A stretch of DNA of 64,000 nt, from assembly GCF_007005445.1 (NCBI RefSeq), contig NZ_CP041387.1:1054001-1118000 (forward strand). The letters run 5' to 3'. Positions within the stretch are counted from its first letter, which is position 1; each line of letters starts with the position of its first letter. Under the pieces are notes generated by a model. It searched no databases. It saw only the letters and a list, made by a program, of their open reading frames with translations, and had not been told where the DNA came from. Positions 1 to 64,000 of this stretch are shown here, in pieces. The translations under genes were made by a program, and so were the position numbers. The stretch comes from Rhodopseudomonas palustris. Its GTDB lineage: Bacteria > Pseudomonadota > Alphaproteobacteria > Rhizobiales > Xanthobacteraceae.

Positions 1-1
1 C

Positions 2-682
2 GCGCTCGGCGTCTCCACGACGCTGTCCGGCGCGATGGCGTATCGGTCGGCGCGGCTGATGCAGCAACTGACCTCGACCCGCGCCGAGCTGGTGCGGATG
101 TCCCGTACCGACACGCTGACCGGGTTGCTCAATCGCCGCGGTTTCGACGAGGCCGCTGCGACATTGCTGGGGCGGGCGAGTTTCACCGGCCAGCCTGTCG
201 TTGCGCTGATGTGCGACCTCGACCGCTTCAAGGCGATCAACGATCACTACGGCCACACGATCGGCGACCGCGTGCTCGCCGAGATCGGCGGCATTCTGCG
301 TGACTTCGCTGCGCCGCGCGGCATGCTGATCGCCCGTCACGGCGGTGAGGAATTCGCCGGACTGATCGTCGGCGTCAGCGACGAGCAGGCGAACGACTAC
401 GCGCTGGAGCTGTGCCGGCGGTGCGCAACCGAGGTGGCGTGCGACGGCCGCCGGGTTGCGGTGACGATGAGCTTCGGCCTCGCTACCTATGGCGGCGGCG
501 ACCTGTCGTCGCTGATGCGCCGCGCCGATCTGGCGCTGTATCGTGCCAAGGATCTCGGGCGGAATTGCGTCGTGCAGCTCGACGCCTGCGCGACCTTACC
601 CACCGCGTCGGCGGAACCGTCAGGCGGGATGCGAGAAGCCGAGATAGCTGGCGACCACCGCCTCGTTGCGGGCGACCTCTGA
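2..682 (+). CDS. GGDEF diguanylate cyclase, C-terminal part (5' end outside window)
   Basis: The frame is open at the left edge, so the N-terminal sensor part is missing; the first Met in view is at 35. A short helical linker leads into a complete GGDEF domain that would make c-di-GMP from two GTP. Visible motifs are DTLTGLLNRRGF at the domain start, the metal/GTP region CDLDRFKAINDHYGH and the active-site loop HGGEEF. The RxxD inhibitory site expected five residues before GGEEF is not present (PRGM occupies that place), so product inhibition through this site is unlikely. The 3' end overlaps the convergent livF by 63 bp. Confidence 0.9.
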   Translation, partial: ALGVSTTLSGAMAYRSARLMQQLTSTRAELVRMSRTDTLTGLLNRRGFDEAAATLLGRASFTGQPVVALMCDLDRFKAINDHYGHTIGDRVLAEIGGILRDFAAPRGMLIARHGGEEFAGLIVGVSDEQANDYALELCRRCATEVACDGRRVAVTMSFGLATYGGGDLSSLMRRADLALYRAKDLGRNCVVQLDACATLPTASAEPSGGMREAEIAGDHRLVAGDL

Positions 683-1339
683 GGCCGGCCCGTCGAGAAC
701 GAACTCGCCGAGCTCCATCACATAGGCGCGGTCGGCGATTGCGAGCGCGGCCTTTGCGTTCTGCTCCACCAGCAGCACCGATACGCCGGCTTCGCGCAGT
801 TCGCCGACGATGCGGAAGATGTCGGCAACGATGATCGGGGCGAGGCCGAGGCTCGGCTCGTCGAGCATCAGCAGCTTCGGCGCGCCCATCAGCGCGCGGC
901 CCATCGCCAGCATCTGCTGCTCGCCGCCGGAGAGTGTGCCGGCGAGCTGCTTGCGCCGCTCCTTGAGTCGCGGAAACAGGTTGTAGACGCGTTCCTGCGA
1001 TTGCGCCGCCACCGGCTTGGCGATCCGGAAGGCGCCGAGCTCGAGATTGTCCTCGACCGTCATGGTGGCGAACAGCTCGCGATGCTCGGGCACCAGCGAG
1101 AGGCCGCTCGCGACGCGGTCCTCGATGTCGAGCCGCGCGACGTCGATGCCGTCGAAAGTGATGCGGCCCTTCAGCGGCAGCACGCCCATCGCGGCGCTGA
1201 GCAGGGTGGTCTTGCCGGCGCCGTTGGCGCCGACCACGGTGACGATCTCGCGCGTCCGCACCTCGAGCGACACGTTTCGCACCGCTTCGACCTTGCCATA
1301 GGATACCGAGACGCCGGATACCGAAAGCAAAGCGGTCAT
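620..1339 (-). CDS. livF: Branched-chain amino acid-type ABC transporter ATP-binding protein LivF
   Basis: A 239-residue ABC ATPase that would power a HAAT-family importer at the inner membrane. Walker A (GANGAGKTT), the ABC signature (LSGGEQQMLAMGRAL) and Walker B (LLMLDEPSLGL) are all present, and length and sequence fit LivF. The ATG at 1337-1339 was chosen because the reading frame upstream of it is low-complexity Arg-rich shadow sequence, and because this ATG overlaps the stop of the upstream livM-livG gene as ATGA, implying translational coupling. It is the last gene of a leftward livH/livM-livG/livF operon. The substrate cannot be read from the sequence; in this bacterial group such systems carry amino acids or aromatic acids. 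Confidence 0.93.
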   Translation of the reverse strand: MTALLSVSGVSVSYGKVEAVRNVSLEVRTREIVTVVGANGAGKTTLLSAAMGVLPLKGRITFDGIDVARLDIEDRVASGLSLVPEHRELFATMTVEDNLELGAFRIAKPVAAQSQERVYNLFPRLKERRKQLAGTLSGGEQQMLAMGRALMGAPKLLMLDEPSLGLAPIIVADIFRIVGELREAGVSVLLVEQNAKAALAIADRAYVMELGEFVLDGPASEVARNEAVVASYLGFSHPA

Positions 1340-3105
1340 GCCAGCGCTCCGAGATAGGCCTTGATCACGTCCGGATTGGTCTTGATCGCGTCGGGCGTGC
1401 CTTCTGCGATCCTTGTACCGAAGTCGAGCACGACGATGCGGTCGGCGAGGTCCATCACGAAGCCCATGTCGTGCTCGACCAGCAGCACCGACATGCCGCT
1501 GTCCTTGAGCTGGCGCAGCAGCGCTGCGAGCCGCTGTTTCTCCATGTGGCGCAGGCCGGCGGCCGGTTCGTCGAGCAGCAGCAGCTCGGGATCGGCGCAC
1601 AGCGCACGCGCGATCTCGACGATGCGCTGCTGGCCGAGCGACAGGCTGCCTGCGAGCTGATCGATCTCGGCGCCGAGACCGACGCGCTCGATCTGCCGCG
1701 CGGCCTCGGCGAGCAGCTTGGCCTCGTCGCCGCGATCGAACCGTAGCATGCTGGTGATCGCGCCGGAGCGGCCGCGCAGATGCGCGCCGATCGCGACGTT
1801 CTCCAGCACGGTCATGTCCGGCACCAGCTTGACGTGCTGGAAGGTGCGGGCGATGCCGAGCTTCACCACTTCCTGCGGCGGGGTGTTGTCGACCGGCTTG
1901 CCGTGCACTTCGATCCGGCCGCCGGTGGTGGTGAGGATGCCGGTGATCAGGTTGAAGGTGGTCGACTTGCCCGCGCCGTTGGGGCCGATCAGCGCGACGA
2001 TCTCGGCGGCGTTGACCTCGAACGACACATCGTTGACGGCGACCACGCCGCCGAACTGTTTTCGCGCCCGCTCCACTTTCAACAGCGGTGCGGCGGAGCT
2101 GCCCACCCGCTCACGTGAGGGCAGGCCGCCGGCCTTTCCGGTGGCGGTGCGGCGAAAATTCAGCGGCACCAGATTGGCGAGCCACGGCCACACGCCGCCG
2201 GGCGCAAGCTGCAACAGCACCACCAGGAGGATGCCGAACACGATGATCTCGAGCTGGCCCTGGCCGCCGAACAGCAGCGGCAGATAGCCCTGCAGCACCT
2301 CTTTCAGAATGATGACGATCGCGGCGCCGAGCACGCCGCCCCAGACATAGCCGGCGCCGCCGACCACGGCGATGAACAGATATTCGATGCCGGCCTGCGG
2401 CCCGAACGGCGTCGGGTTCACGTTGCGCTGGAAATGCGCGTACAGCCAGCCCGACAGGCCGGCCAGCACCGCCGCGTAGATGAACACGAGCAGCTTGGCA
2501 CGCGCGGTCTGCACCCCGAATGCTTCGGCGGCGACATGGCCGCGGCGCAGCGCGCGAATGGCGCGGCCGGTGCGGCTGTCGAGCAGGTTCATGGTCAGCA
2601 CCGCGCTGATCAGCACCATCGCCCAGATCACGAAATAGATGCTGTGGGGATCGTACATGTCGATCGGGCCGATCGACAGCGGAGGCACCCGGGAGATGCC
2701 GTCGTTGCGGCCGAGGAAGTCGAGCTTGCTGAACAGATAATACAGCGCGATGCCCCAGGCGATGGTGCCGAGAGGCAGATAGTGGCCGGACAGCCGCACC
2801 GTCATCAGCCCGAGCAGCACCGCGGCGATGCCGGCGACCGCGAGCGAGGCCGGCAGTGCCAGCCACGGCGACAGGCCGTAGACCGTGGTGATGTAGGCGG
2901 TGGTGTAGGCGCCGAAGCCGCAGAACGCGGCCTGGCCGAACGAGGTGAGGCCGCCGACGCCGGTGAGCAGCACCAGCCCCATCGCCACCAGCGCGGCAAG
3001 GCCGATATTGTCGAGCAGCACGATCCAGAACGGCGGAATCCCCGGGATCAGCGGCAGCGCCGTCATCGCGGCGGCGAACAGGAGAACCGGCAACCAACGC
3101 GTCAT
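1336..3105 (-). CDS. Fused LivM permease - LivG ATPase of a branched-chain amino acid-type ABC transporter
   Basis: One 589-residue protein joins two importer subunits that are usually separate. Residues about 1-330 are a LivM-type permease with many hydrophobic segments ([20 protein letters not shown] near the start, and conserved [19 protein letters not shown]). After a short linker rich in Gly, Arg and Ser, residues about 345-589 form a LivG ATPase with Walker [27 protein letters not shown], signature [15 protein letters not shown] and Walker [12 protein letters not shown]. The ATG at 3103-3105 begins a typical membrane-leading [10 protein letters not shown]. The gene lies 5 nt after livH and overlaps livF by 4 nt. 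The fusion is uninterrupted, so it is a genuine composite gene and not a missed boundary. Confidence 0.92.
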
Positions 3106-3110
3106 CGCGG

Positions 3111-4151
3111 TCAGTCCTTCTCTTCTTCGACCGCGGGGGCGGTGAGCGATCGCAGCACCAGCACCGGCAGGATCAGCGTGAAGACGATCACCTCCTTGTA
3201 GTTCGAGGCGTAGAACGAAGAGAACGACTCGACGATGCCGACGACGACCGCGGCGACGGCGGTGAGCGGGTAGCTGACCAGACCGCCGATGATCGCCGCG
3301 ACGAAGCCCTTCAACCCGATCAGGAAGCCGGTGTCGTAATACAGCGTGGTGATCGGCACGATCAGGATGCCGGAGATCGCGCCGATCACCGAGGCGAGCA
3401 GGAATGCGATCTGGCCGGAGAGTGAGGTGCGGATGCCGACCAGCCGCGCCCCGAGCCGGTTGACCGCGGTGGCGCGCAGCGCCTTGCCGTAGCGGGTGAA
3501 GCCGAAGAACAGCCATAACGCCGCCATCAGCGCCAGCGTGATGCCGTAAACCGCCAGACTCTGCCCGGTGAACAGCAGCGGCCCGACGCTGAGCGCGACG
3601 TCCGATAGCGGCGGTCCGCGCAGCCCTTCGGCGCCGAAAAACACCAGGCCGAAGCCCTGCAGCGCCAGATGGCAGCCGACCGAGGCGATCAGCAGTACCA
3701 GCACCGAAGTATGCGCAAGCGGCTGGAATGCGATGCGATACAGAAACAGGCCGATCGCCGCGACGATCAGCAGCGACAGTGCGATGTTGACCGCGACCCC
3801 CGGCTTGTAAGGCGGCAGCAGCGTCGCCAGCGCCAGCACGGCTGCCGGAAACGCGATATAGATCAGCGCAGCCCGCACCACCTTGGCGAGATGCAAGGAT
3901 CTGCGCGCGCCGAACAGCTCGAAGCCGAACGCGACCAGCCCCATCACCAGTGCGAGCTGGGCGGTGCCGGGCACGCCGCCGGCCGACAGCGTCGCGTAGG
4001 TGAGAGCGCCGAAGGTGATGAATTCGCCCTGTGGGATCAGAATGACACGCGTCACCGCGAACACCAGCACCAGCGCCAGGCCGAGCAGTGCGTAGATCGC
4101 GCCATTGGTGACGCCGTCCTGCAACAGGAACAGCAGAATCGTGGTGTTCAC
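3111..4151 (-). CDS. livH: Branched-chain amino acid-type ABC transporter permease LivH
   Basis: A 346-residue inner-membrane permease of the LivH family, first gene of the leftward liv operon. It opens with the characteristic [23 protein letters not shown] and [12 protein letters not shown], and carries [15 protein letters not shown], the conserved cytoplasmic loop that contacts the ATPase, followed by [14 protein letters not shown] chose the GTG at 4149-4151 because GGGAGGGG lies a few bases upstream; an in-frame start further up would add 31 residues that do not look like permease and would run into the intergenic palindrome. It pairs with the LivM domain to form the membrane channel. Confidence 0.9.
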
Positions 4152-4229
4152 GCGAACGTCCCCTCCCGCGAAGGCGCGTCGTTGCGCGCCTCCATCCGCC
4201 GGCAGTTGAATTCTGCTCAGGCTATTTGA

Positions 4230-4256
4230 TATGGTGCATAACAATTATCGACTATA
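4230..4256. promoter_or_regulatory. Imperfect 27-bp palindrome, candidate MarR operator
   Basis: A palindrome centred at 4243 lies between livH (start 4151) and the marR-type gene (start 4318). Its left arm TATGGTGCATAA and right arm TTATCGACTATA match at nine of twelve positions across a 3-bp centre. The AT-rich sequence stands out from the GC-rich surroundings and sits where both divergent promoters should be. Repression of both genes by the neighbouring MarR protein is inference from this placement. Confidence 0.55.
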
Positions 4257-4317
4257 AGCTCAAGGCCCGCGAACGCGTCGCGCGGCCGTTGCGCTGATCA
4301 GGATCACGAGCCCGGCG

Positions 4318-4836
4318 ATGACCGCATCGAAAACCGCCGCCGTCGCCAAGCCGGCGCGAGCCGCGCGCAAGGCATCGCCGGTCGAGCCCGCCGCCGAGGC
4401 GTCCGAGCTGATGATGGGCGAACTGTCGGAGCTGCTCGGCTACGCGCTGAAGCGGGCCCAGCTTCGCGTGTTCGAGGACTTTCTACATTCGGTCGAGCCC
4501 GTGCAACTGACTCCGGCTCAGTTCTCGGTGCTGTTGTTGCTGGATGCCAATCCCGGACGCAACCAGACCGAAATCGCCACCACGCTCGGCATCCTGCGGC
4601 CGAATTTCGTGGCGATGCTCGATGCGCTCGAGAGTCGCGGCCTGTGCCTGCGCACCCGCTCCCCGAGCGACCGGCGCTCGCACATCCTGATGCTGACCGA
4701 CAAGGGCCGCGCGACGCTGGCGCGCGCCAAGAAGCTGGTGGCGACCCGTCACGAAGCGCGGCTCACGGCACTGCTAGGGCCGGACAATCGCGATGCGCTG
4801 CTGGCGATGCTGGCCAAGATCGCCCGGGAGTTCTGA
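4318..4836 (+). CDS. MarR-family transcriptional regulator
   Basis: A 172-residue winged-helix regulator. After a low-complexity Ala/Lys/Pro N-terminus of about 30 residues, the MarR fold covers roughly residues 32-170: the helix LTPAQFSVLLLLDANPGRNQTEIATTLG, the recognition helix region LRPNFVAMLDALESRGL and the wing RSPSDRRSHILMLTDKG with the typical Asp-Arg-Arg-Ser. MarR proteins bind palindromic DNA as dimers and let go on binding a small phenolic or other aromatic ligand. It is divergent from the liv operon with a strong palindrome between them, so it is the likely repressor of that importer. The ligand is unknown; an aromatic acid is a reasonable guess only. Confidence 0.88.
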   Translation: MTASKTAAVAKPARAARKASPVEPAAEASELMMGELSELLGYALKRAQLRVFEDFLHSVEPVQLTPAQFSVLLLLDANPGRNQTEIATTLGILRPNFVAMLDALESRGLCLRTRSPSDRRSHILMLTDKGRATLARAKKLVATRHEARLTALLGPDNRDALLAMLAKIAREF

Positions 4837-4859
4837 GCGCGCCGGCGCTGCCGCCACGA

Positions 4860-5261
4860 TCAGCTCTTTTTGAAGCACCGCTTGTCGTTCCCCGGGCAGG
4901 GATCGACCTCCCGCACCGACGCGGTGATCGAGTTGAGTTCGATCACCGCGCGCTTTCGTTTGGCCACCAGGAAGCGGTCGACGAACGCGACGGAGGTTGC
5001 CTTCAGGGTGACGACAGCTTCCGCTCGTTCGGCGCGGACGATGAAGTCCTCGGCTTCCTCAGGCGTCAGCGAGCGGCAGAACCGCACGACGGCGGCGGCC
5101 GGCGACACGTAGCGGGTGAAAGGTCCGGCAGCCTGTTTCGTCGGCGTTTGTTTCGGTGCCGCAGATTTCGGTGCCGCAGATTTCGGTGCTGCCTTCGCTT
5201 TCGATTTTGCGTTCGACTTCGCTTTGGCCTTTGTTGTTGATCTCCCTGCTCCGCCTGCCAT
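4860..5261 (-). CDS. Hypothetical protein with Lys/Ala-rich N-terminus
   Basis: No family recognised. The first 45 or so residues are made of Lys, Ala, Ser and Pro, including the tandem APKSAAPKSAAPK, and look disordered and basic. The remaining part (FTRYVSPAAAVVRFCRSLTPEEAEDFIVRAERAEAVV...) is compact and mixed, and ends with CPGNDKRCFKKS. I placed the start at the ATG at 5259-5261 because GAGGAG sits 6 nt upstream; a further ATG at 5277-5279 overlaps the stop of the upstream lipoprotein gene as ATGA and would add six residues. The tight linkage suggests co-expression with that lipoprotein. The basic tail could bind nucleic acid or cell-envelope polymers; this is not shown. Confidence 0.6.
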   Translation of the reverse strand: MAGGAGRSTTKAKAKSNAKSKAKAAPKSAAPKSAAPKQTPTKQAAGPFTRYVSPAAAVVRFCRSLTPEEAEDFIVRAERAEAVVTLKATSVAFVDRFLVAKRKRAVIELNSITASVREVDPCPGNDKRCFKKS

Positions 5262-5275
5262 CATTGTCTCCTCGG

Positions 5276-6319
5276 TCATTGTGCCGGGTAAAGCTGCAGC
5301 TCACGACGCTTCATCTGGTCGATCGCGATCACGGCGAGCACCTCGGACGGCGTTCCGCCGCCGGTGACGCGATCGCCGACGTAGAGGGTCTGCGAGCCGC
5401 CCGTGCGGCGGGTCGCTGCAGTCGGGGCCGTGCCGGTGCGCGGCGCCGTGAACAGATAGGTCCGCAGTGATGCAAGATCGACGACGCGATCCCCGGCGAG
5501 GGCCAGCGCGATCGCGACCTGATGCACGTCGCTGCGCTTGGCGCTCGCGGTCAATTGCGCGTCGGCGAGCTCGAACGCGGTGGTGACGCGGGTGAACACG
5601 ACGCTCGGCGTGGCGCTCGCGTTCAAGGTGGTGGTGAACACCAGCTTGTCGGTCATCGCCGGGACCGCGCCGTGATTGCTGCCGGCGAGATTGCCGAACA
5701 GCGTCAGCTCGATGAAATCTTTGACCAGTTTCTCGACGCCGATCCGCCCGGTGATCGGATAGATGTAGTTCGCCGCGACGATCTGCCCGTCGCAATAGCG
5801 GCCTCGCGCCGGGTCGTTCAACGTCTTGAGCAGATAGCCGAAGGTGTCGGTGACGGTGAAGGTACGTTGGTTGCTGCGCTTGCGCAGCGCGCCGGCGCCG
5901 ACGTTCAGCCTGAACACGTGCTCGGGCAGGATCCGCAGCAGGTTGGCCTGCGAGGTCAGGTCGTTGTCTTCGGTGATGTTGAGGTCGAAATTATAGGCGA
6001 CGCCGGTCTTGTAGAACGTGTCGATCATCGTCCGGACCTTGCCGTAGGCAGGGCCAGGAAACAGTTCGGGGCCGAAGCTGCTGGTCGCTTCGCGATCCCC
6101 GGCGTAGGTGACGCTGAGCTGCTGGGCGATCGGATCGCCGCTCGCGGCGAGCTTGTCGATCCAGGCGATCACCACGGTCTGGACCGCGTCCCGCGTCTCG
6201 CAGCGGATGCGCTTGACGATGTCGGGCGTGTCGACCCCGGAGAAATCCTCCGGCAGCGGGTGGATCGCGCACCCGGTCAGCAGCACGGCCATCCCAGCCG
6301 AAACGATGCTCTTCCACAT
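5276..6319 (-). CDS. Putative outer-membrane or periplasmic lipoprotein, function unknown
   Basis: A 347-residue exported protein. The N-terminus MWKSIVSAGMAVLLTGCAIHP is a clear lipoprotein signal with lipobox LLTGC, so Cys17 should be lipid-modified; the next residues (AIHP) lack the Asp+2 that would hold it in the inner membrane. The rest is soluble and rich in Thr, Val and Ala, with no enzymatic motif I recognise. It is the first gene of a two-gene leftward unit, overlapping the small basic protein by 4 nt. Its product may be a secreted or surface scaffold; I give no function. Confidence 0.75.
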   Translation of the reverse strand: MWKSIVSAGMAVLLTGCAIHPLPEDFSGVDTPDIVKRIRCETRDAVQTVVIAWIDKLAASGDPIAQQLSVTYAGDREATSSFGPELFPGPAYGKVRTMIDTFYKTGVAYNFDLNITEDNDLTSQANLLRILPEHVFRLNVGAGALRKRSNQRTFTVTDTFGYLLKTLNDPARGRYCDGQIVAANYIYPITGRIGVEKLVKDFIELTLFGNLAGSNHGAVPAMTDKLVFTTTLNASATPSVVFTRVTTAFELADAQLTASAKRSDVHQVAIALALAGDRVVDLASLRTYLFTAPRTGTAPTAATRRTGGSQTLYVGDRVTGGGTPSEVLAVIAIDQMKRRELQLYPAQ

Positions 6320-6449
6320 CGCGTGCCTCGGGCAATGACACGAACAACGACAAAACGACGAACCAAAATGATCGCCGACTATACGCCGGCGCTTCGTCGA
6401 GTCTGTGGTTTCGATGCAACTATGAGGCGAAATCGCGTCTGTGTCGCTA

Positions 6450-8180
6450 CTACGGGAGTACTTCCCGGCGTTCGGAGAGGCGGGCGTCGAGCGCGGCGCG
6501 CTTGTCGGCCAGCAGGCCGTGGTCGGCGGCTTCGATCACGTCGAACAGCTCCTGCGCTTCGGTGATCCGGGTGACGGTGACGTAGTCGGCGCCGGCCTGG
6601 TACATCGCCTCGACATCGGTCAGCAGATCCGCCGTGGCGACGATCTGCGCGGTCGGATTGAGGGCCCGGACGTGGCGCACCAGCCGCTCGTTGGTGGCGC
6701 CCTTCAGCAGCGAATCCGGCACGCTGAGGATGATGATCTCGGCCTTGGCGACGCCGGCGTGCAGCAGCGTGTCGACGTTGCTGATGTCGCCGTAGATCAC
6801 GTGCATGCCCCGCTCGGTGAGGGTGCGGTACACCGTCGGGTTGAAGTCGATCACGCTGATCTGCTTGAGCCGCTCGGGCGCGTGGCGCTCGATTTCGCTG
6901 ACCAGGGCGCTTGCGGCGCGGAAGAAGCCGAGGATGACGATGCGATGCACCGCGCCGTGGCCGGCCTCGGCGGCGGCGTCGGCGCCGCTCTGCTGCTGGC
7001 CGAGATCGCGGAAGCCGAGCCTGGTCATCGTCCCGATCGCGCCGCGGGTGATCGGATCGCTGCGCATGATCACGAAGGTCGACAGCACCGCCAGCAATAC
7101 GAAGGCGAACGAGGCGGCGCTCGCGGTTTGGGTGCCGATGTGGCCGGCGGCGATGCCGGTCTGGATCACCACCAGCGAAAATTCGCTGATCTGCGCCAGA
7201 TTGAGCGCCGGCAGCAGGCTGGCGCGCAGGCCCTGCTTCATCAGATACAGCGGCACGAAGGTGGTGAGCAGCCGGCTCGCGAGCGTGAAGACCGCGATCG
7301 CCAGCGCCAGCCCGATCACCGAGCCGTTCGGGATCGGGATCGTCATGCCGAGCGCGACGAAGAACAGGGTGATGAAGAAATCCCGCAGCGTCGTCACCTT
7401 GGCGGTGACGTCGAGCGCATAGGGGAAGGTCGACAACGACACGCCGGCGACCAGCGCGCCCATCTCGCGCGACAGGTGCAGCCGCTCGGCGGTTTCGCCG
7501 ATCAGGAAGCACCAGGCCAGAGCCCCGAGCAGCACCAGTTCGGGCGTGCGGGCGATGCGATGGAACAGCCAGGGCAGCACATAGCGCGACAGCAGCAGCG
7601 CGGTCGCGACCAGCGCGGCGACGCGGCCGACCGAGATCAGCAGCACGGAGATCTGGAGGTCGGCGAGACTGGGCTGCACCGCCAGGAACAGGATCGCGAA
7701 GATGTCTTGCAGCACCAGGATACCGAGTGTGATCCGGCCGGGCAGGGTGTCGAGCTCGCGCTTCTCGTACAGCACCTTGACGATGATCACGGTGGACGAC
7801 AGCGCGCAGGCCACCGTCAGGTACAGCGCGTCGAAATGGCCGCCGCCGAACGCCAGCCCGATGCCGACGAAGAACGCGATGCCGAGCAGCACGCCGCCGG
7901 CGATCTGGCCACCGGCCGCGACCAGGATCACCGGGCCGGCGCGGATGATCTTCTTCAGGTCGATCTCCAGCCCGATCATGAACAGCATGAAGATCAGGCC
8001 GAGTTCGGAGATCACCGCGATCGAGTTCTCCGACTTGACCCAGCCGAGGCCGAACGGGCCGATCACGAAGCCGGCGACGAGGTAGGCGAGGATCAGCGGC
8101 TGGCGGAAAAAATGCGCGACCAGTCCGAGCAGCCAGGCGAACAGGATGCTCAGCGTGATATCGCCAATCAGTTCGTGCAT
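6450..8180 (-). CDS. CPA2-family cation:proton antiporter with C-terminal TrkA-N-like domain
   Basis: A 576-residue protein: residues about 1-385 are a multi-spanning Na+/H+ exchanger domain (MHELIGDITLSILFAWLLG, GPFGLGWV, ISELGLIFMLFMIGLEID, REMGALVAGVSLS), followed by a cytosolic domain from about residue 420 resembling TrkA-N. It resembles KefB/YbaL-type monovalent-cation/proton antiporters used for potassium efflux or pH control. In the nucleotide site, the usual GxGxxG is replaced by GFFRAA, so ligand binding may differ. The ATG at 8178-8180 was chosen because the upstream extension has no membrane character and the family begins at this point. Confidence 0.88.
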   Translation of the reverse strand: MHELIGDITLSILFAWLLGLVAHFFRQPLILAYLVAGFVIGPFGLGWVKSENSIAVISELGLIFMLFMIGLEIDLKKIIRAGPVILVAAGGQIAGGVLLGIAFFVGIGLAFGGGHFDALYLTVACALSSTVIIVKVLYEKRELDTLPGRITLGILVLQDIFAILFLAVQPSLADLQISVLLISVGRVAALVATALLLSRYVLPWLFHRIARTPELVLLGALAWCFLIGETAERLHLSREMGALVAGVSLSTFPYALDVTAKVTTLRDFFITLFFVALGMTIPIPNGSVIGLALAIAVFTLASRLLTTFVPLYLMKQGLRASLLPALNLAQISEFSLVVIQTGIAAGHIGTQTASAASFAFVLLAVLSTFVIMRSDPITRGAIGTMTRLGFRDLGQQQSGADAAAEAGHGAVHRIVILGFFRAASALVSEIERHAPERLKQISVIDFNPTVYRTLTERGMHVIYGDISNVDTLLHAGVAKAEIIILSVPDSLLKGATNERLVRHVRALNPTAQIVATADLLTDVEAMYQAGADYVTVTRITEAQELFDVIEAADHGLLADKRAALDARLSERREVLP

Positions 8181-8292
8181 GCACCCGCCGCCGTGGAACG
8201 CCCTGACGCGAACAGTAAAGGGACAGCCACGCGGAAACAATGCATCGGACGCCCGGCTCGCCGAACGGGACGCCTTCGCTTGCTGCGTACCC

Positions 8293-8484
8293 GTGAGTCT
8301 CTGGCTGACATGCCTGATTCTGTCGGCCGGCGCACCGGCTTTGGCGCAATCGCCCACCACGCACCCAGCGCTCCCGCTCCGCCCCACCACCAGCCGGCCA
8401 AGCGGGCGATTGGAGCGGGATCGGCCGCCTCCGATGGGTAGCCCTGCACCTCGGATGCTTCCCTTTATACCGCCCGCGCTTTAG
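8293..8484 (+). CDS. Possible small exported Pro-rich peptide (weak)
   Basis: A 63-residue frame starting at GTG 8293 begins with VSLWLTCLILSAGAPALAQS, which has the form of a signal peptide with an Ala-Leu-Ala cleavage site, followed by a Pro/Arg/Ser-rich tail. There is no convincing ribosome binding site, and the frame ends just before the hairpin upstream of the cyclase gene. The 8181-8519 gap has no other gene-like content. It may be a decayed or spurious frame. Confidence 0.25.
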   Translation: MSLWLTCLILSAGAPALAQSPTTHPALPLRPTTSRPSGRLERDRPPPMGSPAPRMLPFIPPAL

Positions 8485-8506
8485 GTTGCCGGCCACGGCG
8501 GCAACC
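8484..8506. other. Small inverted repeat in the 5' leader of the cyclase gene
   Basis: GGTTGCCG and CGGCAACC form perfect 8-bp arms around a 7-nt loop, 13 nt before the cyclase start codon. It has no U-run, so it could be a leader stem affecting translation or the end of an upstream transcript. No function is shown. Confidence 0.35.
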
Positions 8507-8519
8507 AGGGCTGGGCGGC

Positions 8520-10094
8520 ATGGACAAGTCAGACACCGAGGATCTGCGCGCCCGCGGATGGTGGACCGGCCTCGCGATCGCGGTGCTGCTGCTCGGCCTG
8601 CCGCTGGCGGTGTGGCTCGATCTCACCAACCTCGTCGACGCGGCCTTGCGCCGGCAGGCGTCCGACCTGAATTCGGTGATCAAGAGCGTCCGCCACTATT
8701 ACGCCGCCAACGTGGTGGGGCGGATCTTGGCCCATCCCGGCCAGGTGCAGGTGATCCACGATTACGAGACCGTGCCCGGCGCGATTCCGATCCCGGCGAC
8801 ACTGTCGCTCGAGCTCGGCAAGGTGATCGGCGAGCAGCAGAGCAATATCACCTACCGCTTCGTTTCGGATTATCCGTTCGCCAATCGCGCGCCGCATCAG
8901 CTCGACGCCTTCGAGCGCGACGCGCTTGCGGCGCTGCGCAAGGACTCGAGCGAGAACATCGTGTCGGCATCAGCCGGGCTGTTCAGCGACAGCGTCCGGC
9001 TGGTGTCGCCGGTGACGATGGCGCCGGCCTGCGTCGCCTGCCACAACACTCATCCCGAAAGCCCGAAGCGCGACTGGAAGGTCGGCGACGTCCGCGGCAT
9101 CCAGGAGGTGATGATTACCCAGCCGATCGCCGCCAACCTGTTCTCGTTCAAGTTCCTGCTGGCGTATTTTGTGCTGGCGGCGGTGTGCGGTGTGTCGTTC
9201 CTGGCGATGCAACGCCGGCAATCGCTGAAGATCGTTGCGATGAACCGCGAGCTCGAGACCAACAACGACTTTCTGGCTTCGCTGTCGATGAAGATCTCGC
9301 GCTACATCCCGCCGCAGATCTACAAGAGCATCTTCTCCGGGCAGAAGGACGTCGTCATCCACACCGAGCGCAAGAAGCTGACGATCTTCTTCTCCGACAT
9401 CCAGAATTTCACCGCCACCACCGAGCGGCTGCAGCCGGAACTGATCACCCAGCTCCTCAACGAGTACTTCACCGAGATGTCGGAGATCGCGCATCGCTAT
9501 GGCGGTACCATCGACAAGTTCATCGGCGACGCGATGCTGATCTTCTTCGGCGATCCGGAGACCAAAGGCGACCGCGCCGACGCCCAGGCCTGCGTGCGGA
9601 TGGCGTGGGCGATGCAGCGCCGGCTGTCCGAACTCAATGCCAAATGGCGCGCCGCCGGGATCGAGCAGCCGTTTCGGTCGCGGATCGGGATCAATTCCGG
9701 CTATTGCAATGTCGGCAATTTCGGCAGCGCCGACCGGATGGACTACACCATCATCGGCGCCGAGGCGAACCTCGCCGCTCGGCTGCAATCGATCGCGGAG
9801 CCTGGCGGCATCGTGGTGTCCTACGAGACCTATGCGCTGGTCAGCGACATCGTCGACGCCCATGCGCTGTCCTCGATCACCATGAAGGGGATCAGCCGCG
9901 AGGTGGTGCCGTATGCGGTCGATCAGCTCCGCGACGGCAGCGAAGCCTCGGCGGTGGTGATCGAGAAGGTGCCCGGCTTCGACTTCCGCCTCGACACCGC
10001 AGCCGTTGCCGCCACCGACAGCGACCGTGTCCGCACAGTGCTGCTGCAGGCGCTGTCGTCACTCGACCGGCGGCAGCCGAAGGCGGCGGAGTAG
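8520..10094 (+). CDS. Membrane sensor adenylate cyclase (class III) with DUF3365/c-type heme-like domain
   Basis: A 524-residue signalling enzyme. TM1 lies at about residues 17-36 and TM2 at 210-229, flanking a periplasmic domain of the DUF3365/Tll0287 type that includes CVACH (Cys171-His175), a CxxCH motif expected to hold covalent heme c. A coiled linker leads to a class III cyclase domain from about residue 285: metal ligands Asp293 (FSDIQNFT) and Asp337 (KFIGDAM), Lys333 typical for ATP recognition, and the late Asn/Arg pair in EANLAARLQS. It should therefore make cAMP in response to a redox state or gas ligand sensed outside the cytoplasm. The heme role is inferred from the motif; family membership is clear. 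Confidence 0.88.
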   Translation: MDKSDTEDLRARGWWTGLAIAVLLLGLPLAVWLDLTNLVDAALRRQASDLNSVIKSVRHYYAANVVGRILAHPGQVQVIHDYETVPGAIPIPATLSLELGKVIGEQQSNITYRFVSDYPFANRAPHQLDAFERDALAALRKDSSENIVSASAGLFSDSVRLVSPVTMAPACVACHNTHPESPKRDWKVGDVRGIQEVMITQPIAANLFSFKFLLAYFVLAAVCGVSFLAMQRRQSLKIVAMNRELETNNDFLASLSMKISRYIPPQIYKSIFSGQKDVVIHTERKKLTIFFSDIQNFTATTERLQPELITQLLNEYFTEMSEIAHRYGGTIDKFIGDAMLIFFGDPETKGDRADAQACVRMAWAMQRRLSELNAKWRAAGIEQPFRSRIGINSGYCNVGNFGSADRMDYTIIGAEANLAARLQSIAEPGGIVVSYETYALVSDIVDAHALSSITMKGISREVVPYAVDQLRDGSEASAVVIEKVPGFDFRLDTAAVAATDSDRVRTVLLQALSSLDRRQPKAAE

Positions 10095-10115
10095 CAGGCT
10101 CAAGTCGAGAGACGT

Positions 10116-10200
10116 CGTCATTGCGAGCGAAGCGAAGCAATCCAGAAGCTCCGTGCCCCGCGTCCTGGATTGCTTCGTCGCTGCGCTCCTCGCAATGACG
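10116..10200. repeat. Palindromic intergenic repeat, family A copy 1
   Basis: The element begins CGTCATTGCGAGCGAAGCGA and ends with its near reverse complement CTCCTCGCAATGACG, with inner arms AGCAATCCAG and CTGGATTGCT around a short loop. It fills the gap between the convergent cyclase and glycerate kinase genes, where it could act as a bidirectional terminator or RNA-processing stem. Two further copies lie at 14816-14897 and 18653-18734. Confidence 0.85.
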
Positions 10201-10215
10201 ATAGGGGTGGACGCC

Positions 10216-11496
10216 TCACACCAAGATCACCCGGATATCGTTGACGTTGGTCAGCGTCGGGCCGGTGATCAGCAGGCCGCCGGTCTGGGCGAAGAAGCCG
10301 GTGGCGTCGTTGTTCGCGAGACAGGCGGCGGGGTCGAGCTGCAGCGCCTCGATCTGCGCGAAGGTCGCGGCGTCGATTAGCGCGCCGGCGGGATCGTCGG
10401 CGTTGCCGGCGCCGCCGTCGGCGCCATCGGTGTCGGCGGCGAGTGCGGCGATGTCGGGCAGGTCGGACAAGTGCTGCGCCAGCGCCAGCGCGTATTCCTG
10501 GTTGGGACCGCCGCGGCCCTGGCCGCGTACTGTGACGGTGAGTTCGCCGCCGGACAGGATCGCCAGTTTGAGCCCGGAAGCCCGAGCCTCGCGCGCGAGC
10601 CGGGCATGCGCGGCGGCAACCTCGCGGGCTTCACCTTCGAGATCAGCGCCGAGATCGGCAACCTCGTAGCCGGCGTCGCGCGCAACTTGGATCGCCGCAT
10701 CGAGCGACTGTCGTGGCCGTGCAATGATCTCGAACCGGGCGCGGGCGAATGCGGCGTCGCCGGCCTTGACGCTCTCGTTGCGCTGATCGTTCAGCGCGGC
10801 GGCGATCGCCGGATCCAGCTCGAGTTGATAGCGTGCCACCAGCGCCCGCGCGTCGGCTAGCGTGGTCGGGTCAGGCACCGTGGGGCCGGAGGCGATTGCG
10901 GAGGGCTCGTCGCGCGGCACGTCGGAGATCGCCAGCGTCACGATCTGACCGGCGTGCTGCCCGGCGCGGGCGAGGCGGCCGCCTTTGATCCGCGACAGAT
11001 GTCTGCGCACCGTATTGATCTCGCCGATCGGCGCGCCGGAGCGCAGCAGTGCGCGGGTCGCCTGCTGCTTCTGCGCCAGCGTCACGCCGTCGGCCGGCGC
11101 GATCCAGTTGGCCGAGCCGCCGCCCGACAGCAGCACCAGCAGCAGATCGCCCGGCGTCGCGGTGGCGGCGAGGGCGAGGCTGGCTTCTGCCCCGCGCACG
11201 CCGGCGGCGTCGGGCATCGGATGGCCGGCCTCGATCACCTCGACGCGGCGGGTCGGCACGCGGTGGCCGTGGCGGGTGGTGGCGATGCCGACCAGCCGTG
11301 ACGGTTCCAGGCCCGAGTTGTCGAGATAATGCCGTTCCGCGGCCGCGGCCATCGCGGCGGCGCTCTTGCCGGCGGCGAGGCAGATGATCCGGCCCGGCGG
11401 GGCCGGCGGCAGATGCGGTGCGAGGATGCGATCCGGGTGCGCGGCGGCGACGGCCGCATCGAAAATGGCGCGGAGCAGCGGGCGATGATCGGTCAT
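10216..11496 (-). CDS. Glycerate kinase, MOFRL family (glycerate 2-kinase)
   Basis: A 426-residue cytosolic enzyme of the type II glycerate kinase family, long annotated as hydroxypyruvate reductase TtuD. It transfers phosphate from ATP to D-glycerate, usually giving 2-phosphoglycerate, at the end of glyoxylate, tartrate or serine-cycle routes. Family landmarks are CLAAGKSAAAMA, LSGGGSANW, INTVRRHLSRIKGGRLA, ISDVPRDEPSAIASGPT and the C-terminal MOFRL segment SGGELTVTVRGQGRGGPNQEYALA plus DTDGADG. Length is as expected. It stands alone between two intergenic repeats, so nothing nearby fixes the pathway. Confidence 0.93.
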   Translation of the reverse strand: MTDHRPLLRAIFDAAVAAAHPDRILAPHLPPAPPGRIICLAAGKSAAAMAAAAERHYLDNSGLEPSRLVGIATTRHGHRVPTRRVEVIEAGHPMPDAAGVRGAEASLALAATATPGDLLLVLLSGGGSANWIAPADGVTLAQKQQATRALLRSGAPIGEINTVRRHLSRIKGGRLARAGQHAGQIVTLAISDVPRDEPSAIASGPTVPDPTTLADARALVARYQLELDPAIAAALNDQRNESVKAGDAAFARARFEIIARPRQSLDAAIQVARDAGYEVADLGADLEGEAREVAAAHARLAREARASGLKLAILSGGELTVTVRGQGRGGPNQEYALALAQHLSDLPDIAALAADTDGADGGAGNADDPAGALIDAATFAQIEALQLDPAACLANNDATGFFAQTGGLLITGPTLTNVNDIRVILV

Positions 11497-11549
11497 GTGC
11501 CCGTTGTGGCAGGCGCGCCCCGGGCCGGCAAGTGACGGCCGCCTCAGGC

Positions 11550-11650
11550 CGTCATCCCGGGGCGCTCGCGCAGCGAGCGAACCCGGGATCCAGAGGTTCA
11601 GGGCAGTTCGAGATTCCGGGTTCGCCGCTGCGCGGCGCCCCGGAATGACG
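11550..11650. repeat. Palindromic intergenic repeat, family C
   Basis: The element starts CGTCATCCCGGGGCGCTCGC and ends in GGCGCCCCGGAATGACG, so the outer arms are near reverse complements. The inner arms are AACCCGGGATCCAGA and ATTCCGGGTT. It sits upstream of glycerate kinase and downstream of the binding-protein gene. Its end sequences resemble those of the other repeats here (CGTCA...TGACG) but its core differs. Confidence 0.75.
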
Positions 11651-11665
11651 AAGGTGAGGGAGCGA

Positions 11666-12901
11666 CTAGCCGCCGTTCGGCGAATGCACTTCGCCTTCGA
11701 TCACGTCGCCGAACAGCTTCCAGTTCTGGCCTTCGAACCGCATCATCTGCAACTGCTCGATCGGCGCGAAGTCGGTCGCCGAGGTGTTGAGCGTCACGCC
11801 CGGCAGCAGACCTCCGAGCTGGACACCCTTCAGGTTGGCCGCCTGCTTCATGACGTTTTCACGGCTGAGGTCGTCGCCGCACTGCTTGATCAGCACAGCT
11901 ACCGTCTCGGCGATGTTGTAGCCGGTCATGAAAGAAGAATCGGCGCGGCTGGCATCAGGCGCGTACTTGGCCATGAACTCGTAGTAGGCCTTCATGCCCG
12001 GGTCGTTTTCCCACTGCTTGTCGGTGGCGTCCTTGGCGTAGGAGGCGGAGACGATGCCCTGGGCATTCTCGAAGCCGGCCGGCTTCATCACGCTGCCGGT
12101 CGAGGCCGACACGTTCGGCACGATCATCATCGGCTTCCACGCCAGCTCGGCGACCTTCTTGATGGTCTGCGCGGCGAATTTCGGCGTCGCGAAGATCACC
12201 AGCACGTCCGGATTGGCGGCCTTGATCTTGACGATGTGGGAGTCGACGGTCGGCTCGGTCAGTTCGTAGCTGTCCTCGATCACGACCTGGGACGCCTTGG
12301 CACCGAGTCCGTCCTTGAGGCCCTTCAGATAGTCCTTGCCGAAATCGTCGCCCTGGTACAGCACGGCGATCTTGGCGTCCGGCTTCTCCTTCAGGATGTA
12401 CTTGGCGTAGATCCGGCCTTCGCTCTGGTAGCTCGGCAGCCAGCCCATCGTCCACGGGAAGTGCTTCGGATCGTTCCATTTGGTGGCGCCCGATGCCAGG
12501 AACAGATGCGGGACCTTCTTGGCGTTGAGATATTTCTGGATCGCGGTGTTCGACGGCGTGCCGAGCGGCGAGAACATGAACAGCACTTCGTCGCTCTCGA
12601 CCAGCTTGCGGGTCTGTTCGACGGCCTTCGGCGGCGAATAGGCGTCGTCGTAGGAGATGTAGACGATCTTGCGGCCGTTGATGCCGCCCTTGTCGTTGAT
12701 CATCTTGAAATAGGCTTCCTGCGCCCGGCCGACGCTGCCATAGGCCGAGGCGGGGCCGGAATACGGCACGATGTTGCCGATCTTGACTTCGGTGTCGCTG
12801 GCGCCGGGGCCGTATTTCTTCTGCGCCATCGCCTGGCCGCTCGAAGCGGTCAGCAGGGCGACGGTCGCCAGGGTGGCGATCGATCGGGAGAGGGCCGACA
12901 T
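11666..12901 (-). CDS. Periplasmic substrate-binding protein of a LivK-type ABC transporter
   Basis: A 411-residue secreted protein. The signal peptide MSALSRSIATLATVALLTASS ends at AMAQ/KKYG. The mature part has the two-lobed LivK/amide-binding fold: EVKIGNIVPYSGPASAYGSVGRAQEAYFKMINDKGGINGRK, DDAYSPPKAVEQTRKLVESDEV and AVLYQGDDFGKDYLKGLKDGLG. Such proteins deliver amino acids, amides or aromatic acids to LivHMGF-type importers. No permease or ATPase adjoins it; the liv operon at 620-4151 lies 7 kb away on the same strand and lacks its own binding protein, so the two may work together. The start ATG at 12899-12901 fits the signal peptide; upstream sequence is not signal-like. Confidence 0.9.
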   Translation of the reverse strand: MSALSRSIATLATVALLTASSGQAMAQKKYGPGASDTEVKIGNIVPYSGPASAYGSVGRAQEAYFKMINDKGGINGRKIVYISYDDAYSPPKAVEQTRKLVESDEVLFMFSPLGTPSNTAIQKYLNAKKVPHLFLASGATKWNDPKHFPWTMGWLPSYQSEGRIYAKYILKEKPDAKIAVLYQGDDFGKDYLKGLKDGLGAKASQVVIEDSYELTEPTVDSHIVKIKAANPDVLVIFATPKFAAQTIKKVAELAWKPMMIVPNVSASTGSVMKPAGFENAQGIVSASYAKDATDKQWENDPGMKAYYEFMAKYAPDASRADSSFMTGYNIAETVAVLIKQCGDDLSRENVMKQAANLKGVQLGGLLPGVTLNTSATDFAPIEQLQMMRFEGQNWKLFGDVIEGEVHSPNGG

Positions 12902-13120
12902 CAGGGGAAATCCTCGCTGTTGTTGTTGGTCTTGCGGCGCACACGCTGCGCTGCAGCGTTGGCAGTGCAGCGGAGGGTTAGCCGGTTCGGCGCGGTTGCT
13001 CAACCCGCGCAAGTTGCGACGGTTACCAAATTTCGCGGCCATTCCGTCGAATGGAAATAGATGCTGCCGAGGACGTGCGAAAGGCGCAGCGACCCCGCGC
13101 TGCGTCATCGGCGCGTCACG

Positions 13121-14608
13121 CTACGCCACATCCGCCTTCCTCAGATGCGCGGCGACGATTTTCAGGTCGTCGACGAAGCGGGCGTATTCGCGCTCTTTGG
13201 CCTCGGCGTCAGGCAGGCGCAGCAGATACGATGGATGCACCGTCACCAGCACCTGCGGGCCGTCGTCGCGGTCGATCAGATGGCCGCGATTGGCGTTGAT
13301 TGGCGTCACCTTGCCGAGCACGCTCTGCGCCGCGGTGGCGCCCATGGCGACGACCAGCAGCGGCTGCACCGCGGCGAGTTCGCGCTCGTACCATTGCCGG
13401 CACGCCTTGATCTCCGGCGTGTTCGGCTTCTGGTGCAGGCGGATCTTGCCGCGCGGCACGAATTTGAAGTGCTTCACTGCGTTGGTCACATAGGTCTTGC
13501 TGCGGTCGACGCCGGCTTCCGCCAGCGCCCGATCGAGCATCTGCCCGGCCGGGCCGACGAACGGCTTGCCGGCGAGGTCTTCCTTGTCGCCGGGCTGTTC
13601 GCCGACCAGCATCACGGTGGCATGCTGCGGACCTTCGCCGAACACGGTCTGGGTGGCGTCCTTCCACAGGTCGCAGGCGCGGCAATCTTTCGCTTCCTCG
13701 CGCAGATGCGCCAGCGTGTCGGCCTTGGGCTTGGCTCTCGTCATCGGTTGCTCCTGTCGCTGCGGCTTCCTCGGCGCGGTCGCCTCGGCCGCGACCATCG
13801 CGTGCGCCTTGCGCTCGGCGTGTTCGATCAGCGGTTTGATCAGCGCCGCTTCGGGCAGATTGCGCCAATATTTCTTCGGCATCTCGGCCTGCATCGCCTT
13901 GGTCTTCAGCCGCGCCGGATTGAAGATGCTGGCGTAGTAGGTGAGCCAGGTTTGTTCGAGGCGATCCTCCGACGGCGCCATCGCCTTGGTGACGCCGGGC
14001 GTGATCGCAACCCTGTGGCCGTCCCAATGCGCGCAGACGTCGGGCGTCAGGATCGACCATTCCATATCGGCGAAGCGGCGGGCGAAGAACGGCGCGGCCA
14101 GCTCGACGATATGATGCTCGGGTTCGAACCAGGCGACGTAGCGCGACTTCGGCTCGCGGCCGATCTCGCGGAACCGGACGAAGGCGTGCATCTTGTGCTC
14201 GTCGCGCCGCACCGCCTTGGCCATCGCCGAAAGCCGCGCCACGTCGGGATCGGTCGCCACCTGCATCAGCTCGGGATTGGCGCGGAGACGCCACAGCAAC
14301 TGATACAGATATGCGAAGCGCTGCGGATCGCGGTGCAGGATGGCGAGTTGCGCCAGCTCGACGAAGCGGGCGGGGACGTTGAAGGTCTGCGCGGGGGAGG
14401 GCGATTGGGTAAAGTGTGTGAACGGCGCGGCCGTTTCAGCAAAGGCTCCCGCATCCGGCGACAGCCCCGCCGCGTCGAACAGCTCCGGCTCGTCGCCCGT
14501 CACGCTCCAGGTGATATCCGCCGGTGCCACGTCCGCCAGCACCAGCTCCCGCGCCGCCTTGCGCCAGCCGTCGAAATCGGTGTCGCTGTCGAGCCGGATG
14601 CGGTGCAT
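13121..14608 (-). CDS. udgX: UdgX-type uracil-DNA glycosylase with N-terminal DUF4130 domain
   Basis: A 495-residue two-domain repair protein. Residues about 1-270 match the DUF4130/TIGR03915 domain that precedes UdgX in many bacteria. Residues about 300-495 are a uracil-DNA glycosylase of the UdgX group: Fe-S ligands C309xxC312 with Cys403, active-site GEQPGD (336-341), the UdgX-specific loop with His392, and HPSYLLR (458-464). UdgX becomes covalently linked to the abasic site through the loop histidine, protecting uracil-containing single-stranded DNA. Here the loop reads KIRLH rather than the usual KRRIH, keeping the histidine. The radical-SAM gene upstream is its usual partner; an intervening 296-bp gap contains two repeats. 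Confidence 0.9.
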   Translation of the reverse strand: MHRIRLDSDTDFDGWRKAARELVLADVAPADITWSVTGDEPELFDAAGLSPDAGAFAETAAPFTHFTQSPSPAQTFNVPARFVELAQLAILHRDPQRFAYLYQLLWRLRANPELMQVATDPDVARLSAMAKAVRRDEHKMHAFVRFREIGREPKSRYVAWFEPEHHIVELAAPFFARRFADMEWSILTPDVCAHWDGHRVAITPGVTKAMAPSEDRLEQTWLTYYASIFNPARLKTKAMQAEMPKKYWRNLPEAALIKPLIEHAERKAHAMVAAEATAPRKPQRQEQPMTRAKPKADTLAHLREEAKDCRACDLWKDATQTVFGEGPQHATVMLVGEQPGDKEDLAGKPFVGPAGQMLDRALAEAGVDRSKTYVTNAVKHFKFVPRGKIRLHQKPNTPEIKACRQWYERELAAVQPLLVVAMGATAAQSVLGKVTPINANRGHLIDRDDGPQVLVTVHPSYLLRLPDAEAKEREYARFVDDLKIVAAHLRKADVA

Positions 14609-14668
14609 GTGCCTTTGGTTAGCCAACTTGTTAGTTATGCACAGGTCGCGCTTGCAACATGGCACAGC

Positions 14669-14788
14669 CCTCATCCTGAGGAGACTCGGCAAAGCCCGCA
14701 GGGCTTAGCCGAGGCGTCTCGAAGGATGGCCGCAGGTGCGTGGCTCCATCCTTCGAGACGGCTGCTGCGCAGCCTCCTCAGGATGAGG
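14669..14788. repeat. Palindromic intergenic repeat, family B
   Basis: A 120-bp inverted repeat. Outer arms are CCTCATCCTGAGGAG and CTCCTCAGGATGAGG. Inner arms are CGTCTCGAAGGATGG and CCATCCTTCGAGACG, separated by a short spacer. Such long stems would fold into a strong RNA hairpin. It lies between udgX and the radical-SAM gene, next to a family A element. Confidence 0.85.
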
Positions 14789-14815
14789 TCGCGCTTGTAG
14801 CTAATCATCCATCCC

Positions 14816-14897
14816 CGTCATTGCGAGCGAAGCGAAGCAATCCAGCTCAGGGCAAAGTGCTGGATTGTTTCGTCGCTTCGCTGCGCTCGCAATGACG
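14816..14897. repeat. Palindromic intergenic repeat, family A copy 2
   Basis: The sequence repeats copy 1 almost exactly: CGTCATTGCGAGCGAAGCGA, AGCAATCCAG, then CTGGATTGTTTCG and CGCTCGCAATGACG. It ends just before the 3' end of the radical-SAM gene, so it may form that gene's transcript end and separate its expression from udgX. Confidence 0.85.
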
Positions 14898-14904
14898 CTG
14901 ATCG

Positions 14905-16143
14905 TCAAAACCCAAATCCCAACTGCTGCGCCTTCGGCCGAAACCGCTCCGCCAGCCGCGCGCCGTCGAGCTGGTAAGCCGGCGGGCGGTGGTCGGGGAG
15001 AACGATGAACGGCAGCGCCTTGTTCCGTGGGATGTGGAGTTTGGCGAGGTCCGAGCTGCGGATCGCGCTGTTGCGGCGGGTGTCGATGATGCGGTCGACC
15101 GCCTTGCGGCCGAAGCCCGGAATCCGCAGCAATTCCTCGCGGCTGGCGCGGTTGACGTCGAGCGGGAAGCGCTCGCGGTGGCGCAGCGCCCAGGCCAGTT
15201 TCGGATCGATTTCCAGCGACAGCATCCCGGCGGCCGGATCGATGATCTCGCCGGCCTCGAAGCCGTAGAACCGCATCAGCCAGTCGGCCTGGTACAGCCG
15301 ATGTTCGCGCACCAGCGGCGGTGCCTGCAAGGGCAAAGCGCGGCTGGAATCCGGGATCGGGCTGAACGCCGAGTAGTACACCCGCTTCAGATTGTACGAG
15401 CCGTAGAGATTGGCGGACGTGTCGAGGATGGTCTGGTCGGTGGCGGCGTCGGCGCCGACGATCATCTGCGTGCTCTGGCCGGCCGGTGCGAAGCGCGGCG
15501 GCTTGGTCCGCGTCGGGGCTTTCTTCGCTTCGGTCGCTTCATCCAGCTTCAAGCGCAGCCGGCCCATGGTGCGGCGGATGGCGCGGACGTTCTTCTCCGG
15601 CGCCAACTGAGCGAGGCTGGTCTCCTCCGGCACCTCGATGTTGATGCTGAGCCGGTCGGCATAGCGGCCGGCCTTGGCGATCAGCGCGTCGTCGGCTTCC
15701 GGAATCGTCTTCAGATGAATGTAGCCGCGGAAGTGATGCTCCTCCCGGAGGCGCCGCGCCACTTCGACGATCTGCTCCATGGTGTAGTCGGCGCTGCGGA
15801 TGATGCCCGAGGACAGGAACAGCCCCTCGATGTAGTTGCGGCGATAGAAGTCGAGCGTGAGCTGCACCACTTCGTCGACGGTGAAGCGGGCGCGTGGCAC
15901 GTTCGACGACGCACGGTTGACGCAATACAGGCAGTCGTAGGCGCAGGCGTTGGTCAGCAGCACCTTGAGCAGCGAGATGCAGCGGCCGTCCGGCGCATAA
16001 GAATGGCAGATGCCCATGCCGGGCGCGGTCGAGCCGAGCCCCTTGCCGTCCCGACTGTCGCGTTTCTCCGTCCCGCTGGAGGCGCAGGAGGCGTCGTATT
16101 TCGCCGCGTCCGCCAGGATGGCCAGCTTGCGCTGCACGTCCAT
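14905..16143 (-). CDS. Radical SAM protein with helix-hairpin-helix, putative DNA modification/repair enzyme
   Basis: A 412-residue protein of the family usually found beside UdgX (TIGR03916-like). The radical-SAM cluster motif is C67AYDC71LYC74, followed by SSGIIRSADYTMEQIVEVARRL and the barrel strand motifs. The C-terminal region (DVNRASREELLRIPGFGRKAVDRII) is a helix-hairpin-helix that binds DNA. The family is proposed to modify or repair DNA, related in layout to spore photoproduct lyase, but its reaction is not established. It is transcribed divergently from imuA, with a LexA box in the shared 168-bp intergenic region, which suggests SOS control. Confidence 0.88.
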   Translation of the reverse strand: MDVQRKLAILADAAKYDASCASSGTEKRDSRDGKGLGSTAPGMGICHSYAPDGRCISLLKVLLTNACAYDCLYCVNRASSNVPRARFTVDEVVQLTLDFYRRNYIEGLFLSSGIIRSADYTMEQIVEVARRLREEHHFRGYIHLKTIPEADDALIAKAGRYADRLSINIEVPEETSLAQLAPEKNVRAIRRTMGRLRLKLDEATEAKKAPTRTKPPRFAPAGQSTQMIVGADAATDQTILDTSANLYGSYNLKRVYYSAFSPIPDSSRALPLQAPPLVREHRLYQADWLMRFYGFEAGEIIDPAAGMLSLEIDPKLAWALRHRERFPLDVNRASREELLRIPGFGRKAVDRIIDTRRNSAIRSSDLAKLHIPRNKALPFIVLPDHRPPAYQLDGARLAERFRPKAQQLGFGF

Positions 16144-16236
16144 GCTTGGAATCTCCTTGATTCATCTCGCGAAAAAATTTGCCGCAAGACCTCGGTGCGA
16201 TCCCGATTGACTCCGCACCAAGGCAGGGATTTATTA

Positions 16237-16251
16237 GAACATATCATGAAC
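16237..16251. promoter_or_regulatory. LexA (SOS) box between radical-SAM gene and imuA
   Basis: GAAC at 16237-16240 and GAAC at 16248-16251 are separated by exactly 7 nt, a perfect match to the alphaproteobacterial LexA site GAAC-N7-GAAC. It lies 60 nt upstream of the imuA start and 94 nt upstream of the radical-SAM start, in an AT-rich stretch where both promoters should be. LexA control of imuAB-dnaE2 is well established in alphaproteobacteria; control of the leftward gene is inference. Confidence 0.85.
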
Positions 16252-16311
16252 AAATGAGCCGGCAACGGGTTCATCGAATCCGAAAAAACGGCAGCGGAAA
16301 AGGAACGGCGC

Positions 16312-17097
16312 ATGGACAGCGCGCGCCTCGACATGCTTGCGCGCCTGCAGGGCGAAATCGACCGGCTCGAAAGCGGGACGGCGGAGACGCTGCGCCGCGT
16401 GCCGCTCGGCCATGACGACGTCGATGCGGTGCTGCACGGCGGCCTGATGCAGGGCGCGCTGCACGAAGTGTTCTGCGATGGCCACCAGGCCAGCGCTGCG
16501 ACCGGCTTCGTCGCCGGCGTGGCGCAGCGTCTCGCCGAGGCACGTTATCTGTTGTGGATCCGCCAGGATTTTTCCGCGCGCGAGAACGGCGAACTGGCGA
16601 TGGCGGGCCTCGCCGAACTCGGCTTCGACCCGCGCCGCTTGGTGATGGTACGCGCGCACGATGCCGACAGCGCACTCCGCGCCGCCGCCGATGCGCTGGC
16701 CTGCAACGGGCTCGGCGCGGTGATCACCGAACTGTGGGGCGAGACCCGCGCGTTCGATGCCGTCGCCTCGCGCAAACTGACATTGGCGGCGCAGCAGTCC
16801 GGCGTCACCGCGCTGATGCTGCGGATCGCCGCTGCGCCGCAGGCCTCCACGGCAGAGACGCGCTGGGTGGTGCGCGCGGCGCCTTCGCCGCCGATCGAAG
16901 GCTGGGGCGCCCCGGTGCTCGACACCTCGCTTGTTCGCAATCGTCGCGGCCAGACCGGCCGCTGGATCATGGAATGGAATTGTGATGCGTGCCGCTTCCG
17001 TGAACCGCAGGCGTATCCTCGGCCTTTGGCTGCCGAGGCTTTCGACCGATCGGGTCGAACGGGCCTCGCCGCAGGCGAGCACCGGCTCGCCGGCTGA
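16312..17097 (+). CDS. imuA: ImuA, translesion-synthesis accessory protein
   Basis: A 261-residue protein of the ImuA/SulA-related RecA-like family. Recognisable segments are RLDMLARLQGEIDRLE, LHEVFCDGHQASAATGFVAGVAQRL, YLLWIRQDFSARENGEL, LIMVRAHDADSALRAAADAL-type and LGAVITELWG. ImuA works with ImuB and DnaE2 in damage-induced mutagenesis, and is thought to inhibit or remodel RecA filaments. The ATG follows AAGGA at good spacing and lies 60 nt from a perfect LexA box. It is first in the SOS cassette and overlaps imuB by 113 bp, an unusually long overlap. Confidence 0.93.
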   Translation: MDSARLDMLARLQGEIDRLESGTAETLRRVPLGHDDVDAVLHGGLMQGALHEVFCDGHQASAATGFVAGVAQRLAEARYLLWIRQDFSARENGELAMAGLAELGFDPRRLVMVRAHDADSALRAAADALACNGLGAVITELWGETRAFDAVASRKLTLAAQQSGVTALMLRIAAAPQASTAETRWVVRAAPSPPIEGWGAPVLDTSLVRNRRGQTGRWIMEWNCDACRFREPQAYPRPLAAEAFDRSGRTGLAAGEHRLAG

Positions 17098-18586
17098 TGC
17101 TGCGCCTCCGCCGCCGCGTGTCGTCGCCGCCAAGCGCGACAACGCGCTGGTGGTGGTCGCGTGCGATGCGCGCGCGAGCCGTGGCGAGGTGATGCCCGGC
17201 ATGCCGCTCGCCACCGTGCGGGCGATGCATCCGGCGGTCGATGTCATCGATCACGACCCGCACGCCGATGCGGCTCTGCTGAATGCGATTGCCGACTGGT
17301 GCGATCGCTTCACGCCGCTGGTGGCGCTCGACGGCGCCGACGGGCTGCTGCTCGACATCACCGGCTGCGCGCATCTGTTCGGCGACGAGGCCAAGCTGCT
17401 GAACACGCTGACCGCGGCGCTGACGCGGCAGGGCTTTGCGGTCAGCGCTGCGATCGCCGGCACTGCGGTGGCGGCGCGGGCGCTGACCCGCGGCGGCTCC
17501 GGCCTGATCGTCGCGCCGGGCGAAGAGCTGCGCGCGGTGGCGCCGCTGCCGGTGGCGGCGCTGGGCGTCGATGACGCGATCGTACGCGGCCTGCGCCGCG
17601 CCGGGTTCAAGACTGTCGGTGAAGTGCTGGCGCGGCAGCCGACCGAACTCGCCGCAAGGTTCGGCGAAGGCTTCGTCGCGGTGCTGCGCCAAGCGACCGG
17701 CGAAGACGACGCGCCGATCTCGCCGCGGCGGCCGGCACCGGACTATGTGGTCGACAAGAATTTCCCTGAACCGGTTGCCACCACCGAGGTCATTCTGCCG
17801 ACGCTGCTGGCGCTGGCGCGGCTGCTGATCGCCGCGATGGAGCGGAGCGGCAAAGGCGCGCGCCAGCTCACCGCGAGCTTCTTCCGCAGCGACGGCGCGG
17901 TGCGCAGCATCAGCGTCGAAACCGGACAGCCGGTGACGCGGGTCGAGGTGGTGCAGCGCCTGTTCGCCGAGAAGCTCGACGCGCTCGCCGATCCGCTCGA
18001 TCCCGGTTTCGGCTTCGATCTGATCCGGCTCGCCGCCAGCGTCAGCGTGGCGGTGACCCAGGCGCAGCGCGGTTTCGACACCACCGCGCATCAGGCCGAG
18101 GACGTCGCGCTACTGGCCGACACGCTGGCGGCGCGGCTCGGGGCCAAGCGGGTGGTGCGCTATCTGCCGCAGGATACGCATATCCCCGAGCGCGCCGCGC
18201 TCGCCGTACCGGTGCAGCATTGTCCGCCTGAGCCGGGCGATGCGCCGTGGCCGGCGCGGGCCGACGAACCGCCGCTGCGGCCCTTGCGGCTGTTGCAGCC
18301 ACCGGAGCCGATCGAGGTGCTGGCCGGCGTGCCGGACGGTCCGCCGGCGCAGTTCACCTGGCGCCGCGTCACCCACCGCGTCACACGAGCCGAGGGCCCG
18401 GAGCGCATCGCCATGGAATGGTGGCGCGCCGCCGAGCCCGGCCTGACCCGCGATTACTTCCGGATCGAGGACGAGGACGGCGCGCGGTTCTGGCTGTATC
18501 GCGACGGCCTGTACGGCAGCGAGGCGATGCCGGAAGTAGGCGGCAGCGGCCAGCCGCGCTGGTACATGCACGGGCTGTTTGCGTGA
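16985..18586 (+). CDS. imuB: ImuB, Y-family polymerase-like protein without catalytic residues
   Basis: A 533-residue Y-family DNA polymerase homologue that acts as a hub linking ImuA, DnaE2 and the beta clamp rather than as an enzyme. It begins RRRILGLWLPRLSTDRVERA, the ImuB version of the palm start, and at the active-site strand carries ALDGADGLLLDITGC in place of the catalytic SxDE of active enzymes. Later come the little-finger-like region and a C-terminal tail ending ARFWLYRDGLYG, which is conserved in ImuB. The chosen start ATG at 16985 lies inside the 3' end of imuA. It is second in the imuA-imuB-dnaE2 cassette. Confidence 0.92.
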   Translation: MRAASVNRRRILGLWLPRLSTDRVERASPQASTGSPADAAPPPPRVVAAKRDNALVVVACDARASRGEVMPGMPLATVRAMHPAVDVIDHDPHADAALLNAIADWCDRFTPLVALDGADGLLLDITGCAHLFGDEAKLLNTLTAALTRQGFAVSAAIAGTAVAARALTRGGSGLIVAPGEELRAVAPLPVAALGVDDAIVRGLRRAGFKTVGEVLARQPTELAARFGEGFVAVLRQATGEDDAPISPRRPAPDYVVDKNFPEPVATTEVILPTLLALARLLIAAMERSGKGARQLTASFFRSDGAVRSISVETGQPVTRVEVVQRLFAEKLDALADPLDPGFGFDLIRLAASVSVAVTQAQRGFDTTAHQAEDVALLADTLAARLGAKRVVRYLPQDTHIPERAALAVPVQHCPPEPGDAPWPARADEPPLRPLRLLQPPEPIEVLAGVPDGPPAQFTWRRVTHRVTRAEGPERIAMEWWRAAEPGLTRDYFRIEDEDGARFWLYRDGLYGSEAMPEVGGSGQPRWYMHGLFA

Positions 18587-18617
18587 GGGATGGGGGAGTG
18601 TGTGCACAGCCTCTCCC

Positions 18618-18734
18618 CGTCATTGCGAGGAGCGGTGCGCGCCGCCTCTCACCGTCATTGCGAGCGTAGCGAAGCAATCCAGCTCCGTGCACTGCGCTGG
18701 ATTTCTTCGTCGGCTTCGCCTCCTCGGAATGACG
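18618..18734. repeat. Palindromic repeat family A: half copy plus copy 3
   Basis: A truncated element (18618-18652, only the CGTCATTGCGAGGAG arm) is followed by a complete copy at 18653-18734 that starts CGTCATTGCGAGCGTAGCGA and ends CTCCTCGGAATGACG. They lie in the 182-bp gap between imuB and dnaE2. An imperfect second arm (ATTTCTTCGTCGGCTTCG) shows that this copy has drifted. Confidence 0.8.
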
Positions 18735-18768
18735 AATTCAACTATTGAATTTTAGAACCGAGACGCCA

Positions 18769-21700
18769 ATGAGCGCACCGCGCTACGCCGAGATCGGCGT
18801 CACCACCAATTTCTCGTTTCTCGAAGGCGGCTCGCATCCGCAGGACTATGTCCACGAAGCGAGCCGGCTCGGCCTCGACGCCATCGGCATCGCCGACCGC
18901 AACACGCTGGCCGGCGTGGTGCGCGCCTATGGCGAACTCGACAACGAGGACTTGGCGTATAAGCCCAAGCTGCTGATCGGCGCGCGGCTGTGTTTTGCCG
19001 ACGGCACGCCGGACCTGCTGGCCTATCCGACCGACCGGGCCGCCTACGGCCGTCTCTGCCGCCTGCTCAGCGCCGGCAAGCTCCGCGCCGGGAAGGGCGA
19101 ATGCCATCTGACGTTCGCCGACCTCGAGGCCTTCATCGACGAGGCTTCGGCCCCGATGAATCAGCCTTCGGCTTCCATCCACCAGCTCCCCACCTCGTCA
19201 TGGCCGGGCTCGTCCCGGCCATCCACGCCTTTGCTACGATTGAGTCAGCAAGACGTGGATGCCCGGCACAAGGCCGGGCATGACGGTGGAAAGGTTGCGG
19301 GTCGTCATTCGAAGATATTGCTGGTCGTCATGCCGCCCTATCGCTTCCAGACCAAAGCGATCGCCACCGCGCTCGAACGCCTCACCGCCCTCAACGCCGG
19401 TGCCGTCTGGCTCGGCCTCGCGCCGTATTATCGCGGCGACGACAAGCGGCGGCTCGATCGGCTGCGGCGAATTGCGGTCGCCGCACGGGTGCCGTGCATC
19501 GCCACCAACGACGTACTGTATCATCACGCTTCGCGGCGGGCGCTGCAGGACGTGCTGACCTGCGTGCGCGAAAAGACCACGATCGACAAGGCCGGGCGCC
19601 GGCTCGAAGGCAATGCCGAGCGGCATCTCAAGCCCGCCGCCGAGATGGCGCGGCTGTTCCGTGCCGATCCGGACGCGATCGCCGAGACGCTCAGGTTCGC
19701 GGGTCGCATCGGCTTCACGCTGGACGAACTGAAATATCACTATCCCGACGAGCCGGTGCCGCCCGGCAAGACCGCGCAGGCTCATCTGCGAGACCTCACC
19801 GAGCAGGGCATCCAGCAATATTTCCCGCATGGCATCAGCGACAAGCTGAAGGCCACCATCGACAAGGAGCTGGCGATCATCGAGCGCCGCAGCTACGCGC
19901 ATTATTTCCTCACCGTGCACGACATTGTTCGCTACGCACGGTCGCAGGATATTCTGTGCCAGGGTCGCGGCTCGGCGGCGAATTCGGCCGTCTGCTACGT
20001 GCTCGGCATCACCTGCGTCGATCCGACCGAGATCGACCTGTTGTTCGAGCGCTTCGTCTCCGAGGAGCGCGACGAGCCGCCGGACATCGATGTCGATTTC
20101 GAGCATTCGCGCCGCGAAGAGGTGATGCAGTACATCTATCGCCGCTACGGCCGGCATCGCGCCGCGATCGTCGCCACCGTGATCCATTATCGGCCGCGCT
20201 CGGCGATCCGTGACGTCGGCAAGGCGCTCGGCCTGTCCGAAGACGTCACCGCGGCGCTCGCCGATACGGTGTGGGGAAGCTGGGGCAGGGGCCTCAATGA
20301 GATGCAGGTGAGGCAGGCCGGGCTCGACCCGCACAACCCGATGATCGGCCGCGCGGTCGAACTCGCCACCGAGCTGATCGGCTTTCCGCGGCATCTGTCG
20401 CAGCATGTCGGCGGCTACGTGCTGACGCAAGACCGGCTCGACAGCTACGTGCCGATTGGCAACGCCGCGATGGAGGATCGCACCTTCATCGAATGGGACA
20501 AGGACGACATCGATGCCGTCAAGATGATGAAGGTCGACGTGCTGGCGCTCGGCATGCTGACCTGCATCCGCAAGGGCTTCGACCTGATCGCACAGCACAA
20601 GGGCGTGCGGTTTCGGCTTTCCGACGTCAAGTCGGAGGACGACAACAAAGTCTACAAGATGCTCCAGCGCGGCGAGTCGATCGGCGTATTCCAGGTCGAG
20701 AGCCGGGCGCAGATGAACATGTTGCCGCGGCTGAAACCGAGATGTTTCTACGACCTCGTCATCGAGGTCGCGATCGTGCGGCCGGGCCCGATCCAGGGCG
20801 ACATGGTGCATCCTTACTTAAGGCGGCGAAACGGCCAGGAGCCGGTGGTGTATCCATCGCCGTCCGGCGAGGCCGACAAGGATGAACTGCGTCAGATCCT
20901 CGGCAAGACGCTCGGCGTGCCGCTGTTCCAGGAGCAGGCGATGCGGATCGCGATCGAGGCGGCGCATTTCACGCCCGACGAGGCCAATCAGCTCCGCCGC
21001 GCGATGGCGACGTTTCGCAATGTCGGCACCATCGGCAAGTTCGAAGCCAAGATGGTCGGCAATCTGGTGAAGCGCGGCTACGACGCCACCTTTGCCAAGA
21101 ACTGCTTCGAGCAGATCAAGGGCTTCGGCTCCTACGGCTTTCCGGAAAGCCATGCGGCGAGCTTCGCCAAGCTGGTCTATGTCTCGGCGTGGATGAAGTG
21201 CGAGCATCCCGACGCGTTCTGCTGCGCGCTGCTGAATTCGCAGCCGATGGGGTTCTACGCGCCGGCGCAGATCGTCGGCGATGCGCGAAGTAACAAGGTC
21301 GAGGTGCGCCCGGTCGACGTGTCGTTCAGCGAGGGCCAGTGCACGCTGGAGGAGCGCTGCGGCGAGCATCACGCGGTGCGGCTCGGTTTCCGCATGATCG
21401 ACGGATTCCGCTGGGCCGATCCGGACGAGGAGCGGGGGCGGCTCGAAGCCGGCGAGGCGCCGAGCGACGATTGGGCGGCGCGGATCGTCGCGGCGCGGGC
21501 GCGGGCGCGGGGGCCGTTCGGCTCGCTCGAACAGTTCGCGCGGATCACGGCGCTGCCGAAGCGCGCGCTGATCCTGCTGGCTGATGCCGACGCGTTCCGA
21601 TCGCTCGGGCTCGATCGCCGCGCCGCGCTGTGGGCGGTGCGACGCCTGCCCGACGACGTACCGCTGCCGCTGTTCGAGGCGGCGAGCGCGCGCGAGCAGC

Positions 21701-22314
21701 AGGACGAGCACGCCGCGCCGCTCCCCGTGATGCCGATGGCCGAGCACGTGGTGGCCGATTATCAGACGGTGCGGCTGTCGCTGAAGGGCCACCCGATGGA
21801 ATTTCTGCGCGCGCTGTTCGCGGCCGAGCGGGTGGTGAGCTGCCGCGAGGTGTCGGAGTCGCGGCGCAACGGCCGGCGCGTGCGCTGCGCCGGCGTGGTG
21901 CTGGTGCGGCAGCGGCCGGGCTCGGCCAGCGGCGTGATTTTCATGACCATCGAGGACGAGACCGGCATCGCCAACATCGTGGTGTGGCCGTCGGTGATGG
22001 AGCGCTTCCGTAAAGAGGTGATGGGCGCCCGGCTGATCCTGGTCGAAGGCGCGATCCAGGCGAGCCCGGAAGGCGTGGTACATCTGGTCGCCGAGCGGTT
22101 GATCGATCGCAGCCACGAGATGGCGCGGCTGGCCGAAGGCCTCGCCCGCCCGGCGCTACCGGACGGCGCCGACTTCTACGAGCAACTGACCTCCGAGAAG
22201 CGCGGCTATGAAGCCCTCAACGGCGACCGCCGCGACACCCCCGACGCCCCCGCCCAACGCCATCGCCACCCCCGCGACGTCCGCATCCTGCCGCCGTCGC
22301 GGGATTTTCATTGA
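18769..22314 (+). CDS. dnaE2: Error-prone DNA polymerase III alpha subunit DnaE2 (ImuC)
   Basis: An 1,181-residue C-family polymerase performing damage-induced mutagenic synthesis with ImuA and ImuB. It has the N-terminal PHP domain (YAEIGVTTNFSFLEGGSHP), the palm with PPDIDVDFEHSRREEV and GRGSAANSAVCYVLGI, the KGFGSYGFPESHAASFA segment, and a C-terminal OB-fold (GSASGVIFMTIEDETGIANI). The ATG at 18769 was chosen; a TTG 24 nt earlier is also possible. Residues about 143-172 are encoded by an in-frame palindromic repeat (19196-19285), inside a 50-60 residue stretch with no DnaE2 character between FADLEAFIDE and ILLVVMPPYRF of the PHP domain. The frame stays open across it, so a functional protein is likely. 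Confidence 0.95.
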   Translation: MSAPRYAEIGVTTNFSFLEGGSHPQDYVHEASRLGLDAIGIADRNTLAGVVRAYGELDNEDLAYKPKLLIGARLCFADGTPDLLAYPTDRAAYGRLCRLLSAGKLRAGKGECHLTFADLEAFIDEASAPMNQPSASIHQLPTSSWPGSSRPSTPLLRLSQQDVDARHKAGHDGGKVAGRHSKILLVVMPPYRFQTKAIATALERLTALNAGAVWLGLAPYYRGDDKRRLDRLRRIAVAARVPCIATNDVLYHHASRRALQDVLTCVREKTTIDKAGRRLEGNAERHLKPAAEMARLFRADPDAIAETLRFAGRIGFTLDELKYHYPDEPVPPGKTAQAHLRDLTEQGIQQYFPHGISDKLKATIDKELAIIERRSYAHYFLTVHDIVRYARSQDILCQGRGSAANSAVCYVLGITCVDPTEIDLLFERFVSEERDEPPDIDVDFEHSRREEVMQYIYRRYGRHRAAIVATVIHYRPRSAIRDVGKALGLSEDVTAALADTVWGSWGRGLNEMQVRQAGLDPHNPMIGRAVELATELIGFPRHLSQHVGGYVLTQDRLDSYVPIGNAAMEDRTFIEWDKDDIDAVKMMKVDVLALGMLTCIRKGFDLIAQHKGVRFRLSDVKSEDDNKVYKMLQRGESIGVFQVESRAQMNMLPRLKPRCFYDLVIEVAIVRPGPIQGDMVHPYLRRRNGQEPVVYPSPSGEADKDELRQILGKTLGVPLFQEQAMRIAIEAAHFTPDEANQLRRAMATFRNVGTIGKFEAKMVGNLVKRGYDATFAKNCFEQIKGFGSYGFPESHAASFAKLVYVSAWMKCEHPDAFCCALLNSQPMGFYAPAQIVGDARSNKVEVRPVDVSFSEGQCTLEERCGEHHAVRLGFRMIDGFRWADPDEERGRLEAGEAPSDDWAARIVAARARARGPFGSLEQFARITALPKRALILLADADAFRSLGLDRRAALWAVRRLPDDVPLPLFEAASAREQQDEHAAPLPVMPMAEHVVADYQTVRLSLKGHPMEFLRALFAAERVVSCREVSESRRNGRRVRCAGVVLVRQRPGSASGVIFMTIEDETGIANIVVWPSVMERFRKEVMGARLILVEGAIQASPEGVVHLVAERLIDRSHEMARLAEGLARPALPDGADFYEQLTSEKRGYEALNGDRRDTPDAPAQRHRHPRDVRILPPSRDFH
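19196..19285. repeat. 90-bp palindromic repeat (family D) inserted in frame in dnaE2
   Basis: CGTCATGGCCGGGCTCGTCC, then CGGCCATCCACG, is followed after a short loop by the reverse-complement arms CGTGGATGCCCGGC and GGCCGGGCATGACG. The element ends with the same CGTCA...TGACG termini as the intergenic families. It is 90 bp, a multiple of three with no stop in the used frame, so it adds 30 codons to DnaE2. A degenerate relative lies at 34862-34958. Confidence 0.85.
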
Positions 22315-22503
22315 GAAGGGCGCAGTGCCGCTTATGACCCGAAGCGGACTCAAACGGGAGCGGGAGTTGGTCACACTCGACGCGCCGTTCCGAGGCGGAA
22401 CGTACCAAAAAAGGGAGCACTGTGCTGGGGTCCGAACGCCTTCTGCTTTTCATTCTGGCGATGCAACGCGCGGCCCACCAATAAACGATAGGCTCCGAGG
22501 ACT

Positions 22504-25500
22504 TCAGCCCCGCGCCTGCACCTCGGCAATTTCCGGTAGAAGCGCCACAGCTTCAGGAGCGCCGAAATCGGCAAGTTGGCTTGCGAGGCGCCGGAAACGC
22601 TGGACGGCAGCGAGACGATCGGATGCCGAGGTCGCACTCCAGATTGTCGCCAGTAGCTGGCCGCAACGGCGTCCTGCTCCGCTCCGCAGACGCTCCCGAA
22701 GGTCCGAAGCGATATGCGCCGTCATGATTTGCTCCAGCCAGCCGAGCGCGGGATCGGGACTGAACGCGGCCGGCGCCTGAGCGACCAGAGCAGAAACCAC
22801 CGGTGGCGCCACCTCGAAGGCCGCACAAGCCTCGACCCATTCGGCGATGAGTGGCGCAAAACTAGCAGCGTGTGGCCAGTTTGGTTCGAAGACCGGCCAA
22901 TTATAACAACAGAAGCCAGCTGCGGCGAGGGCCTCTGAGCGTCGATATTCGTGTTGCGCTTTCAGGCCGTCGAAGACAATGGACACGCCCGCCCGCCAAA
23001 CGGCCGCGAATGCCTCATCGACCGGCTTATTCGAATTGAACAGCCGTGTGGCATGGGCGTTTAGAAATGCTTCGAGGACCGTCATACGCGTTTCCTCGGA
23101 TTCGATCGCTGCAATCGGACGTAAGAGGTCGGCGATGGCGCGTTCGGGAGGCACCGAATAAGCAATCTGGCCCATCAACGCGCCAAGCGATTGCTCCCAG
23201 TCCATCCGCCGGTCATCGGTATCCCAACTGCCCTTCGGGGGCTGTTGTCCGTCGACGAACGAGCGTAACCATTCGATCGCGGCATGGGCAAAGCGGCACA
23301 ACCGCTCGCGCAAGTCCGGGACCGCGAGAAATGGAGAAAGGTCGAACTGGCGCAAAATCGACGCTGCGCGATAGGTGTCGAACTGCCAATCGACATCGCC
23401 ATGGGGATAGAAGCTCTGACTCGCCGCGACGAACGGCGCCGGAATTGGCGGAGGCACAGGCATATTTGCGACGTCGTTATTGGTCAGGCGATCGGCAATG
23501 GCTACGACCGCCCGCTCGGCACGCGCCGCCCGGTCGTCGCGCAGCCATTGTTCAAGGTCTGCGCCCCATTGGCGCCAACTGAACAAGAAACTGTCGGCGA
23601 GTGCAGTAAGACCCGCTGCAGCGGCCAGGGGCCGATGTTCCGCGAACGGAGCAATCCCTTCTATGCTCGCTTTGGCCACGTCACGAAACGGGCTCGATAC
23701 GAGCCTCAGCCACAACTCGGTCTCGTGAGGCTCGGCGATGCCGCGTCCGACCAGCGCCGCGAGGCCGCGTCCGGCATTCGCGAGAGGATCGTCCGCCATC
23801 GTCGTTTCTTCATAGTGTATTCCCGTCGTCCAGGGATCGAGCGAGGCAGCACGTGCAACAACTGATCGCGCCCACGCTCTATGCTCAGCAAGCAGCGCAT
23901 CATCGCCTCCCGCGAGCAGTGACGCGGCAATCGCTGCGACTGCCTGCGCGCGCATAATTAGCTCTAAGTCGAAACTCATGCTGTCGAAGAGCTGCGGGCA
24001 ATCGAGGCTGATTGCTAGCGGAATGGCGTCAGTGATGGGTGTCCCGTCAGTCGATACAATGCCGCGTGAGCGGCCGAATGACCAGTCGAGCAAGGGGTTG
24101 GTGGCGTTGAGCGCTTGCTGCCGCTCACCGACCTCGGCGGCGCGTGCCTGTAGATGCTCAGGAACGACATAGTGCATGGCGAACCAGCTACGATCCTCGG
24201 CGACCTGTAGCTGCCAGTTGTCGGGATCGGCCTGCGATCGATAGGTTTTGAGACGTTCGGCCAACTCGCCGTCTTCATCCTCAAGTGCCTCCTCGAAGTC
24301 GGCGAGATCAGCAATCTGCCAGTTCGCCGCTGCGGCGGCGAACGCCGCCTTGCTCGCCTCGTCTCCGAACACATGGAGTTGCGCAACGAGCCCCTGGAGT
24401 AGCGGTGGTTGCCGTCGGCGGCGCTCAAGTAGCGCCATGACGTCGGCGCGATTGTCTTCGTCCCCAGGCGTCCAGCCGATGCCATAGGCTGTGGCGCGCT
24501 CATCCTCCATCCAGCGCGCGAGATCGTAGAACCAGAGCCGCGGTGAGCACATCAGGGGCAGCATTACGGTAAGGTCTGCTCGCACCTTGTTGCGGTCTAT
24601 ACCGGCGGCAATCACGGGTCCGGCGATGGCCACCAGCGGCCCCGCGCGGAGTGTCTTCGCAACCATCTCGGCGAGCGGGCGACCAGATGCGACTTGGGCT
24701 GCAAGCCATTGATCGGTAGCGAGCAGCAACGAGGTCAAGATATGCGGGCCAAGCACCCCGCGCGACCATTTAAACACGTGCTGGTCGCCCCAGAGTTCGA
24801 TCGACCCATCCGGCAATTCAAGCCGTATCGGTCGTGGCGTGAGCCCGCGCTGCTGCTGCTTTAAGCACCATTGCTTGCTGGCGACACGACAGAATTGACC
24901 AAGCAGTCCGAGCGCCGCATCCTCATCTGTTGCGAACAACGCGTCGAACCCCGCTCGGCCAGGCGCACTTGGAAAAAGTCCCGCAGTATCGCGCAAGCCA
25001 TAGCCGTGCGTGATGGCAAGGTCGGTGTCGAAGGGCTCATCGCAGCGCTCGTCGATCATCGTCTGAGCGACAAGATCGGCGAACAAACCCGGCTCGAGGC
25101 GCGGCAGGATGCCCGGCGAGACGACGACGGACTCGGCATGACGAATGCAGGTGGTCAGTAGACGTTCGAGATATGTGCGCGCCACATCGGGCGCCGCATC
25201 TGAGCCATGTGTCACGACGAGGCGTAGAAACGCCGCCGGATCGCGGTCATCGTCATCGAGCCCCAGCTCTGCGAGGCAACGATCGCGTTCTTCACGTTGG
25301 TCCCAGCTCAATTCCTCGGCTGCATCGGCCGCTGCAAGCCATTGGCCAACCTGCACAACGGCATGACGGCTAATCTGCCAGCGATGAACGGGTCGCCTGA
25401 GCCAGAATAAAGTGAGCCGGCTCAATATTGGAGCTAGGCTCTGCGGCCAAGTGGGCCAGCGCTCGACCGACCAGGACATAAAGGCCGGCCAAGTCGGCCA

Positions 25501-27609
25501 GCGCGGCACCTGATGACGCTGGGCAAGCGCGGCCCGTGTTACGGCATCGGCTTCGGGATATGCTGTACCGGCGAGGATCTCGGGATGCGGCTGCAGCTCG
25601 AAGCTGGTGAGCGTGTCGGCAATCTCGCGCATCAGGGCGGCGTTGTCGGCGAGCAACTCAGGTTCGATCCGATCGAGCAGCGTGTGGGCGCGCGGCGAGG
25701 CGAGCGGGGCGACTAGAACCTGCCGCGCCCAGACTGGATCGAGATCCGGATCGTCGCGCAATTGCGCATGGAGCGTACGCCATGCCGCGGCACCTTCGGC
25801 GTCGACCGCGATTTCGGCAACGAGGCGGACAGCGCGCAACCAAGCCAGCGGTTGACGCGCTGATTTCAGCAGAGACGGCAAGGCTGAGCGCTGCGCATCG
25901 AGCGCCCGGGCGATCGCCCAGTCCTCGTAGATGTCATGCGTGAAATGCACGACATCACGATAGGGCGGTTCGGCAAGTGTGCCCTCCGATACGAGCGCTG
26001 TGAGGCCAAGAGCAATCCCACCCTTCGGCAGACCTCCAAAAGGCTGACCGAGGCGCGCCCGGGCAAGGGTTCGCAGCGCCGTGTCGCGATGGGGATCGGG
26101 CGGCGATGCCACGCTGCCGCGCGTGGCCCAGGCCTGCATCAGGTCGAGTTCGGAGGACGCCCCGGCCTGCGAGGGCCGAGCCGCGATCTGTGCGATGAAG
26201 AAGAGGTTTCTGTTGAGTTCGCCATAGCCCTGTCGCGTCAGCATCGTCTGCAGGTGCGGGAACCGTTCGCCAAGGAGGCGCAACTCACCAGGAACCGGCG
26301 CGTTGACGGCGAACCGCAGGAGGTCCGGCAGGTTGGCGAGGGCAGCGACGTCGGGGCCGGCCATGTCGCGCGACGAAACAAGGAAACGCCATCTTGCTGC
26401 AGTCGGCGAGCGCGCGATAGCCGCCAGCAAATCATTGAGGATACCAACGGACTGGCTGTCCTGAATGCGATCGAGCCCGTCGATCACCAGCAGAGCTTCG
26501 CCGGAAACCGCAAGCGCTTCAATTAGCTCCGGTAGATCGGTGGAGAGTTGCAGACTCGCCCCGTAAGCGGACCAAGTCGCCGCCGAGAGTCGGTCATGTT
26601 TGAGCACGATCCGACCGTGCCCCCGATCCGCGGCCTCCTCGGCGAGGCGTTTGAGGATAGCTGACTTGCCGCTGCCTGCAGCGCCGCCGAGACGAATATT
26701 CTTGCCCTCCGCGAGCTGTCTGGACAGTTGCGTCGTGGGATCGGCGCGAGGGAGCCGAAAACCAAGGATATCATCGCGAATGCTGGCCAGCGCCAGTTCG
26801 GCCTCCCGGTCTAGTCTGGCAAGACAGGGTGCAAGATGTTCCGACGCTGAGAGCGAAAAGCGATCGGCAAGTTCGAGCGCGAGAATCGATCGATCAAGTG
26901 CCCCCGCCACGCGCGCCGCGTCGGCGGCGATATGCTCGAGCTCCCGCAACAAGTCGGAAGCTGACGCGGGATCAGACAGGGCGCGCTCAAGGTTTCGCAA
27001 CGCCCAGTGCTCGTGCAGCGATCCCGCTTCCTCGATATCGGCAACGATGAGCGAGAACCGCTTGAGCAGTTCCCAGGCAAGCGATGGGTCCGGGCAGTCG
27101 AACTCATCCTCGATCACCCATGCCACAGCTTCGGCAAAGGCACGCTCGCCCGCATTGGCCGCAGCAGGTTCGGCCCAGCGGTGCCAGAAATCCTCTGAAC
27201 TGAGTGACAGTCGGGCTGCAAGCGCGGTGCGTTCGGCGTCGCGCGGGCCAAACCCGCTCTGTCCGGTCACGATCCTGAACCGATGCGTGTCGGCCGGATT
27301 GGCTCGAATGTGGCGTGCTGCTTCTGCGATCGGACGTTTGAAAGCCGGATCGCTGCGCTCACCGCTCAAGGTGCGCTTAATTTGGATAACGGTAGCGCGG
27401 GTGCCGCCTCCCGGCAGGCGGTGGCGGACGATGGCATCGTCGAAGCCCGCTACCGCGCCGGAGCGTTGCAGTTCGATATTCTCGATCACCAGGCCGGCAC
27501 CGTCGCCGAGCGCGGCGGCTTCGCCGAGGAGCGCCGCCAGCAGACATGCCACCGCCCGAGATTCAAAGGTCGTGCCGGCACCGCTCGTGCCGATCACCGT
27601 GCGGGACAC
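22504..27609 (-). CDS. Avs-like STAND NTPase with N-terminal PD-(D/E)xK nuclease region (candidate antiphage protein)
   Basis: A 1,701-residue protein. Residues about 12-120 resemble Cap4/Mrr-type nucleases (TTFESRAVACLLAALLGE, GFDD with Asp57/58, then VIQIK with Gln76 and Lys78). A STAND/NACHT-type NTPase follows: Walker A GAAGSGKS (309-316), Walker B ALLVIDGLDRI (Asp377, Asp380) and RFLVSSRD (408-415). About 1,100 further residues, mostly helical and without catalytic motifs, would be the sensor. This order and size match Avs antiphage proteins, in which phage-protein binding triggers tetramerisation and DNA cleavage. GTG 27609 was chosen for its GGAGG 7 nt upstream; a GTG at 27642 would add 11 residues. 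It stands alone, opposite in strand to its neighbours, and looks acquired. The antiphage role is inference. Confidence 0.8.
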   Translation of the reverse strand: MSRTVIGTSGAGTTFESRAVACLLAALLGEAAALGDGAGLVIENIELQRSGAVAGFDDAIVRHRLPGGGTRATVIQIKRTLSGERSDPAFKRPIAEAARHIRANPADTHRFRIVTGQSGFGPRDAERTALAARLSLSSEDFWHRWAEPAAANAGERAFAEAVAWVIEDEFDCPDPSLAWELLKRFSLIVADIEEAGSLHEHWALRNLERALSDPASASDLLRELEHIAADAARVAGALDRSILALELADRFSLSASEHLAPCLARLDREAELALASIRDDILGFRLPRADPTTQLSRQLAEGKNIRLGGAAGSGKSAILKRLAEEAADRGHGRIVLKHDRLSAATWSAYGASLQLSTDLPELIEALAVSGEALLVIDGLDRIQDSQSVGILNDLLAAIARSPTAARWRFLVSSRDMAGPDVAALANLPDLLRFAVNAPVPGELRLLGERFPHLQTMLTRQGYGELNRNLFFIAQIAARPSQAGASSELDLMQAWATRGSVASPPDPHRDTALRTLARARLGQPFGGLPKGGIALGLTALVSEGTLAEPPYRDVVHFTHDIYEDWAIARALDAQRSALPSLLKSARQPLAWLRAVRLVAEIAVDAEGAAAWRTLHAQLRDDPDLDPVWARQVLVAPLASPRAHTLLDRIEPELLADNAALMREIADTLTSFELQPHPEILAGTAYPEADAVTRAALAQRHQVPRWPTWPAFMSWSVERWPTWPQSLAPILSRLTLFWLRRPVHRWQISRHAVVQVGQWLAAADAAEELSWDQREERDRCLAELGLDDDDRDPAAFLRLVVTHGSDAAPDVARTYLERLLTTCIRHAESVVVSPGILPRLEPGLFADLVAQTMIDERCDEPFDTDLAITHGYGLRDTAGLFPSAPGRAGFDALFATDEDAALGLLGQFCRVASKQWCLKQQQRGLTPRPIRLELPDGSIELWGDQHVFKWSRGVLGPHILTSLLLATDQWLAAQVASGRPLAEMVAKTLRAGPLVAIAGPVIAAGIDRNKVRADLTVMLPLMCSPRLWFYDLARWMEDERATAYGIGWTPGDEDNRADVMALLERRRRQPPLLQGLVAQLHVFGDEASKAAFAAAAANWQIADLADFEEALEDEDGELAERLKTYRSQADPDNWQLQVAEDRSWFAMHYVVPEHLQARAAEVGERQQALNATNPLLDWSFGRSRGIVSTDGTPITDAIPLAISLDCPQLFDSMSFDLELIMRAQAVAAIAASLLAGGDDALLAEHRAWARSVVARAASLDPWTTGIHYEETTMADDPLANAGRGLAALVGRGIAEPHETELWLRLVSSPFRDVAKASIEGIAPFAEHRPLAAAAGLTALADSFLFSWRQWGADLEQWLRDDRAARAERAVVAIADRLTNNDVANMPVPPPIPAPFVAASQSFYPHGDVDWQFDTYRAASILRQFDLSPFLAVPDLRERLCRFAHAAIEWLRSFVDGQQPPKGSWDTDDRRMDWEQSLGALMGQIAYSVPPERAIADLLRPIAAIESEETRMTVLEAFLNAHATRLFNSNKPVDEAFAAVWRAGVSIVFDGLKAQHEYRRSEALAAAGFCCYNWPVFEPNWPHAASFAPLIAEWVEACAAFEVAPPVVSALVAQAPAAFSPDPALGWLEQIMTAHIASDLRERLRSGAGRRCGQLLATIWSATSASDRLAAVQRFRRLASQLADFGAPEAVALLPEIAEVQARG

Positions 27610-28129
27610 CTCTGCGCCTCCGTCTTCATCTGTGAAGCGCACTTTCTATGCGGTTCTAGCTGCATGGCAATCTCAAAAAAAAGATGGACCAATCTCCTCA
27701 TCTTACATTTGGCTCTACGCAAAATGCCTGGCGCGGGCGCGCTGGAAGAGCGGCAAACTTGGATAGATGCGACGGTGCGAGCTGCTGATTTGGCTATCGT
27801 GCAAATGTCGATAGCATTTCAGGTTGTGTGCGAATCTACAACATCAAGCTGTCAAAAACCGAGCGATCATCGATCTCCTTAATCCTTGAACCGGTGATCA
27901 GAGCCAACGCACAGACAATTTCGCAATGTCCACTTCTGCCCCTTTGCAGACATGGTCGGTTTCCATGCTTCGCCGCCAAGCACCAAGATCTTCGCGCCCT
28001 TCTCGCCTTGATGGAAGTTCTATCATGAAGATGTCCCTCTCTATGCTATCCGAAGAGGGGCGCGTGAGGCGTCTTGGTGTGGGGCAAATCGATCGGCTGG
28101 GTGACCAGCCGGAGAATTCGGCTGAGTCA
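27610..28129. other. AT-richer intergenic flank of the STAND gene
   Basis: This 520-bp stretch holds no gene I can support. It is visibly lower in GC than its surroundings (for example CAATCTCAAAAAAAAGATGG near 27670) and contains the STAND gene promoter region and the leader of the CoA-transferase gene. A short inverted repeat lies at 27926-27953 (ATGTC ... GACAT around CCCC-rich sequence), reminiscent of a common non-coding repeat in this bacterial group that yields spurious small ORFs. No tRNA, integrase or att-like direct repeat was seen. Confidence 0.5.
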
Positions 28130-29527
28130 ATGCAATCTCCCCGCGACCTGCTTGCTGATCTCTGGACCTCCGTCGGCGCCGACCCCGCCGCGCTGGAGCA
28201 TGTCACGCTCACCGGAGACGAGCCGCAATTGCCGTCGTCGTTTCGCGTCGATGCGGCGGCGCAGGTGGCGATTGCGGCGAGCGGGCTGGCGGCGGCGGAG
28301 ATCTGGGCGATGCGGAGCGGACAGGCGCAGGGCGTCAGCGTCGGCATCCGCCATGCTGCGATCGAGTGCCGCTCCGAGCGCTACTTGCGCCGCAACGACG
28401 AGGCGCCGGCCTCGTTCTGGGATCCGATCGCCGGCGTGTATCAGGTGAAGGACGGCCGCTATGTCCGGCTGCACACCAACTTCCCGCATCACCGCGACGC
28501 CGTCTGCCAGGTGCTGGATTGCCCGCCGGAGCGGGAGGCGGTGCAGGCGGCGCTGCTGCACTGGGACGGCGAGGCGTTCGAGACCGCGGCGTACGCGGCC
28601 GGCGGCGTGGTGGCGCTGATGCGATCCCGCGAGGAGTGGCAGGCGCTGCCGCAGGCCGCTGCGCTCGATGCGTTGCCGCTGGTCGAGATCAGCAGGATCG
28701 GCGAGGCGGCGCCGAAGCCGTGGCCTGAAGGTAGCCGACCGCTCGCGGGCCTGCGTGTGCTCGATCTGTCGCGGGTGATCGCCGGGCCGGTGGCCGGCCG
28801 CACGCTCGCGGCGCACGGCGCCGACGTCATGCTGGTCTCGAGCCCGAAGCTGCCGTCGATCCCGTGGCTGGTGATCGACACCGGTCGCGGCAAGCTGTCG
28901 AGCTTCGCCGATCTCACCACCCAGGAGGGCCATGCCTCCTTACGTGAGCTGCTGAGCGAGGCCGACATCTTCAGCCAGGGCTATCGCCCGCGCGCGCTGG
29001 CGGCGCTCGGCTTCTCGCCGGAAGAAGCCGCCGCGATCAATCCGGGCGTCGTCTACGTCTCACTGTCCGCCTACGGACGGTTCGGCCCGTGGGCGGAGCG
29101 GCGCGGTTTCGACTCCCTGGTGCAATGCGTAACCGGCTTCAACCATGCCGAGGGGCAGGCGGCGGGCGTAACCGGCCCGAAGGAGTTGCCGATGCAGATA
29201 CTCGATCACGCCACCGGCTATCTGATGGCGTTCGGCGCGATGATCGCCAAAGCACGCCAAGCGCGTGAGGGCGGCAGTTGGCACGTCCAGGTGTCGCTGG
29301 CGCGCACCGGCAAATGGCTGTGGGAGATGGGACGGCTGCCGCACGGTCTGGCCACGCCCGAGATCACTCCGGAGGTGGCGGCGCCGTATCTCGATCAGGT
29401 CGAATCCGGCTTCGGGACACTGCGCGCGGTGCGCCACGCTGCGATCCTGAGCGCGACCCCGGCGGCCTGGAGTCGTCCGTCGGTGCCGCTCGGCACCGAC
29501 GCGCCGGTCTGGCCGGCAAGCTGGTGA
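28130..29527 (+). CDS. CaiB/BaiF-family (type III) CoA-transferase
   Basis: A 465-residue cytosolic enzyme that would move CoA between carboxylic acids. The second half carries the family core: LAGLRVLDLSRVIAGPVAGRTLAAHGADV, then VVYVSLSAYGRFGPWAERRGFDSLVQ, whose Asp in RRGFD corresponds to the catalytic aspartate, and QILDHATGYLMAFGAM. The first half is a weaker CaiB-like segment (RHAAIECRSERYL, DGRYVRLHTNFPHHRD), as in long two-part members. ATG 28130 is the best start on sequence grounds, but no close ribosome binding site is seen. Substrate unknown. It is the first gene past the putative defence insert. Confidence 0.85.
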   Translation: MQSPRDLLADLWTSVGADPAALEHVTLTGDEPQLPSSFRVDAAAQVAIAASGLAAAEIWAMRSGQAQGVSVGIRHAAIECRSERYLRRNDEAPASFWDPIAGVYQVKDGRYVRLHTNFPHHRDAVCQVLDCPPEREAVQAALLHWDGEAFETAAYAAGGVVALMRSREEWQALPQAAALDALPLVEISRIGEAAPKPWPEGSRPLAGLRVLDLSRVIAGPVAGRTLAAHGADVMLVSSPKLPSIPWLVIDTGRGKLSSFADLTTQEGHASLRELLSEADIFSQGYRPRALAALGFSPEEAAAINPGVVYVSLSAYGRFGPWAERRGFDSLVQCVTGFNHAEGQAAGVTGPKELPMQILDHATGYLMAFGAMIAKARQAREGGSWHVQVSLARTGKWLWEMGRLPHGLATPEITPEVAAPYLDQVESGFGTLRAVRHAAILSATPAAWSRPSVPLGTDAPVWPASW

Positions 29528-29743
29528 AGCGCTCCCAACGGGTCTGGCGGTTAATGCGCCGTTCAGGCTACGTATCTTACGCCTGTCACCAGGGCCGCGT
29601 CCTGGACCGGCGGCTGACGCGCAGGTGTCACTATTCGGTGCTAAGCGCGGTTTTGCCGTTTTCACTTTGCGCCGGCCACGATTCGGGCATTATCAGCCGT
29701 CAGGGAGGCAACGCGGCGATCAAGCTGGAGCTGAGGCAGGGGC

Positions 29744-30982
29744 ATGCGCGACAACTTTATTCGAAATCTGCGGCTTCGGCGCAGTTGGTGGATTGCTGCC
29801 GCTTGCCTCGTGGCAGGCGTTGCCGTGGGCGGTTACGAGCTTGCGCAGTTCGAGCGGCCCGGCGGCGGACACACCGATATTTCCAGCCAGTCGCGTCGCA
29901 GTGCGGATCGCTACACCCCGACCCCGGCCGAATGGGCCAGCCTGACGATCGAGCCGGTGCGCGACCGCAGCTTCCGCGCCGAACACGTCACTGAAGGCAA
30001 GATCGCGATCGACGAGGACCGTGCTACGCCGGTGTTCTCGCCCTATGCCGGGCGAGTGACCAAGCTGCTGGCGCGCCCCGGGGACCGGGTCACCAAGGGC
30101 CAGCCGCTGTTCACCATCGAAGCGCCGGATACGGTGCAGGCGCAGAACGATTTCATCTCGGCCTCGACCGCGCTCAACAAGGCGAAATCCCAGCTCGAAC
30201 TGGCCCAGCTCCAGGACAAGCGCGCCCACGATTTGTTCGAGGGCAAGGCGGTGCCGCTGAAGGATTATCAGCAGGCCCAGGCGACGCTGATCGCCGCCCA
30301 GAACGATTTCCAATCGGCGACCACGGCGCTCGAAGCCGCGCGTAACCGGCTGCGGATTCTCGGCCTCAGCGAAGCTGCGATCTCGGCATTTCAGGACAAG
30401 GGCCAGATCAACCCGGAGACCACCATCGTGGCGCCGATCGCCGGCACCGTGGTGCAGCGCAAGGTCGGTCCGGGGCAGTACGTCAACGCCGGCGCCAGCG
30501 ACCCGGTCTACATGATCGGCGATCTGTCGACGGTGTGGCTCACCGCTTTCGTCCGCGAGAGCGAAGCCGCCGATATCGACGAGGGCCTGGACGTCAGCTT
30601 CCAGGTGCTGGCGCTGCCCGGGCGGACCCTGACCGGCCGGATCGACTACGTCGCCGCGGCGATCGACCCGGCCACGCGCCGGCTCACGGTACGTGCCACC
30701 ATCGACAATCCCGGCGGTCTCTTGAAGCCGGAAATGTTCGCCAACGTCACGATCTACTCGCCGTCCGATCATCCGGCCGTCGGCGTGCCGCGCCAGGCGC
30801 TGATCTACGAAGGCGACCAGGTGCGGGTGTGGGTCGCGCACGACGATCGCTCGATCGAGCTGCGCACCGTGAAGCCGGGCCTGTCGGCGGGTGACCTCGT
30901 CGAAGTCACCGGCAATCTGCGACCGGGCGAAAAGGTCGTCACCAAGGGCAGCCTGTTCATCGACCGCGCCGCCACCGGGTAA
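29744..30982 (+). CDS. RND efflux periplasmic adaptor (HlyD/CusB-CzcB type)
   Basis: A 412-residue membrane-fusion protein. An uncleaved or signal-like membrane segment (residues 14-32, SWWIAAACLVAGVAVGG) anchors it in the inner membrane. The lipoyl halves are VFSPYAGRVTKLLARPGDRVTKGQPLF and IVAPIAGTVVQRKVGPGQYVNAG, separated by an alpha-helical hairpin (residues about 130-225). A beta-barrel region (VWLTAFVRESEAADI, RIDYVAAAIDPATRRLTVRA) and a membrane-proximal end follow. It would connect the RND pump encoded next to an outer-membrane TolC channel. A good ribosome binding site (GAGGCAGGGG) precedes the ATG. No CusF-like metal domain or Met-rich N-terminus is seen. Confidence 0.9.
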   Translation: MRDNFIRNLRLRRSWWIAAACLVAGVAVGGYELAQFERPGGGHTDISSQSRRSADRYTPTPAEWASLTIEPVRDRSFRAEHVTEGKIAIDEDRATPVFSPYAGRVTKLLARPGDRVTKGQPLFTIEAPDTVQAQNDFISASTALNKAKSQLELAQLQDKRAHDLFEGKAVPLKDYQQAQATLIAAQNDFQSATTALEAARNRLRILGLSEAAISAFQDKGQINPETTIVAPIAGTVVQRKVGPGQYVNAGASDPVYMIGDLSTVWLTAFVRESEAADIDEGLDVSFQVLALPGRTLTGRIDYVAAAIDPATRRLTVRATIDNPGGLLKPEMFANVTIYSPSDHPAVGVPRQALIYEGDQVRVWVAHDDRSIELRTVKPGLSAGDLVEVTGNLRPGEKVVTKGSLFIDRAATG

Positions 30983-31137
30983 CGCCTGTCTTCGCTGCTC
31001 GCCGCGCGGCACCGCCGCCCGGCGATCCGGCCTTCTGGCCGCCGCCAGTCTCACGCGAGCGGCCGCCGCGGTGATGATCGACACCATCGCCCGCTCCGCG
31101 CTTTCCCGCCTCCGCCTGCCCTGAAAGGTCCGATCCC

Positions 31138-34100
31138 ATGGGCCGACTCGTCGAATTCGCGGTCAATCGCCGTTTCCTGATGCTCGCCCTGTTCACGCTG
31201 GTGCTGACCGGCGGGGTGATCGCGTTCCAGCAGCTCAATATCGAGGCCTATCCCGATCCGACGCCGCCGATGGTCGACATCGTCACCCAAAGCCCCGGGA
31301 TGTCGGCGGAGGAAATCGAGCGCTACATCACGATTCCGATCGAGACCCAGGTCGCCGGCATCAAGAACCTGAAGACGATCCGGACGATCTCGCTATACGG
31401 CCTGTCCGACGTCAAATTGCAGTTCTCGTTCGACTACACCTACGAGCAGGCGTTGCAGCAGGTGCTTAACCGGCTGTCGCAACTGCCGCCATTGCCGGGC
31501 AACGCCCAGCCCGGCATCTCGCCGCTCAGCCCGATCGGCGAGATCTTCCGCTATCGGCTGGTCGGCCCGCCGGGCTACAGCGTGCTCGACCTGAAGACGT
31601 TGCAGGATTGGGTGCTGCAGCGCCGCTTCCGGGCGATCCCCGGCGTGATCGATGTCACCGGCTGGGGCGGCAAGACCAAGACCTACGAGGTTCAGGTCGA
31701 TTTCAACAAGCTGATCGCCTATGGCCTGACGCTGCCTCAATTGCTGCAGGCAGTCTCCAATTCCAACATCAATGTCGGCGGCAACACCGTCGACATCGGT
31801 GCGCAATCGGCGGTGGTACGCGGCGTCGGTCTGATCCGCTCGATCGACGATCTCGCCGACACCATGGTTTCCTCCAACGCTGGCAATCCGGTTCTGGTCA
31901 AGGACGTCGCCAAGGTCAGCGTCGGCGAGAAGCCGCGGCTCGGCATCGCCGGCATCAACAACGAGGACGACATCGTCCAGGGCATCGTGTTGATGCGGCG
32001 CGGCGAACAGAGTTCGCCGACGCTTGCCCGGGTGGAGCAGGCGGTCGCCAAGATCAACGCATCAGGCGTATTGCCGCCCGGCGTGCGGATCGAGCGGATC
32101 TACGACCGCAAGGATCTGATCGACACCACCACCCACACCGTGCTGCACAACATGGTGGTCGGCATCCTTCTGATCGTGCTGTTGCAATGGGTGTTCCTCG
32201 GCGACCTGCGCAGCGCGCTGATCGTCGGCGCGACGATTCCGTTCGCGCTGTTCTTCGCCGTGATCATCATGGTGCTGCGCGGGGAGTCCGCCAACCTGCT
32301 GTCGGTCGGCGCGATCGACTTCGGCCTGATCGTCGACGCCACCGTGATCATGGTCGAGGCGATCTTCAGACGACTGTCGCACACCACGGTGCTGTCGCCC
32401 GAGGAGCGCAGCCAGATCTCCGCCGACACCATCATGGGGATGAAGAAGCATGCGATCCGCGCCGCGTCGGCTGACGTATCGCGCTCGATCTTCTTCGCTG
32501 CGGCGATCATCATCGCGGCGTTCCTGCCGCTGTTCACGCTGTCGGGCGTCGAGGGCAACATCTTCGGCCCGATGGCGCGGACCTATGCTTACGCGCTGGC
32601 CGGCGGCCTGCTGGCGACCTTCACGGTGACGCCGGCGCTGAGCGCCATCATCCTGCCGCATCACGTCAAGGAGACCGAGACCTGGCTGATGCGAATGCTG
32701 CACAAGGTCTACAGGCCGTGGCTCGGCTGGGCGGTGAAAAACCGGCCGGCGGTGATGGCGGGGGCGGCGGCCTTGGTCCTCACCACGGTGATTGCCACTC
32801 GTTTCCTCGGCCTCGAATTCCTGCCCAAGCTCGAGGAAGGCAACCTCTGGATCCGCGCGACGCTGCCGCCGACGATCTCGCTGACGGAGGGCAACGGCTA
32901 CGTCAACGACATGCGCAAGCTGATCGCCAGCTTCCCGGAAGTCGAGTCGGTGGTGTCGCAGCACGGCCGGCCCGACGACGGCACCGACGCCGCCGGCTTC
33001 TTCAACGCCGAATTCTTTGCGCCGCTCAAGCCGGCGTCGAAATGGCCGGGCAGTCACGACAAGGACGAACTCACCGCCCGGATGCTGAAGCAGCTCCAGG
33101 CGAAATTCCCCGGCGTCGAGTTCAACTTCTCGCAATATCTGCAGGACAACGTTTCCGAAGCGGTGTCCGGCGTGAAGGGCGAGAACTCGATCAAGCTGTA
33201 CGGCAACGATCTGAAGTCGCTCACCGACACCGCCAACAAGATCAAGGCGGTGCTGTCGACTGTGCAGGGCGTGCAGGATCTGGCGGTGTTCACCTCGCTC
33301 GGCCAGCCGACCATCCAGATCGACGTCGATCGTGCCCGGGCGGCGCGCTACGGGCTGACGCCCGGTGACGTCAACGCCACCATCCGGGTTGCGATCGGCG
33401 GCGACAGCGCCGGCGATCTGTACGAGTCCGGCAGCGACCGGCATTTCCCGATCGTCGTCCGGCTGGCGCCGGAATATCGCAAGAGCGCCGAGGCGATCCA
33501 CAATCTGCGGATCGGGGCGCAGGGGCCGAACGGCATCACCCAGATCCCGCTCAGCGAAGTCGCCGACATCCAGCTCGTCTCCGGTGCCGCTTACATTTAT
33601 CGCGAGGACCAGGAGCGCTATCTGCCGATCAAATTCTCGGTTCGCGAACGCGACCTCGGGAGTGCGATCCGCGAGGCGCAGGACGAGGTCGCGGCTCAGG
33701 TGCAATTGCCGCCGGGCTCGCGGATGGAATGGGTCGGCGAATTCGGCAATCTGCAGGACGCCATCAAGCGGCTGTCGGTCGTGGTCCCGATCAGCCTGGC
33801 GCTGATCGGCGTGCTGCTGTTCTTCAACTTCGGCTCGCTGATCGACACGCTGCTGGCGATGAGCGTGATTCCGATGGCGATCTTCGGCGGCGTCATGGGG
33901 CTGCTGATCAGCGGCATTCCGTTCAGCGTCTCGGCGGCGATCGGCTTCATTGCGCTGTTCGGCATCGCGGTGATGGACGGGATCATCATCCTGTCGCAAT
34001 ATAATCAGCTCATTGATCAGGGGCTGGACCGGCTGCGTGCCGTGATTCGCACCGGAGAGCTACAGCTCCGGCCGGTGCTGATGACCTGTGTGATCGCGGG

Positions 34101-34260
34101 GGGCGGCCTGCTGCCGGCGGCGATGTCCAGCGGAATCGGATCCCAGGTCCAAAAGCCCCTGGCGATCGTCGTGGTCACCGGCATGTTGCTGGCGCCGGGG
34201 GTGATTCTCATCACGCTGCCGGTACTGATCTCGTACTTCTCCCGGCGCCGCGCCAACTAA
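31138..34260 (+). CDS. Heavy-metal-type RND efflux pump (CzcA/CusA family)
   Basis: A 1,040-residue inner-membrane proton-driven pump. TM1 is within residues 10-32, with the CzcA-like opening VEFAVNRRFLMLALFTLVLTGGV and LNIEAYPDPTPPMV. The HME-RND proton-relay motif in TM4 is intact: AIDFGLIVDATVIMVEAIFRR, with both Asp residues and the Glu that mark metal exporters of this type. The second half repeats the fold (LPKLEEGNLWIRATLPPTIS, IGFIALFGIAVMDGIIIL). It lies 155 nt after the adaptor gene and should form a pump with it. The exported substrate cannot be assigned: the central Met triad of CusA cannot be confirmed by eye. Confidence 0.92.
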   Translation: MGRLVEFAVNRRFLMLALFTLVLTGGVIAFQQLNIEAYPDPTPPMVDIVTQSPGMSAEEIERYITIPIETQVAGIKNLKTIRTISLYGLSDVKLQFSFDYTYEQALQQVLNRLSQLPPLPGNAQPGISPLSPIGEIFRYRLVGPPGYSVLDLKTLQDWVLQRRFRAIPGVIDVTGWGGKTKTYEVQVDFNKLIAYGLTLPQLLQAVSNSNINVGGNTVDIGAQSAVVRGVGLIRSIDDLADTMVSSNAGNPVLVKDVAKVSVGEKPRLGIAGINNEDDIVQGIVLMRRGEQSSPTLARVEQAVAKINASGVLPPGVRIERIYDRKDLIDTTTHTVLHNMVVGILLIVLLQWVFLGDLRSALIVGATIPFALFFAVIIMVLRGESANLLSVGAIDFGLIVDATVIMVEAIFRRLSHTTVLSPEERSQISADTIMGMKKHAIRAASADVSRSIFFAAAIIIAAFLPLFTLSGVEGNIFGPMARTYAYALAGGLLATFTVTPALSAIILPHHVKETETWLMRMLHKVYRPWLGWAVKNRPAVMAGAAALVLTTVIATRFLGLEFLPKLEEGNLWIRATLPPTISLTEGNGYVNDMRKLIASFPEVESVVSQHGRPDDGTDAAGFFNAEFFAPLKPASKWPGSHDKDELTARMLKQLQAKFPGVEFNFSQYLQDNVSEAVSGVKGENSIKLYGNDLKSLTDTANKIKAVLSTVQGVQDLAVFTSLGQPTIQIDVDRARAARYGLTPGDVNATIRVAIGGDSAGDLYESGSDRHFPIVVRLAPEYRKSAEAIHNLRIGAQGPNGITQIPLSEVADIQLVSGAAYIYREDQERYLPIKFSVRERDLGSAIREAQDEVAAQVQLPPGSRMEWVGEFGNLQDAIKRLSVVVPISLALIGVLLFFNFGSLIDTLLAMSVIPMAIFGGVMGLLISGIPFSVSAAIGFIALFGIAVMDGIIILSQYNQLIDQGLDRLRAVIRTGELQLRPVLMTCVIAGGGLLPAAMSSGIGSQVQKPLAIVVVTGMLLAPGVILITLPVLISYFSRRRAN

Positions 34261-34458
34261 TCGTGCCGCCGATCGCTCGCGCACCCTCGTAGTCGCGCGA
34301 GTAGGAGTTGTCCGGGTGTGGCGAGATCGTGTTGAAAATACGCAATAACTGCGCTTCCGCCGTGTGACGGTACAGTGACGGGCGATCGCGTCGATACAGC
34401 GCGGCCGCAGCTTGACCTGAGTCAAGGAGGGCAGGCGAAGTCGTGGCAACATTCAACC

Positions 34459-34773
34459 ATGGCTAAGCTCCTGGTTTACCGATGTCCCCAGAATGGTCTG
34501 ATGACTCAGACCTGGATCGCCGACGAAGTGGTCGGCGGGGAGCGGTCGCCTTACGAGCAGGTGTTCTGCCTGGCGTGCTCGCAGCAGCATTTCATCAATC
34601 TCGCCACCGGCCGCGCGCTGGGTGACAGCGCCGCCGTGAGGACGGCAACCGGCAGCCCGGCGATTCCGCCGCGGGATGATCGGGGGGCGGCGCGGGCGCT
34701 GCAGCCCGAAGCTGCCGGTTTCGGCGCGCCCGACCTGGGCGCCTTCCACGGCGATCAGTTCAAGACGTATTGA
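34459..34773 (+). CDS. Small hypothetical protein with CxxC zinc-ribbon-like motif
   Basis: A 104-residue protein. The first half (LVYRCPQNGLMTQTWIADEV... VFCLACSQQHFINLATGRALG) has Cys9 and a C37xxC40 pair and looks like a small metal-binding fold. The second half is Ala/Pro/Arg-rich and probably disordered. Similar short proteins with an RCP..G...QTW start recur in Bradyrhizobium-like genomes, but no function is known to me. It sits between the RND pump gene and a repeat, on the same strand as the pump. Confidence 0.6.
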   Translation: MAKLLVYRCPQNGLMTQTWIADEVVGGERSPYEQVFCLACSQQHFINLATGRALGDSAAVRTATGSPAIPPRDDRGAARALQPEAAGFGAPDLGAFHGDQFKTY

Positions 34774-34861
34774 AACGCCTCCCGGCCGTTGCTCTTCGAT
34801 GGCGTCGCCAGCCGCGCTGCGGTTTGTGCGATCAGCCCTCTCTGACCACGCAGCGCCGAGA

Positions 34862-34958
34862 TGCATGGCCGGGATTCGTCGCGGGCCACCCACGTCCGGC
34901 TCGCAAGGTCTGCCTTGCGACATGGATGCCCGGCACCGGCCGGCCATCGCGACAATGA
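34862..34958. repeat. Degenerate palindromic repeat, family D relative
   Basis: CATGGCCGGGATTCGTCGCG, then CCACCCACGTC, is followed by GACATGGATGCCCGGC and CGGCCATCGCGACAATGAC. These are clearly the same kind of inverted repeat as the insert in dnaE2 (CATGGCCGGG ... GGATGCCCGGC), with more changes. It occupies most of the gap between the small CxxC gene and tolC. I see no gene in 34774-35051. Confidence 0.6.
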
Positions 34959-35051
34959 CTTTGTGCGAATGGTTTGTTCGAGTCCTCTGGGAGGGCTCTG
35001 CGTGCGTCGCGCGCAACCCGCGGATGCGGATGGCTGCGGATCAGAACCGGC

Positions 35052-36470
35052 TTACTGGCCGGACGGCGTGCGCAGCCCGTGCCAGGCGTCGCGGACCTGA
35101 TGATAGTGCACATCGGGCAGATAGTCCGGCGTGTTCAGGCCGAGGGTCTGAACGTCGAGCCGGCCGATTGCGCTGAGCAGGGTGTAGGAGGCGACCACAC
35201 GATCGCGCTGGGCGCCGATCAGCCGCGCCCGCGCCTGGATGACATCCTGCTGCGAGTTGAGCACGTCGACGGTGGTGCGCTGGCCGCCCTGGGCTTCGCG
35301 GCCCACCCCCTGCAGCGCGATCTCGGCGGCCCGAACTTCGGATTCCGCAGCGCTGACGGCGATCTTGGCGCCCTCGTTCGATACCCAGGCGCCGATCGCC
35401 GCGGTACGGGTCTGATTGCGCACAAGATCGAGCACCGACCGGCTTTGCGCCGCAAGTTCCTTGGATTGCCGGGTCTGCGAGGCGGCAGTGCCGCCGTCGT
35501 AGATCGGCGCGTTGATCTGGCCGATCACCGAAGCCTGGTCGGTTCCGAGCGTGCCGACCGTCGAATCCGCCTGACGGCTGCGGCTGGCGTTGCCCTGCAG
35601 GGTCACGGTCGGCAGCAGCGAGCCTTCAGCGACCTTGATGGTGGTGGTGGCGACGTCGACATCGTAGCTCGCGGCCAGCACCGCCGGATTGCCTTTGGCC
35701 GCCAGAGCGATCGCGTCCTCACGGCTCCGCGGCAGCAGCCGGTCGATCGGGGACGCCGGGCTGAGCTTGCCGGGAAGGTTACCGATCACTGCCGCATAGG
35801 TGGCCTGGCTGATGGCGAGATTGACCTCCGCGGCATTGAGATCGGCGCGGCCGCGGTTGAGCCGGGCTTCGGCCTGGGCGGTGTCGGTCGGAGTGACGTC
35901 GCCGGCGTTCAGCCGCTTGTTGGTGATGTCGAGGGTCTGGCTGAGAAAATCGACGTTGGCTTTCTGCGCCGCCACCAGCGCCTGATTGGCGAGCACGTTG
36001 GTGTAAGCGGTGACCGCGTCGAGCAGCACGCCCTGGCCGACATTGCGCAGCGCTTCGCGACCGGATTTCACCTGCAGTTCGGCGACGCGCACGCTGTTGG
36101 CAGTGCGGAAACCGTTGAACAGCGTCTGCGTCACGGTGACGCCGATCGTCCACGGCTTCAGCGTGTCGCTCTGGAACGTATTGGTGGGTAGCAGATTGCG
36201 GACCTGCTGCAGACCGGCGCCGAGCGACGCCATAAGCTGCGGCCGGTAGCCGGCGAGAGCCTGCGGGACGTTCTCGTCAGTGGCGCGCTGGCGGGCCCGT
36301 TCGGCGATCAGTTGCGGGTTGGATTGGTACGCCTTCACCAGCGCATCGGATAGTCCTTCAGCCGATACCGGTCCAGCCGCCGTGACGCCGATCGCGGCGG
36401 CGAACCCTAGGGTCCACGCCGATCGATGTGCATGATGCACGCTGCCAAACAGTCTCGTCCACCAAACCAT
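35052..36470 (-). CDS. tolC: TolC-family outer-membrane efflux channel
   Basis: A 472-residue TolC/type I secretion outer-membrane protein. The signal peptide ends at GPVSA/EGLSDAL; the mature protein has the two helical repeats typical of the family (ALVKAYQSNPQLIAERARQRATDENVPQALAGYRPQL and later KEAIALAAKGNPAVLAASYDV-like), with the landmarks TQTLFNGFRTANSVRVAELQV and INAPIYDGGTAASQTRQSKE. It forms the trimeric exit duct for RND or type I systems. I use the ATG at 36470; AGGAG lies 13 nt upstream, rather far, and an ATG at 36494 is an alternative. It is convergent with the RND genes, so it may serve them or act as a general TolC. Confidence 0.9.
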   Translation of the reverse strand: MVWWTRLFGSVHHAHRSAWTLGFAAAIGVTAAGPVSAEGLSDALVKAYQSNPQLIAERARQRATDENVPQALAGYRPQLMASLGAGLQQVRNLLPTNTFQSDTLKPWTIGVTVTQTLFNGFRTANSVRVAELQVKSGREALRNVGQGVLLDAVTAYTNVLANQALVAAQKANVDFLSQTLDITNKRLNAGDVTPTDTAQAEARLNRGRADLNAAEVNLAISQATYAAVIGNLPGKLSPASPIDRLLPRSREDAIALAAKGNPAVLAASYDVDVATTTIKVAEGSLLPTVTLQGNASRSRQADSTVGTLGTDQASVIGQINAPIYDGGTAASQTRQSKELAAQSRSVLDLVRNQTRTAAIGAWVSNEGAKIAVSAAESEVRAAEIALQGVGREAQGGQRTTVDVLNSQQDVIQARARLIGAQRDRVVASYTLLSAIGRLDVQTLGLNTPDYLPDVHYHQVRDAWHGLRTPSGQ

Positions 36471-36666
36471 GCGGTCCCGCACTCTCCTGGACATCCGCCC
36501 CCGACGCCTGCGCGTTTGTAGAACGCAGTGCAGCGCGAGGCAATCAGCGGGCGGGGAAGGCGGCGGTTGGCCGCCGAGGTGTTGTGATGAGGCAACGCTG
36601 CGACGATCGGGCGCGCGGTGTCGTGCGCGCTTTTCGTCGCAGCAGTCGCGATCCGTCAGCCTGCTG

Positions 36667-37446
36667 TCAGCGGTTCTGATTGTTCGGCTTGCGCTTCTCG
36701 ATGAACGCCGCCATGCCCTCGGCGCGGTCTTCCAGCGCGAAGGTCGAGCGGAACAGGTCGCGCTCGATGGCGAGGCCTTCGGCCAGCGTGGTTTCCAGCG
36801 CACGGTTCACCGCGCTCTTGGCCATCGCCGCAGTCGGGCGCGACATCGTGGCGATCTTCTCGGCCGCGCCGACCGCCTCTTCCATCAGCTTGTCGGCCGG
36901 CACGATGCGGCTGACGAGGCCGGAGCGCTCGGCTTCCTGCGCGTCCATCATCCGCCCGGTCAGGCACAGATCCATCGCTTTGTACTTGCCGATCGCGCGG
37001 GTCAGACGCTGGGTGCCGCCGATGCCCGGAATGGTGCCGAGGGTGATTTCGGGCTGGCCGAACTTCGCAGTGTCGGCGGCGATAATGATGTCGCACATCA
37101 TCGCCAGTTCGCAGCCGCCGCCGAGCGCGTAGCCGGCGACCGCCGCGACGGTCGGCTTGCGGCAGCGCGCCAGCCGGTCGCCGCCGATCGAGGTGAAGTC
37201 CTCGTTGAACATGTCGATGAAGCCCTTCGGCTGCATCTCCTTGATGTCGGCGCCTGCGGCGAACGCCTTCTCGCTGCCGGTGATCAGGATGCATCCGATC
37301 GCATCGTCGGCTTCGAGGTCTTCGACCGCCGCGCCGATCTCGCGGAACACGCCGAACGACAGCGCATTCAGCATCTTCGGGCGGTTGAGCTTGATGATGC
37401 CGACCGCGTTCTGACGCTCGACGATGATGAATTCGAATGTGCTCAT
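36667..37446 (-). CDS. Enoyl-CoA hydratase (crotonase family)
   Basis: A 259-residue cytosolic enzyme that hydrates trans-2-enoyl-CoA in fatty-acid or aromatic-acid beta-oxidation. The oxyanion loop is [11 protein letters not shown], the first catalytic Glu lies in [12 protein letters not shown] and the second in [19 protein letters not shown], as in classical mitochondrial-type ECH. The C-terminal helix region (AFIEKRKP) is typical. The ATG at 37446 begins [23 protein letters not shown], a normal start. It is monocistronic between tolC and a membrane-anchored Ala-rich protein gene. Confidence 0.94.
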
Positions 37447-37531
37447 GATGCATGTCCCCGGAAGGCCGACCGCGGCCGCGGGCAATCTGCCCGCTGCCGT
37501 TCGCTGCTTCAAGGGGTGGGCGAGGGCGTCG

Positions 37532-38215
37532 TCAGGCCATGAACATCCGCGCCGCCGAGGCGAGCGTTAGAAGGCCGCCGGCGGCGATGAAGATCTTGCC
37601 GATCAGCGACGCCTTGTCCCACGCATCTTCGTCGTGCGCGGTAGCTTTGGCCTGCGTCTCGGCTTGCGGCTGCGGGGTGGCTGCGGACTCGGCGGCTGTG
37701 GGCTGCTGCGGCTGCATCTGGGCCTGAAGCTGCGGCGCATCGGTTGCGGCGCGATCGAGGTCGTTGACCTGGTCGGCTGCGATCACTGCGGGCTCGGCCG
37801 GTGGGGCCGCAGGGGCTCCAGCAGGATTATCCGCTGCGGTTGACGGGAGCTGTGCGGGCTGGGCTTGCGCGGCCTCGGCTGGCGAGGCCTCGGCGTTGGC
37901 GTTCGCGATCGAGGCTGGCAGAGCGCCACTGGCATCGGCGAGCGGTTTGGGCTCGGTCCGTGACACGTCGGCGGTCCGGCTATCCTCGACCGGCGATTTG
38001 ACCACGGGCTTTGCGGCGGACTGTTTGGCCTTGGCGGGTTTTGCCGTGCGTTTGGCGGCCTTCTTCTTCGGCGCCGGTTTGGCGGCGTTTTCGCTGTCGC
38101 TGGCGGCAGCCTGCGGCGCGGCCAGGCCCGGTGTCGCGGGTGCAACGCACCACAGTCCCACCGTCAATCCCGCCGCAATGACCAGAGCCGAGCGCCCGCT
38201 GGCTTTGATGTCCAT
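37532..38215 (-). CDS. Ala/Pro/Gln-rich exported protein with C-terminal membrane segment, unknown function
   Basis: A 227-residue protein of low complexity. An N-terminal hydrophobic stretch ([25 protein letters not shown]) resembles a signal peptide. It is followed by a Lys/Ala-rich stretch ([18 protein letters not shown]), a long Ala/Pro/Gln region, and a C-terminal hydrophobic segment ([25 protein letters not shown]). The start has a good GGGGAGAA ribosome site. It may be an envelope-spanning linker anchored at its C-terminus. I recognise no family. Confidence 0.6.
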
Positions 38216-38468
38216 GACATTCTCCCCATTTGCCAGCCCTGCGACCAGAAAGCGCGGCGCGGTGGCGTCAGAGCGGCCAAACCATGAGCAAACGTTGCCG
38301 ATCCGCGGCAACATCTTGGCGGCGGTTCGAGGAGGTGGTTCCATCGCGAACGGTGGTATGAGGTTCGCTCAAGGCCGTGGTTACCTTCCGCTCTGGTCAC
38401 GACAGCGTGATTGTCGGGAGGGCGTAACGAAAGCCCGACCGGGGCCGAACTGCTTGGCGGGAGCGTGC

Positions 38469-39014
38469 GTGCGCGGACGTGACGACGAATGGACCGCGCT
38501 CATGCGGTCGGCCAATGCCGGAGACAGCATCGCTTATCGGCGGCTGCTCGAAAGTGTCACGCCGGTGCTGCGCGCGGGCGCCCGGCGCGGGCTGGCCCGT
38601 GCCGGGCAGCCGGTCGATCAGGCCGAGGATATCGTGCAGGAAATTCTGCTCGCCGTGCATCTGAAGCGGCATACTTGGGACTCTGGCGCACCGTTCGCGC
38701 CGTGGCTGCTGGCGATCGCGCGCAACAAGCTGATCGATGCGCTCCGCCGCCGCGGGCGCCGAGTATTCGTCGACATCGACGATTTCGCCGAGACCTTGCC
38801 GAGCGAGCCGCCGCGCGAAACGCTGCCGGCGAGCGAGGTGACGAAGCATCTCGCGGCGCTGCCGTGGCGGCAGCGCGAGGTGCTGCAATCGATCGCGGTC
38901 GACAGCGTCTCGATCAAGGATACCGCGGCAAAACTGTCGATGAGCGAGGGCGCGGTGCGGGTGGCGCTGCATCGCGGCCTGTCGGCGCTCGCCGCGAAAC
39001 TGAGGACGGACTGA
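38469..39014 (+). CDS. ECF-type RNA polymerase sigma factor paired with NrsF
   Basis: A 181-residue sigma factor. Region 2 is visible as DSIAYRRLLESVTPVLRAGARRGL, QAEDIVQEILLAVHLKRHTWD and PWLLAIARNKLIDALRRR; region 4 as LPWRQREVLQSIAVDSVSIKDTAAKLSMSEGAVRVALHRGLSAL. I use GTG 38469 because GGGAG stands 5 nt upstream and the sequence before it is not sigma-like. It lies 4 nt before an NrsF-type membrane anti-sigma gene, the arrangement in which CnrF/NrsF holds the sigma at the membrane until an envelope or metal/redox signal. The target genes may include the downstream DUF2946-like and TonB receptor genes; this is inference. Confidence 0.9.
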   Translation: MRGRDDEWTALMRSANAGDSIAYRRLLESVTPVLRAGARRGLARAGQPVDQAEDIVQEILLAVHLKRHTWDSGAPFAPWLLAIARNKLIDALRRRGRRVFVDIDDFAETLPSEPPRETLPASEVTKHLAALPWRQREVLQSIAVDSVSIKDTAAKLSMSEGAVRVALHRGLSALAAKLRTD

Positions 39015-39018
39015 ACCC

Positions 39019-39657
39019 ATGCAAACCGACCGCCTGATTGATGCCCTCGCCGCCGACGGCGCCAGCCGCGACAAACCGGTGGGGCAGGCGCTGGCCGCCT
39101 CGCTGCTGGTGGCGTTGCCGGTGTCGGCGGCGCTGTTGCTGTCGACGCTGGGGCTGCGCCCCGACCTGCACGAGGCGATCAGCAATCCGTTCTTCGACGT
39201 GAAGTTCGTCGTGACGCTTGCGCTGGCGCTGGCGGCGATCATCGTCGCGCTGCATCTGTCGCGCCCCGAGGCGACGGCGAAGGGCTGGCGCCTGCTGCTG
39301 CTGGCACCGCTGGCGATCCTGGGCCTCGCGATCGGCGTCGAGGCGATGCTGCCACAACGAAGCTCGGCGATGACGCGGCTGGTCGGCAACAATTCGCTGC
39401 TCTGTCTCGGCTCGATCCCGGTGCTGGCGCTGCCGATCCTGGTCGCGGCATTGCTCGCGCTGCGCCGCGGCGCACCGTCCCGCCCGGCGCTGGCCGGAGC
39501 GCTGGCCGGAATGCTGTCGGCCGGGCTCGCCGGCACGCTGTACGCGGCGCATTGCGCCGACGATTCTCCGCTGTTCGTCGCCACCTGGTACACGCTGGCG
39601 ACCGCGATGGTCGCCGGCCTCGGCGCCGTGCTGGGTCCCCGGGTGCTGCGTTACTGA
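39019..39657 (+). CDS. nrsF: NrsF-family (DUF1109) integral membrane anti-sigma factor
   Basis: A 212-residue protein with six predicted transmembrane helices (about residues 25-45, 60-80, 92-110, 130-147, 158-176 and 186-206). The short cytosolic N-terminus MQTDRLIDALAADG is the sigma-binding part. The loop LPQRSSAMTRLVGNNSLLCLGSIP and the AAHCADDSPLFVATWY segment with conserved Cys and His are family landmarks. NrsF proteins inhibit the ECF factor encoded just upstream and release it in response to envelope, metal or oxidative stress. The 4-nt spacing to the sigma gene indicates coupled translation. Confidence 0.9.
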   Translation: MQTDRLIDALAADGASRDKPVGQALAASLLVALPVSAALLLSTLGLRPDLHEAISNPFFDVKFVVTLALALAAIIVALHLSRPEATAKGWRLLLLAPLAILGLAIGVEAMLPQRSSAMTRLVGNNSLLCLGSIPVLALPILVAALLALRRGAPSRPALAGALAGMLSAGLAGTLYAAHCADDSPLFVATWYTLATAMVAGLGAVLGPRVLRY

Positions 39658-39692
39658 GACACCTCAGGGATGTTACTGATCTGCGAATGAAT

Positions 39693-39720
39693 TTGACTCG
39701 CTTTGTACCTGTGGTAGCAA
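39693..39720 (+). promoter_or_regulatory. Candidate promoter before the DUF2946-like/TonB receptor genes
   Basis: TTGACT (39693-39698) is followed after 16 nt by TAGCAA (39715-39720), a moderate match to a housekeeping promoter, 18 nt upstream of the start codon at 39739. The region is AT-richer than its neighbours. The close start codon would leave a very short leader, so this is tentative. Confidence 0.3.
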
Positions 39721-39738
39721 AACACCAAGGGGCGCAGG

Positions 39739-40122
39739 ATGGGCGGATTTTCGCGACGGCGGGCGAGGGCATTGGTGGCGGCGTGGGTCGCTGCCTACGC
39801 GCTCGTGCTCAACGTGATGCTCGCCAGCGCGCTGCTCGCCGGCCAGTCTCCGGTCCAGCTTCTCACCGGTCACGCGTTCTGCTTCGCCGTTACCGACGCC
39901 GATACCGCCCGGGGTGATGCCGGCCAGCCGGCCAAGGCGGTTCCGATCCGCTGCCCGCTGTGCCTCGGCAACCACGTCGTCGCGACCCCGCCGCCCTTGT
40001 CTCCCGGGCTGGCGATCCGGATCGCCTTCAGCATCCGTTTTGAGGTGCCGCGCTCCGCGTCGTTCGTCGCGCTGCAGCCCTCGCTCGACTATCAGCCGCG
40101 CGGCCCGCCGGTTCTGACCTGA
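39739..40122 (+). CDS. Small DUF2946-like membrane protein with CPLC motif
   Basis: A 127-residue protein. A hydrophobic segment (residues 12-34, LVAAWVAAYALVLNVMLASALLA) would anchor it in the inner membrane, leaving a periplasmic tail with Cys48 and the motif C72PLC75LGNH79. This layout matches DUF2946, a family often found with copper-related TonB receptors; metal binding by the Cys/His cluster is plausible but unproven. It is followed 59 nt later by the first of two TonB receptors and is preceded by the NrsF pair. A similar gene at 52490 precedes a copper-type TonB receptor. Confidence 0.65.
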   Translation: MGGFSRRRARALVAAWVAAYALVLNVMLASALLAGQSPVQLLTGHAFCFAVTDADTARGDAGQPAKAVPIRCPLCLGNHVVATPPPLSPGLAIRIAFSIRFEVPRSASFVALQPSLDYQPRGPPVLT

Positions 40123-40181
40123 CGATCGCGCGCGTCTGCGCGCGCCCATCTCATCGTCCGCTCAGTTGCCGGAGTTCCATC

Positions 40182-42407
40182 ATGTCATCCGCATTTCCGC
40201 GGCCGCGCAGCCGTGTGCTCGCGCATGCCACCGCGCTCGTCTCTACCTGCCTCGTTGTCTTGCCCGCCGTGGCGCAAAGCCGTTCCGACAGCCCCCTGCC
40301 GCCGGTCACCGTGCAGGCGCCCGATCAGGCCGCGCGGCCCGCGCCGGCGCGTCCGAAGCCGCGTGCGGCGTCGCAGTCGACCCGCGCGGTGCGCAGTGCC
40401 GCGCCCGCCGCGCAGCCGTCATCGGCACCGGCCGTCAGCGAGATCGCACGCGGGCCGGCGCTGACCGTGCTCACGGTGCAGCAGGCGCTTGCCGATATCC
40501 AGCAGGCGCCCGGCGGCGTCGCGCTGGTGCCGGCCAACGCCTATCGCAATTCCACCGTGGCGAGCACTATCAAGGACATTCTCGACTACGTGCCCGGCGT
40601 GTTCGCGCAGCCGAAATGGGGCGACGACACCCGGCTGTCGATCCGCGGCTCGGGCCTGTCGCGCAATTTCCACCTGCGCGGCGTGCAGCTCTATATGGAC
40701 GGGATTCCGATCAACACCGCAGACGGCTACGGCGACTTCCAGGAGATCGATCCGACCGCCTACAACTACGTCGCGGTGTATAAGGGCGCTAACGCGCTGC
40801 AATACGGCGCCAATTCGCTCGGCGGCGCGATCAACTTCGTCACCAAAACGGGACGCGATCCGTTCCCCAACGGCGTCAGCGTCGATGCCGGCGCGTTCGG
40901 TTATCGCCGGCTGCAGGCCAATGCCGGCGGCGTCAACGGGGCGTGGGACGGTTATGTCACCGCGTCGACCCAGGCCGCCGAAGGCTTCCGCAATCACAGC
41001 GACGGCGAGGCCCACCGGCTCAGCGCCAATATCGGCTACCAGATCACGCCGGACATCGAGACCCGGTTCTACCTCAACGCCAATCACGTGCGGCAGCGGA
41101 TTCCCGGCAGCGTCACCAGGGATGTCGCGCTGAATGCGCCGCAGACTGCCGCGGCCAACAACGTCGCGCTCGATCAGCAGCGCAACATCGACACCGTTCG
41201 GCTCGCCAACAAGACCACGATCCGGTTCGACAACACCGTGGTCGATTTCGGCGCGTTCGGCGTCGATCGCCACCTGATGCATCCGATCTTCCAGTGGCTG
41301 GACTATCGCTACCAGGATTACGGCGGCTTCGCCAAAGTCACCGACGACCGCATCATCGGCGGCTATCGCAACCGGCTGGTCGCCGGCATCAACCTGCTGA
41401 ACGGCCGGCTCGACAACAAACAATACGTCAACATTGCCGGGCAGAAGGGCGCGCTGGCGTCGTCGTCGCTCGACAAGTCGACCAACACCGCGTTCTACGT
41501 CGAGGATTCATTCTACGTCCTGCCCAACGTCGCGCTGGTCGCCGGCACGCAATTCCTGCACGCCACCCGTGACCGTCGCGATCGGTTCCTGTCGGACGGC
41601 GATCAGTCCGGCTCGACCACGTTCAATCTGTGGAGCCCGAAAGGCGGGCTGCTGTGGCAGATCGATCCGAACTGGCAGGCCTTCGCCAACGTCTCGCGCA
41701 GTGCCGAAGTACCGAGCTTCGGCGAGAGCGCGTCGGGGCCGGGGATTCCGTTCATTCCGTTCACCAGCATCCGCCCGCAACGCGCCACCACCTACGAGAT
41801 TGGCACCCGCGGGCGGCGTCCCGACCTGACCTGGGATCTCAGCCTGTACCGCGCCGAGATCAAGGACGAGCTGCTGTGCCTGTACAGCGCGTTCGGCAAC
41901 TGCAACGTCACCAATGCCGACCGCACCATGCACCAAGGCGTCGAAGCCGGGCTCGGCGTGACGCTGTTCAAGCACCTGTTCGAACGGGCCGGCGCGCCGG
42001 ACCGGCTGTGGCTGAACATGGCCTATACGCTGAACGACTTCCGGTTCGACGGCGACGCCAGGTTCGGCAACAACCTGTTGCCCGGCGCGCCGCGGCACTA
42101 TCTGCGCGCCGAGCTGCTCTACAAGAATCCGAACGGGTTCTATATGGGCCCGAACGTCGAATGGGTGCCGCAGGCCTACTACGTCGACAGCGCCAACACG
42201 CTGCAGACCGAGCCCTACGCGCTGCTCGGCCTCAAGGCGGGCATCGACAATGGCGGGCCGTATTCGATCTATATCGAAGGCCGCAACCTCTTGAACAAGA
42301 GCTACATCGCCTCGGCCAGCATCATCGACAAGGCGAACGCCAACTCGCCGCTGTTCGAACCCGGCACCGGGCGTGCCGTCTATGCCGGCTTCAAGGCGCG
42401 GTGGTGA
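40182..42407 (+). CDS. TonB-dependent outer-membrane receptor (tandem paralogue 1)
   Basis: A 741-residue receptor. The signal peptide ends at AVAQ/SRSD; a Pro/Arg/Ala-rich linker begins with PLPPVTVQAPDQA. The plug domain shows STIKDILDYVPGVFAQPKWGDDTRLSIRGSG, VQLYMDGIPINTADGYGDFQEIDP and ANALQYGANSLGGAINFVT. The 22-stranded barrel follows and ends AVYAGFKARW with a terminal aromatic residue. The substrate is uncertain: siderophore-like or metal chelate. It shares most of its length with the next gene, indicating tandem duplication. The upstream CxxC membrane protein and NrsF sigma pair suggest a metal-linked uptake locus, but no copper CxxxM motif is seen here. Confidence 0.9.
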   Translation: MSSAFPRPRSRVLAHATALVSTCLVVLPAVAQSRSDSPLPPVTVQAPDQAARPAPARPKPRAASQSTRAVRSAAPAAQPSSAPAVSEIARGPALTVLTVQQALADIQQAPGGVALVPANAYRNSTVASTIKDILDYVPGVFAQPKWGDDTRLSIRGSGLSRNFHLRGVQLYMDGIPINTADGYGDFQEIDPTAYNYVAVYKGANALQYGANSLGGAINFVTKTGRDPFPNGVSVDAGAFGYRRLQANAGGVNGAWDGYVTASTQAAEGFRNHSDGEAHRLSANIGYQITPDIETRFYLNANHVRQRIPGSVTRDVALNAPQTAAANNVALDQQRNIDTVRLANKTTIRFDNTVVDFGAFGVDRHLMHPIFQWLDYRYQDYGGFAKVTDDRIIGGYRNRLVAGINLLNGRLDNKQYVNIAGQKGALASSSLDKSTNTAFYVEDSFYVLPNVALVAGTQFLHATRDRRDRFLSDGDQSGSTTFNLWSPKGGLLWQIDPNWQAFANVSRSAEVPSFGESASGPGIPFIPFTSIRPQRATTYEIGTRGRRPDLTWDLSLYRAEIKDELLCLYSAFGNCNVTNADRTMHQGVEAGLGVTLFKHLFERAGAPDRLWLNMAYTLNDFRFDGDARFGNNLLPGAPRHYLRAELLYKNPNGFYMGPNVEWVPQAYYVDSANTLQTEPYALLGLKAGIDNGGPYSIYIEGRNLLNKSYIASASIIDKANANSPLFEPGTGRAVYAGFKARW

Positions 42408-42417
42408 GGGAGAGGGG

Positions 42418-44649
42418 ATGTCGTCGATCCCGTTGTCGTCCCGCCGCGTGCTGCTGGTCTCCGCGGCAGCCATCGCGTCAGCCTCAATGTTCGGCGCTTC
42501 CGCGCAGGCGCAGAGTGAGGCGAGAGATCCGTTGCCGCCGGTGACGGTGCAGGCGCCCGACCAGGCACCGCGGCCCGCCGCCCGGCCGAAGCCGCGCGCC
42601 ACGTCGAGCGCCACGTCGAGCGCCAGCCGCGCCGTGCGTGCCGCCAATCGCGGAACGGCTCCGGCGCGGCCGGCCGCGGCTCCGGCGATCCAGCAAGGCG
42701 CCGGCACTGTTCCGAGCCTGACGGTGCCGACCGCCGACCAGGCTCGCCAGGAGATCCAGCGCACGCCCGGCGGAGTTGCGCTGGTGCCCGACACGGCGTT
42801 CAAGAATTCGCCGGCCAACACCATCAAGGACGCGCTCGGCTGGGTGCCGGGCGTGCTGATCCAGCAGCGCTGGGGGCCGGACGCGCGGATTTCGATCCGC
42901 GGCTCGGGCCTGTCGCGTGCCTACGGCAACCGCGGCATCAATCCGTCGATGGACGGCATCCCGATCAGCACCGCCGACGGGCTGTTCGACCTCTACGAGA
43001 TCGATCCGACGGCCTATCGCTACATCGAGGTCTACAAGGGGGCCAACGGCCTGCGCTACGGCGCCAACTCGCTCGGTGGCGCGATCAATTTCGTGATGCC
43101 GACCGGGGGCGACGCGCCCGAGTTCGAGGCACGTGTCGACGGCGGCAGCTTCGGTTACTTGAAGTCGCAGGTCGCGACCGGCGGGGTCGCCGGTGCCGCG
43201 GACTGGTACATGACGATGTCGGCGCAGCGCGAGGACGGCTATCGCGAGCACAGCAAGACCGACGCCGAACGGCTGAATGCCAATGTCGGCTATCAGTTCT
43301 CGCCCGACGTCGAGACCCGGTTCTATCTGAATGTCAGCCGCTGGCGGGCGCAGATTCCCGGTGAGGTCACCAAGGATCAGGCGCTCAACTCGCCGCGTGC
43401 GGCGAATCCGGTGTGGGTGCAGCAGGACCAGCAGCGCAACATCGACTCGGTGCGCGTCGCCAACAAGGCGACGTTGCGGTTTGGCGAGACCAGCGTGGAT
43501 TTCGGCGCCTTCGTGCTCGAACGCCACGTGATGCATCCGATCTATCAGTGGCTGGATTTTCACGTCCACGATTACGGCGGCTTCGCCCGCGCCACCGACG
43601 ACCGCTTCATCGGCGGCTTCCGCAACCGCCTGATCACCGGCGTCAACATCCAGAACGGCACCATCGACATCAACCAGTATTGGAACGTCGGCGCCGCCAC
43701 CAAGGGGCCGCTGGCGGCGTCTTATTTGTGGAAGTCGCAGAACGTCTCGGCCTATGCCGACAACTCGTTCTACGTCCTGCCCAACGTCGCGGTCGTGACC
43801 GGGGCGCAGGTCCTGCACGCGGTGCGCGACCAGCAGGATCGCTACCTGGCCAACGGCGACCAGTCGGGGCGGCGTGCCTACAACCCGTTCAGTCCCAAGA
43901 TCGGCGTGCTGTGGGACGTCGATCCGGCCTGGCAGGTGTACGGCAACATCTCGCGCAGCGCCGAGGTGCCGACCTACGACGTCACCACCTTCGCGTCGCC
44001 GGCGAGCACCGATATCAACGCCCAGACCGCGACGACCTACGAGATCGGCACCCGCGGCCGTCGGCCGGACCTGACCTGGGACGTGTCGCTGTATCGTGCC
44101 GAGATCCGTAACGAGCTGCAGTGTCTCACCAGCCCGGCGACGCCCGGGGCCTGCACCATCCGCAATGCCGATCGCACCGTGCATCAGGGCGTCGAAGCCG
44201 GGCTCGGCGTCGCGTTCCTGCAATCGAGCTTCGCGCAGGACGACCGGTTCTGGTTCAACGTCGCCTACACCTACAGCGACTTCCGGTTCGACGGCGACGC
44301 GACCTGGGGCAACAATCGTCTGCCGGCGGTGCCGGCGCACTATGTGCGGGCCGAGGTGCTGTACAAGCACGCATCCGGCTTCTACGCCGGGCCGAATGTC
44401 GAGTGGATGCCGCAGGCGTTCTTCGCCGACAACGCCAATACGCTGACGGTCGACCCTTATGCGCTGCTGAACTTCAAGCTCGGCTACGACGACGGCACCG
44501 GCTGGTCCGGCTATATCGAGGGCCGCAACCTGCTCGACAAGCGCTACATCTCGACCACGATTGCGGTCGAGACCGCCACGGCAGCGTCGGCGCTGTTCAA
44601 TCCGGGGATAGGACGCGCGGTGTTTGCGGGGCTGCGCTATCGGATGTGA
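42418..44649 (+). CDS. TonB-dependent outer-membrane receptor (tandem paralogue 2)
   Basis: A 743-residue receptor that starts 10 nt after the stop of paralogue 1. The signal peptide ends at GASAQA/QSEA. It repeats the PLPPVTVQAPDQA linker, the plug (TIKDALGWVPGVLIQQRWGPDARISIRGSGLSR; MDGIPISTADG; GLRYGANSLGGAINFV) and many barrel segments, for example HVMHPIYQWLDFHVHDYGGFARATDDRFIGGFRNRL. The divergence in surface loops suggests different ligands. The ATG at 42418 follows GAGGGAGAGGGG. The two genes appear to be one transcription unit. Confidence 0.9.
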   Translation: MSSIPLSSRRVLLVSAAAIASASMFGASAQAQSEARDPLPPVTVQAPDQAPRPAARPKPRATSSATSSASRAVRAANRGTAPARPAAAPAIQQGAGTVPSLTVPTADQARQEIQRTPGGVALVPDTAFKNSPANTIKDALGWVPGVLIQQRWGPDARISIRGSGLSRAYGNRGINPSMDGIPISTADGLFDLYEIDPTAYRYIEVYKGANGLRYGANSLGGAINFVMPTGGDAPEFEARVDGGSFGYLKSQVATGGVAGAADWYMTMSAQREDGYREHSKTDAERLNANVGYQFSPDVETRFYLNVSRWRAQIPGEVTKDQALNSPRAANPVWVQQDQQRNIDSVRVANKATLRFGETSVDFGAFVLERHVMHPIYQWLDFHVHDYGGFARATDDRFIGGFRNRLITGVNIQNGTIDINQYWNVGAATKGPLAASYLWKSQNVSAYADNSFYVLPNVAVVTGAQVLHAVRDQQDRYLANGDQSGRRAYNPFSPKIGVLWDVDPAWQVYGNISRSAEVPTYDVTTFASPASTDINAQTATTYEIGTRGRRPDLTWDVSLYRAEIRNELQCLTSPATPGACTIRNADRTVHQGVEAGLGVAFLQSSFAQDDRFWFNVAYTYSDFRFDGDATWGNNRLPAVPAHYVRAEVLYKHASGFYAGPNVEWMPQAFFADNANTLTVDPYALLNFKLGYDDGTGWSGYIEGRNLLDKRYISTTIAVETATAASALFNPGIGRAVFAGLRYRM

Positions 44650-44670
44650 AGGCCGGAAAGCGCTGGCCGC

Positions 44671-45783
44671 TCAGGCGGCCGGCGGCTGCGCCGCTGCTGC
44701 GGATTGCTGCATGCGGTGGAAGCGCAGCACCTGCTGGGCGGTGGAGAGGCGCAGCCGCTCGTAGGTTTCGCGGCACTCGTCGAGGTCGTGCGATTGCGTA
44801 CCGTTGATCTCGTCGCGCATGTCGATGATCTCGCGCACCGTCGCCCACGGCAGGTTGCACACCTTGGCGAGGATCAGCACGCCTTCGTCGCGCGATTCGA
44901 CCATCATCGACTCGGCGGCCTCCACCGTGATGTTGGCGAGGCAGGCGATCGCCTGGTTGGTCTCGTCGAATTTGCGCTGGGCGGCAAAGCTGTGCACCTC
45001 GGCGGCATTGATGCGTCCTTCCTCGAACAGCGAGCGCACCAGGCCGTGGGCGATGCTGGTCTGCCGGCTGATGCCGCGTGGCGCCGAGCGCGCCAGCCGG
45101 CTCGCCTGCCGCACGGCGTTGTCGACCTCCGCGGGCGCGTGCGAATGCGCCGCTTCGAGCTTGCTGCGCACAGTGGCCGAGGCGATCGCGATCATCTTCA
45201 GGTACTGCGCGCGGGGAATTGTACGCTGGCCGAGCGCGTCGGCGAGCCCGTCGTCGTTTTCGGCGCGCTTGGCGAGAACACAATAGCCGTTGTCCGAAAA
45301 CTCGGCGCCGGGATTCCTCACCGTGCTCTGCACCACGGCCGGGTTGCCGAGCTCGACCAGCACGTCGGTCACGGCGCCGCTGAGAGTGCGGCGCGTCGAG
45401 ATCGCCATCATGTGCTGCTGGCTTTTGGCCCGTGCGTTGGCGATCAGCGTCGCATCGTCGAGCTGCTCGGACTGCGACAGCACCGGTGCGGCGATCTCGA
45501 TCCGGTCCTCGAAAGCGAGTTGCTGGATGATCCGCGGCGGCGCACTCACCGGGGCGAGGCGCTGCGCCAGCAGCACCTTGGCGTTGGATTCGATGTCTTC
45601 CACCAGGCAGGTGAAGACGTCGTCGAACACCTCGATCTGTTCGTCGTTGTAGGCGACGCCGCCGAGAAACAGGTCGGTGACGCGGCGCAGGGTTTCCACC
45701 CGTCGTGCGACGGTGCCGTGCGCCAGCATGGCCTGCAACTCGTCGAGCAGGTGCAGGGCCGGCCGCTTGGATCGAAGAATCAT
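44671..45783 (-). CDS. DUF2336 protein
   Basis: A 370-residue soluble, mainly helical protein of the DUF2336 family, which is confined to alphaproteobacteria and has no assigned function. Repeats of helical pairs (LLDELQAMLAHGTVARRVETLRRVTDLFL; IARPRAEY-like, RAQYLKMIAIASATVRSKLE) resemble HEAT-type scaffolds. I use the ATG at 45781-45783, which follows AGGAAAGAG; a GTG 24 nt upstream would add eight residues. It lies 36 nt after a GGDEF gene on the same strand, so it may belong to that c-di-GMP signalling unit. Confidence 0.8.
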   Translation of the reverse strand: MILRSKRPALHLLDELQAMLAHGTVARRVETLRRVTDLFLGGVAYNDEQIEVFDDVFTCLVEDIESNAKVLLAQRLAPVSAPPRIIQQLAFEDRIEIAAPVLSQSEQLDDATLIANARAKSQQHMMAISTRRTLSGAVTDVLVELGNPAVVQSTVRNPGAEFSDNGYCVLAKRAENDDGLADALGQRTIPRAQYLKMIAIASATVRSKLEAAHSHAPAEVDNAVRQASRLARSAPRGISRQTSIAHGLVRSLFEEGRINAAEVHSFAAQRKFDETNQAIACLANITVEAAESMMVESRDEGVLILAKVCNLPWATVREIIDMRDEINGTQSHDLDECRETYERLRLSTAQQVLRFHRMQQSAAAAQPPAA

Positions 45784-45819
45784 TACTCTTTCCTGGAGTG
45801 AAGACACGCGCCTGCTTCT

Positions 45820-46968
45820 TCAGGCGCTGGCAACTCGGTTTCGTCCGCCGTGCTTGGCCTCGTACAATGCGCGATCGGCGCGCGACAGAACGGATTCGGT
45901 GGATTCCTGCAGCGTCATGGTGGTGACGCCCGCGGACAGCGTCACCGACATGCTCGGCGAGAACGCGCTCCAGTCCAGTCCGGCCACGATCAGACGGAGC
46001 CGATCGAGGATCAGGCGGGCTTCGTCTTCGGAGGTATTGGGCAGCAGCAGCAGGAATTCCTCGCCGCCATAGCGGCCGAACCGGTCGAAGCTGCGGATGT
46101 TGGCAAAGATCGTAATCGCGAAGGTGCGCAGCACCTCGTCGCCGGTCGGATGGCCGAACGTGTCGTTGATGCGCTTGAACCAGTCGAGATCGATCAGCGC
46201 CAGCGACAGCGGCTCGCAGTGCCGTGCGGCGCGTTCGATCTCGTTGTCGAGATGCCGCATGATACGGCGTCGATTGTAGGCCCCGGTCAGCTCGTCGAGC
46301 TCGGCCAGTTCCTCGATCCGTTGATACGCCTCACGAAGCTGGATGCCGCGCTTGTACAGCGAATCCCGCATCGCCTTGGAGAACACGCCGATGAACATGC
46401 AGCGCCCGACCGTCAGCACCAGCGCCAGCAGAGTGGCGAGCCGCTCCAGCGGCGACTGATGCGGCAGGCTGATCGGCAGGTCGGTGAGCAGGAACAGCGG
46501 AGTCAGAACGCACAGCAGGGCGCCCCAGGAGATCAGCGCCTGCCGCCGGTCGGCGCGCAGCGCCGCGAAGCCGAACACGACGAACAGTTCGAACAGGAAG
46601 AACGCGCCGATCTGCGGCACCCAGGCGGCAAATCCGATGATCAGCACCAGATGGGTGATGGCGATCGGAACCGTCAGATAGTGGTCGGGGAAGCGGTCGT
46701 TGAACCCGGACTCGGACAGCGCGAACAGGATGCTGCCGAGGATGCCGCCGCAGACCGCGAAGGTCACGGCCACGACCGGCGCAATGGTGCCGGCCTGAAC
46801 GTAGATCAGCAGGATCGCGGCGTCGATCATGAAGCTGACCGCGATCAGGTCCAGCATCTGCCGGCGCTGCCGCATGCGCCGGCCGCGGACAGCGATCATC
46901 CGTGCATCGTCGTCAGCGCAGGCTTGAGGATCGGGCAGGGGGCCCGAGATCGCGGCAGTTCGTCCCAT
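45820..46968 (-). CDS. Membrane-bound diguanylate cyclase (GGDEF)
   Basis: A 382-residue protein. Five or six membrane segments span residues about 42-195 (for example VVAVTFAVCGGILGSILFAL and THLVLIIGFAAWV), resembling a simple membrane sensor. A GGDEF domain covers residues about 215-382: DELTGAYNRRR, ALIDLDWFKRINDTFGH, GGEEF at 301-305. The inhibitory I-site RSFD (292-295) sits five residues before GGEEF, so product feedback is expected. It makes c-di-GMP and is co-directional with the DUF2336 gene. Confidence 0.93.
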   Translation of the reverse strand: MGRTAAISGPLPDPQACADDDARMIAVRGRRMRQRRQMLDLIAVSFMIDAAILLIYVQAGTIAPVVAVTFAVCGGILGSILFALSESGFNDRFPDHYLTVPIAITHLVLIIGFAAWVPQIGAFFLFELFVVFGFAALRADRRQALISWGALLCVLTPLFLLTDLPISLPHQSPLERLATLLALVLTVGRCMFIGVFSKAMRDSLYKRGIQLREAYQRIEELAELDELTGAYNRRRIMRHLDNEIERAARHCEPLSLALIDLDWFKRINDTFGHPTGDEVLRTFAITIFANIRSFDRFGRYGGEEFLLLLPNTSEDEARLILDRLRLIVAGLDWSAFSPSMSVTLSAGVTTMTLQESTESVLSRADRALYEAKHGGRNRVASA

Positions 46969-47345
46969 CGTCCGCCCGGTCGAGAGTAGAGCTACGGGAA
47001 CCTACGTGGAAAAGCCTTTCGTTTTAGTATCCGCATGGTTGTGGGCGTCGCAGCGCGGGCCGGCCGGCCGGCTGATTTCAGGGGCAATTCTCCGGATTGC
47101 GGGATTTCCTGGGACAGGCTGCTGCCAGCGATGTGTGGATATGTCGCGCAAATCGCATCGCGGCTTGGTAACGTCGGAACGCTCGGAGGCTTCGACTCAG
47201 TTCCGGCCGAGGCTCCCGAAGGAGCTCTGAAACGCTGCCGCCGGCGCCGGAATTGGGCGCTGGTGGGAATCCCGGGGATCTAAAATTTGCGTTTATTTGT
47301 CGAACCTTCCGCTGGGCCGGGCCGACCAAATTCAAGAGATGGCCA
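46969..47345. other. Intergenic region between divergent GGDEF and ECF genes
   Basis: 377 bp with no gene I can support. It should hold the divergent promoters of the GGDEF gene and the ECF sigma factor. An AT-rich stretch at 47280-47300 lies in front of the sigma start. No clear operator or terminator was found. Confidence 0.4.
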
Positions 47346-47915
47346 GTGACGGGCAAACAGACTGCCACCGACGAGGCGCTGATCGCCAGGATCGCCCAAG
47401 GGGACCGCGTCGCGATGCAGGTGCTGTATGGCCGGCATCACGTCAAGGTCTTCCGGTTCGGGCTGCGTCTCGTCAGGAACGAACAGATCGCCGAGGATCT
47501 TATCAGCGAAGTGTTCCTCGACGTCTGGCGGCAGGCCGGCAAGTTCGAGGGACGGTCTTCGGTTTCGACCTGGCTGCTGGCGATCACGCGGTTCAAGGCG
47601 TTGTCGGCGCTGCGACGCCGCAAGGATGCCGAACTGGACGAAGATGCTGCCGCCGCGATCGAGGATCCCTCGGACGATCCAGAGATCGCAGTGCAGAAGA
47701 AGGACACCGGCGAGGCGCTACGAAAGTGCCTGACGTCGCTGTCACCCGAACATCGAGAGATCGTCGATCTGGTGTACTACCATGAGAAATCAGTCGAAGA
47801 AGTCGCCCGGATCGTCGGAATTCCGGAGAACACGGTGAAAACCCGGCTGTTCTACGCGCGAAAGAAACTTGCCGACCTGCTGCAGGCGGCCGGCGTCCAG
47901 CGAGGCTGGCCATGA
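47346..47915 (+). CDS. ECF-type RNA polymerase sigma factor
   Basis: A 189-residue sigma factor. Region 2 includes DRVAMQVLYGRHHVKVFRFGLRLVRNEQIAEDLISEVFLDVWRQAGKFEGRSSVSTWLLAITRFKALS; region 4 includes LSPEHREIVDLVYYHEKSVEEVARIVGIPENTVKTRLFYARKKLADLL. I use GTG 47346, since upstream residues in frame are not sigma-like. It overlaps the next gene by 4 nt (ATGA), an anti-sigma factor, so the pair is co-translated. It is divergent from the c-di-GMP unit. The inducing signal is not indicated. Confidence 0.9.
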   Translation: MTGKQTATDEALIARIAQGDRVAMQVLYGRHHVKVFRFGLRLVRNEQIAEDLISEVFLDVWRQAGKFEGRSSVSTWLLAITRFKALSALRRRKDAELDEDAAAAIEDPSDDPEIAVQKKDTGEALRKCLTSLSPEHREIVDLVYYHEKSVEEVARIVGIPENTVKTRLFYARKKLADLLQAAGVQRGWP

Positions 47916-48736
47916 TGGCGATGAGCAACACGATGCCCGAGCAGCGGGAGCCGGGCGAAATCGAGGCGCTGCTGCCGTGGTACGCCGCCGGCACGCTGAA
48001 CGCCCGCGACGCCCGCCGGGTCGCCGATGCGCTCGATCGCGACCCCAAGCTGGCGCGGCAATATGCCGTGATCCTCGAAGAATATGCCGCGACCATCGAG
48101 CTGAACGAGAGCCTCGGGGCGCCGTCGTCGCGGACACTGCATAAGCTGTTCGCCGCGATCGACGCCGAACCGGCCCAGGCGCCGAGCGCCGGGCGCGGCT
48201 TGGGCGCGCGGTTCGCCGGGTTTTTTGCCGGGCTGTCGCCCAAGGCGCTGGCCTGGTCGGCATCGGTCGCCGGTCTCGCGCTGTTGCTGCAAGCCGGCCT
48301 GATCGGGGCGATGCTGGCGTGGCCCGAGAGCGGTCCGCTCCGGATCGCCGCCGACGACCCGCGGCCGCGGAACATGGCGTCGGCGCCGGCCTCATCTCCT
48401 GCGTCCCCCCCGGCCGCGGCGATGCCCGAGCGTGCCGAGGCTGCCAAGACTGCGCCGCCGATGGTGATGGCGGAACGTTCGGGCGGGCCGGTGGTGCGAA
48501 GCCTGGCGCCGCCGCCGACCGCTCCGCGCGTGCTCGTCAAGTTTGCGCCCGAGGCGCGGGCCGCCGAGATCGCCTCGCTGCTCGATCAATACAACGCGGT
48601 GGTGGTCGACAGCTCGCGGGGTGGGGTGTTCCGGCTGCAATTCGGCGACCGTGCGCTGTCGAAGCAGGATCAGGAGAACCTGATCGGCCGGCTGCAAAAA
48701 GAGCCGATCGTCAGCGTGGTGCTTGCTGCGCCCTGA
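47912..48736 (+). CDS. Membrane anti-sigma factor
   Basis: A 274-residue anti-sigma protein partnering the upstream ECF factor. The cytosolic N-terminus EIEALLPWYAAGTLNARDARRVADALDRDPKLARQYA is the usual anti-sigma helical hairpin without a zinc motif. One membrane span lies near residues 110-132 (ALAWSASVAGLALLLQAGLIGAML). The periplasmic part begins with a Pro/Ala linker and ends in a small domain (PRVLVKFAPEARAAEIASLLDQYNAVVVDSSRGGVFRLQFGD), which may sense or be cleaved. The four-base overlap shows translational coupling. Confidence 0.88.
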   Translation: MMAMSNTMPEQREPGEIEALLPWYAAGTLNARDARRVADALDRDPKLARQYAVILEEYAATIELNESLGAPSSRTLHKLFAAIDAEPAQAPSAGRGLGARFAGFFAGLSPKALAWSASVAGLALLLQAGLIGAMLAWPESGPLRIAADDPRPRNMASAPASSPASPPAAAMPERAEAAKTAPPMVMAERSGGPVVRSLAPPPTAPRVLVKFAPEARAAEIASLLDQYNAVVVDSSRGGVFRLQFGDRALSKQDQENLIGRLQKEPIVSVVLAAP

Positions 48737-48959
48737 TCCCGTCGCGTTGCACAAATCGGCGCGTCAGACCGCCTCGGCGTCATTCCGCCGCGCATGCCTG
48801 TCTATCCACGCCTGCCTCTGCCCTGTCGCCGCGAACTCCCCGTCTCGCAATGTCGGCGCGTCCGGCCGCGGCGGGCTGCCGTACGGGCTGAACTGATCCC
48901 CACATCGACGCGCGAGAAAAATCAGCAACCGGATTGAACGTCTCGGCGTTGTCGGCTGA

Positions 48960-49084
48960 CCAATCGTTGTGGGAGCGGAAACCACCTCCCCAACGAGGCC
49001 GTACTCGGCGCGAGCGCCCATCCACCCCAGCGCTGATATGGCTTTTGACCCGCCCGGTTGTCCCCCCGGGCGGGTCTTTCGTTT
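48960..49084 (+). ncRNA. Possible small RNA ending in a strong terminator
   Basis: No protein gene is found in 48737-49273, yet a strong intrinsic terminator (49047-49084) points rightward with no ORF directly before it. The preceding 90 bp contain C-rich single-strand candidates (ACCACCTCCCC and CCATCCACCCC) typical of anti-Shine-Dalgarno seed regions in alphaproteobacterial trans-acting sRNAs, plus a small stem (GGCGCGAGCGCC). The 5' end is a guess, placed just upstream of CAATCGTTGTGGG. It could instead be a long 3' end of the anti-sigma transcript. Confidence 0.35.
49047..49084 (+). terminator. Strong intrinsic terminator
   Basis: GACCCGCCCGG (49047-49057) and CCGGGCGGGTC (49066-49076) form a perfect 11-bp stem with an 8-nt loop, followed by TTTCGTTT. 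It would end a rightward transcript, either from the anti-sigma operon or from a small RNA just upstream. Confidence 0.85.
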
Positions 49085-49273
49085 GCCCGAGCCCGAACGA
49101 CCGCGTCCCCGGTCGGCGACCTTCGAAGGGTTCTAACAGCGCTGGCGGCTCGTGGAGCTACGAGTTACCGCCACGCTGGACATGGTAAATTTTTGTTAAC
49201 AACATCGTTCGTAAGCTTTGCGTCGATTCGTGTGTTGCGTCGCGTTCATTTTCCCTCTCCTGGCGGATTGACC

Positions 49274-49792
49274 ATGGAACAGACCGACGCCGAGCGTGGC
49301 CGTGCGCTCGTCGAGCGCTGGTGCTTGCTCGCAGAGCAGCGGCTCGACTACCTCACCGAGCTGTTCGAAACCGGTCGGTGGCGACGGTTCTTCGGTGAAC
49401 GCGAATTCCTGGAGAACGTCCAGGAAGCCAAAGCCGCGGTCGAATCCTGGCGCGGCCTGCTGAAGCGCGAAGCGACCTTGGACAATCGTCCGGTCGATCT
49501 GTCCTGGCTCGGCCGCAACAAGAAGGTCCCGCCGCGGCTGGCGTTCTACTTCGATGGCGAGGCTGTCAACGGCTCGCCCTCGTACGCGCTGCCTCACTCG
49601 GCACCTCGGTCGGCCCAGCCGCCGCGCGTCGCCACTCCCGCAAAACCCATCAAGCCCGCCGAGCCGGTGCGTGCCCCGGTTGCCCCGGAGCCCGCCCCCG
49701 CGATCGTCCCCGACGATGTTCCGGTGTGGATGCACGCGCTCGATCCGGCGCGACTCGAGCAGCGCTACTCACTGTTGCGCAAGGTGAGCTGA
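49274..49792 (+). CDS. TIGR03809-like hypothetical protein (restricted to this bacterial group)
   Basis: A 172-residue soluble protein. The N-terminal half (MEQTDAERGRALVERWCLLAEQRLDYLTELFETGRWRRFFGEREFLENVQEAKAAVESWRGLL) is helical and highly charged; the C-terminal half has a Pro/Ala-rich linker ending in a short conserved helix (VPVWMHALDPARLEQRYSLLRKV). It resembles the TIGR03809 family known from Bradyrhizobium and relatives, which has no assigned function. The ATG 49274 follows CCTGGCGGATTGACC; an AT-rich promoter region with TTTTTGTTAACAAC lies upstream. Confidence 0.7.
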   Translation: MEQTDAERGRALVERWCLLAEQRLDYLTELFETGRWRRFFGEREFLENVQEAKAAVESWRGLLKREATLDNRPVDLSWLGRNKKVPPRLAFYFDGEAVNGSPSYALPHSAPRSAQPPRVATPAKPIKPAEPVRAPVAPEPAPAIVPDDVPVWMHALDPARLEQRYSLLRKVS

Positions 49793-50231
49793 CGCGTAGG
49801 TCCGTGCTGATTCGCGCAGGACGCGTTCGCGCGATTCATCCACAGCATCGGCCGATGCGACCTTCGTCGTAAGGCAGGAGTTCGTCGGCCTCGCATCGTG
49901 CGCCGGTCCCTCCGCAGCTCGGCTTACTAACACCAACAGTTACTTCGGCTTTGCGACCGCGTTTGATGTCGATCAAGCTCTGAAGTGATCGCCGATCTGG
50001 TGATGGGCGCAAACTAACGCCAATGCGCGCCGAATTGCGCCGCCGATGTTTAACGGATTGGAACGAATTTCGGCGCACTCATTGCGTGCGATCCGGTTCC
50101 GGATTCGCTCATAAGATGAAATCACAGGAGGGATCAGCGGCGACGTGCGCGTCCCTTGTCGTGCCGCGGGTTCCTCTTTTCATGCGCTGAGTGCAGCCAC
50201 GCTTTCGCGCGGCCTCGTCGGGAAAGAGATC
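49793..50231. other. Intergenic region upstream of the chemoreceptor gene
   Basis: 439 bp without a supportable gene. It probably contains the promoter and leader of the chemoreceptor; an AT-richer stretch (GTTTAACGGATTGGAACG near 50046) is the likeliest promoter zone, but no consensus sites can be fixed by eye. Confidence 0.4.
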
Positions 50232-52298
50232 ATGCCTAGTGCTCATTCGTCGCCTGTCCCGTCCGCCGCGACGGGCCTGTTTTCGTTCTTCACCAACCGC
50301 AAGATCGGCTTCAAGATCGCCATCGGCTTCGCCGCCGTGCAGGTGCTGATGGCGGTGCTGGCGATTCTGAACTACACGAATTTTGGAAAGCTCGGAGATG
50401 CGTTTTCGAGCTTCGATCAGCGCGTCGGCGTCGTCGATGCGGTTCGCAACGTCGAGCAGAACTTCACCAACTTCAGGCGGACCGTGCGCGAATACAGCCT
50501 CACCGGCGAGGATACGCTGATCGCCGAGGCGGGCAAGCGCCGCGCCGAGCTGCAAGACAACATCCAGCAGGCGATGCAGCTTGTTCGCGATCCCGGTCGT
50601 CGTGCGGCGATGGTCGAACTCGGCAGCAAGTTCGCCTCCTATGTCGCGCAGTTCGACGAGCTGACCAAGCTCCGGCAGGATCAGAACAGGTTGTCGGCGA
50701 CCGTGCTCGGACCGGTGGGTCAGCGGATCGTCGGCCAGCTCGAGCAACTGCAATCCGCGACGATGAGCGGCGACGGCAACAGTGATCAGGCGCTCCTGGT
50801 CGGACAAGCGATGAAGCAGTTTCTGCTGCTGCGGCTGTCCGCCAGCAAGGTCCTGGGCATTCATCTGGAGAAGGCCGCCCAGGCCGGCGCCGAAAAGGCG
50901 CTCGCCGATTTCAGAACCGTGCTGTCGACCATGAAGACGGTGCTCGCCACCGCGGCCGAGCGCAAGCAGCTCGCCGCGATCGAGGCCGACCTTGCGATCT
51001 ACGCCGACGGCTACCAGCAGTCGGTGCGCGATGTCGTCGGGATCGATGCGACCATCGCGGCGATGACCAAGGTGGCGCAATCGCTTGCGCTCGATGCAGC
51101 GACCATCAAGCAGTCCGGTGTCGCCGAACAGAAGCAGATCGGCCACCAGACCGCGGCGCTGATCGGCGAGACCCAGACCCAGATCCTGCTGATCACTCTC
51201 GGCGCGATGGCGATCGGCTTCGTGCTCGCCTGGTTGATCGGACGCGCGGTGTCGGGGCCGATCGTGGCGATGTCCGGCGTGATGAAGGAACTGGCTGCCG
51301 GCAACACCGATGTCGAGATCGTCGGCTCCGGCCGTCTCGACGAGATCGGGCTGATGGCCTGTACGGTCGAGGTGTTTCGCAACAACTCGCTCGAATGCGA
51401 CCGGCTGAAGGCCGAGCAGGAGGAAGCCGAGCGCCGGGTCGCCGCCGAGCACAAGGCGGAGATGCAGCGCCTCGCCGATCATTTCGAAGGCGCGGTCGGC
51501 GAGATCATCGAGACCGTGACCTCGGCCGCGACCGAGCTCGAGGCATCCGCCGGGACGCTGACCTCCACCGCCGAGCATTCGCAGGAGCTCGCCACCTCGG
51601 TCGCTGCGGCGTCCGAACAGGCATCGTCGAACGTGCAGTCGGTGGCGTCGGCGACCGAGCAGATGACCTCGTCGATCACCGAGATCAGTCGTCAGGTTCA
51701 GGAATCGGCGCGGATCGCCGGCGACGCGGTCGATCAGGCGCGCAAGACCAACGACCGCATCGGCCAACTCGCGGATGCGGCAAATCGGATCGGCGCCGTG
51801 GTCGAACTGATCAACACCATCGCCGGCCAGACCAATCTGCTGGCGCTCAACGCCACCATCGAAGCGGCGCGCGCCGGCGACGCCGGCCGCGGCTTCGCGG
51901 TGGTGGCGCAGGAGGTGAAGGCGCTGGCCGAACAGACCGGGAAGGCGACCGGCGAGATCAGTCAGCAGATCGGCAGTATGCAGTCGGCGACGCAGGAGTC
52001 GGTCGGGGCGATCCGCGAGATCGGCGGCACCATCGAGCGGATGTCGGAGATCGCATCGACCATCGCCTCGGCTGTGGAAGAACAGGGGGCGGCGACGCAG
52101 GAGATCTCCCGCAACGTGCAGCAGGCGGCGCGTGGTACGCAGGACGTGTCGGCCCACGTCGTCGACGTGCAGCGTGGCGCCACTGAGACCGGCACCGCGT
52201 CGGCACAGGTCCACTCCGCCGCGCAATTGCTGTCGCGCGACAGCAATCGCCTCAAGGACGAAGTCACCCGCTTCGTCGAGACGGTGCGGGCGGCGTAG
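50232..52298 (+). CDS. Methyl-accepting chemotaxis protein
   Basis: A 688-residue chemoreceptor. TM1 is near residues 26-47 ([21 protein letters not shown]); a long helical periplasmic sensor follows, with [24 protein letters not shown], of the helical-bundle type; TM2 is near 315-340 ([20 protein letters not shown]). A HAMP domain and the signalling domain come next, with the highly conserved hairpin tip [33 protein letters not shown]. It would connect to CheA/CheW elsewhere. ATG 50232 follows GGAAAGAG. The ligand is unknown. No CheB/CheR pentapeptide is seen at the C-terminus (FVETVRAA). Confidence 0.93.
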
Positions 52299-52341
52299 CC
52301 CGAGGCTCGCGCTCGCTGACTTTCGCATCCTTCGACGTGTC

Positions 52342-52363
52342 GCGCCCGGGCTCCCCCGGGCGC
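52342..52363. terminator. Hairpin after the chemoreceptor gene
   Basis: GCGCCCGGG (52342-52350) and CCCGGGCGC (52355-52363) give a perfect 9-bp stem with a 4-nt loop, 44 nt past the stop codon. There is no clear U-run, so it may be a transcript-end stabiliser or a weak terminator. Confidence 0.5.
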
Positions 52364-52404
52364 ACGCGTTTGCGCCGTCCGTGTTCAGATGCCGCCTGTG
52401 TTCA

Positions 52405-52420
52405 AATAGTGACAACTATT
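52405..52420. promoter_or_regulatory. Perfect inverted repeat AATAGT-N4-ACTATT, candidate operator of the copper-receptor locus
   Basis: Six-base arms AATAGT and ACTATT flank GACA in an AT-rich stretch, 70 nt upstream of the small CxxC gene. A possible -10 box TATCTT (52441-52446) follows at a spacing that would place the repeat over the -35 region. A metal-responsive repressor is a reasonable inference, but the site matches none I know. Confidence 0.45.
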
Positions 52421-52489
52421 CCAAATATCATGAAGTGCGGTATCTTAATGCTTCACTGTATTGTTGCACCTTCGACACTGTGATTACCT

Positions 52490-52972
52490 GTGCCGCACAG
52501 GCTGGGGACGCATGTGCTGAGGGTGTTGCGGAGCGAGGTGAAGGAGACGGCATCGGCCGCGCATCCGCGTCGTCCGAACCGCTTGCCTGTGTTCCGCTCC
52601 CATTCCGACTGGCTCGCCTCCGCGCTGCGGATGTCGACCTGTTGGATAGTCACGTTCGCGCTGCTGCTGCAGATCGCCTTGTCGGCGATGCCACCCGCGG
52701 GTGCCGCCTCGCTCGACGTTCTCAGCAGCGCCGGCATCTGCCACTCGATCGACACCTCCGCGCCCGCCGACTCGCAGGATCGCGTGGTGGTGCACTTCAA
52801 GTGCATTGCCTGCATTCTGATCTGCAGCCTTCCGCCGCCGTCGCAGGTCGTCACCGCGGCGCCGAGTCTGGCCTGGGCCTGGCTCGCTCAGCGCTGGCCG
52901 CCGACCGAGGCCGCTCCGCGTAGCGCCCCGGTCTCGTCGCATTCCGCTCGCGGACCTCCGGAGCTAGCGTAA
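52490..52972 (+). CDS. Small DUF2946-like membrane protein with CxxC motif, upstream of copper TonB receptor
   Basis: A 160-residue frame from GTG 52490. The start is uncertain; GTG codons at 52514, 52523 and 52535 or the ATG for MSTCWIV are alternatives. A membrane segment (residues about 48-72, MSTCWIVTFALLLQIALSAMPPAGA) is followed by ICHS and H102FKC105IAC108ILICSLPPP, the Cys pattern of DUF2946. The tail is Pro/Ser-rich. It precedes by 155 bp a TonB receptor with OprC-type copper motifs, and the layout repeats that at 39739-40182. A periplasmic copper-binding helper role is inference from context. Confidence 0.55.
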   Translation: MPHRLGTHVLRVLRSEVKETASAAHPRRPNRLPVFRSHSDWLASALRMSTCWIVTFALLLQIALSAMPPAGAASLDVLSSAGICHSIDTSAPADSQDRVVVHFKCIACILICSLPPPSQVVTAAPSLAWAWLAQRWPPTEAAPRSAPVSSHSARGPPELA

Positions 52973-53127
52973 CCGCACCGATCGCTGATCGCGCGCTTCG
53001 GCCTGCGACGGCGATGCCTTGCCGTTTCGCTGCTGTCACCGTCGCGTCTGCTCGTTGCAGCGCACGGCGTCAGATGTCCTGCGCCAGCCCGATGCTGCGC
53101 GCGCTCGACTTTCCGTGAGTTCTCGTC

Positions 53128-55437
53128 ATGTCGTCCGTTTCCTGCGCCGGCCTGCGCCGGTCCCTGCTGCTGTCCACCTCGCTGCTGTCGCTGCCGTTAG
53201 CGGCGTTTGCCGTCTCCGCCATCGCGTTGTCGCCATCGCCGGCTTCGGCACAAGCGGCGAGCAGTCTGTCGACCATCGTGGTCGATTCCGCCAAGCCACG
53301 TGCCAAGCCGCGCGTTCGCGCCCCGACAACCTCGCCGCAGCGCGGTCCCGTGATCCGCGCCGCCGCCATGCCGCCGCCGCCCGCAGCGCCGGCGGCCGAG
53401 CCGGTCTCCCCCTCGGCCACCACGCTGCCGGGCTCGGCGGCAGTAGCGCGCAGCCTCGGCACCAGCGATACGGCGTCGTTGGTCACCGACATTCCCGGCG
53501 GCGCGGTGTGGGGCGCCGGCGGCGTCTCCAGCCTGCCGGCGCTGAACGGCGTCGGTGCCGACCGTGTGCAGGTGGCGATCAACTCGATGCTGATCAGCCC
53601 GGCGTGCCCGAACGAGATGAATCCGCCGCTGTCCTTCGTCAATCCGCAGATGATCGCCAGCATGCGCGCCTATCTGGGTGTCGCGCCGGTCAGCGTCGGC
53701 GGCGACTACATCGGCGGCAAGATCGACGTCACCACCGCGCCGCCGCTGTTCGCGAGCGGGCCGAGCCTGCTGACCACCGCGACGGTCTCGGGCTTCTATC
53801 GCAGCAACGGCAACGCCTACGGCGTCGATGCGCGCGCCACGATCGCCAATCAGGACACCAGCGTCACCTACACCGGCGGCTGGGCCCGCTCGAGCAACTA
53901 CAAGGCCGGCAACGGCATGACGGTGAAGTCGACGCTGTGGGAGGTGCAGAACCACGCCGTCAGCATCTCGCGGCAGAGCGCCGGCAACCTGTTCACGCTG
54001 CAGGTCGGCGGGCAGTTCATCCCGTATCAGGGCTACGTCAACCAGTACATGGACATGGTGTCCAACCGCTCGATGTTCGTCAACGGCCGCTACGACGGCG
54101 TGTTCGACTGGGGCAAGCTGGAGACGTCGGCGTTCTATCACCGCATCCGGCACACCATGGGCTTCATCGCGCCGGACAAGATCGCCGACATGCCGATGGA
54201 TACCCGCGGCACCGACCTCGGCTACAATATCAAGGCGTCGGTGATCGCCTCTGACCACGATCTGATCCGCATCGGCAACGAGACCCATGCGTACCGCCTC
54301 GACGACTGGTGGGATCCGGTGCCGGGCTCCGGGATGATGATGTCGCCCAACACCTTCATCAACATCAACGACGGCCGCCGCACCCGGCTCGGCACCTTCG
54401 TCGAGTGGGAGCGGCACTGGAATCGGGAATGGACGACGCTGTTCGGCCTGCGCAACGATGTGGTGTGGATGGGGACGGGGAACGTCCAGGGCTACAGTTC
54501 GATGTACGCAGCCGATGCGGCACGCTTCAATGGCGGCGACCGCGACCGCACCGACGTCAATTTCGACGGCTCGGCGCTGATCCGCTATGAACCCAACGCG
54601 ATCAGCCAGTTCGAGCTCGGCCTCGCGCGCAAGACCCGCTCGCCGAATTTGTATGAGCGCTACACCTGGTCGAACACCGCGATGGCGATGAAGATGATCG
54701 GCTGGTTCGGCGACGGCAACGGCTATGTCGGCAACGTCGATCTCGCTCCGGAGAAGGCTCATACGGTGAGCTTCACCGCGGCGTGGCACGATCCGGCGCA
54801 GAAGCTGTGGGAGGTCCGGGTTACGCCGTATTACAGCTATGTGCAGGACTACATCGACGTGAACCGCTGCTTCGTCGCGGGCAGCTTGAGCTGCAATGCG
54901 GCGAACCTGACCAAGAGTAGCGCCTTCGTGTTCCTGCAGTTCGCCAACCACGACGCCGAACTCTACGGCGTCAATCTCGACGGGCGGCTGACGGCGTGGG
55001 ACAATTCGGCTTACGGCCGGGGCGTACTCCGCGGCCAGTTCGCCTACGTGCACGGCCGGCGCACCGACGGCATCAATTTGTATCACGTGATGCCGGTCAA
55101 CGCGAAGCTCGGGCTCGATCACGAACTCGGCGGCTGGGTCAACGGCATCGAGCTGCAACTGGTCGGCGCCAAGACCCAGGTGAGCGAAGTGCGCAACGAA
55201 ACCACCACCTCGGCCTACGCGCTGCTCAACCTGCGCACCGGCTATCGCTGGGAGAATGTGCGGCTCGACATCGGCGTCGATAACGTGTTCGACAAGTTCT
55301 ACACCCTGCCGCTCGGCGGGGCCGACCTCGTCGACTACCGCGCCGCCTCGATGATGGGCGGCTCGTCGCCGATCTGGGGCTACGGCGTGCCCGGCATGGG
55401 CCGCTCGTTCAACACCCGCCTGACCGTGTCCTTCTGA
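53128..55437 (+). CDS. TonB-dependent receptor of the OprC/NosA copper type
   Basis: A 769-residue outer-membrane receptor. The signal peptide ends at PASAQA. The plug shows DRVQVAINSMLISPACPNEMNPPLSFVNPQMIASMR, in which C160PNEM164 is the CxxxM copper motif of OprC, and the barrel contains HTM (His342-Met344), matching the OprC HxM pair. Met-rich segments (MGFIAPDKIADMPMDTRG, MMMSPNTF) are also as in this group. It ends RSFNTRLTVSF with a terminal Phe. The protein should import copper, as in P. aeruginosa OprC or P. stutzeri NosA. Alignment of the four ligand residues is by eye. Confidence 0.85.
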   Translation: MSSVSCAGLRRSLLLSTSLLSLPLAAFAVSAIALSPSPASAQAASSLSTIVVDSAKPRAKPRVRAPTTSPQRGPVIRAAAMPPPPAAPAAEPVSPSATTLPGSAAVARSLGTSDTASLVTDIPGGAVWGAGGVSSLPALNGVGADRVQVAINSMLISPACPNEMNPPLSFVNPQMIASMRAYLGVAPVSVGGDYIGGKIDVTTAPPLFASGPSLLTTATVSGFYRSNGNAYGVDARATIANQDTSVTYTGGWARSSNYKAGNGMTVKSTLWEVQNHAVSISRQSAGNLFTLQVGGQFIPYQGYVNQYMDMVSNRSMFVNGRYDGVFDWGKLETSAFYHRIRHTMGFIAPDKIADMPMDTRGTDLGYNIKASVIASDHDLIRIGNETHAYRLDDWWDPVPGSGMMMSPNTFININDGRRTRLGTFVEWERHWNREWTTLFGLRNDVVWMGTGNVQGYSSMYAADAARFNGGDRDRTDVNFDGSALIRYEPNAISQFELGLARKTRSPNLYERYTWSNTAMAMKMIGWFGDGNGYVGNVDLAPEKAHTVSFTAAWHDPAQKLWEVRVTPYYSYVQDYIDVNRCFVAGSLSCNAANLTKSSAFVFLQFANHDAELYGVNLDGRLTAWDNSAYGRGVLRGQFAYVHGRRTDGINLYHVMPVNAKLGLDHELGGWVNGIELQLVGAKTQVSEVRNETTTSAYALLNLRTGYRWENVRLDIGVDNVFDKFYTLPLGGADLVDYRAASMMGGSSPIWGYGVPGMGRSFNTRLTVSF

Positions 55438-55445
55438 TCGCGCGT

Positions 55446-55473
55446 GGGGCCGCTTCGGGTTGGGGGCGGCCCC
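55446..55473. terminator. Hairpin terminator between convergent genes
   Basis: GGGGCCGC (55446-55453) and GCGGCCCC (55466-55473) form an 8-bp stem with a 12-nt loop, 9 nt past the copper-receptor stop and 70 nt from the end of the convergent gene. A short TT-containing run follows. It may serve both strands. Confidence 0.6.
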
Positions 55474-55542
55474 TTCGCGTTGTCCGCTACGGCAGGAATC
55501 ATTGCGAGGAGAATGACCGCTCGGTCGGGCGCGGGACTGTTT

Positions 55543-56901
55543 TCACCGCACCGAATTGCTGCCGAGCGCGACCTGGGTGAACCGCGTGGCGCCCGGCAGG
55601 GTCAGATCCGGCGTCACCGGTGTTGCATGATCGAGCCCGACCACTGCGCCGCGCGGGGTTTCGGCGATCGTGTTGCCGGTGATCGTCACGGTGCCGGCGC
55701 CGTCCATCAGAGAGACGCCGATGCCGATGAAACTCCTGCGCACGACATTGCCGGTGATGGCAACGTCGCGCAGATACTTGCCCCAGCCGGCGACGATGCC
55801 GAACGAGGGTGCGTTTTCGATGACGTTGCCCGACACCGCGGTGTCGGCCTCGACATAGATGCCGATGCCGGCGTCGTCGTCCGGCGCGGTGCCGATCGGC
55901 CGCTTCGGCCTGAGGTTGCGGATGATATTGCCCTGAACGGTGCTGAGCCGTCCGCCCTCGTTGAAATTGCACACCGAGACGCCGAGCGCGGCGCCGTCCA
56001 CGGTATTGCTCGCGATCACCGCGCCTTCGAAAGCGAATTCCGAATACAGTGCCACCTCGCGCACGTCGGACACGCTGTTGCCGGTGATCTGGATGTTCGA
56101 GGCGGAATTGCCGCGCACCGCGGAGTAATCGCAATCCTTGATGCGGTTGCCGCTGATCACCACGTTGCCGGCGCGAAACGCGTTGATGGCGTTGCCGTAC
56201 TGGCCCGAGCCGCCCGGGCCGGCCTTGATGTTCTCGATCCGGTTGCCGGTGACCAGCGTGCCGTCGTCGCCGATCGCGGTGCGCAGGATTTCGATGCCGT
56301 TGTGGTTGGTGTCGATGATGGTGTTGCGATCGACGCGCAGCCCCTTGGCGTCGAACGACACCACGCCGGTGACCGCGATCTTCGTCAATGTGTTGTTGCT
56401 GATCGCGCCGGACGTCGCCTCCAGCCAGACGCCGGAGCCGCCGCTGGCGGTGATCGCGCAATCCTGGATCAGCAAGTCCTGCGCGTCGATGCAGTGCACG
56501 AGGCCCCGCCGGCTCGGCAGCGGAATGCCGGCGCCGTCGATGACGAGACCGGACAGCGTCGCCGTCTCCGCGCCCTGGCTGTCGAACAGCGATGGCCCGC
56601 CGGTGAAGAGCAGGCGGGTGGCGCCACGCACGCCGGAGAGCTGCGCGCCGGACGGCAGCCTCAGCCGGCCGGTGCGATAGGTCCCCGGCGGCAGCGCCAG
56701 CGGCACGCGCCGCGTGGCGGCGTCGTCGATCGCGCGTTGCAGGGCGGTGGTCTGGTCTTCGGAACTATCAGGACGGACGCCGGACAGCGCGGCATCGCGG
56801 CCGCGGCGCGACGTCGGAGCGGCGGCGAGCGGGGTGGCGGTTAGCGCCAGCGCGCCGGCGGATGCCAGAATGCCGAGGACGTCGCGGCGGTGCGGGGCCA
56901 T
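55543..56901 (-). CDS. TIGR03808-like Tat-exported right-handed beta-helix protein
   Basis: A 452-residue protein. The N-terminus MAPHRRDVLGILASAGALAL is a twin-arginine signal (RRDVLG), so it should cross the membrane folded. The mature protein consists of parallel beta-helix coils: repeated runs such as VTGVVSFDAKGLRVDRNTIIDTNHNGIEIL, NVVISGNRIKDCDYSAVRGN and VTITGNTIAETPRGAVVGLD, about 20-25 residues per coil. It matches TIGR03808, a family described from Rhizobiales with unknown function, possibly a polysaccharide-acting enzyme. An AGGAG site lies before the ATG. Confidence 0.85.
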   Translation of the reverse strand: MAPHRRDVLGILASAGALALTATPLAAAPTSRRGRDAALSGVRPDSSEDQTTALQRAIDDAATRRVPLALPPGTYRTGRLRLPSGAQLSGVRGATRLLFTGGPSLFDSQGAETATLSGLVIDGAGIPLPSRRGLVHCIDAQDLLIQDCAITASGGSGVWLEATSGAISNNTLTKIAVTGVVSFDAKGLRVDRNTIIDTNHNGIEILRTAIGDDGTLVTGNRIENIKAGPGGSGQYGNAINAFRAGNVVISGNRIKDCDYSAVRGNSASNIQITGNSVSDVREVALYSEFAFEGAVIASNTVDGAALGVSVCNFNEGGRLSTVQGNIIRNLRPKRPIGTAPDDDAGIGIYVEADTAVSGNVIENAPSFGIVAGWGKYLRDVAITGNVVRRSFIGIGVSLMDGAGTVTITGNTIAETPRGAVVGLDHATPVTPDLTLPGATRFTQVALGSNSVR

Positions 56902-57018
56902 GGCGCGCGTGCTCCTGTGCGATGATCTGCTGCGACCAGAACTAACGCAGAATCTGCCGTGGCGCTGACGATCGCGCCGCGCCGGAGTAGCGATGTTTGG
57001 CCGTAGGGTTAACCCGGC

Positions 57019-57666
57019 TCAGGCTGCGGCGCGGCGTGCCGCGCGGGTCAGCCGCACCAGTTCGAGCAGCATGGCCTCGCCAGCATCGACCAGATGCTCG
57101 GCGGTGATCCGACTTCCCGGCCAAGCGGTGCCGTCGCGGCTGATCAGCGGCACGTGCACGAAGGCGGTGAGGCGCGGGCCGCCCGGCGCCTGCGTCGCCT
57201 CGATCCCGCGCCAGCACAGATAGTTGCACAGATAGCGCCCGGCGTCGCGCGACAGCCGCGCATCGATCCCGGTGAGCTGCGCTGCGCGCGCCAGCCTCGC
57301 GCCATGCGGACCGAACCCGCGCGCAGCTTCGCCCGGCGCGATCTGGCCGTGGCGCAGCGTCACCTGCTCGGCGTCGGGCCACAGCGTGGTGATGGCGTTG
57401 CGGGCGCGGGTCTCGATCCGGACGTGCCGGGTCGACGCGGCGAGGCCGAACATCAGCAGCGCATCGGGCCGATGCTGCGCCAGCAGCGCCGGCAGGTCGC
57501 GATCGACCGCGCGGTAGCTGACGTTGAAGACGTGGCCGGCACGCGTGACGTCGTCCAATGCCGGTCGGCGCAATTTCACGAGACGGTCGACCAGCGCGGG
57601 AGTCGGATTGAACGGCGCACCGGGAAACGGTCCGAAGCCGGTGATCAGGATGCGCAGGCCGCTCAC
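57019..57666 (-). CDS. pcp: Pyroglutamyl-peptidase I (pyrrolidone-carboxylate peptidase)
   Basis: A 215-residue cytosolic cysteine peptidase that removes N-terminal pyroglutamate. The fold start [21 protein letters not shown], the Glu in RIETRARN, the catalytic Cys in RYLCNYLCW and His in FVHVPL fit the family triad. The start is GTG 57666, which overlaps the meaB stop as GTGA, so the genes are coupled. The C-terminus has an Ala/Arg tail. It is the last gene of the leftward mutase cluster, with no clear functional tie to it. Confidence 0.9.
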
Positions 57667-58658
57667 CCGATCAGCTCCGCGACCTGATCGGCGCCGAGCG
57701 TCGGGGTGATCGTGCCTTCGGCGACGGCGGCCTCGGTGGATCTGACCTTGGCGCGGATCGAAGGATCGCTGCGCAGCTTCGCCTTCCAGCGATCTTCCAG
57801 CAGCGTCCACATCCATTTGACCTGCTGCTCGCGCCGCCGCGCGTCGAACTCGCCCGACGGCGTCGTCGCGGTGCGATGGTCGAGCACCGATTGCCACAGC
57901 TCGGCGATGCCGTTGCCGGTCGCGGCCGAGTAGGTGATCACCGGCGGCTGCCAATGCATCGAGCGCGGCGTCAGGATATGCAGCGCGGCGCGATACTCGC
58001 CGGCGGCGAGATTGGCGCGGGGGATGTTGTCGCCGTCGGCCTTGTTGATGGCGATCATGTCGGCGAGCTCGACCAGGCCCTTCTTGATGCCCTGCAGCTC
58101 ATCGCCGGCGCCGGGCAGCATCAGGGCCAGGAAGAAGTCGGTCATGTCGCAGACCGCCGTTTCGGACTGGCCGATGCCGACGGTCTCGACCAGCACCACG
58201 TCGAAGCCGGCGGCCTCGCATAGCAACATCGCTTCGCGGGTCTTGGCGGCGACGCCGCCGAGCGTGCCGGAGGAGGGCGAGGGGCGGATGAAGGCGTTCG
58301 GCTCGGCCGACAGCCGTGCCATCCGGGTCTTGTCGCCGAGGATCGAGCCGCCGGTGCGCGCCGAGGACGGATCGACCGCCAGCACCGCGACCTTGTGGCC
58401 CTGCGCGATCAGATACATCCCGAGCGCGTCGATGGTCGTCGACTTGCCGACGCCGGGCGAGCCGGTGATGCCGACCCGGATCGCGCGTCCGGTGTCGGGC
58501 AGCAGCTCCTGCACCAGCGCACGCGCCGACGCCTGGTGGTCGGCGCGGCGGCTCTCGATCAGGGTGATGGCGCGCGCCAGCGCGGCGCGATGGCCGCTGC
58601 GGACCTCGCTGGCCAGCGACGGCAGGTCGAGCGGCTTCTTACTTGTTGCGGTCATCAT
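57663..58658 (-). CDS. meaB: MeaB-type GTPase chaperone of methylmalonyl-CoA mutase
   Basis: A 331-residue G3E GTPase (ArgK/MeaB family) that protects and reloads methylmalonyl-CoA mutase with adenosylcobalamin. Walker A is GSPGVGKST (66-74); [23 protein letters not shown] is the family switch region; [15 protein letters not shown] is Walker B; NKADGDN is the base-recognition motif. Its gene lies in the same leftward cluster as the mutase subunits but 2.2 kb from the large-subunit gene, separated by toxin-antitoxin modules and a lipoprotein-like gene. The start overlaps the preceding gene by 20 bp. Confidence 0.93.
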
Positions 58659-59430
58659 CGCCTTTCGGGCGGTCGCCGCCGAAGATCGCGCGGCCTTCCG
58701 CCGACAGATACGGCTTCAGCGCGGTCCACGGCACGAAAGCATCGTAGCTGCCCTCGGCATAGGCCCCGACGGCATAGGGCGCGTAGTGGAACGTCAGGCC
58801 GGAACTCTTGCCGGATTCGGTCGAGGGCGCCAACGTCACCGGGCCGATCTTCAGCAGTTTCGGCTCGATGCTCTTGACGTAGTCCTCGCCGTCATCCTCG
58901 GTGCCGCGCGCTTTCTTCTCGGCTCTCAGCGCTGCGATCACGCCCTTGACCATCGCCTGCATCGCCGGGCTGCCGTCGGACAGGTCGGTGAAGAACGGGC
59001 GGATGCTGATACGCCTGGCGAGCTGCTTGTCCCACAGGATGGTGTCGATCTCGGTGTTGGGATGCGCGCCGCCGGTGTAGCTGTAGTCGGTGCGCAGGAT
59101 CGAGACGTAGCGGCCGGCGACCTCCGAATCCACCGCGTAGCTGCGCTCGTAGGTCCACGGGCCGTTGCGGAACAGCGCCGGATCGCTCTTGTATTCCGGC
59201 TCGGCCTCGGTGCGCTGCTGAGCGATCCATGTCTTGCCCTCGGCCAAGCAATTCTCGGCGAGCTTGGCATCGGCCTTGATCGCTGCATCGAGCGTCACCG
59301 TGCCGTCGATCGCTTTGGTCTTGACGGCGAAGTCAGGCTTCGGCTTCGCCGGTTCGGCGAGGGCGGGAGAGCCGATCGCCAGACAGGCCAGAATGACGAG
59401 CGGATAAGCACGGAAGTGAGATGAGAGCAT
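58639..59430 (-). CDS. Exported DUF3298/RsiV-like protein
   Basis: A 263-residue protein with an N-terminal signal peptide ([19 protein letters not shown]). The mature part shows the DUF4163/DUF3298 layout: [66 protein letters not shown]. In other bacteria this domain forms the sensor part of the RsiV anti-sigma factor, but here there is no membrane-spanning anti-sigma domain. It overlaps meaB by 20 bp. Function unknown; a periplasmic scaffold or inhibitor-like role is possible. Confidence 0.8.
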
Positions 59431-59470
59431 GTCGAGCCTGACCAAAGTCGCGAGGAGGAGGGTAAAACGA

Positions 59471-59815
59471 TTACGAATTGGCGGCGCCGATGCGCCGCTC
59501 GGCGAAGGAACGCAGAGGAGGGACATGATGATGGATAATGTCCCAGACGATCTCGACGTCGATCGCGTGGTAGGCATGACGCAGCCGATTGGCAAAGTCG
59601 GTCATCTTACGCCAGTCTATGTCGGTCGCCTCTTGGTTCAGCTCATCCGGGAGTTTGCGTGCTGCCTCGCAGACGATCTCAAGATAACGCTCGGCCGCCA
59701 TACGGCGCACTTCGTCTTGCGAGAATTCATCGAAGCTGCGTCCCTCGACGAGGCTTAGGACACGAGACGTCGAGCGCAGAATGTCCAGGAGCCTGTCTTC
59801 CATCGAAGGGGGCAT
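59471..59815 (-). CDS. hepT: HepT-like toxin of a type VII toxin-antitoxin pair
   Basis: A 114-residue helical DUF86/HepT protein, a ribonuclease-like toxin neutralised by AMP transfer from its MntA partner. The signature region RLRHAYHAID keeps the HxY pair; the first Arg of the usual Rx4HxY is replaced by Ala (the sequence reads DFANRLRHAY), as in one branch of the family. The start ATG 59815 directly follows the stop of mntA (TGA ATG), so translation is tightly coupled. A second in-frame Met lies four codons in. Confidence 0.85.
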   Translation of the reverse strand: MPPSMEDRLLDILRSTSRVLSLVEGRSFDEFSQDEVRRMAAERYLEIVCEAARKLPDELNQEATDIDWRKMTDFANRLRHAYHAIDVEIVWDIIHHHVPPLRSFAERRIGAANS

Positions 59816-60130
59816 TCACAGCACCTCGACAAGATCGTCGGCCATTCGCTCCCTGATACGTGGAGTCAACTCGCTGGGCAGCATGACGTGTGTCGGGATG
59901 CCTGTAGCCGCTTCGCAGATGTCGCCGACATCAAGCGGCGTCTTCCAAGTCAGCTCGTAATCCGGCAGCACCTCCACCAGCACGTCCAGATCACTGTCCG
60001 GTCGGGCGTCACCGCGGGCGCGCGAGCCGAACACATATAGCTTGGCCACGCCTTCGGCGCGCAATGCATCGCCCCTCTCGCGCAATCTGGCGAGGATGGT
60101 GTCCAGCGGCATGTCGATGACGGAGGTCAT
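59816..60130 (-). CDS. mntA: MntA-like nucleotidyltransferase antitoxin
   Basis: A 104-residue minimal nucleotidyltransferase. The catalytic motif GSRARGDARPDSDLD contains the GS...DxD triad that transfers AMP onto a tyrosine of HepT. Adjacent placement directly before hepT identifies a MntA/HepT module. The C-terminus is helical with no extra domain. It is part of the toxin-antitoxin insert between the mutase and meaB. Confidence 0.88.
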   Translation of the reverse strand: MTSVIDMPLDTILARLRERGDALRAEGVAKLYVFGSRARGDARPDSDLDVLVEVLPDYELTWKTPLDVGDICEAATGIPTHVMLPSELTPRIRERMADDLVEVL

Positions 60131-60165
60131 AATGTCAGTATAGCAGATTGCCTTTGGCGCTGCAG

Positions 60166-60576
60166 TTACCCAGGAAGGATTTCGACGCCGCGCTGACGCG
60201 CCGCTTTTCTCATTTGGCCATCAAAGGTGAAGAGCGGAAGATTCCTGAATTCGGCCAGCCGGACATACAGTTCATCGTAATAGGTCAGTCCGGAATCCAG
60301 AGCGCTGCGGACCGCGACGGCGATATCGTCGAACTCGGGAGACGATTGAGTGATCACCTCAAGAATCTTTAGGTTGTGCAGCGCGTATTCGAGTTTGTCG
60401 GGAGTGAGGCGGCCGCGGCGAACGTTCGTGGTCAGCGCATTGCCGATTTCGGCGTGCCAGTGCGCCGGGACAACGAATTGCTGGTCCGCTAGGCTTTCGA
60501 ATAGCTCGTCGTTGGCGAGATGTTCGCGCTCGTCCAGGAACATCGCCAGCGCGGCGGATGCGTCCATCACGATCAA
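60166..60576 (-). CDS. vapC: VapC-like PIN-domain toxin
   Basis: A 136-residue PIN ribonuclease. Acidic residues are Asp5 (MIVMDASAAL), Glu in HAEIGNAL, and Asp residues in YYDELYVRLA and FTFDGQM, giving an intact active site. It likely cuts tRNA or other RNA when free of its antitoxin. It overlaps the antitoxin gene by 4 nt (60573-60576), typical of toxin-antitoxin operons. Upstream is a strong palindromic operator. Confidence 0.9.
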   Translation of the reverse strand: MIVMDASAALAMFLDEREHLANDELFESLADQQFVVPAHWHAEIGNALTTNVRRGRLTPDKLEYALHNLKILEVITQSSPEFDDIAVAVRSALDSGLTYYDELYVRLAEFRNLPLFTFDGQMRKAARQRGVEILPG

Positions 60577-60830
60577 CGGCGGCCCTCGTTGATCCAGCTC
60601 TTGATCTCGTCGTGAGTCGGACTCAGCTTCAGGTCGCGCGCCAAGCTGCGCAAATTGCGGATCGCCTGGCGCCGCCGTGCAATCGTGTCGGCGGATAGCT
60701 CGCTACTCGCCTGAACTAGCCGTGCGACAGGCTTGCCGTGCCGGGTGATGGTCACTTCGGCACCGTTTTCGACCTCGTCGAGAAGGCTCGACAAATGGGT
60801 CTTTGCCTCGAAAATGCCGACCTGCTTCAT
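60573..60830 (-). CDS. Phd/YefM-type antitoxin paired with VapC
   Basis: An 85-residue antitoxin. The N-terminal DNA-binding domain MKQVGIFEAKTHLSSLLDEVENGAEVTITRHGKPVARLV is of the Phd/YefM fold; the C-terminal helical part (ADTIARRRQAIRNLRSLARDLKLS) would bind and block the toxin. It is first in the operon, 9 nt from the palindromic operator, consistent with self-repression. A GAAGGA ribosome site precedes the ATG. Confidence 0.88.
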   Translation of the reverse strand: MKQVGIFEAKTHLSSLLDEVENGAEVTITRHGKPVARLVQASSELSADTIARRRQAIRNLRSLARDLKLSPTHDEIKSWINEGRR

Positions 60831-60838
60831 GAAGGAAA

Positions 60839-60866
60839 AACTAGTCTGATTAGACTAGTTTGTCAA
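60839..60866 (-). promoter_or_regulatory. Promoter and palindromic operator of the antitoxin-vapC operon
   Basis: Perfect 8-bp arms AACTAGTC (60839-60846) and GACTAGTT (60853-60860) flank a 6-nt centre. On the minus strand a consensus -35 TTGACA (60861-60866) abuts the palindrome, and TAGTTT stands 17 nt downstream as a fair -10. Binding of the antitoxin complex here would block the promoter. Confidence 0.8.
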
Positions 60867-60892
60867 TCAAGCCGGCATTTCTCGACGCCTGG

Positions 60893-63052
<2,160 letters not shown>

Positions 63053-63114
63053 TTTTATCTGATCTCACTACAGCCCATCGTAGCACGGCTGCCGTTTTTC
63101 GTCATTTCGTCGGG

Positions 63115-63579
63115 TTAATCGTGGTCCGGCTGCTGATAGCTGAACACTTGCGCCATCCTGTCGGGTCCGTAGTTCTGCGCCGTGGTCTTGCCCGGCAGGT
63201 TCGCGATGGTGCCGGTCCAGCCGAGCCGGGCCTCGATGCCGTACTGCAGGGTCGGGATCACCCGATCCGGCCGGTCGAAGGTTCCGGTCATGATCTCGAT
63301 GCTGTCGCAGAAGAGTAGCCGATAGCCCAGCGGGGTGCCGCAATCCTTACAGAAGTCGCGCTCGGCGACCGAGGAGGAGCGGAACGACGCTGGCTTGCCG
63401 CGGGTCCAGGCAAAGCTGTCCTTGGCGACTTCGGCCATCGAGGCGAACGGACCGCCAGTCGCCTTCTGGCACATCCGGCAATGGCACAGCGCGGTGCGCA
63501 GCGGCGGCGCCGACAGCGCGTAGCGGATCGCGCCGCACTGGCAGCCGCCGGAGAGCACCGCTTTGCCGGTCCCGGTCAT
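63115..63579 (-). CDS. GFA-family protein (glutathione-dependent formaldehyde-activating type)
   Basis: A 154-residue zinc protein of the GFA fold. The metal ligands are visible as GGCQCGAIRY, CHCRMCQKATGG and FCKDCGTPLGYR. Family members bind zinc, and some use glutathione, but most have no proven reaction. The gene overlaps the 3' end of the mutase small-subunit gene by 4 nt (ATGA) and lies 62 nt before the large-subunit gene, so it is co-transcribed with them. It is not a usual member of the mutase operon. Confidence 0.9.
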   Translation of the reverse strand: MTGTGKAVLSGGCQCGAIRYALSAPPLRTALCHCRMCQKATGGPFASMAEVAKDSFAWTRGKPASFRSSSVAERDFCKDCGTPLGYRLLFCDSIEIMTGTFDRPDRVIPTLQYGIEARLGWTGTIANLPGKTTAQNYGPDRMAQVFSYQQPDHD

Positions 63580-64000
63580 GCCGCTTCGATGCCCTTCCAG
63601 GCGTCGCTCAGCGTCGCCAGCGCGTCGCCGCCGGCGAACACGAACTCCTGCACGCCGGCCTCGCGCAAAGCGGCCTCCTGCTCGCCGGGGCGGCCGGCCA
63701 GATAGATCTGCTTCGCGCCAGCAGCGGCCAGGGCCTGGGCGGCCGGAGCCGCATAGGCCGGATAGGCCTTGTCGGACGAGCACAGGCAGGCGAACGCCGC
63801 GCCGGACGCCTTGAAGGCTTCGGCGAGTGCCGCCGGATCAGCGAAGCCTTCGCTGTCGATCGCCTCGATGCCGCCGGTCTCGAAGAAGCTCTTGGCGAAG
63901 GTCGCGCGGGCGGTGAAGTCGGCCGGCGTGCCGAGGTTGGCGAGGAACACCTTGGGCCGCGACGCCTTGGCGGCGAGCACCGCGTCGGACTTGTCGCGCA
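63576..64000 (-). CDS. mutA: Methylmalonyl-CoA mutase small subunit, C-terminal part (5' end outside window)
   Basis: The frame is open at the right edge, and only the last 140 or so residues are seen. They match the cobalamin-domain-like end of the small, non-catalytic subunit (VFLANLGTPADFTARATFAKSFFETGGIEAID, IYLAGRPGEQEAALREAGVQEFVFAGGDALATLSDAWKGI). It lacks the DxHxxG cobalt ligand, as expected of this subunit. It is the upstream gene of the leftward mutase unit and overlaps the GFA gene by 4 nt. Confidence 0.88.
   Translation of the reverse strand, partial: RDKSDAVLAAKASRPKVFLANLGTPADFTARATFAKSFFETGGIEAIDSEGFADPAALAEAFKASGAAFACLCSSDKAYPAYAAPAAQALAAAGAKQIYLAGRPGEQEAALREAGVQEFVFAGGDALATLSDAWKGIEAA

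Follow-up and report, generated by a model that had tools for sequence, protein, structure and literature searches.

We identified, in the window (the whole 64-kb stretch of Rhodopseudomonas palustris DNA that was analyzed), a gene that probably encodes a single-gene antiphage STAND receptor, in which a C-terminal sensor of the Avs4 class is combined with an N-terminal PD-(D/E)xK nuclease of the Cap4/DUF4297 class. The protein looks like a receptor of a known kind, namely an Avs4-like sensor re-armed with a different nuclease, rather than a new system. The first-pass annotation had described it as a candidate new antiphage sensor with the domain order of Avs proteins. Our analysis retained a nuclease-STAND-sensor protein; however, a wholly new sensor was ruled out, since the C-terminus matches Avs4 in both profile and structure comparisons. 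The coordinates of the features are listed in Table 1.

Table 1. Features of the gene and its chromosomal site (window coordinates)
Feature	Coordinates	Strand	Evidence or remark
CDS of the nuclease-STAND-sensor protein	22504..27609	-	1,701 aa, GTG start
Ribosome-binding site GGAGG	27617..27621	-	7 nt before GTG; read from the sequence
Cap4/DUF4297-class nuclease domain and helical extension (predicted), residues 8-251	26857..27588	-	AF2 model, VIA matches, profile match
Asp57-Asp58, predicted metal-binding acidic pair	27436..27441	-	alignment
Gln76-x-Lys78, predicted catalytic QxK	27376..27384	-	alignment
NACHT NTPase and winged-helix/helical part (NLR core), residues 256-673	25591..26844	-	
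Walker A GAAGSGKS, residues 309-316	26662..26685	-	alignment, 39 rows
Walker B region hhhhDGxD, residues 372-382	26464..26496	-	alignment, 16 rows
HDIYEDW motif, residues 558-564	25918..25938	-	HDIYEEW in Avs4
Proximal Avs4-class sensor, residues 621-1150	24160..25749	-	hhalign to Avs4
Distal sensor, residues 1151-1701	22507..24159	-	within the structural match range
dnaE2 (error-prone DNA polymerase)	18745..22314	+	Pfam; in 16/16 genus genomes
CoA-transferase family III ORF	27926..29527	+	Pfam; conserved part in congeners from about 28130
Stretch unmatched in 17 fetched congener stretches	22350..27927	.	blastn

Gene and chromosomal site

The translation is uninterrupted and free of stop codons, in agreement with the single 1,701-residue protein that had been claimed. 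The mechanically called reading frame is longer by 11 codons at its 5' end (1,712 aa). We took the GTG at 27609 as the start because the seven closest homologues have their Met in the same alignment column and because the GGAGG precedes it. As judged by sequence comparison, this is a real gene and chance is ruled out, with homologues over most of its length at 24-89% identity. The GC content of the gene is 0.635, compared with 0.665 for the 64-kb window minus 22315-28128, and its GC3 is 0.68 against 0.82-0.89 in four neighboring genes, so that the AT-richer composition reported previously is reproduced.

The gene is antiparallel to both dnaE2 and the CoA-transferase ORF, as expected from its described position between an SOS gene and a metabolic gene on the opposite strand, and the two flanking genes are non-defense genes according to Pfam. 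A relative of the CoA-transferase was found in all 16 genus genomes (the match in G009 is partial). We compared positions 21901-28600 with the congeners by blastn. Homology stops at most about 35 bp past the dnaE2 stop codon and is full again near 28130 in the congener stretches; the two edge pieces (22315-22349 and 27928-28129) have matches in a subset of congeners, with parts of the latter found in six stretches. The spacing of the flanks could be read on one contig in 12 of 15 congeners, the other three having split contigs or a partial flank. In four congeners 147-295 bp lie between the flanks, and in eight a gap of about 1.3-24 kb is filled by other DNA. The dnaE2-CoA-transferase site is a variable junction. 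Seven insert ORFs of the congeners were searched against Pfam: one has pentapeptide repeats, one is a ParD antitoxin and five gave no match. A dedicated defense hotspot at this junction is unsupported by the spacing, by the absence of the gene or by the Pfam content of these ORFs. Given that the gene is absent in congeners, that homology breaks at the junction and that GC3 is atypical, horizontal acquisition of the gene fits the data.

We also observed two kinds of repeated sequence around dnaE2. Pieces of its 3' end, about 75-105 bp long and with 86-96% identity to the copy in the window, reappear a few kb further downstream in the inserts of congeners G004, G015 and G010 (L122:3656-3757, L123:4246-4350 and L125:2126-2199, respectively), as though this end of dnaE2 had been a repeated target of element insertion; none was detected at the junction in the window itself. 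Within dnaE2, the palindromic-looking segment 19189-19293 (residues about 149-183) matches dozens of sites in the genus genomes at the protein level and is apparently a dispersed repeat inserted in frame, of which blastn found no second copy in the window.

Domain architecture

The AF2 model of residues 8-251 adopts the PD-(D/E)xK fold of the Cap4/DUF4297 class, and VIA comparison of this model showed resemblance to the nuclease domains of Cap4, HerA-DUF (which we take to be DUF4297) and LmuA. An acidic pair together with a QxK motif forms the active site of Cap4/DUF4297-class nucleases, and both are present in the R. palustris protein itself. In a 39-row alignment, Asp57, Asp58 and Gln76 are conserved in all 38 rows that contain the region, and Lys78 is found in 34, with Thr in the remaining four. 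Therefore, some members of the family probably have no nuclease activity. The first-pass annotation had placed Asp57/58 and a QIK at 76-78 in a PD-(D/E)xK-like N-terminus, and these residues are as given and conserved. No Pfam nuclease family was matched in the protein, even at E up to 1, and a Pfam scan of two true Avs4 proteins at E 0.001 left their N-terminal nuclease, presumably Mrr-like, unnamed. In profile comparisons, the nuclease region matched the N-terminus of the phage defense candidate family PDC-M54A (E 2.3e-5), and residues 1-255 aligned with Avs4 only at E 0.9 and at an unrelated position. The model and motifs thus predict a Cap4/DUF4297-class nuclease. The usual partners of these nucleases are a SAVED domain, HerA or a Lamassu complex; here, in contrast, the same fold and conserved residues are fused to a NACHT NTPase and an Avs4-type sensor, with none of these partners.

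The middle of the protein has a predicted NLR core fold carrying Walker A and an hhhhDG Walker B, just where the STAND/NACHT motifs had been located. Gly309, Gly312, Gly314 and Lys315 are invariant and Ser316 is nearly so (39 rows), and Asp377 and Gly378 are invariant (16 rows). The Pfam NACHT score was 26.3 bits against a gathering cut-off of 26.7, and residues 256-620 matched the Avs4 STAND NTPase with an E of 5.7e-23 in profile comparison. In a NACHT tree, which includes one row with a long branch and 25 rows of unlike letter composition, the family forms one group (support 94/92) and adjoins PDC-M54A with weak support (81/54). Because of this weak support, we make no claim on the direction of a domain swap.

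The first-pass annotation could not match the C-terminus to Avs1-4; profile and structure comparisons now assign it sensor homology with Avs4 (AVAST type 4; NF041815, PADLOC Avs4, PDB 8dgf, which contains four Avs4 chains and the title of which describes Avs4 bound to phage portal). In hhalign, residues 621-1150 alone matched Avs4 with an E of 8.5e-18, compared with 0.2 for PDC-M54A and 0.67 for Avs2-like proteins. Residues 1151-1701 alone gave an E of 0.021 to Avs4, which is not significant, and in VIA the match of the C-terminal model to Avs4 extends to model residue 1136 of 1142. The 8dgf match to the model of residues 1-690 has an rmsd of 18.6 Å and was not relied on. Avs4 and the R. palustris protein thus both contain a NACHT NTPase and the HDIYE(E/D)W motif, and their C-terminal sensors have the same overall fold throughout, whereas their effectors are non-homologous in profile comparison and the distal sensor of the R. 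palustris protein has diverged. The two are 14% identical in the profile alignment. The NCBIfam Avs4 model gave 44.1 bits, far below its cut-off of 1,500; since the protein falls short of this cut-off and its N-terminal effector is not that of Avs4, we classify it as Avs4-like rather than as Avs4 proper.

Comparisons with other Avs proteins were also made. Avs2 shares the STAND NTPase alone; the C-terminal sensor had no match to two Avs2-like proteins (E 0.8), whose own genomic matches lie below the NCBIfam cut-off and whose profile consists of these two sequences. Structures of Avs3 (8dgc, model residues 4-490) and Avs5 (9jap, 262-477) matched within the N-terminal model, and neither appears among the 50 entries given for the C-terminal model, which does not rule out a match there. 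The Avs5 model found nothing at E 1e-100 in 299 genomes of the phylum, nor did it in the control genomes. A further group of proteins, from Bacteroidota records (alignment A5), has an Avs4-class STAND and sensor in common with the R. palustris family, but a GYSGSP N-terminus, a signature which we take to be trypsin-like, replaces the nuclease. Its profile matched that of the R. palustris family with an E of 2.8e-44 over columns 261-1211, and the two proteins tested scored 552 and 588 bits against NCBIfam Avs4. Members include L046:9293-14413, L020:9302-14407 and five more. Fusions of trypsin-like proteases to Avs have already been described, according to excerpts of one report (PMC12799240). 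Among the listings covered by our literature search, to which the founding Avs study does not belong, we found no paper containing the term PDC-M54 and none on a DUF4297 nuclease-Avs4-type sensor combination.

Relatives and their neighborhoods

A search of a large protein set (E up to 0.001) returned 11 matches including the protein itself; the other ten comprise seven at 63-89% identity and one each at 43, 26 and 24%. A profile search gave 41 matches at E up to 1e-10, partly overlapping these, and 78 distinct loci emerged when one genome per species was scanned. Loci L004-L018 match past the NACHT/winged-helix part, with the nuclease domain included except in L010. Nearly the whole protein is matched in L004-L009, L011-L013, L015 and L016, and part of it in L010, L014, L017 and L018; in the remaining loci, the similarity lies mostly in and near the NACHT and winged-helix part. 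Thirteen of the 15 loci L004-L018 have alphaproteobacterial record titles, the others being labeled Mycobacterium sp. and Terriglobia. In genome searches that scored a few first-look candidates per genome, and may therefore miss weak relatives, the gene was found in none of 15 congeneric genomes, in two of 101 near relatives and in eight of 397 genomes of the order, its own genome counted in the latter two. Strict conservation in all relatives, which had been named as an argument against a defense gene, is thus not what is seen: the distribution is sporadic and the composition foreign-looking. At E 1e-10, 13 of 72,556 plasmid records matched, and in one of these the match spans 80% or more of the protein. 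Carriage of the gene by phages was rejected, given that none of 50,697 phage records matched and that 60 pattern matches found in viral contigs yielded no confirmed relative.

We then examined 10 neighboring ORFs, selected mostly by size and position, at six of the 15 loci (L004, L005, L006, L008, L012 and L015). Three ORFs at three of these loci had PADLOC matches at 1e-6 or better: a NACHT protein beside L004, the N-terminus of which matches a CBASS-type endonuclease effector, an LmuB-like protein beside L005 and an OLD/GajA-like ATPase beside L012. The SMC-/OLD-type ATPase matches beside L005 and L012 fall across many PADLOC families, so that the system is not fixed. Pfam identified a serine recombinase (L008), a RES domain (L015), a SEC-C motif (L004) and an EamA transporter domain (L006) among the other neighbors, and three ORFs had no Pfam match. 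We rejected the idea that a SEC-C protein is a conserved partner, since convincing alignment of the two such proteins found is confined to their short SEC-C end. Of two plasmid relatives, one has an AbiEii/AbiGii gene as its neighbor. The other, on an Azospirillum oryzae plasmid (L149:7989-13196), is followed by a second very large ORF (13314-17978), annotated as hypothetical, and the pair is enclosed by two IS66 transposase genes.

The four rows with Thr in place of Lys78 are L011, L014, L015 and L016. In L011, L015 and L016, the stop codon end of the STAND gene shares 4 nt with an ORF of 483 residues, and in L015 this ORF contains a RES domain (PF08808, E 4e-19). Next to it lies an ORF of 1,073-1,087 residues, the L015 copy of which had no Pfam or PADLOC match. 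L014 has no clear RES partner. These genes are located in a block of 11.1-11.6 kb (L011:9664-21271, L015:9693-20807 and L016:1204-12813) that is 97.7-98.7% identical across records named Sphingomonas, Aureimonas and Erythrobacter. Given this identity, the three loci represent one recent lineage and not three events, and the link between the lost lysine and the RES gene rests on one lineage. A bolder and rather doubtful reading is that the Avs4-class sensor repeatedly changed its weapon, with a Cap4/DUF4297 nuclease in the main lineage, a trans-acting RES protein in the sublineage lacking Lys78 and a distal sensor retuned to a non-portal phage protein.

Proposed function and alternative explanations

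We infer a defense function, oligomerization and DNA as the substrate. The C-terminal helical superstructure would most likely bind a conserved phage packaging protein; ligand binding together with ATP would then lead to oligomerization through NACHT, the oligomer would bring the nuclease domains together and thereby activate DNA cleavage, and cutting of both phage and host DNA would cause abortive infection. By analogy with Avs4, we lean slightly towards the portal as the ligand. According to excerpts of the literature, Avs1-4 are nucleases that cut phage and host DNA on recognizing terminase, portal or Ksap1, and Avs5 senses JADA (PMC12931631), and the portals recognized by Avs have little sequence in common (PMC11249213). 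Since residues 1151-1701 alone are not significantly Avs4-like, ligand specificity may differ from that of Avs4. A protein of equal architecture could thus recognize, through its distal sensor, a non-portal phage protein such as terminase or an early protein, and the variety of ligands sensed by other Avs agrees with this. However, the proximal sensor is strongly Avs4-like and almost all of the C-terminal model, distal part included, has a match in Avs4, and we consider a non-portal ligand possible but less likely.

We also considered whether the protein belongs to PDC-M54A. PADLOC matched this family at 8.5e-13, and the profile match runs across nuclease and NACHT (columns 14-645, E 5.2e-23). 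However, the PADLOC match is restricted to residues 107-414, no full-length match to the PADLOC models was obtained, and residues 621-1701 gave an E of 0.28 to a PDC-M54A profile of two sequences while matching Avs4. Membership is therefore improbable and was rejected on the C-terminus. Profile comparisons instead indicate that the family is a mosaic, with nuclease and NACHT in common with PDC-M54A, and NACHT and sensor with Avs4. That the gene has an intact frame and yet is inactive in R. palustris seems still less probable: no sigma-70-like promoter was found in 22200-28300, where 1.1 were expected by chance in a scan limited to this type, but the open frame of 1,701 codons, the good ribosome-binding site and the predicted active-site residues are all intact. 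Least probable of all is a STAND regulator or housekeeping protein with no link to phage defense. Both neighbors are ordinary chromosomal genes, as such a protein might have, but a housekeeping gene was rejected on its absence from all 15 congeners, and the atypical GC3, the conserved nuclease motif, the Avs4-type sensor and the PADLOC matches beside half of the six loci scanned also argue against this explanation.

Significance

With the R. palustris protein, the Avs4 sensor class comes to include a largely alphaproteobacterial set of loci, and the curated Avs4 model misses this protein widely. If the sensor did change its weapon repeatedly, the STAND scaffold would be a sensor that licenses separate toxins. 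The sublineage with a degenerate nuclease site and a RES-domain partner offers a natural experiment in effector replacement. The joining of an Avs4 sensor fold to a non-homologous nuclease makes it possible to test cleanly whether bacterial NLR-like receptors can exchange their effector independently of ligand recognition.
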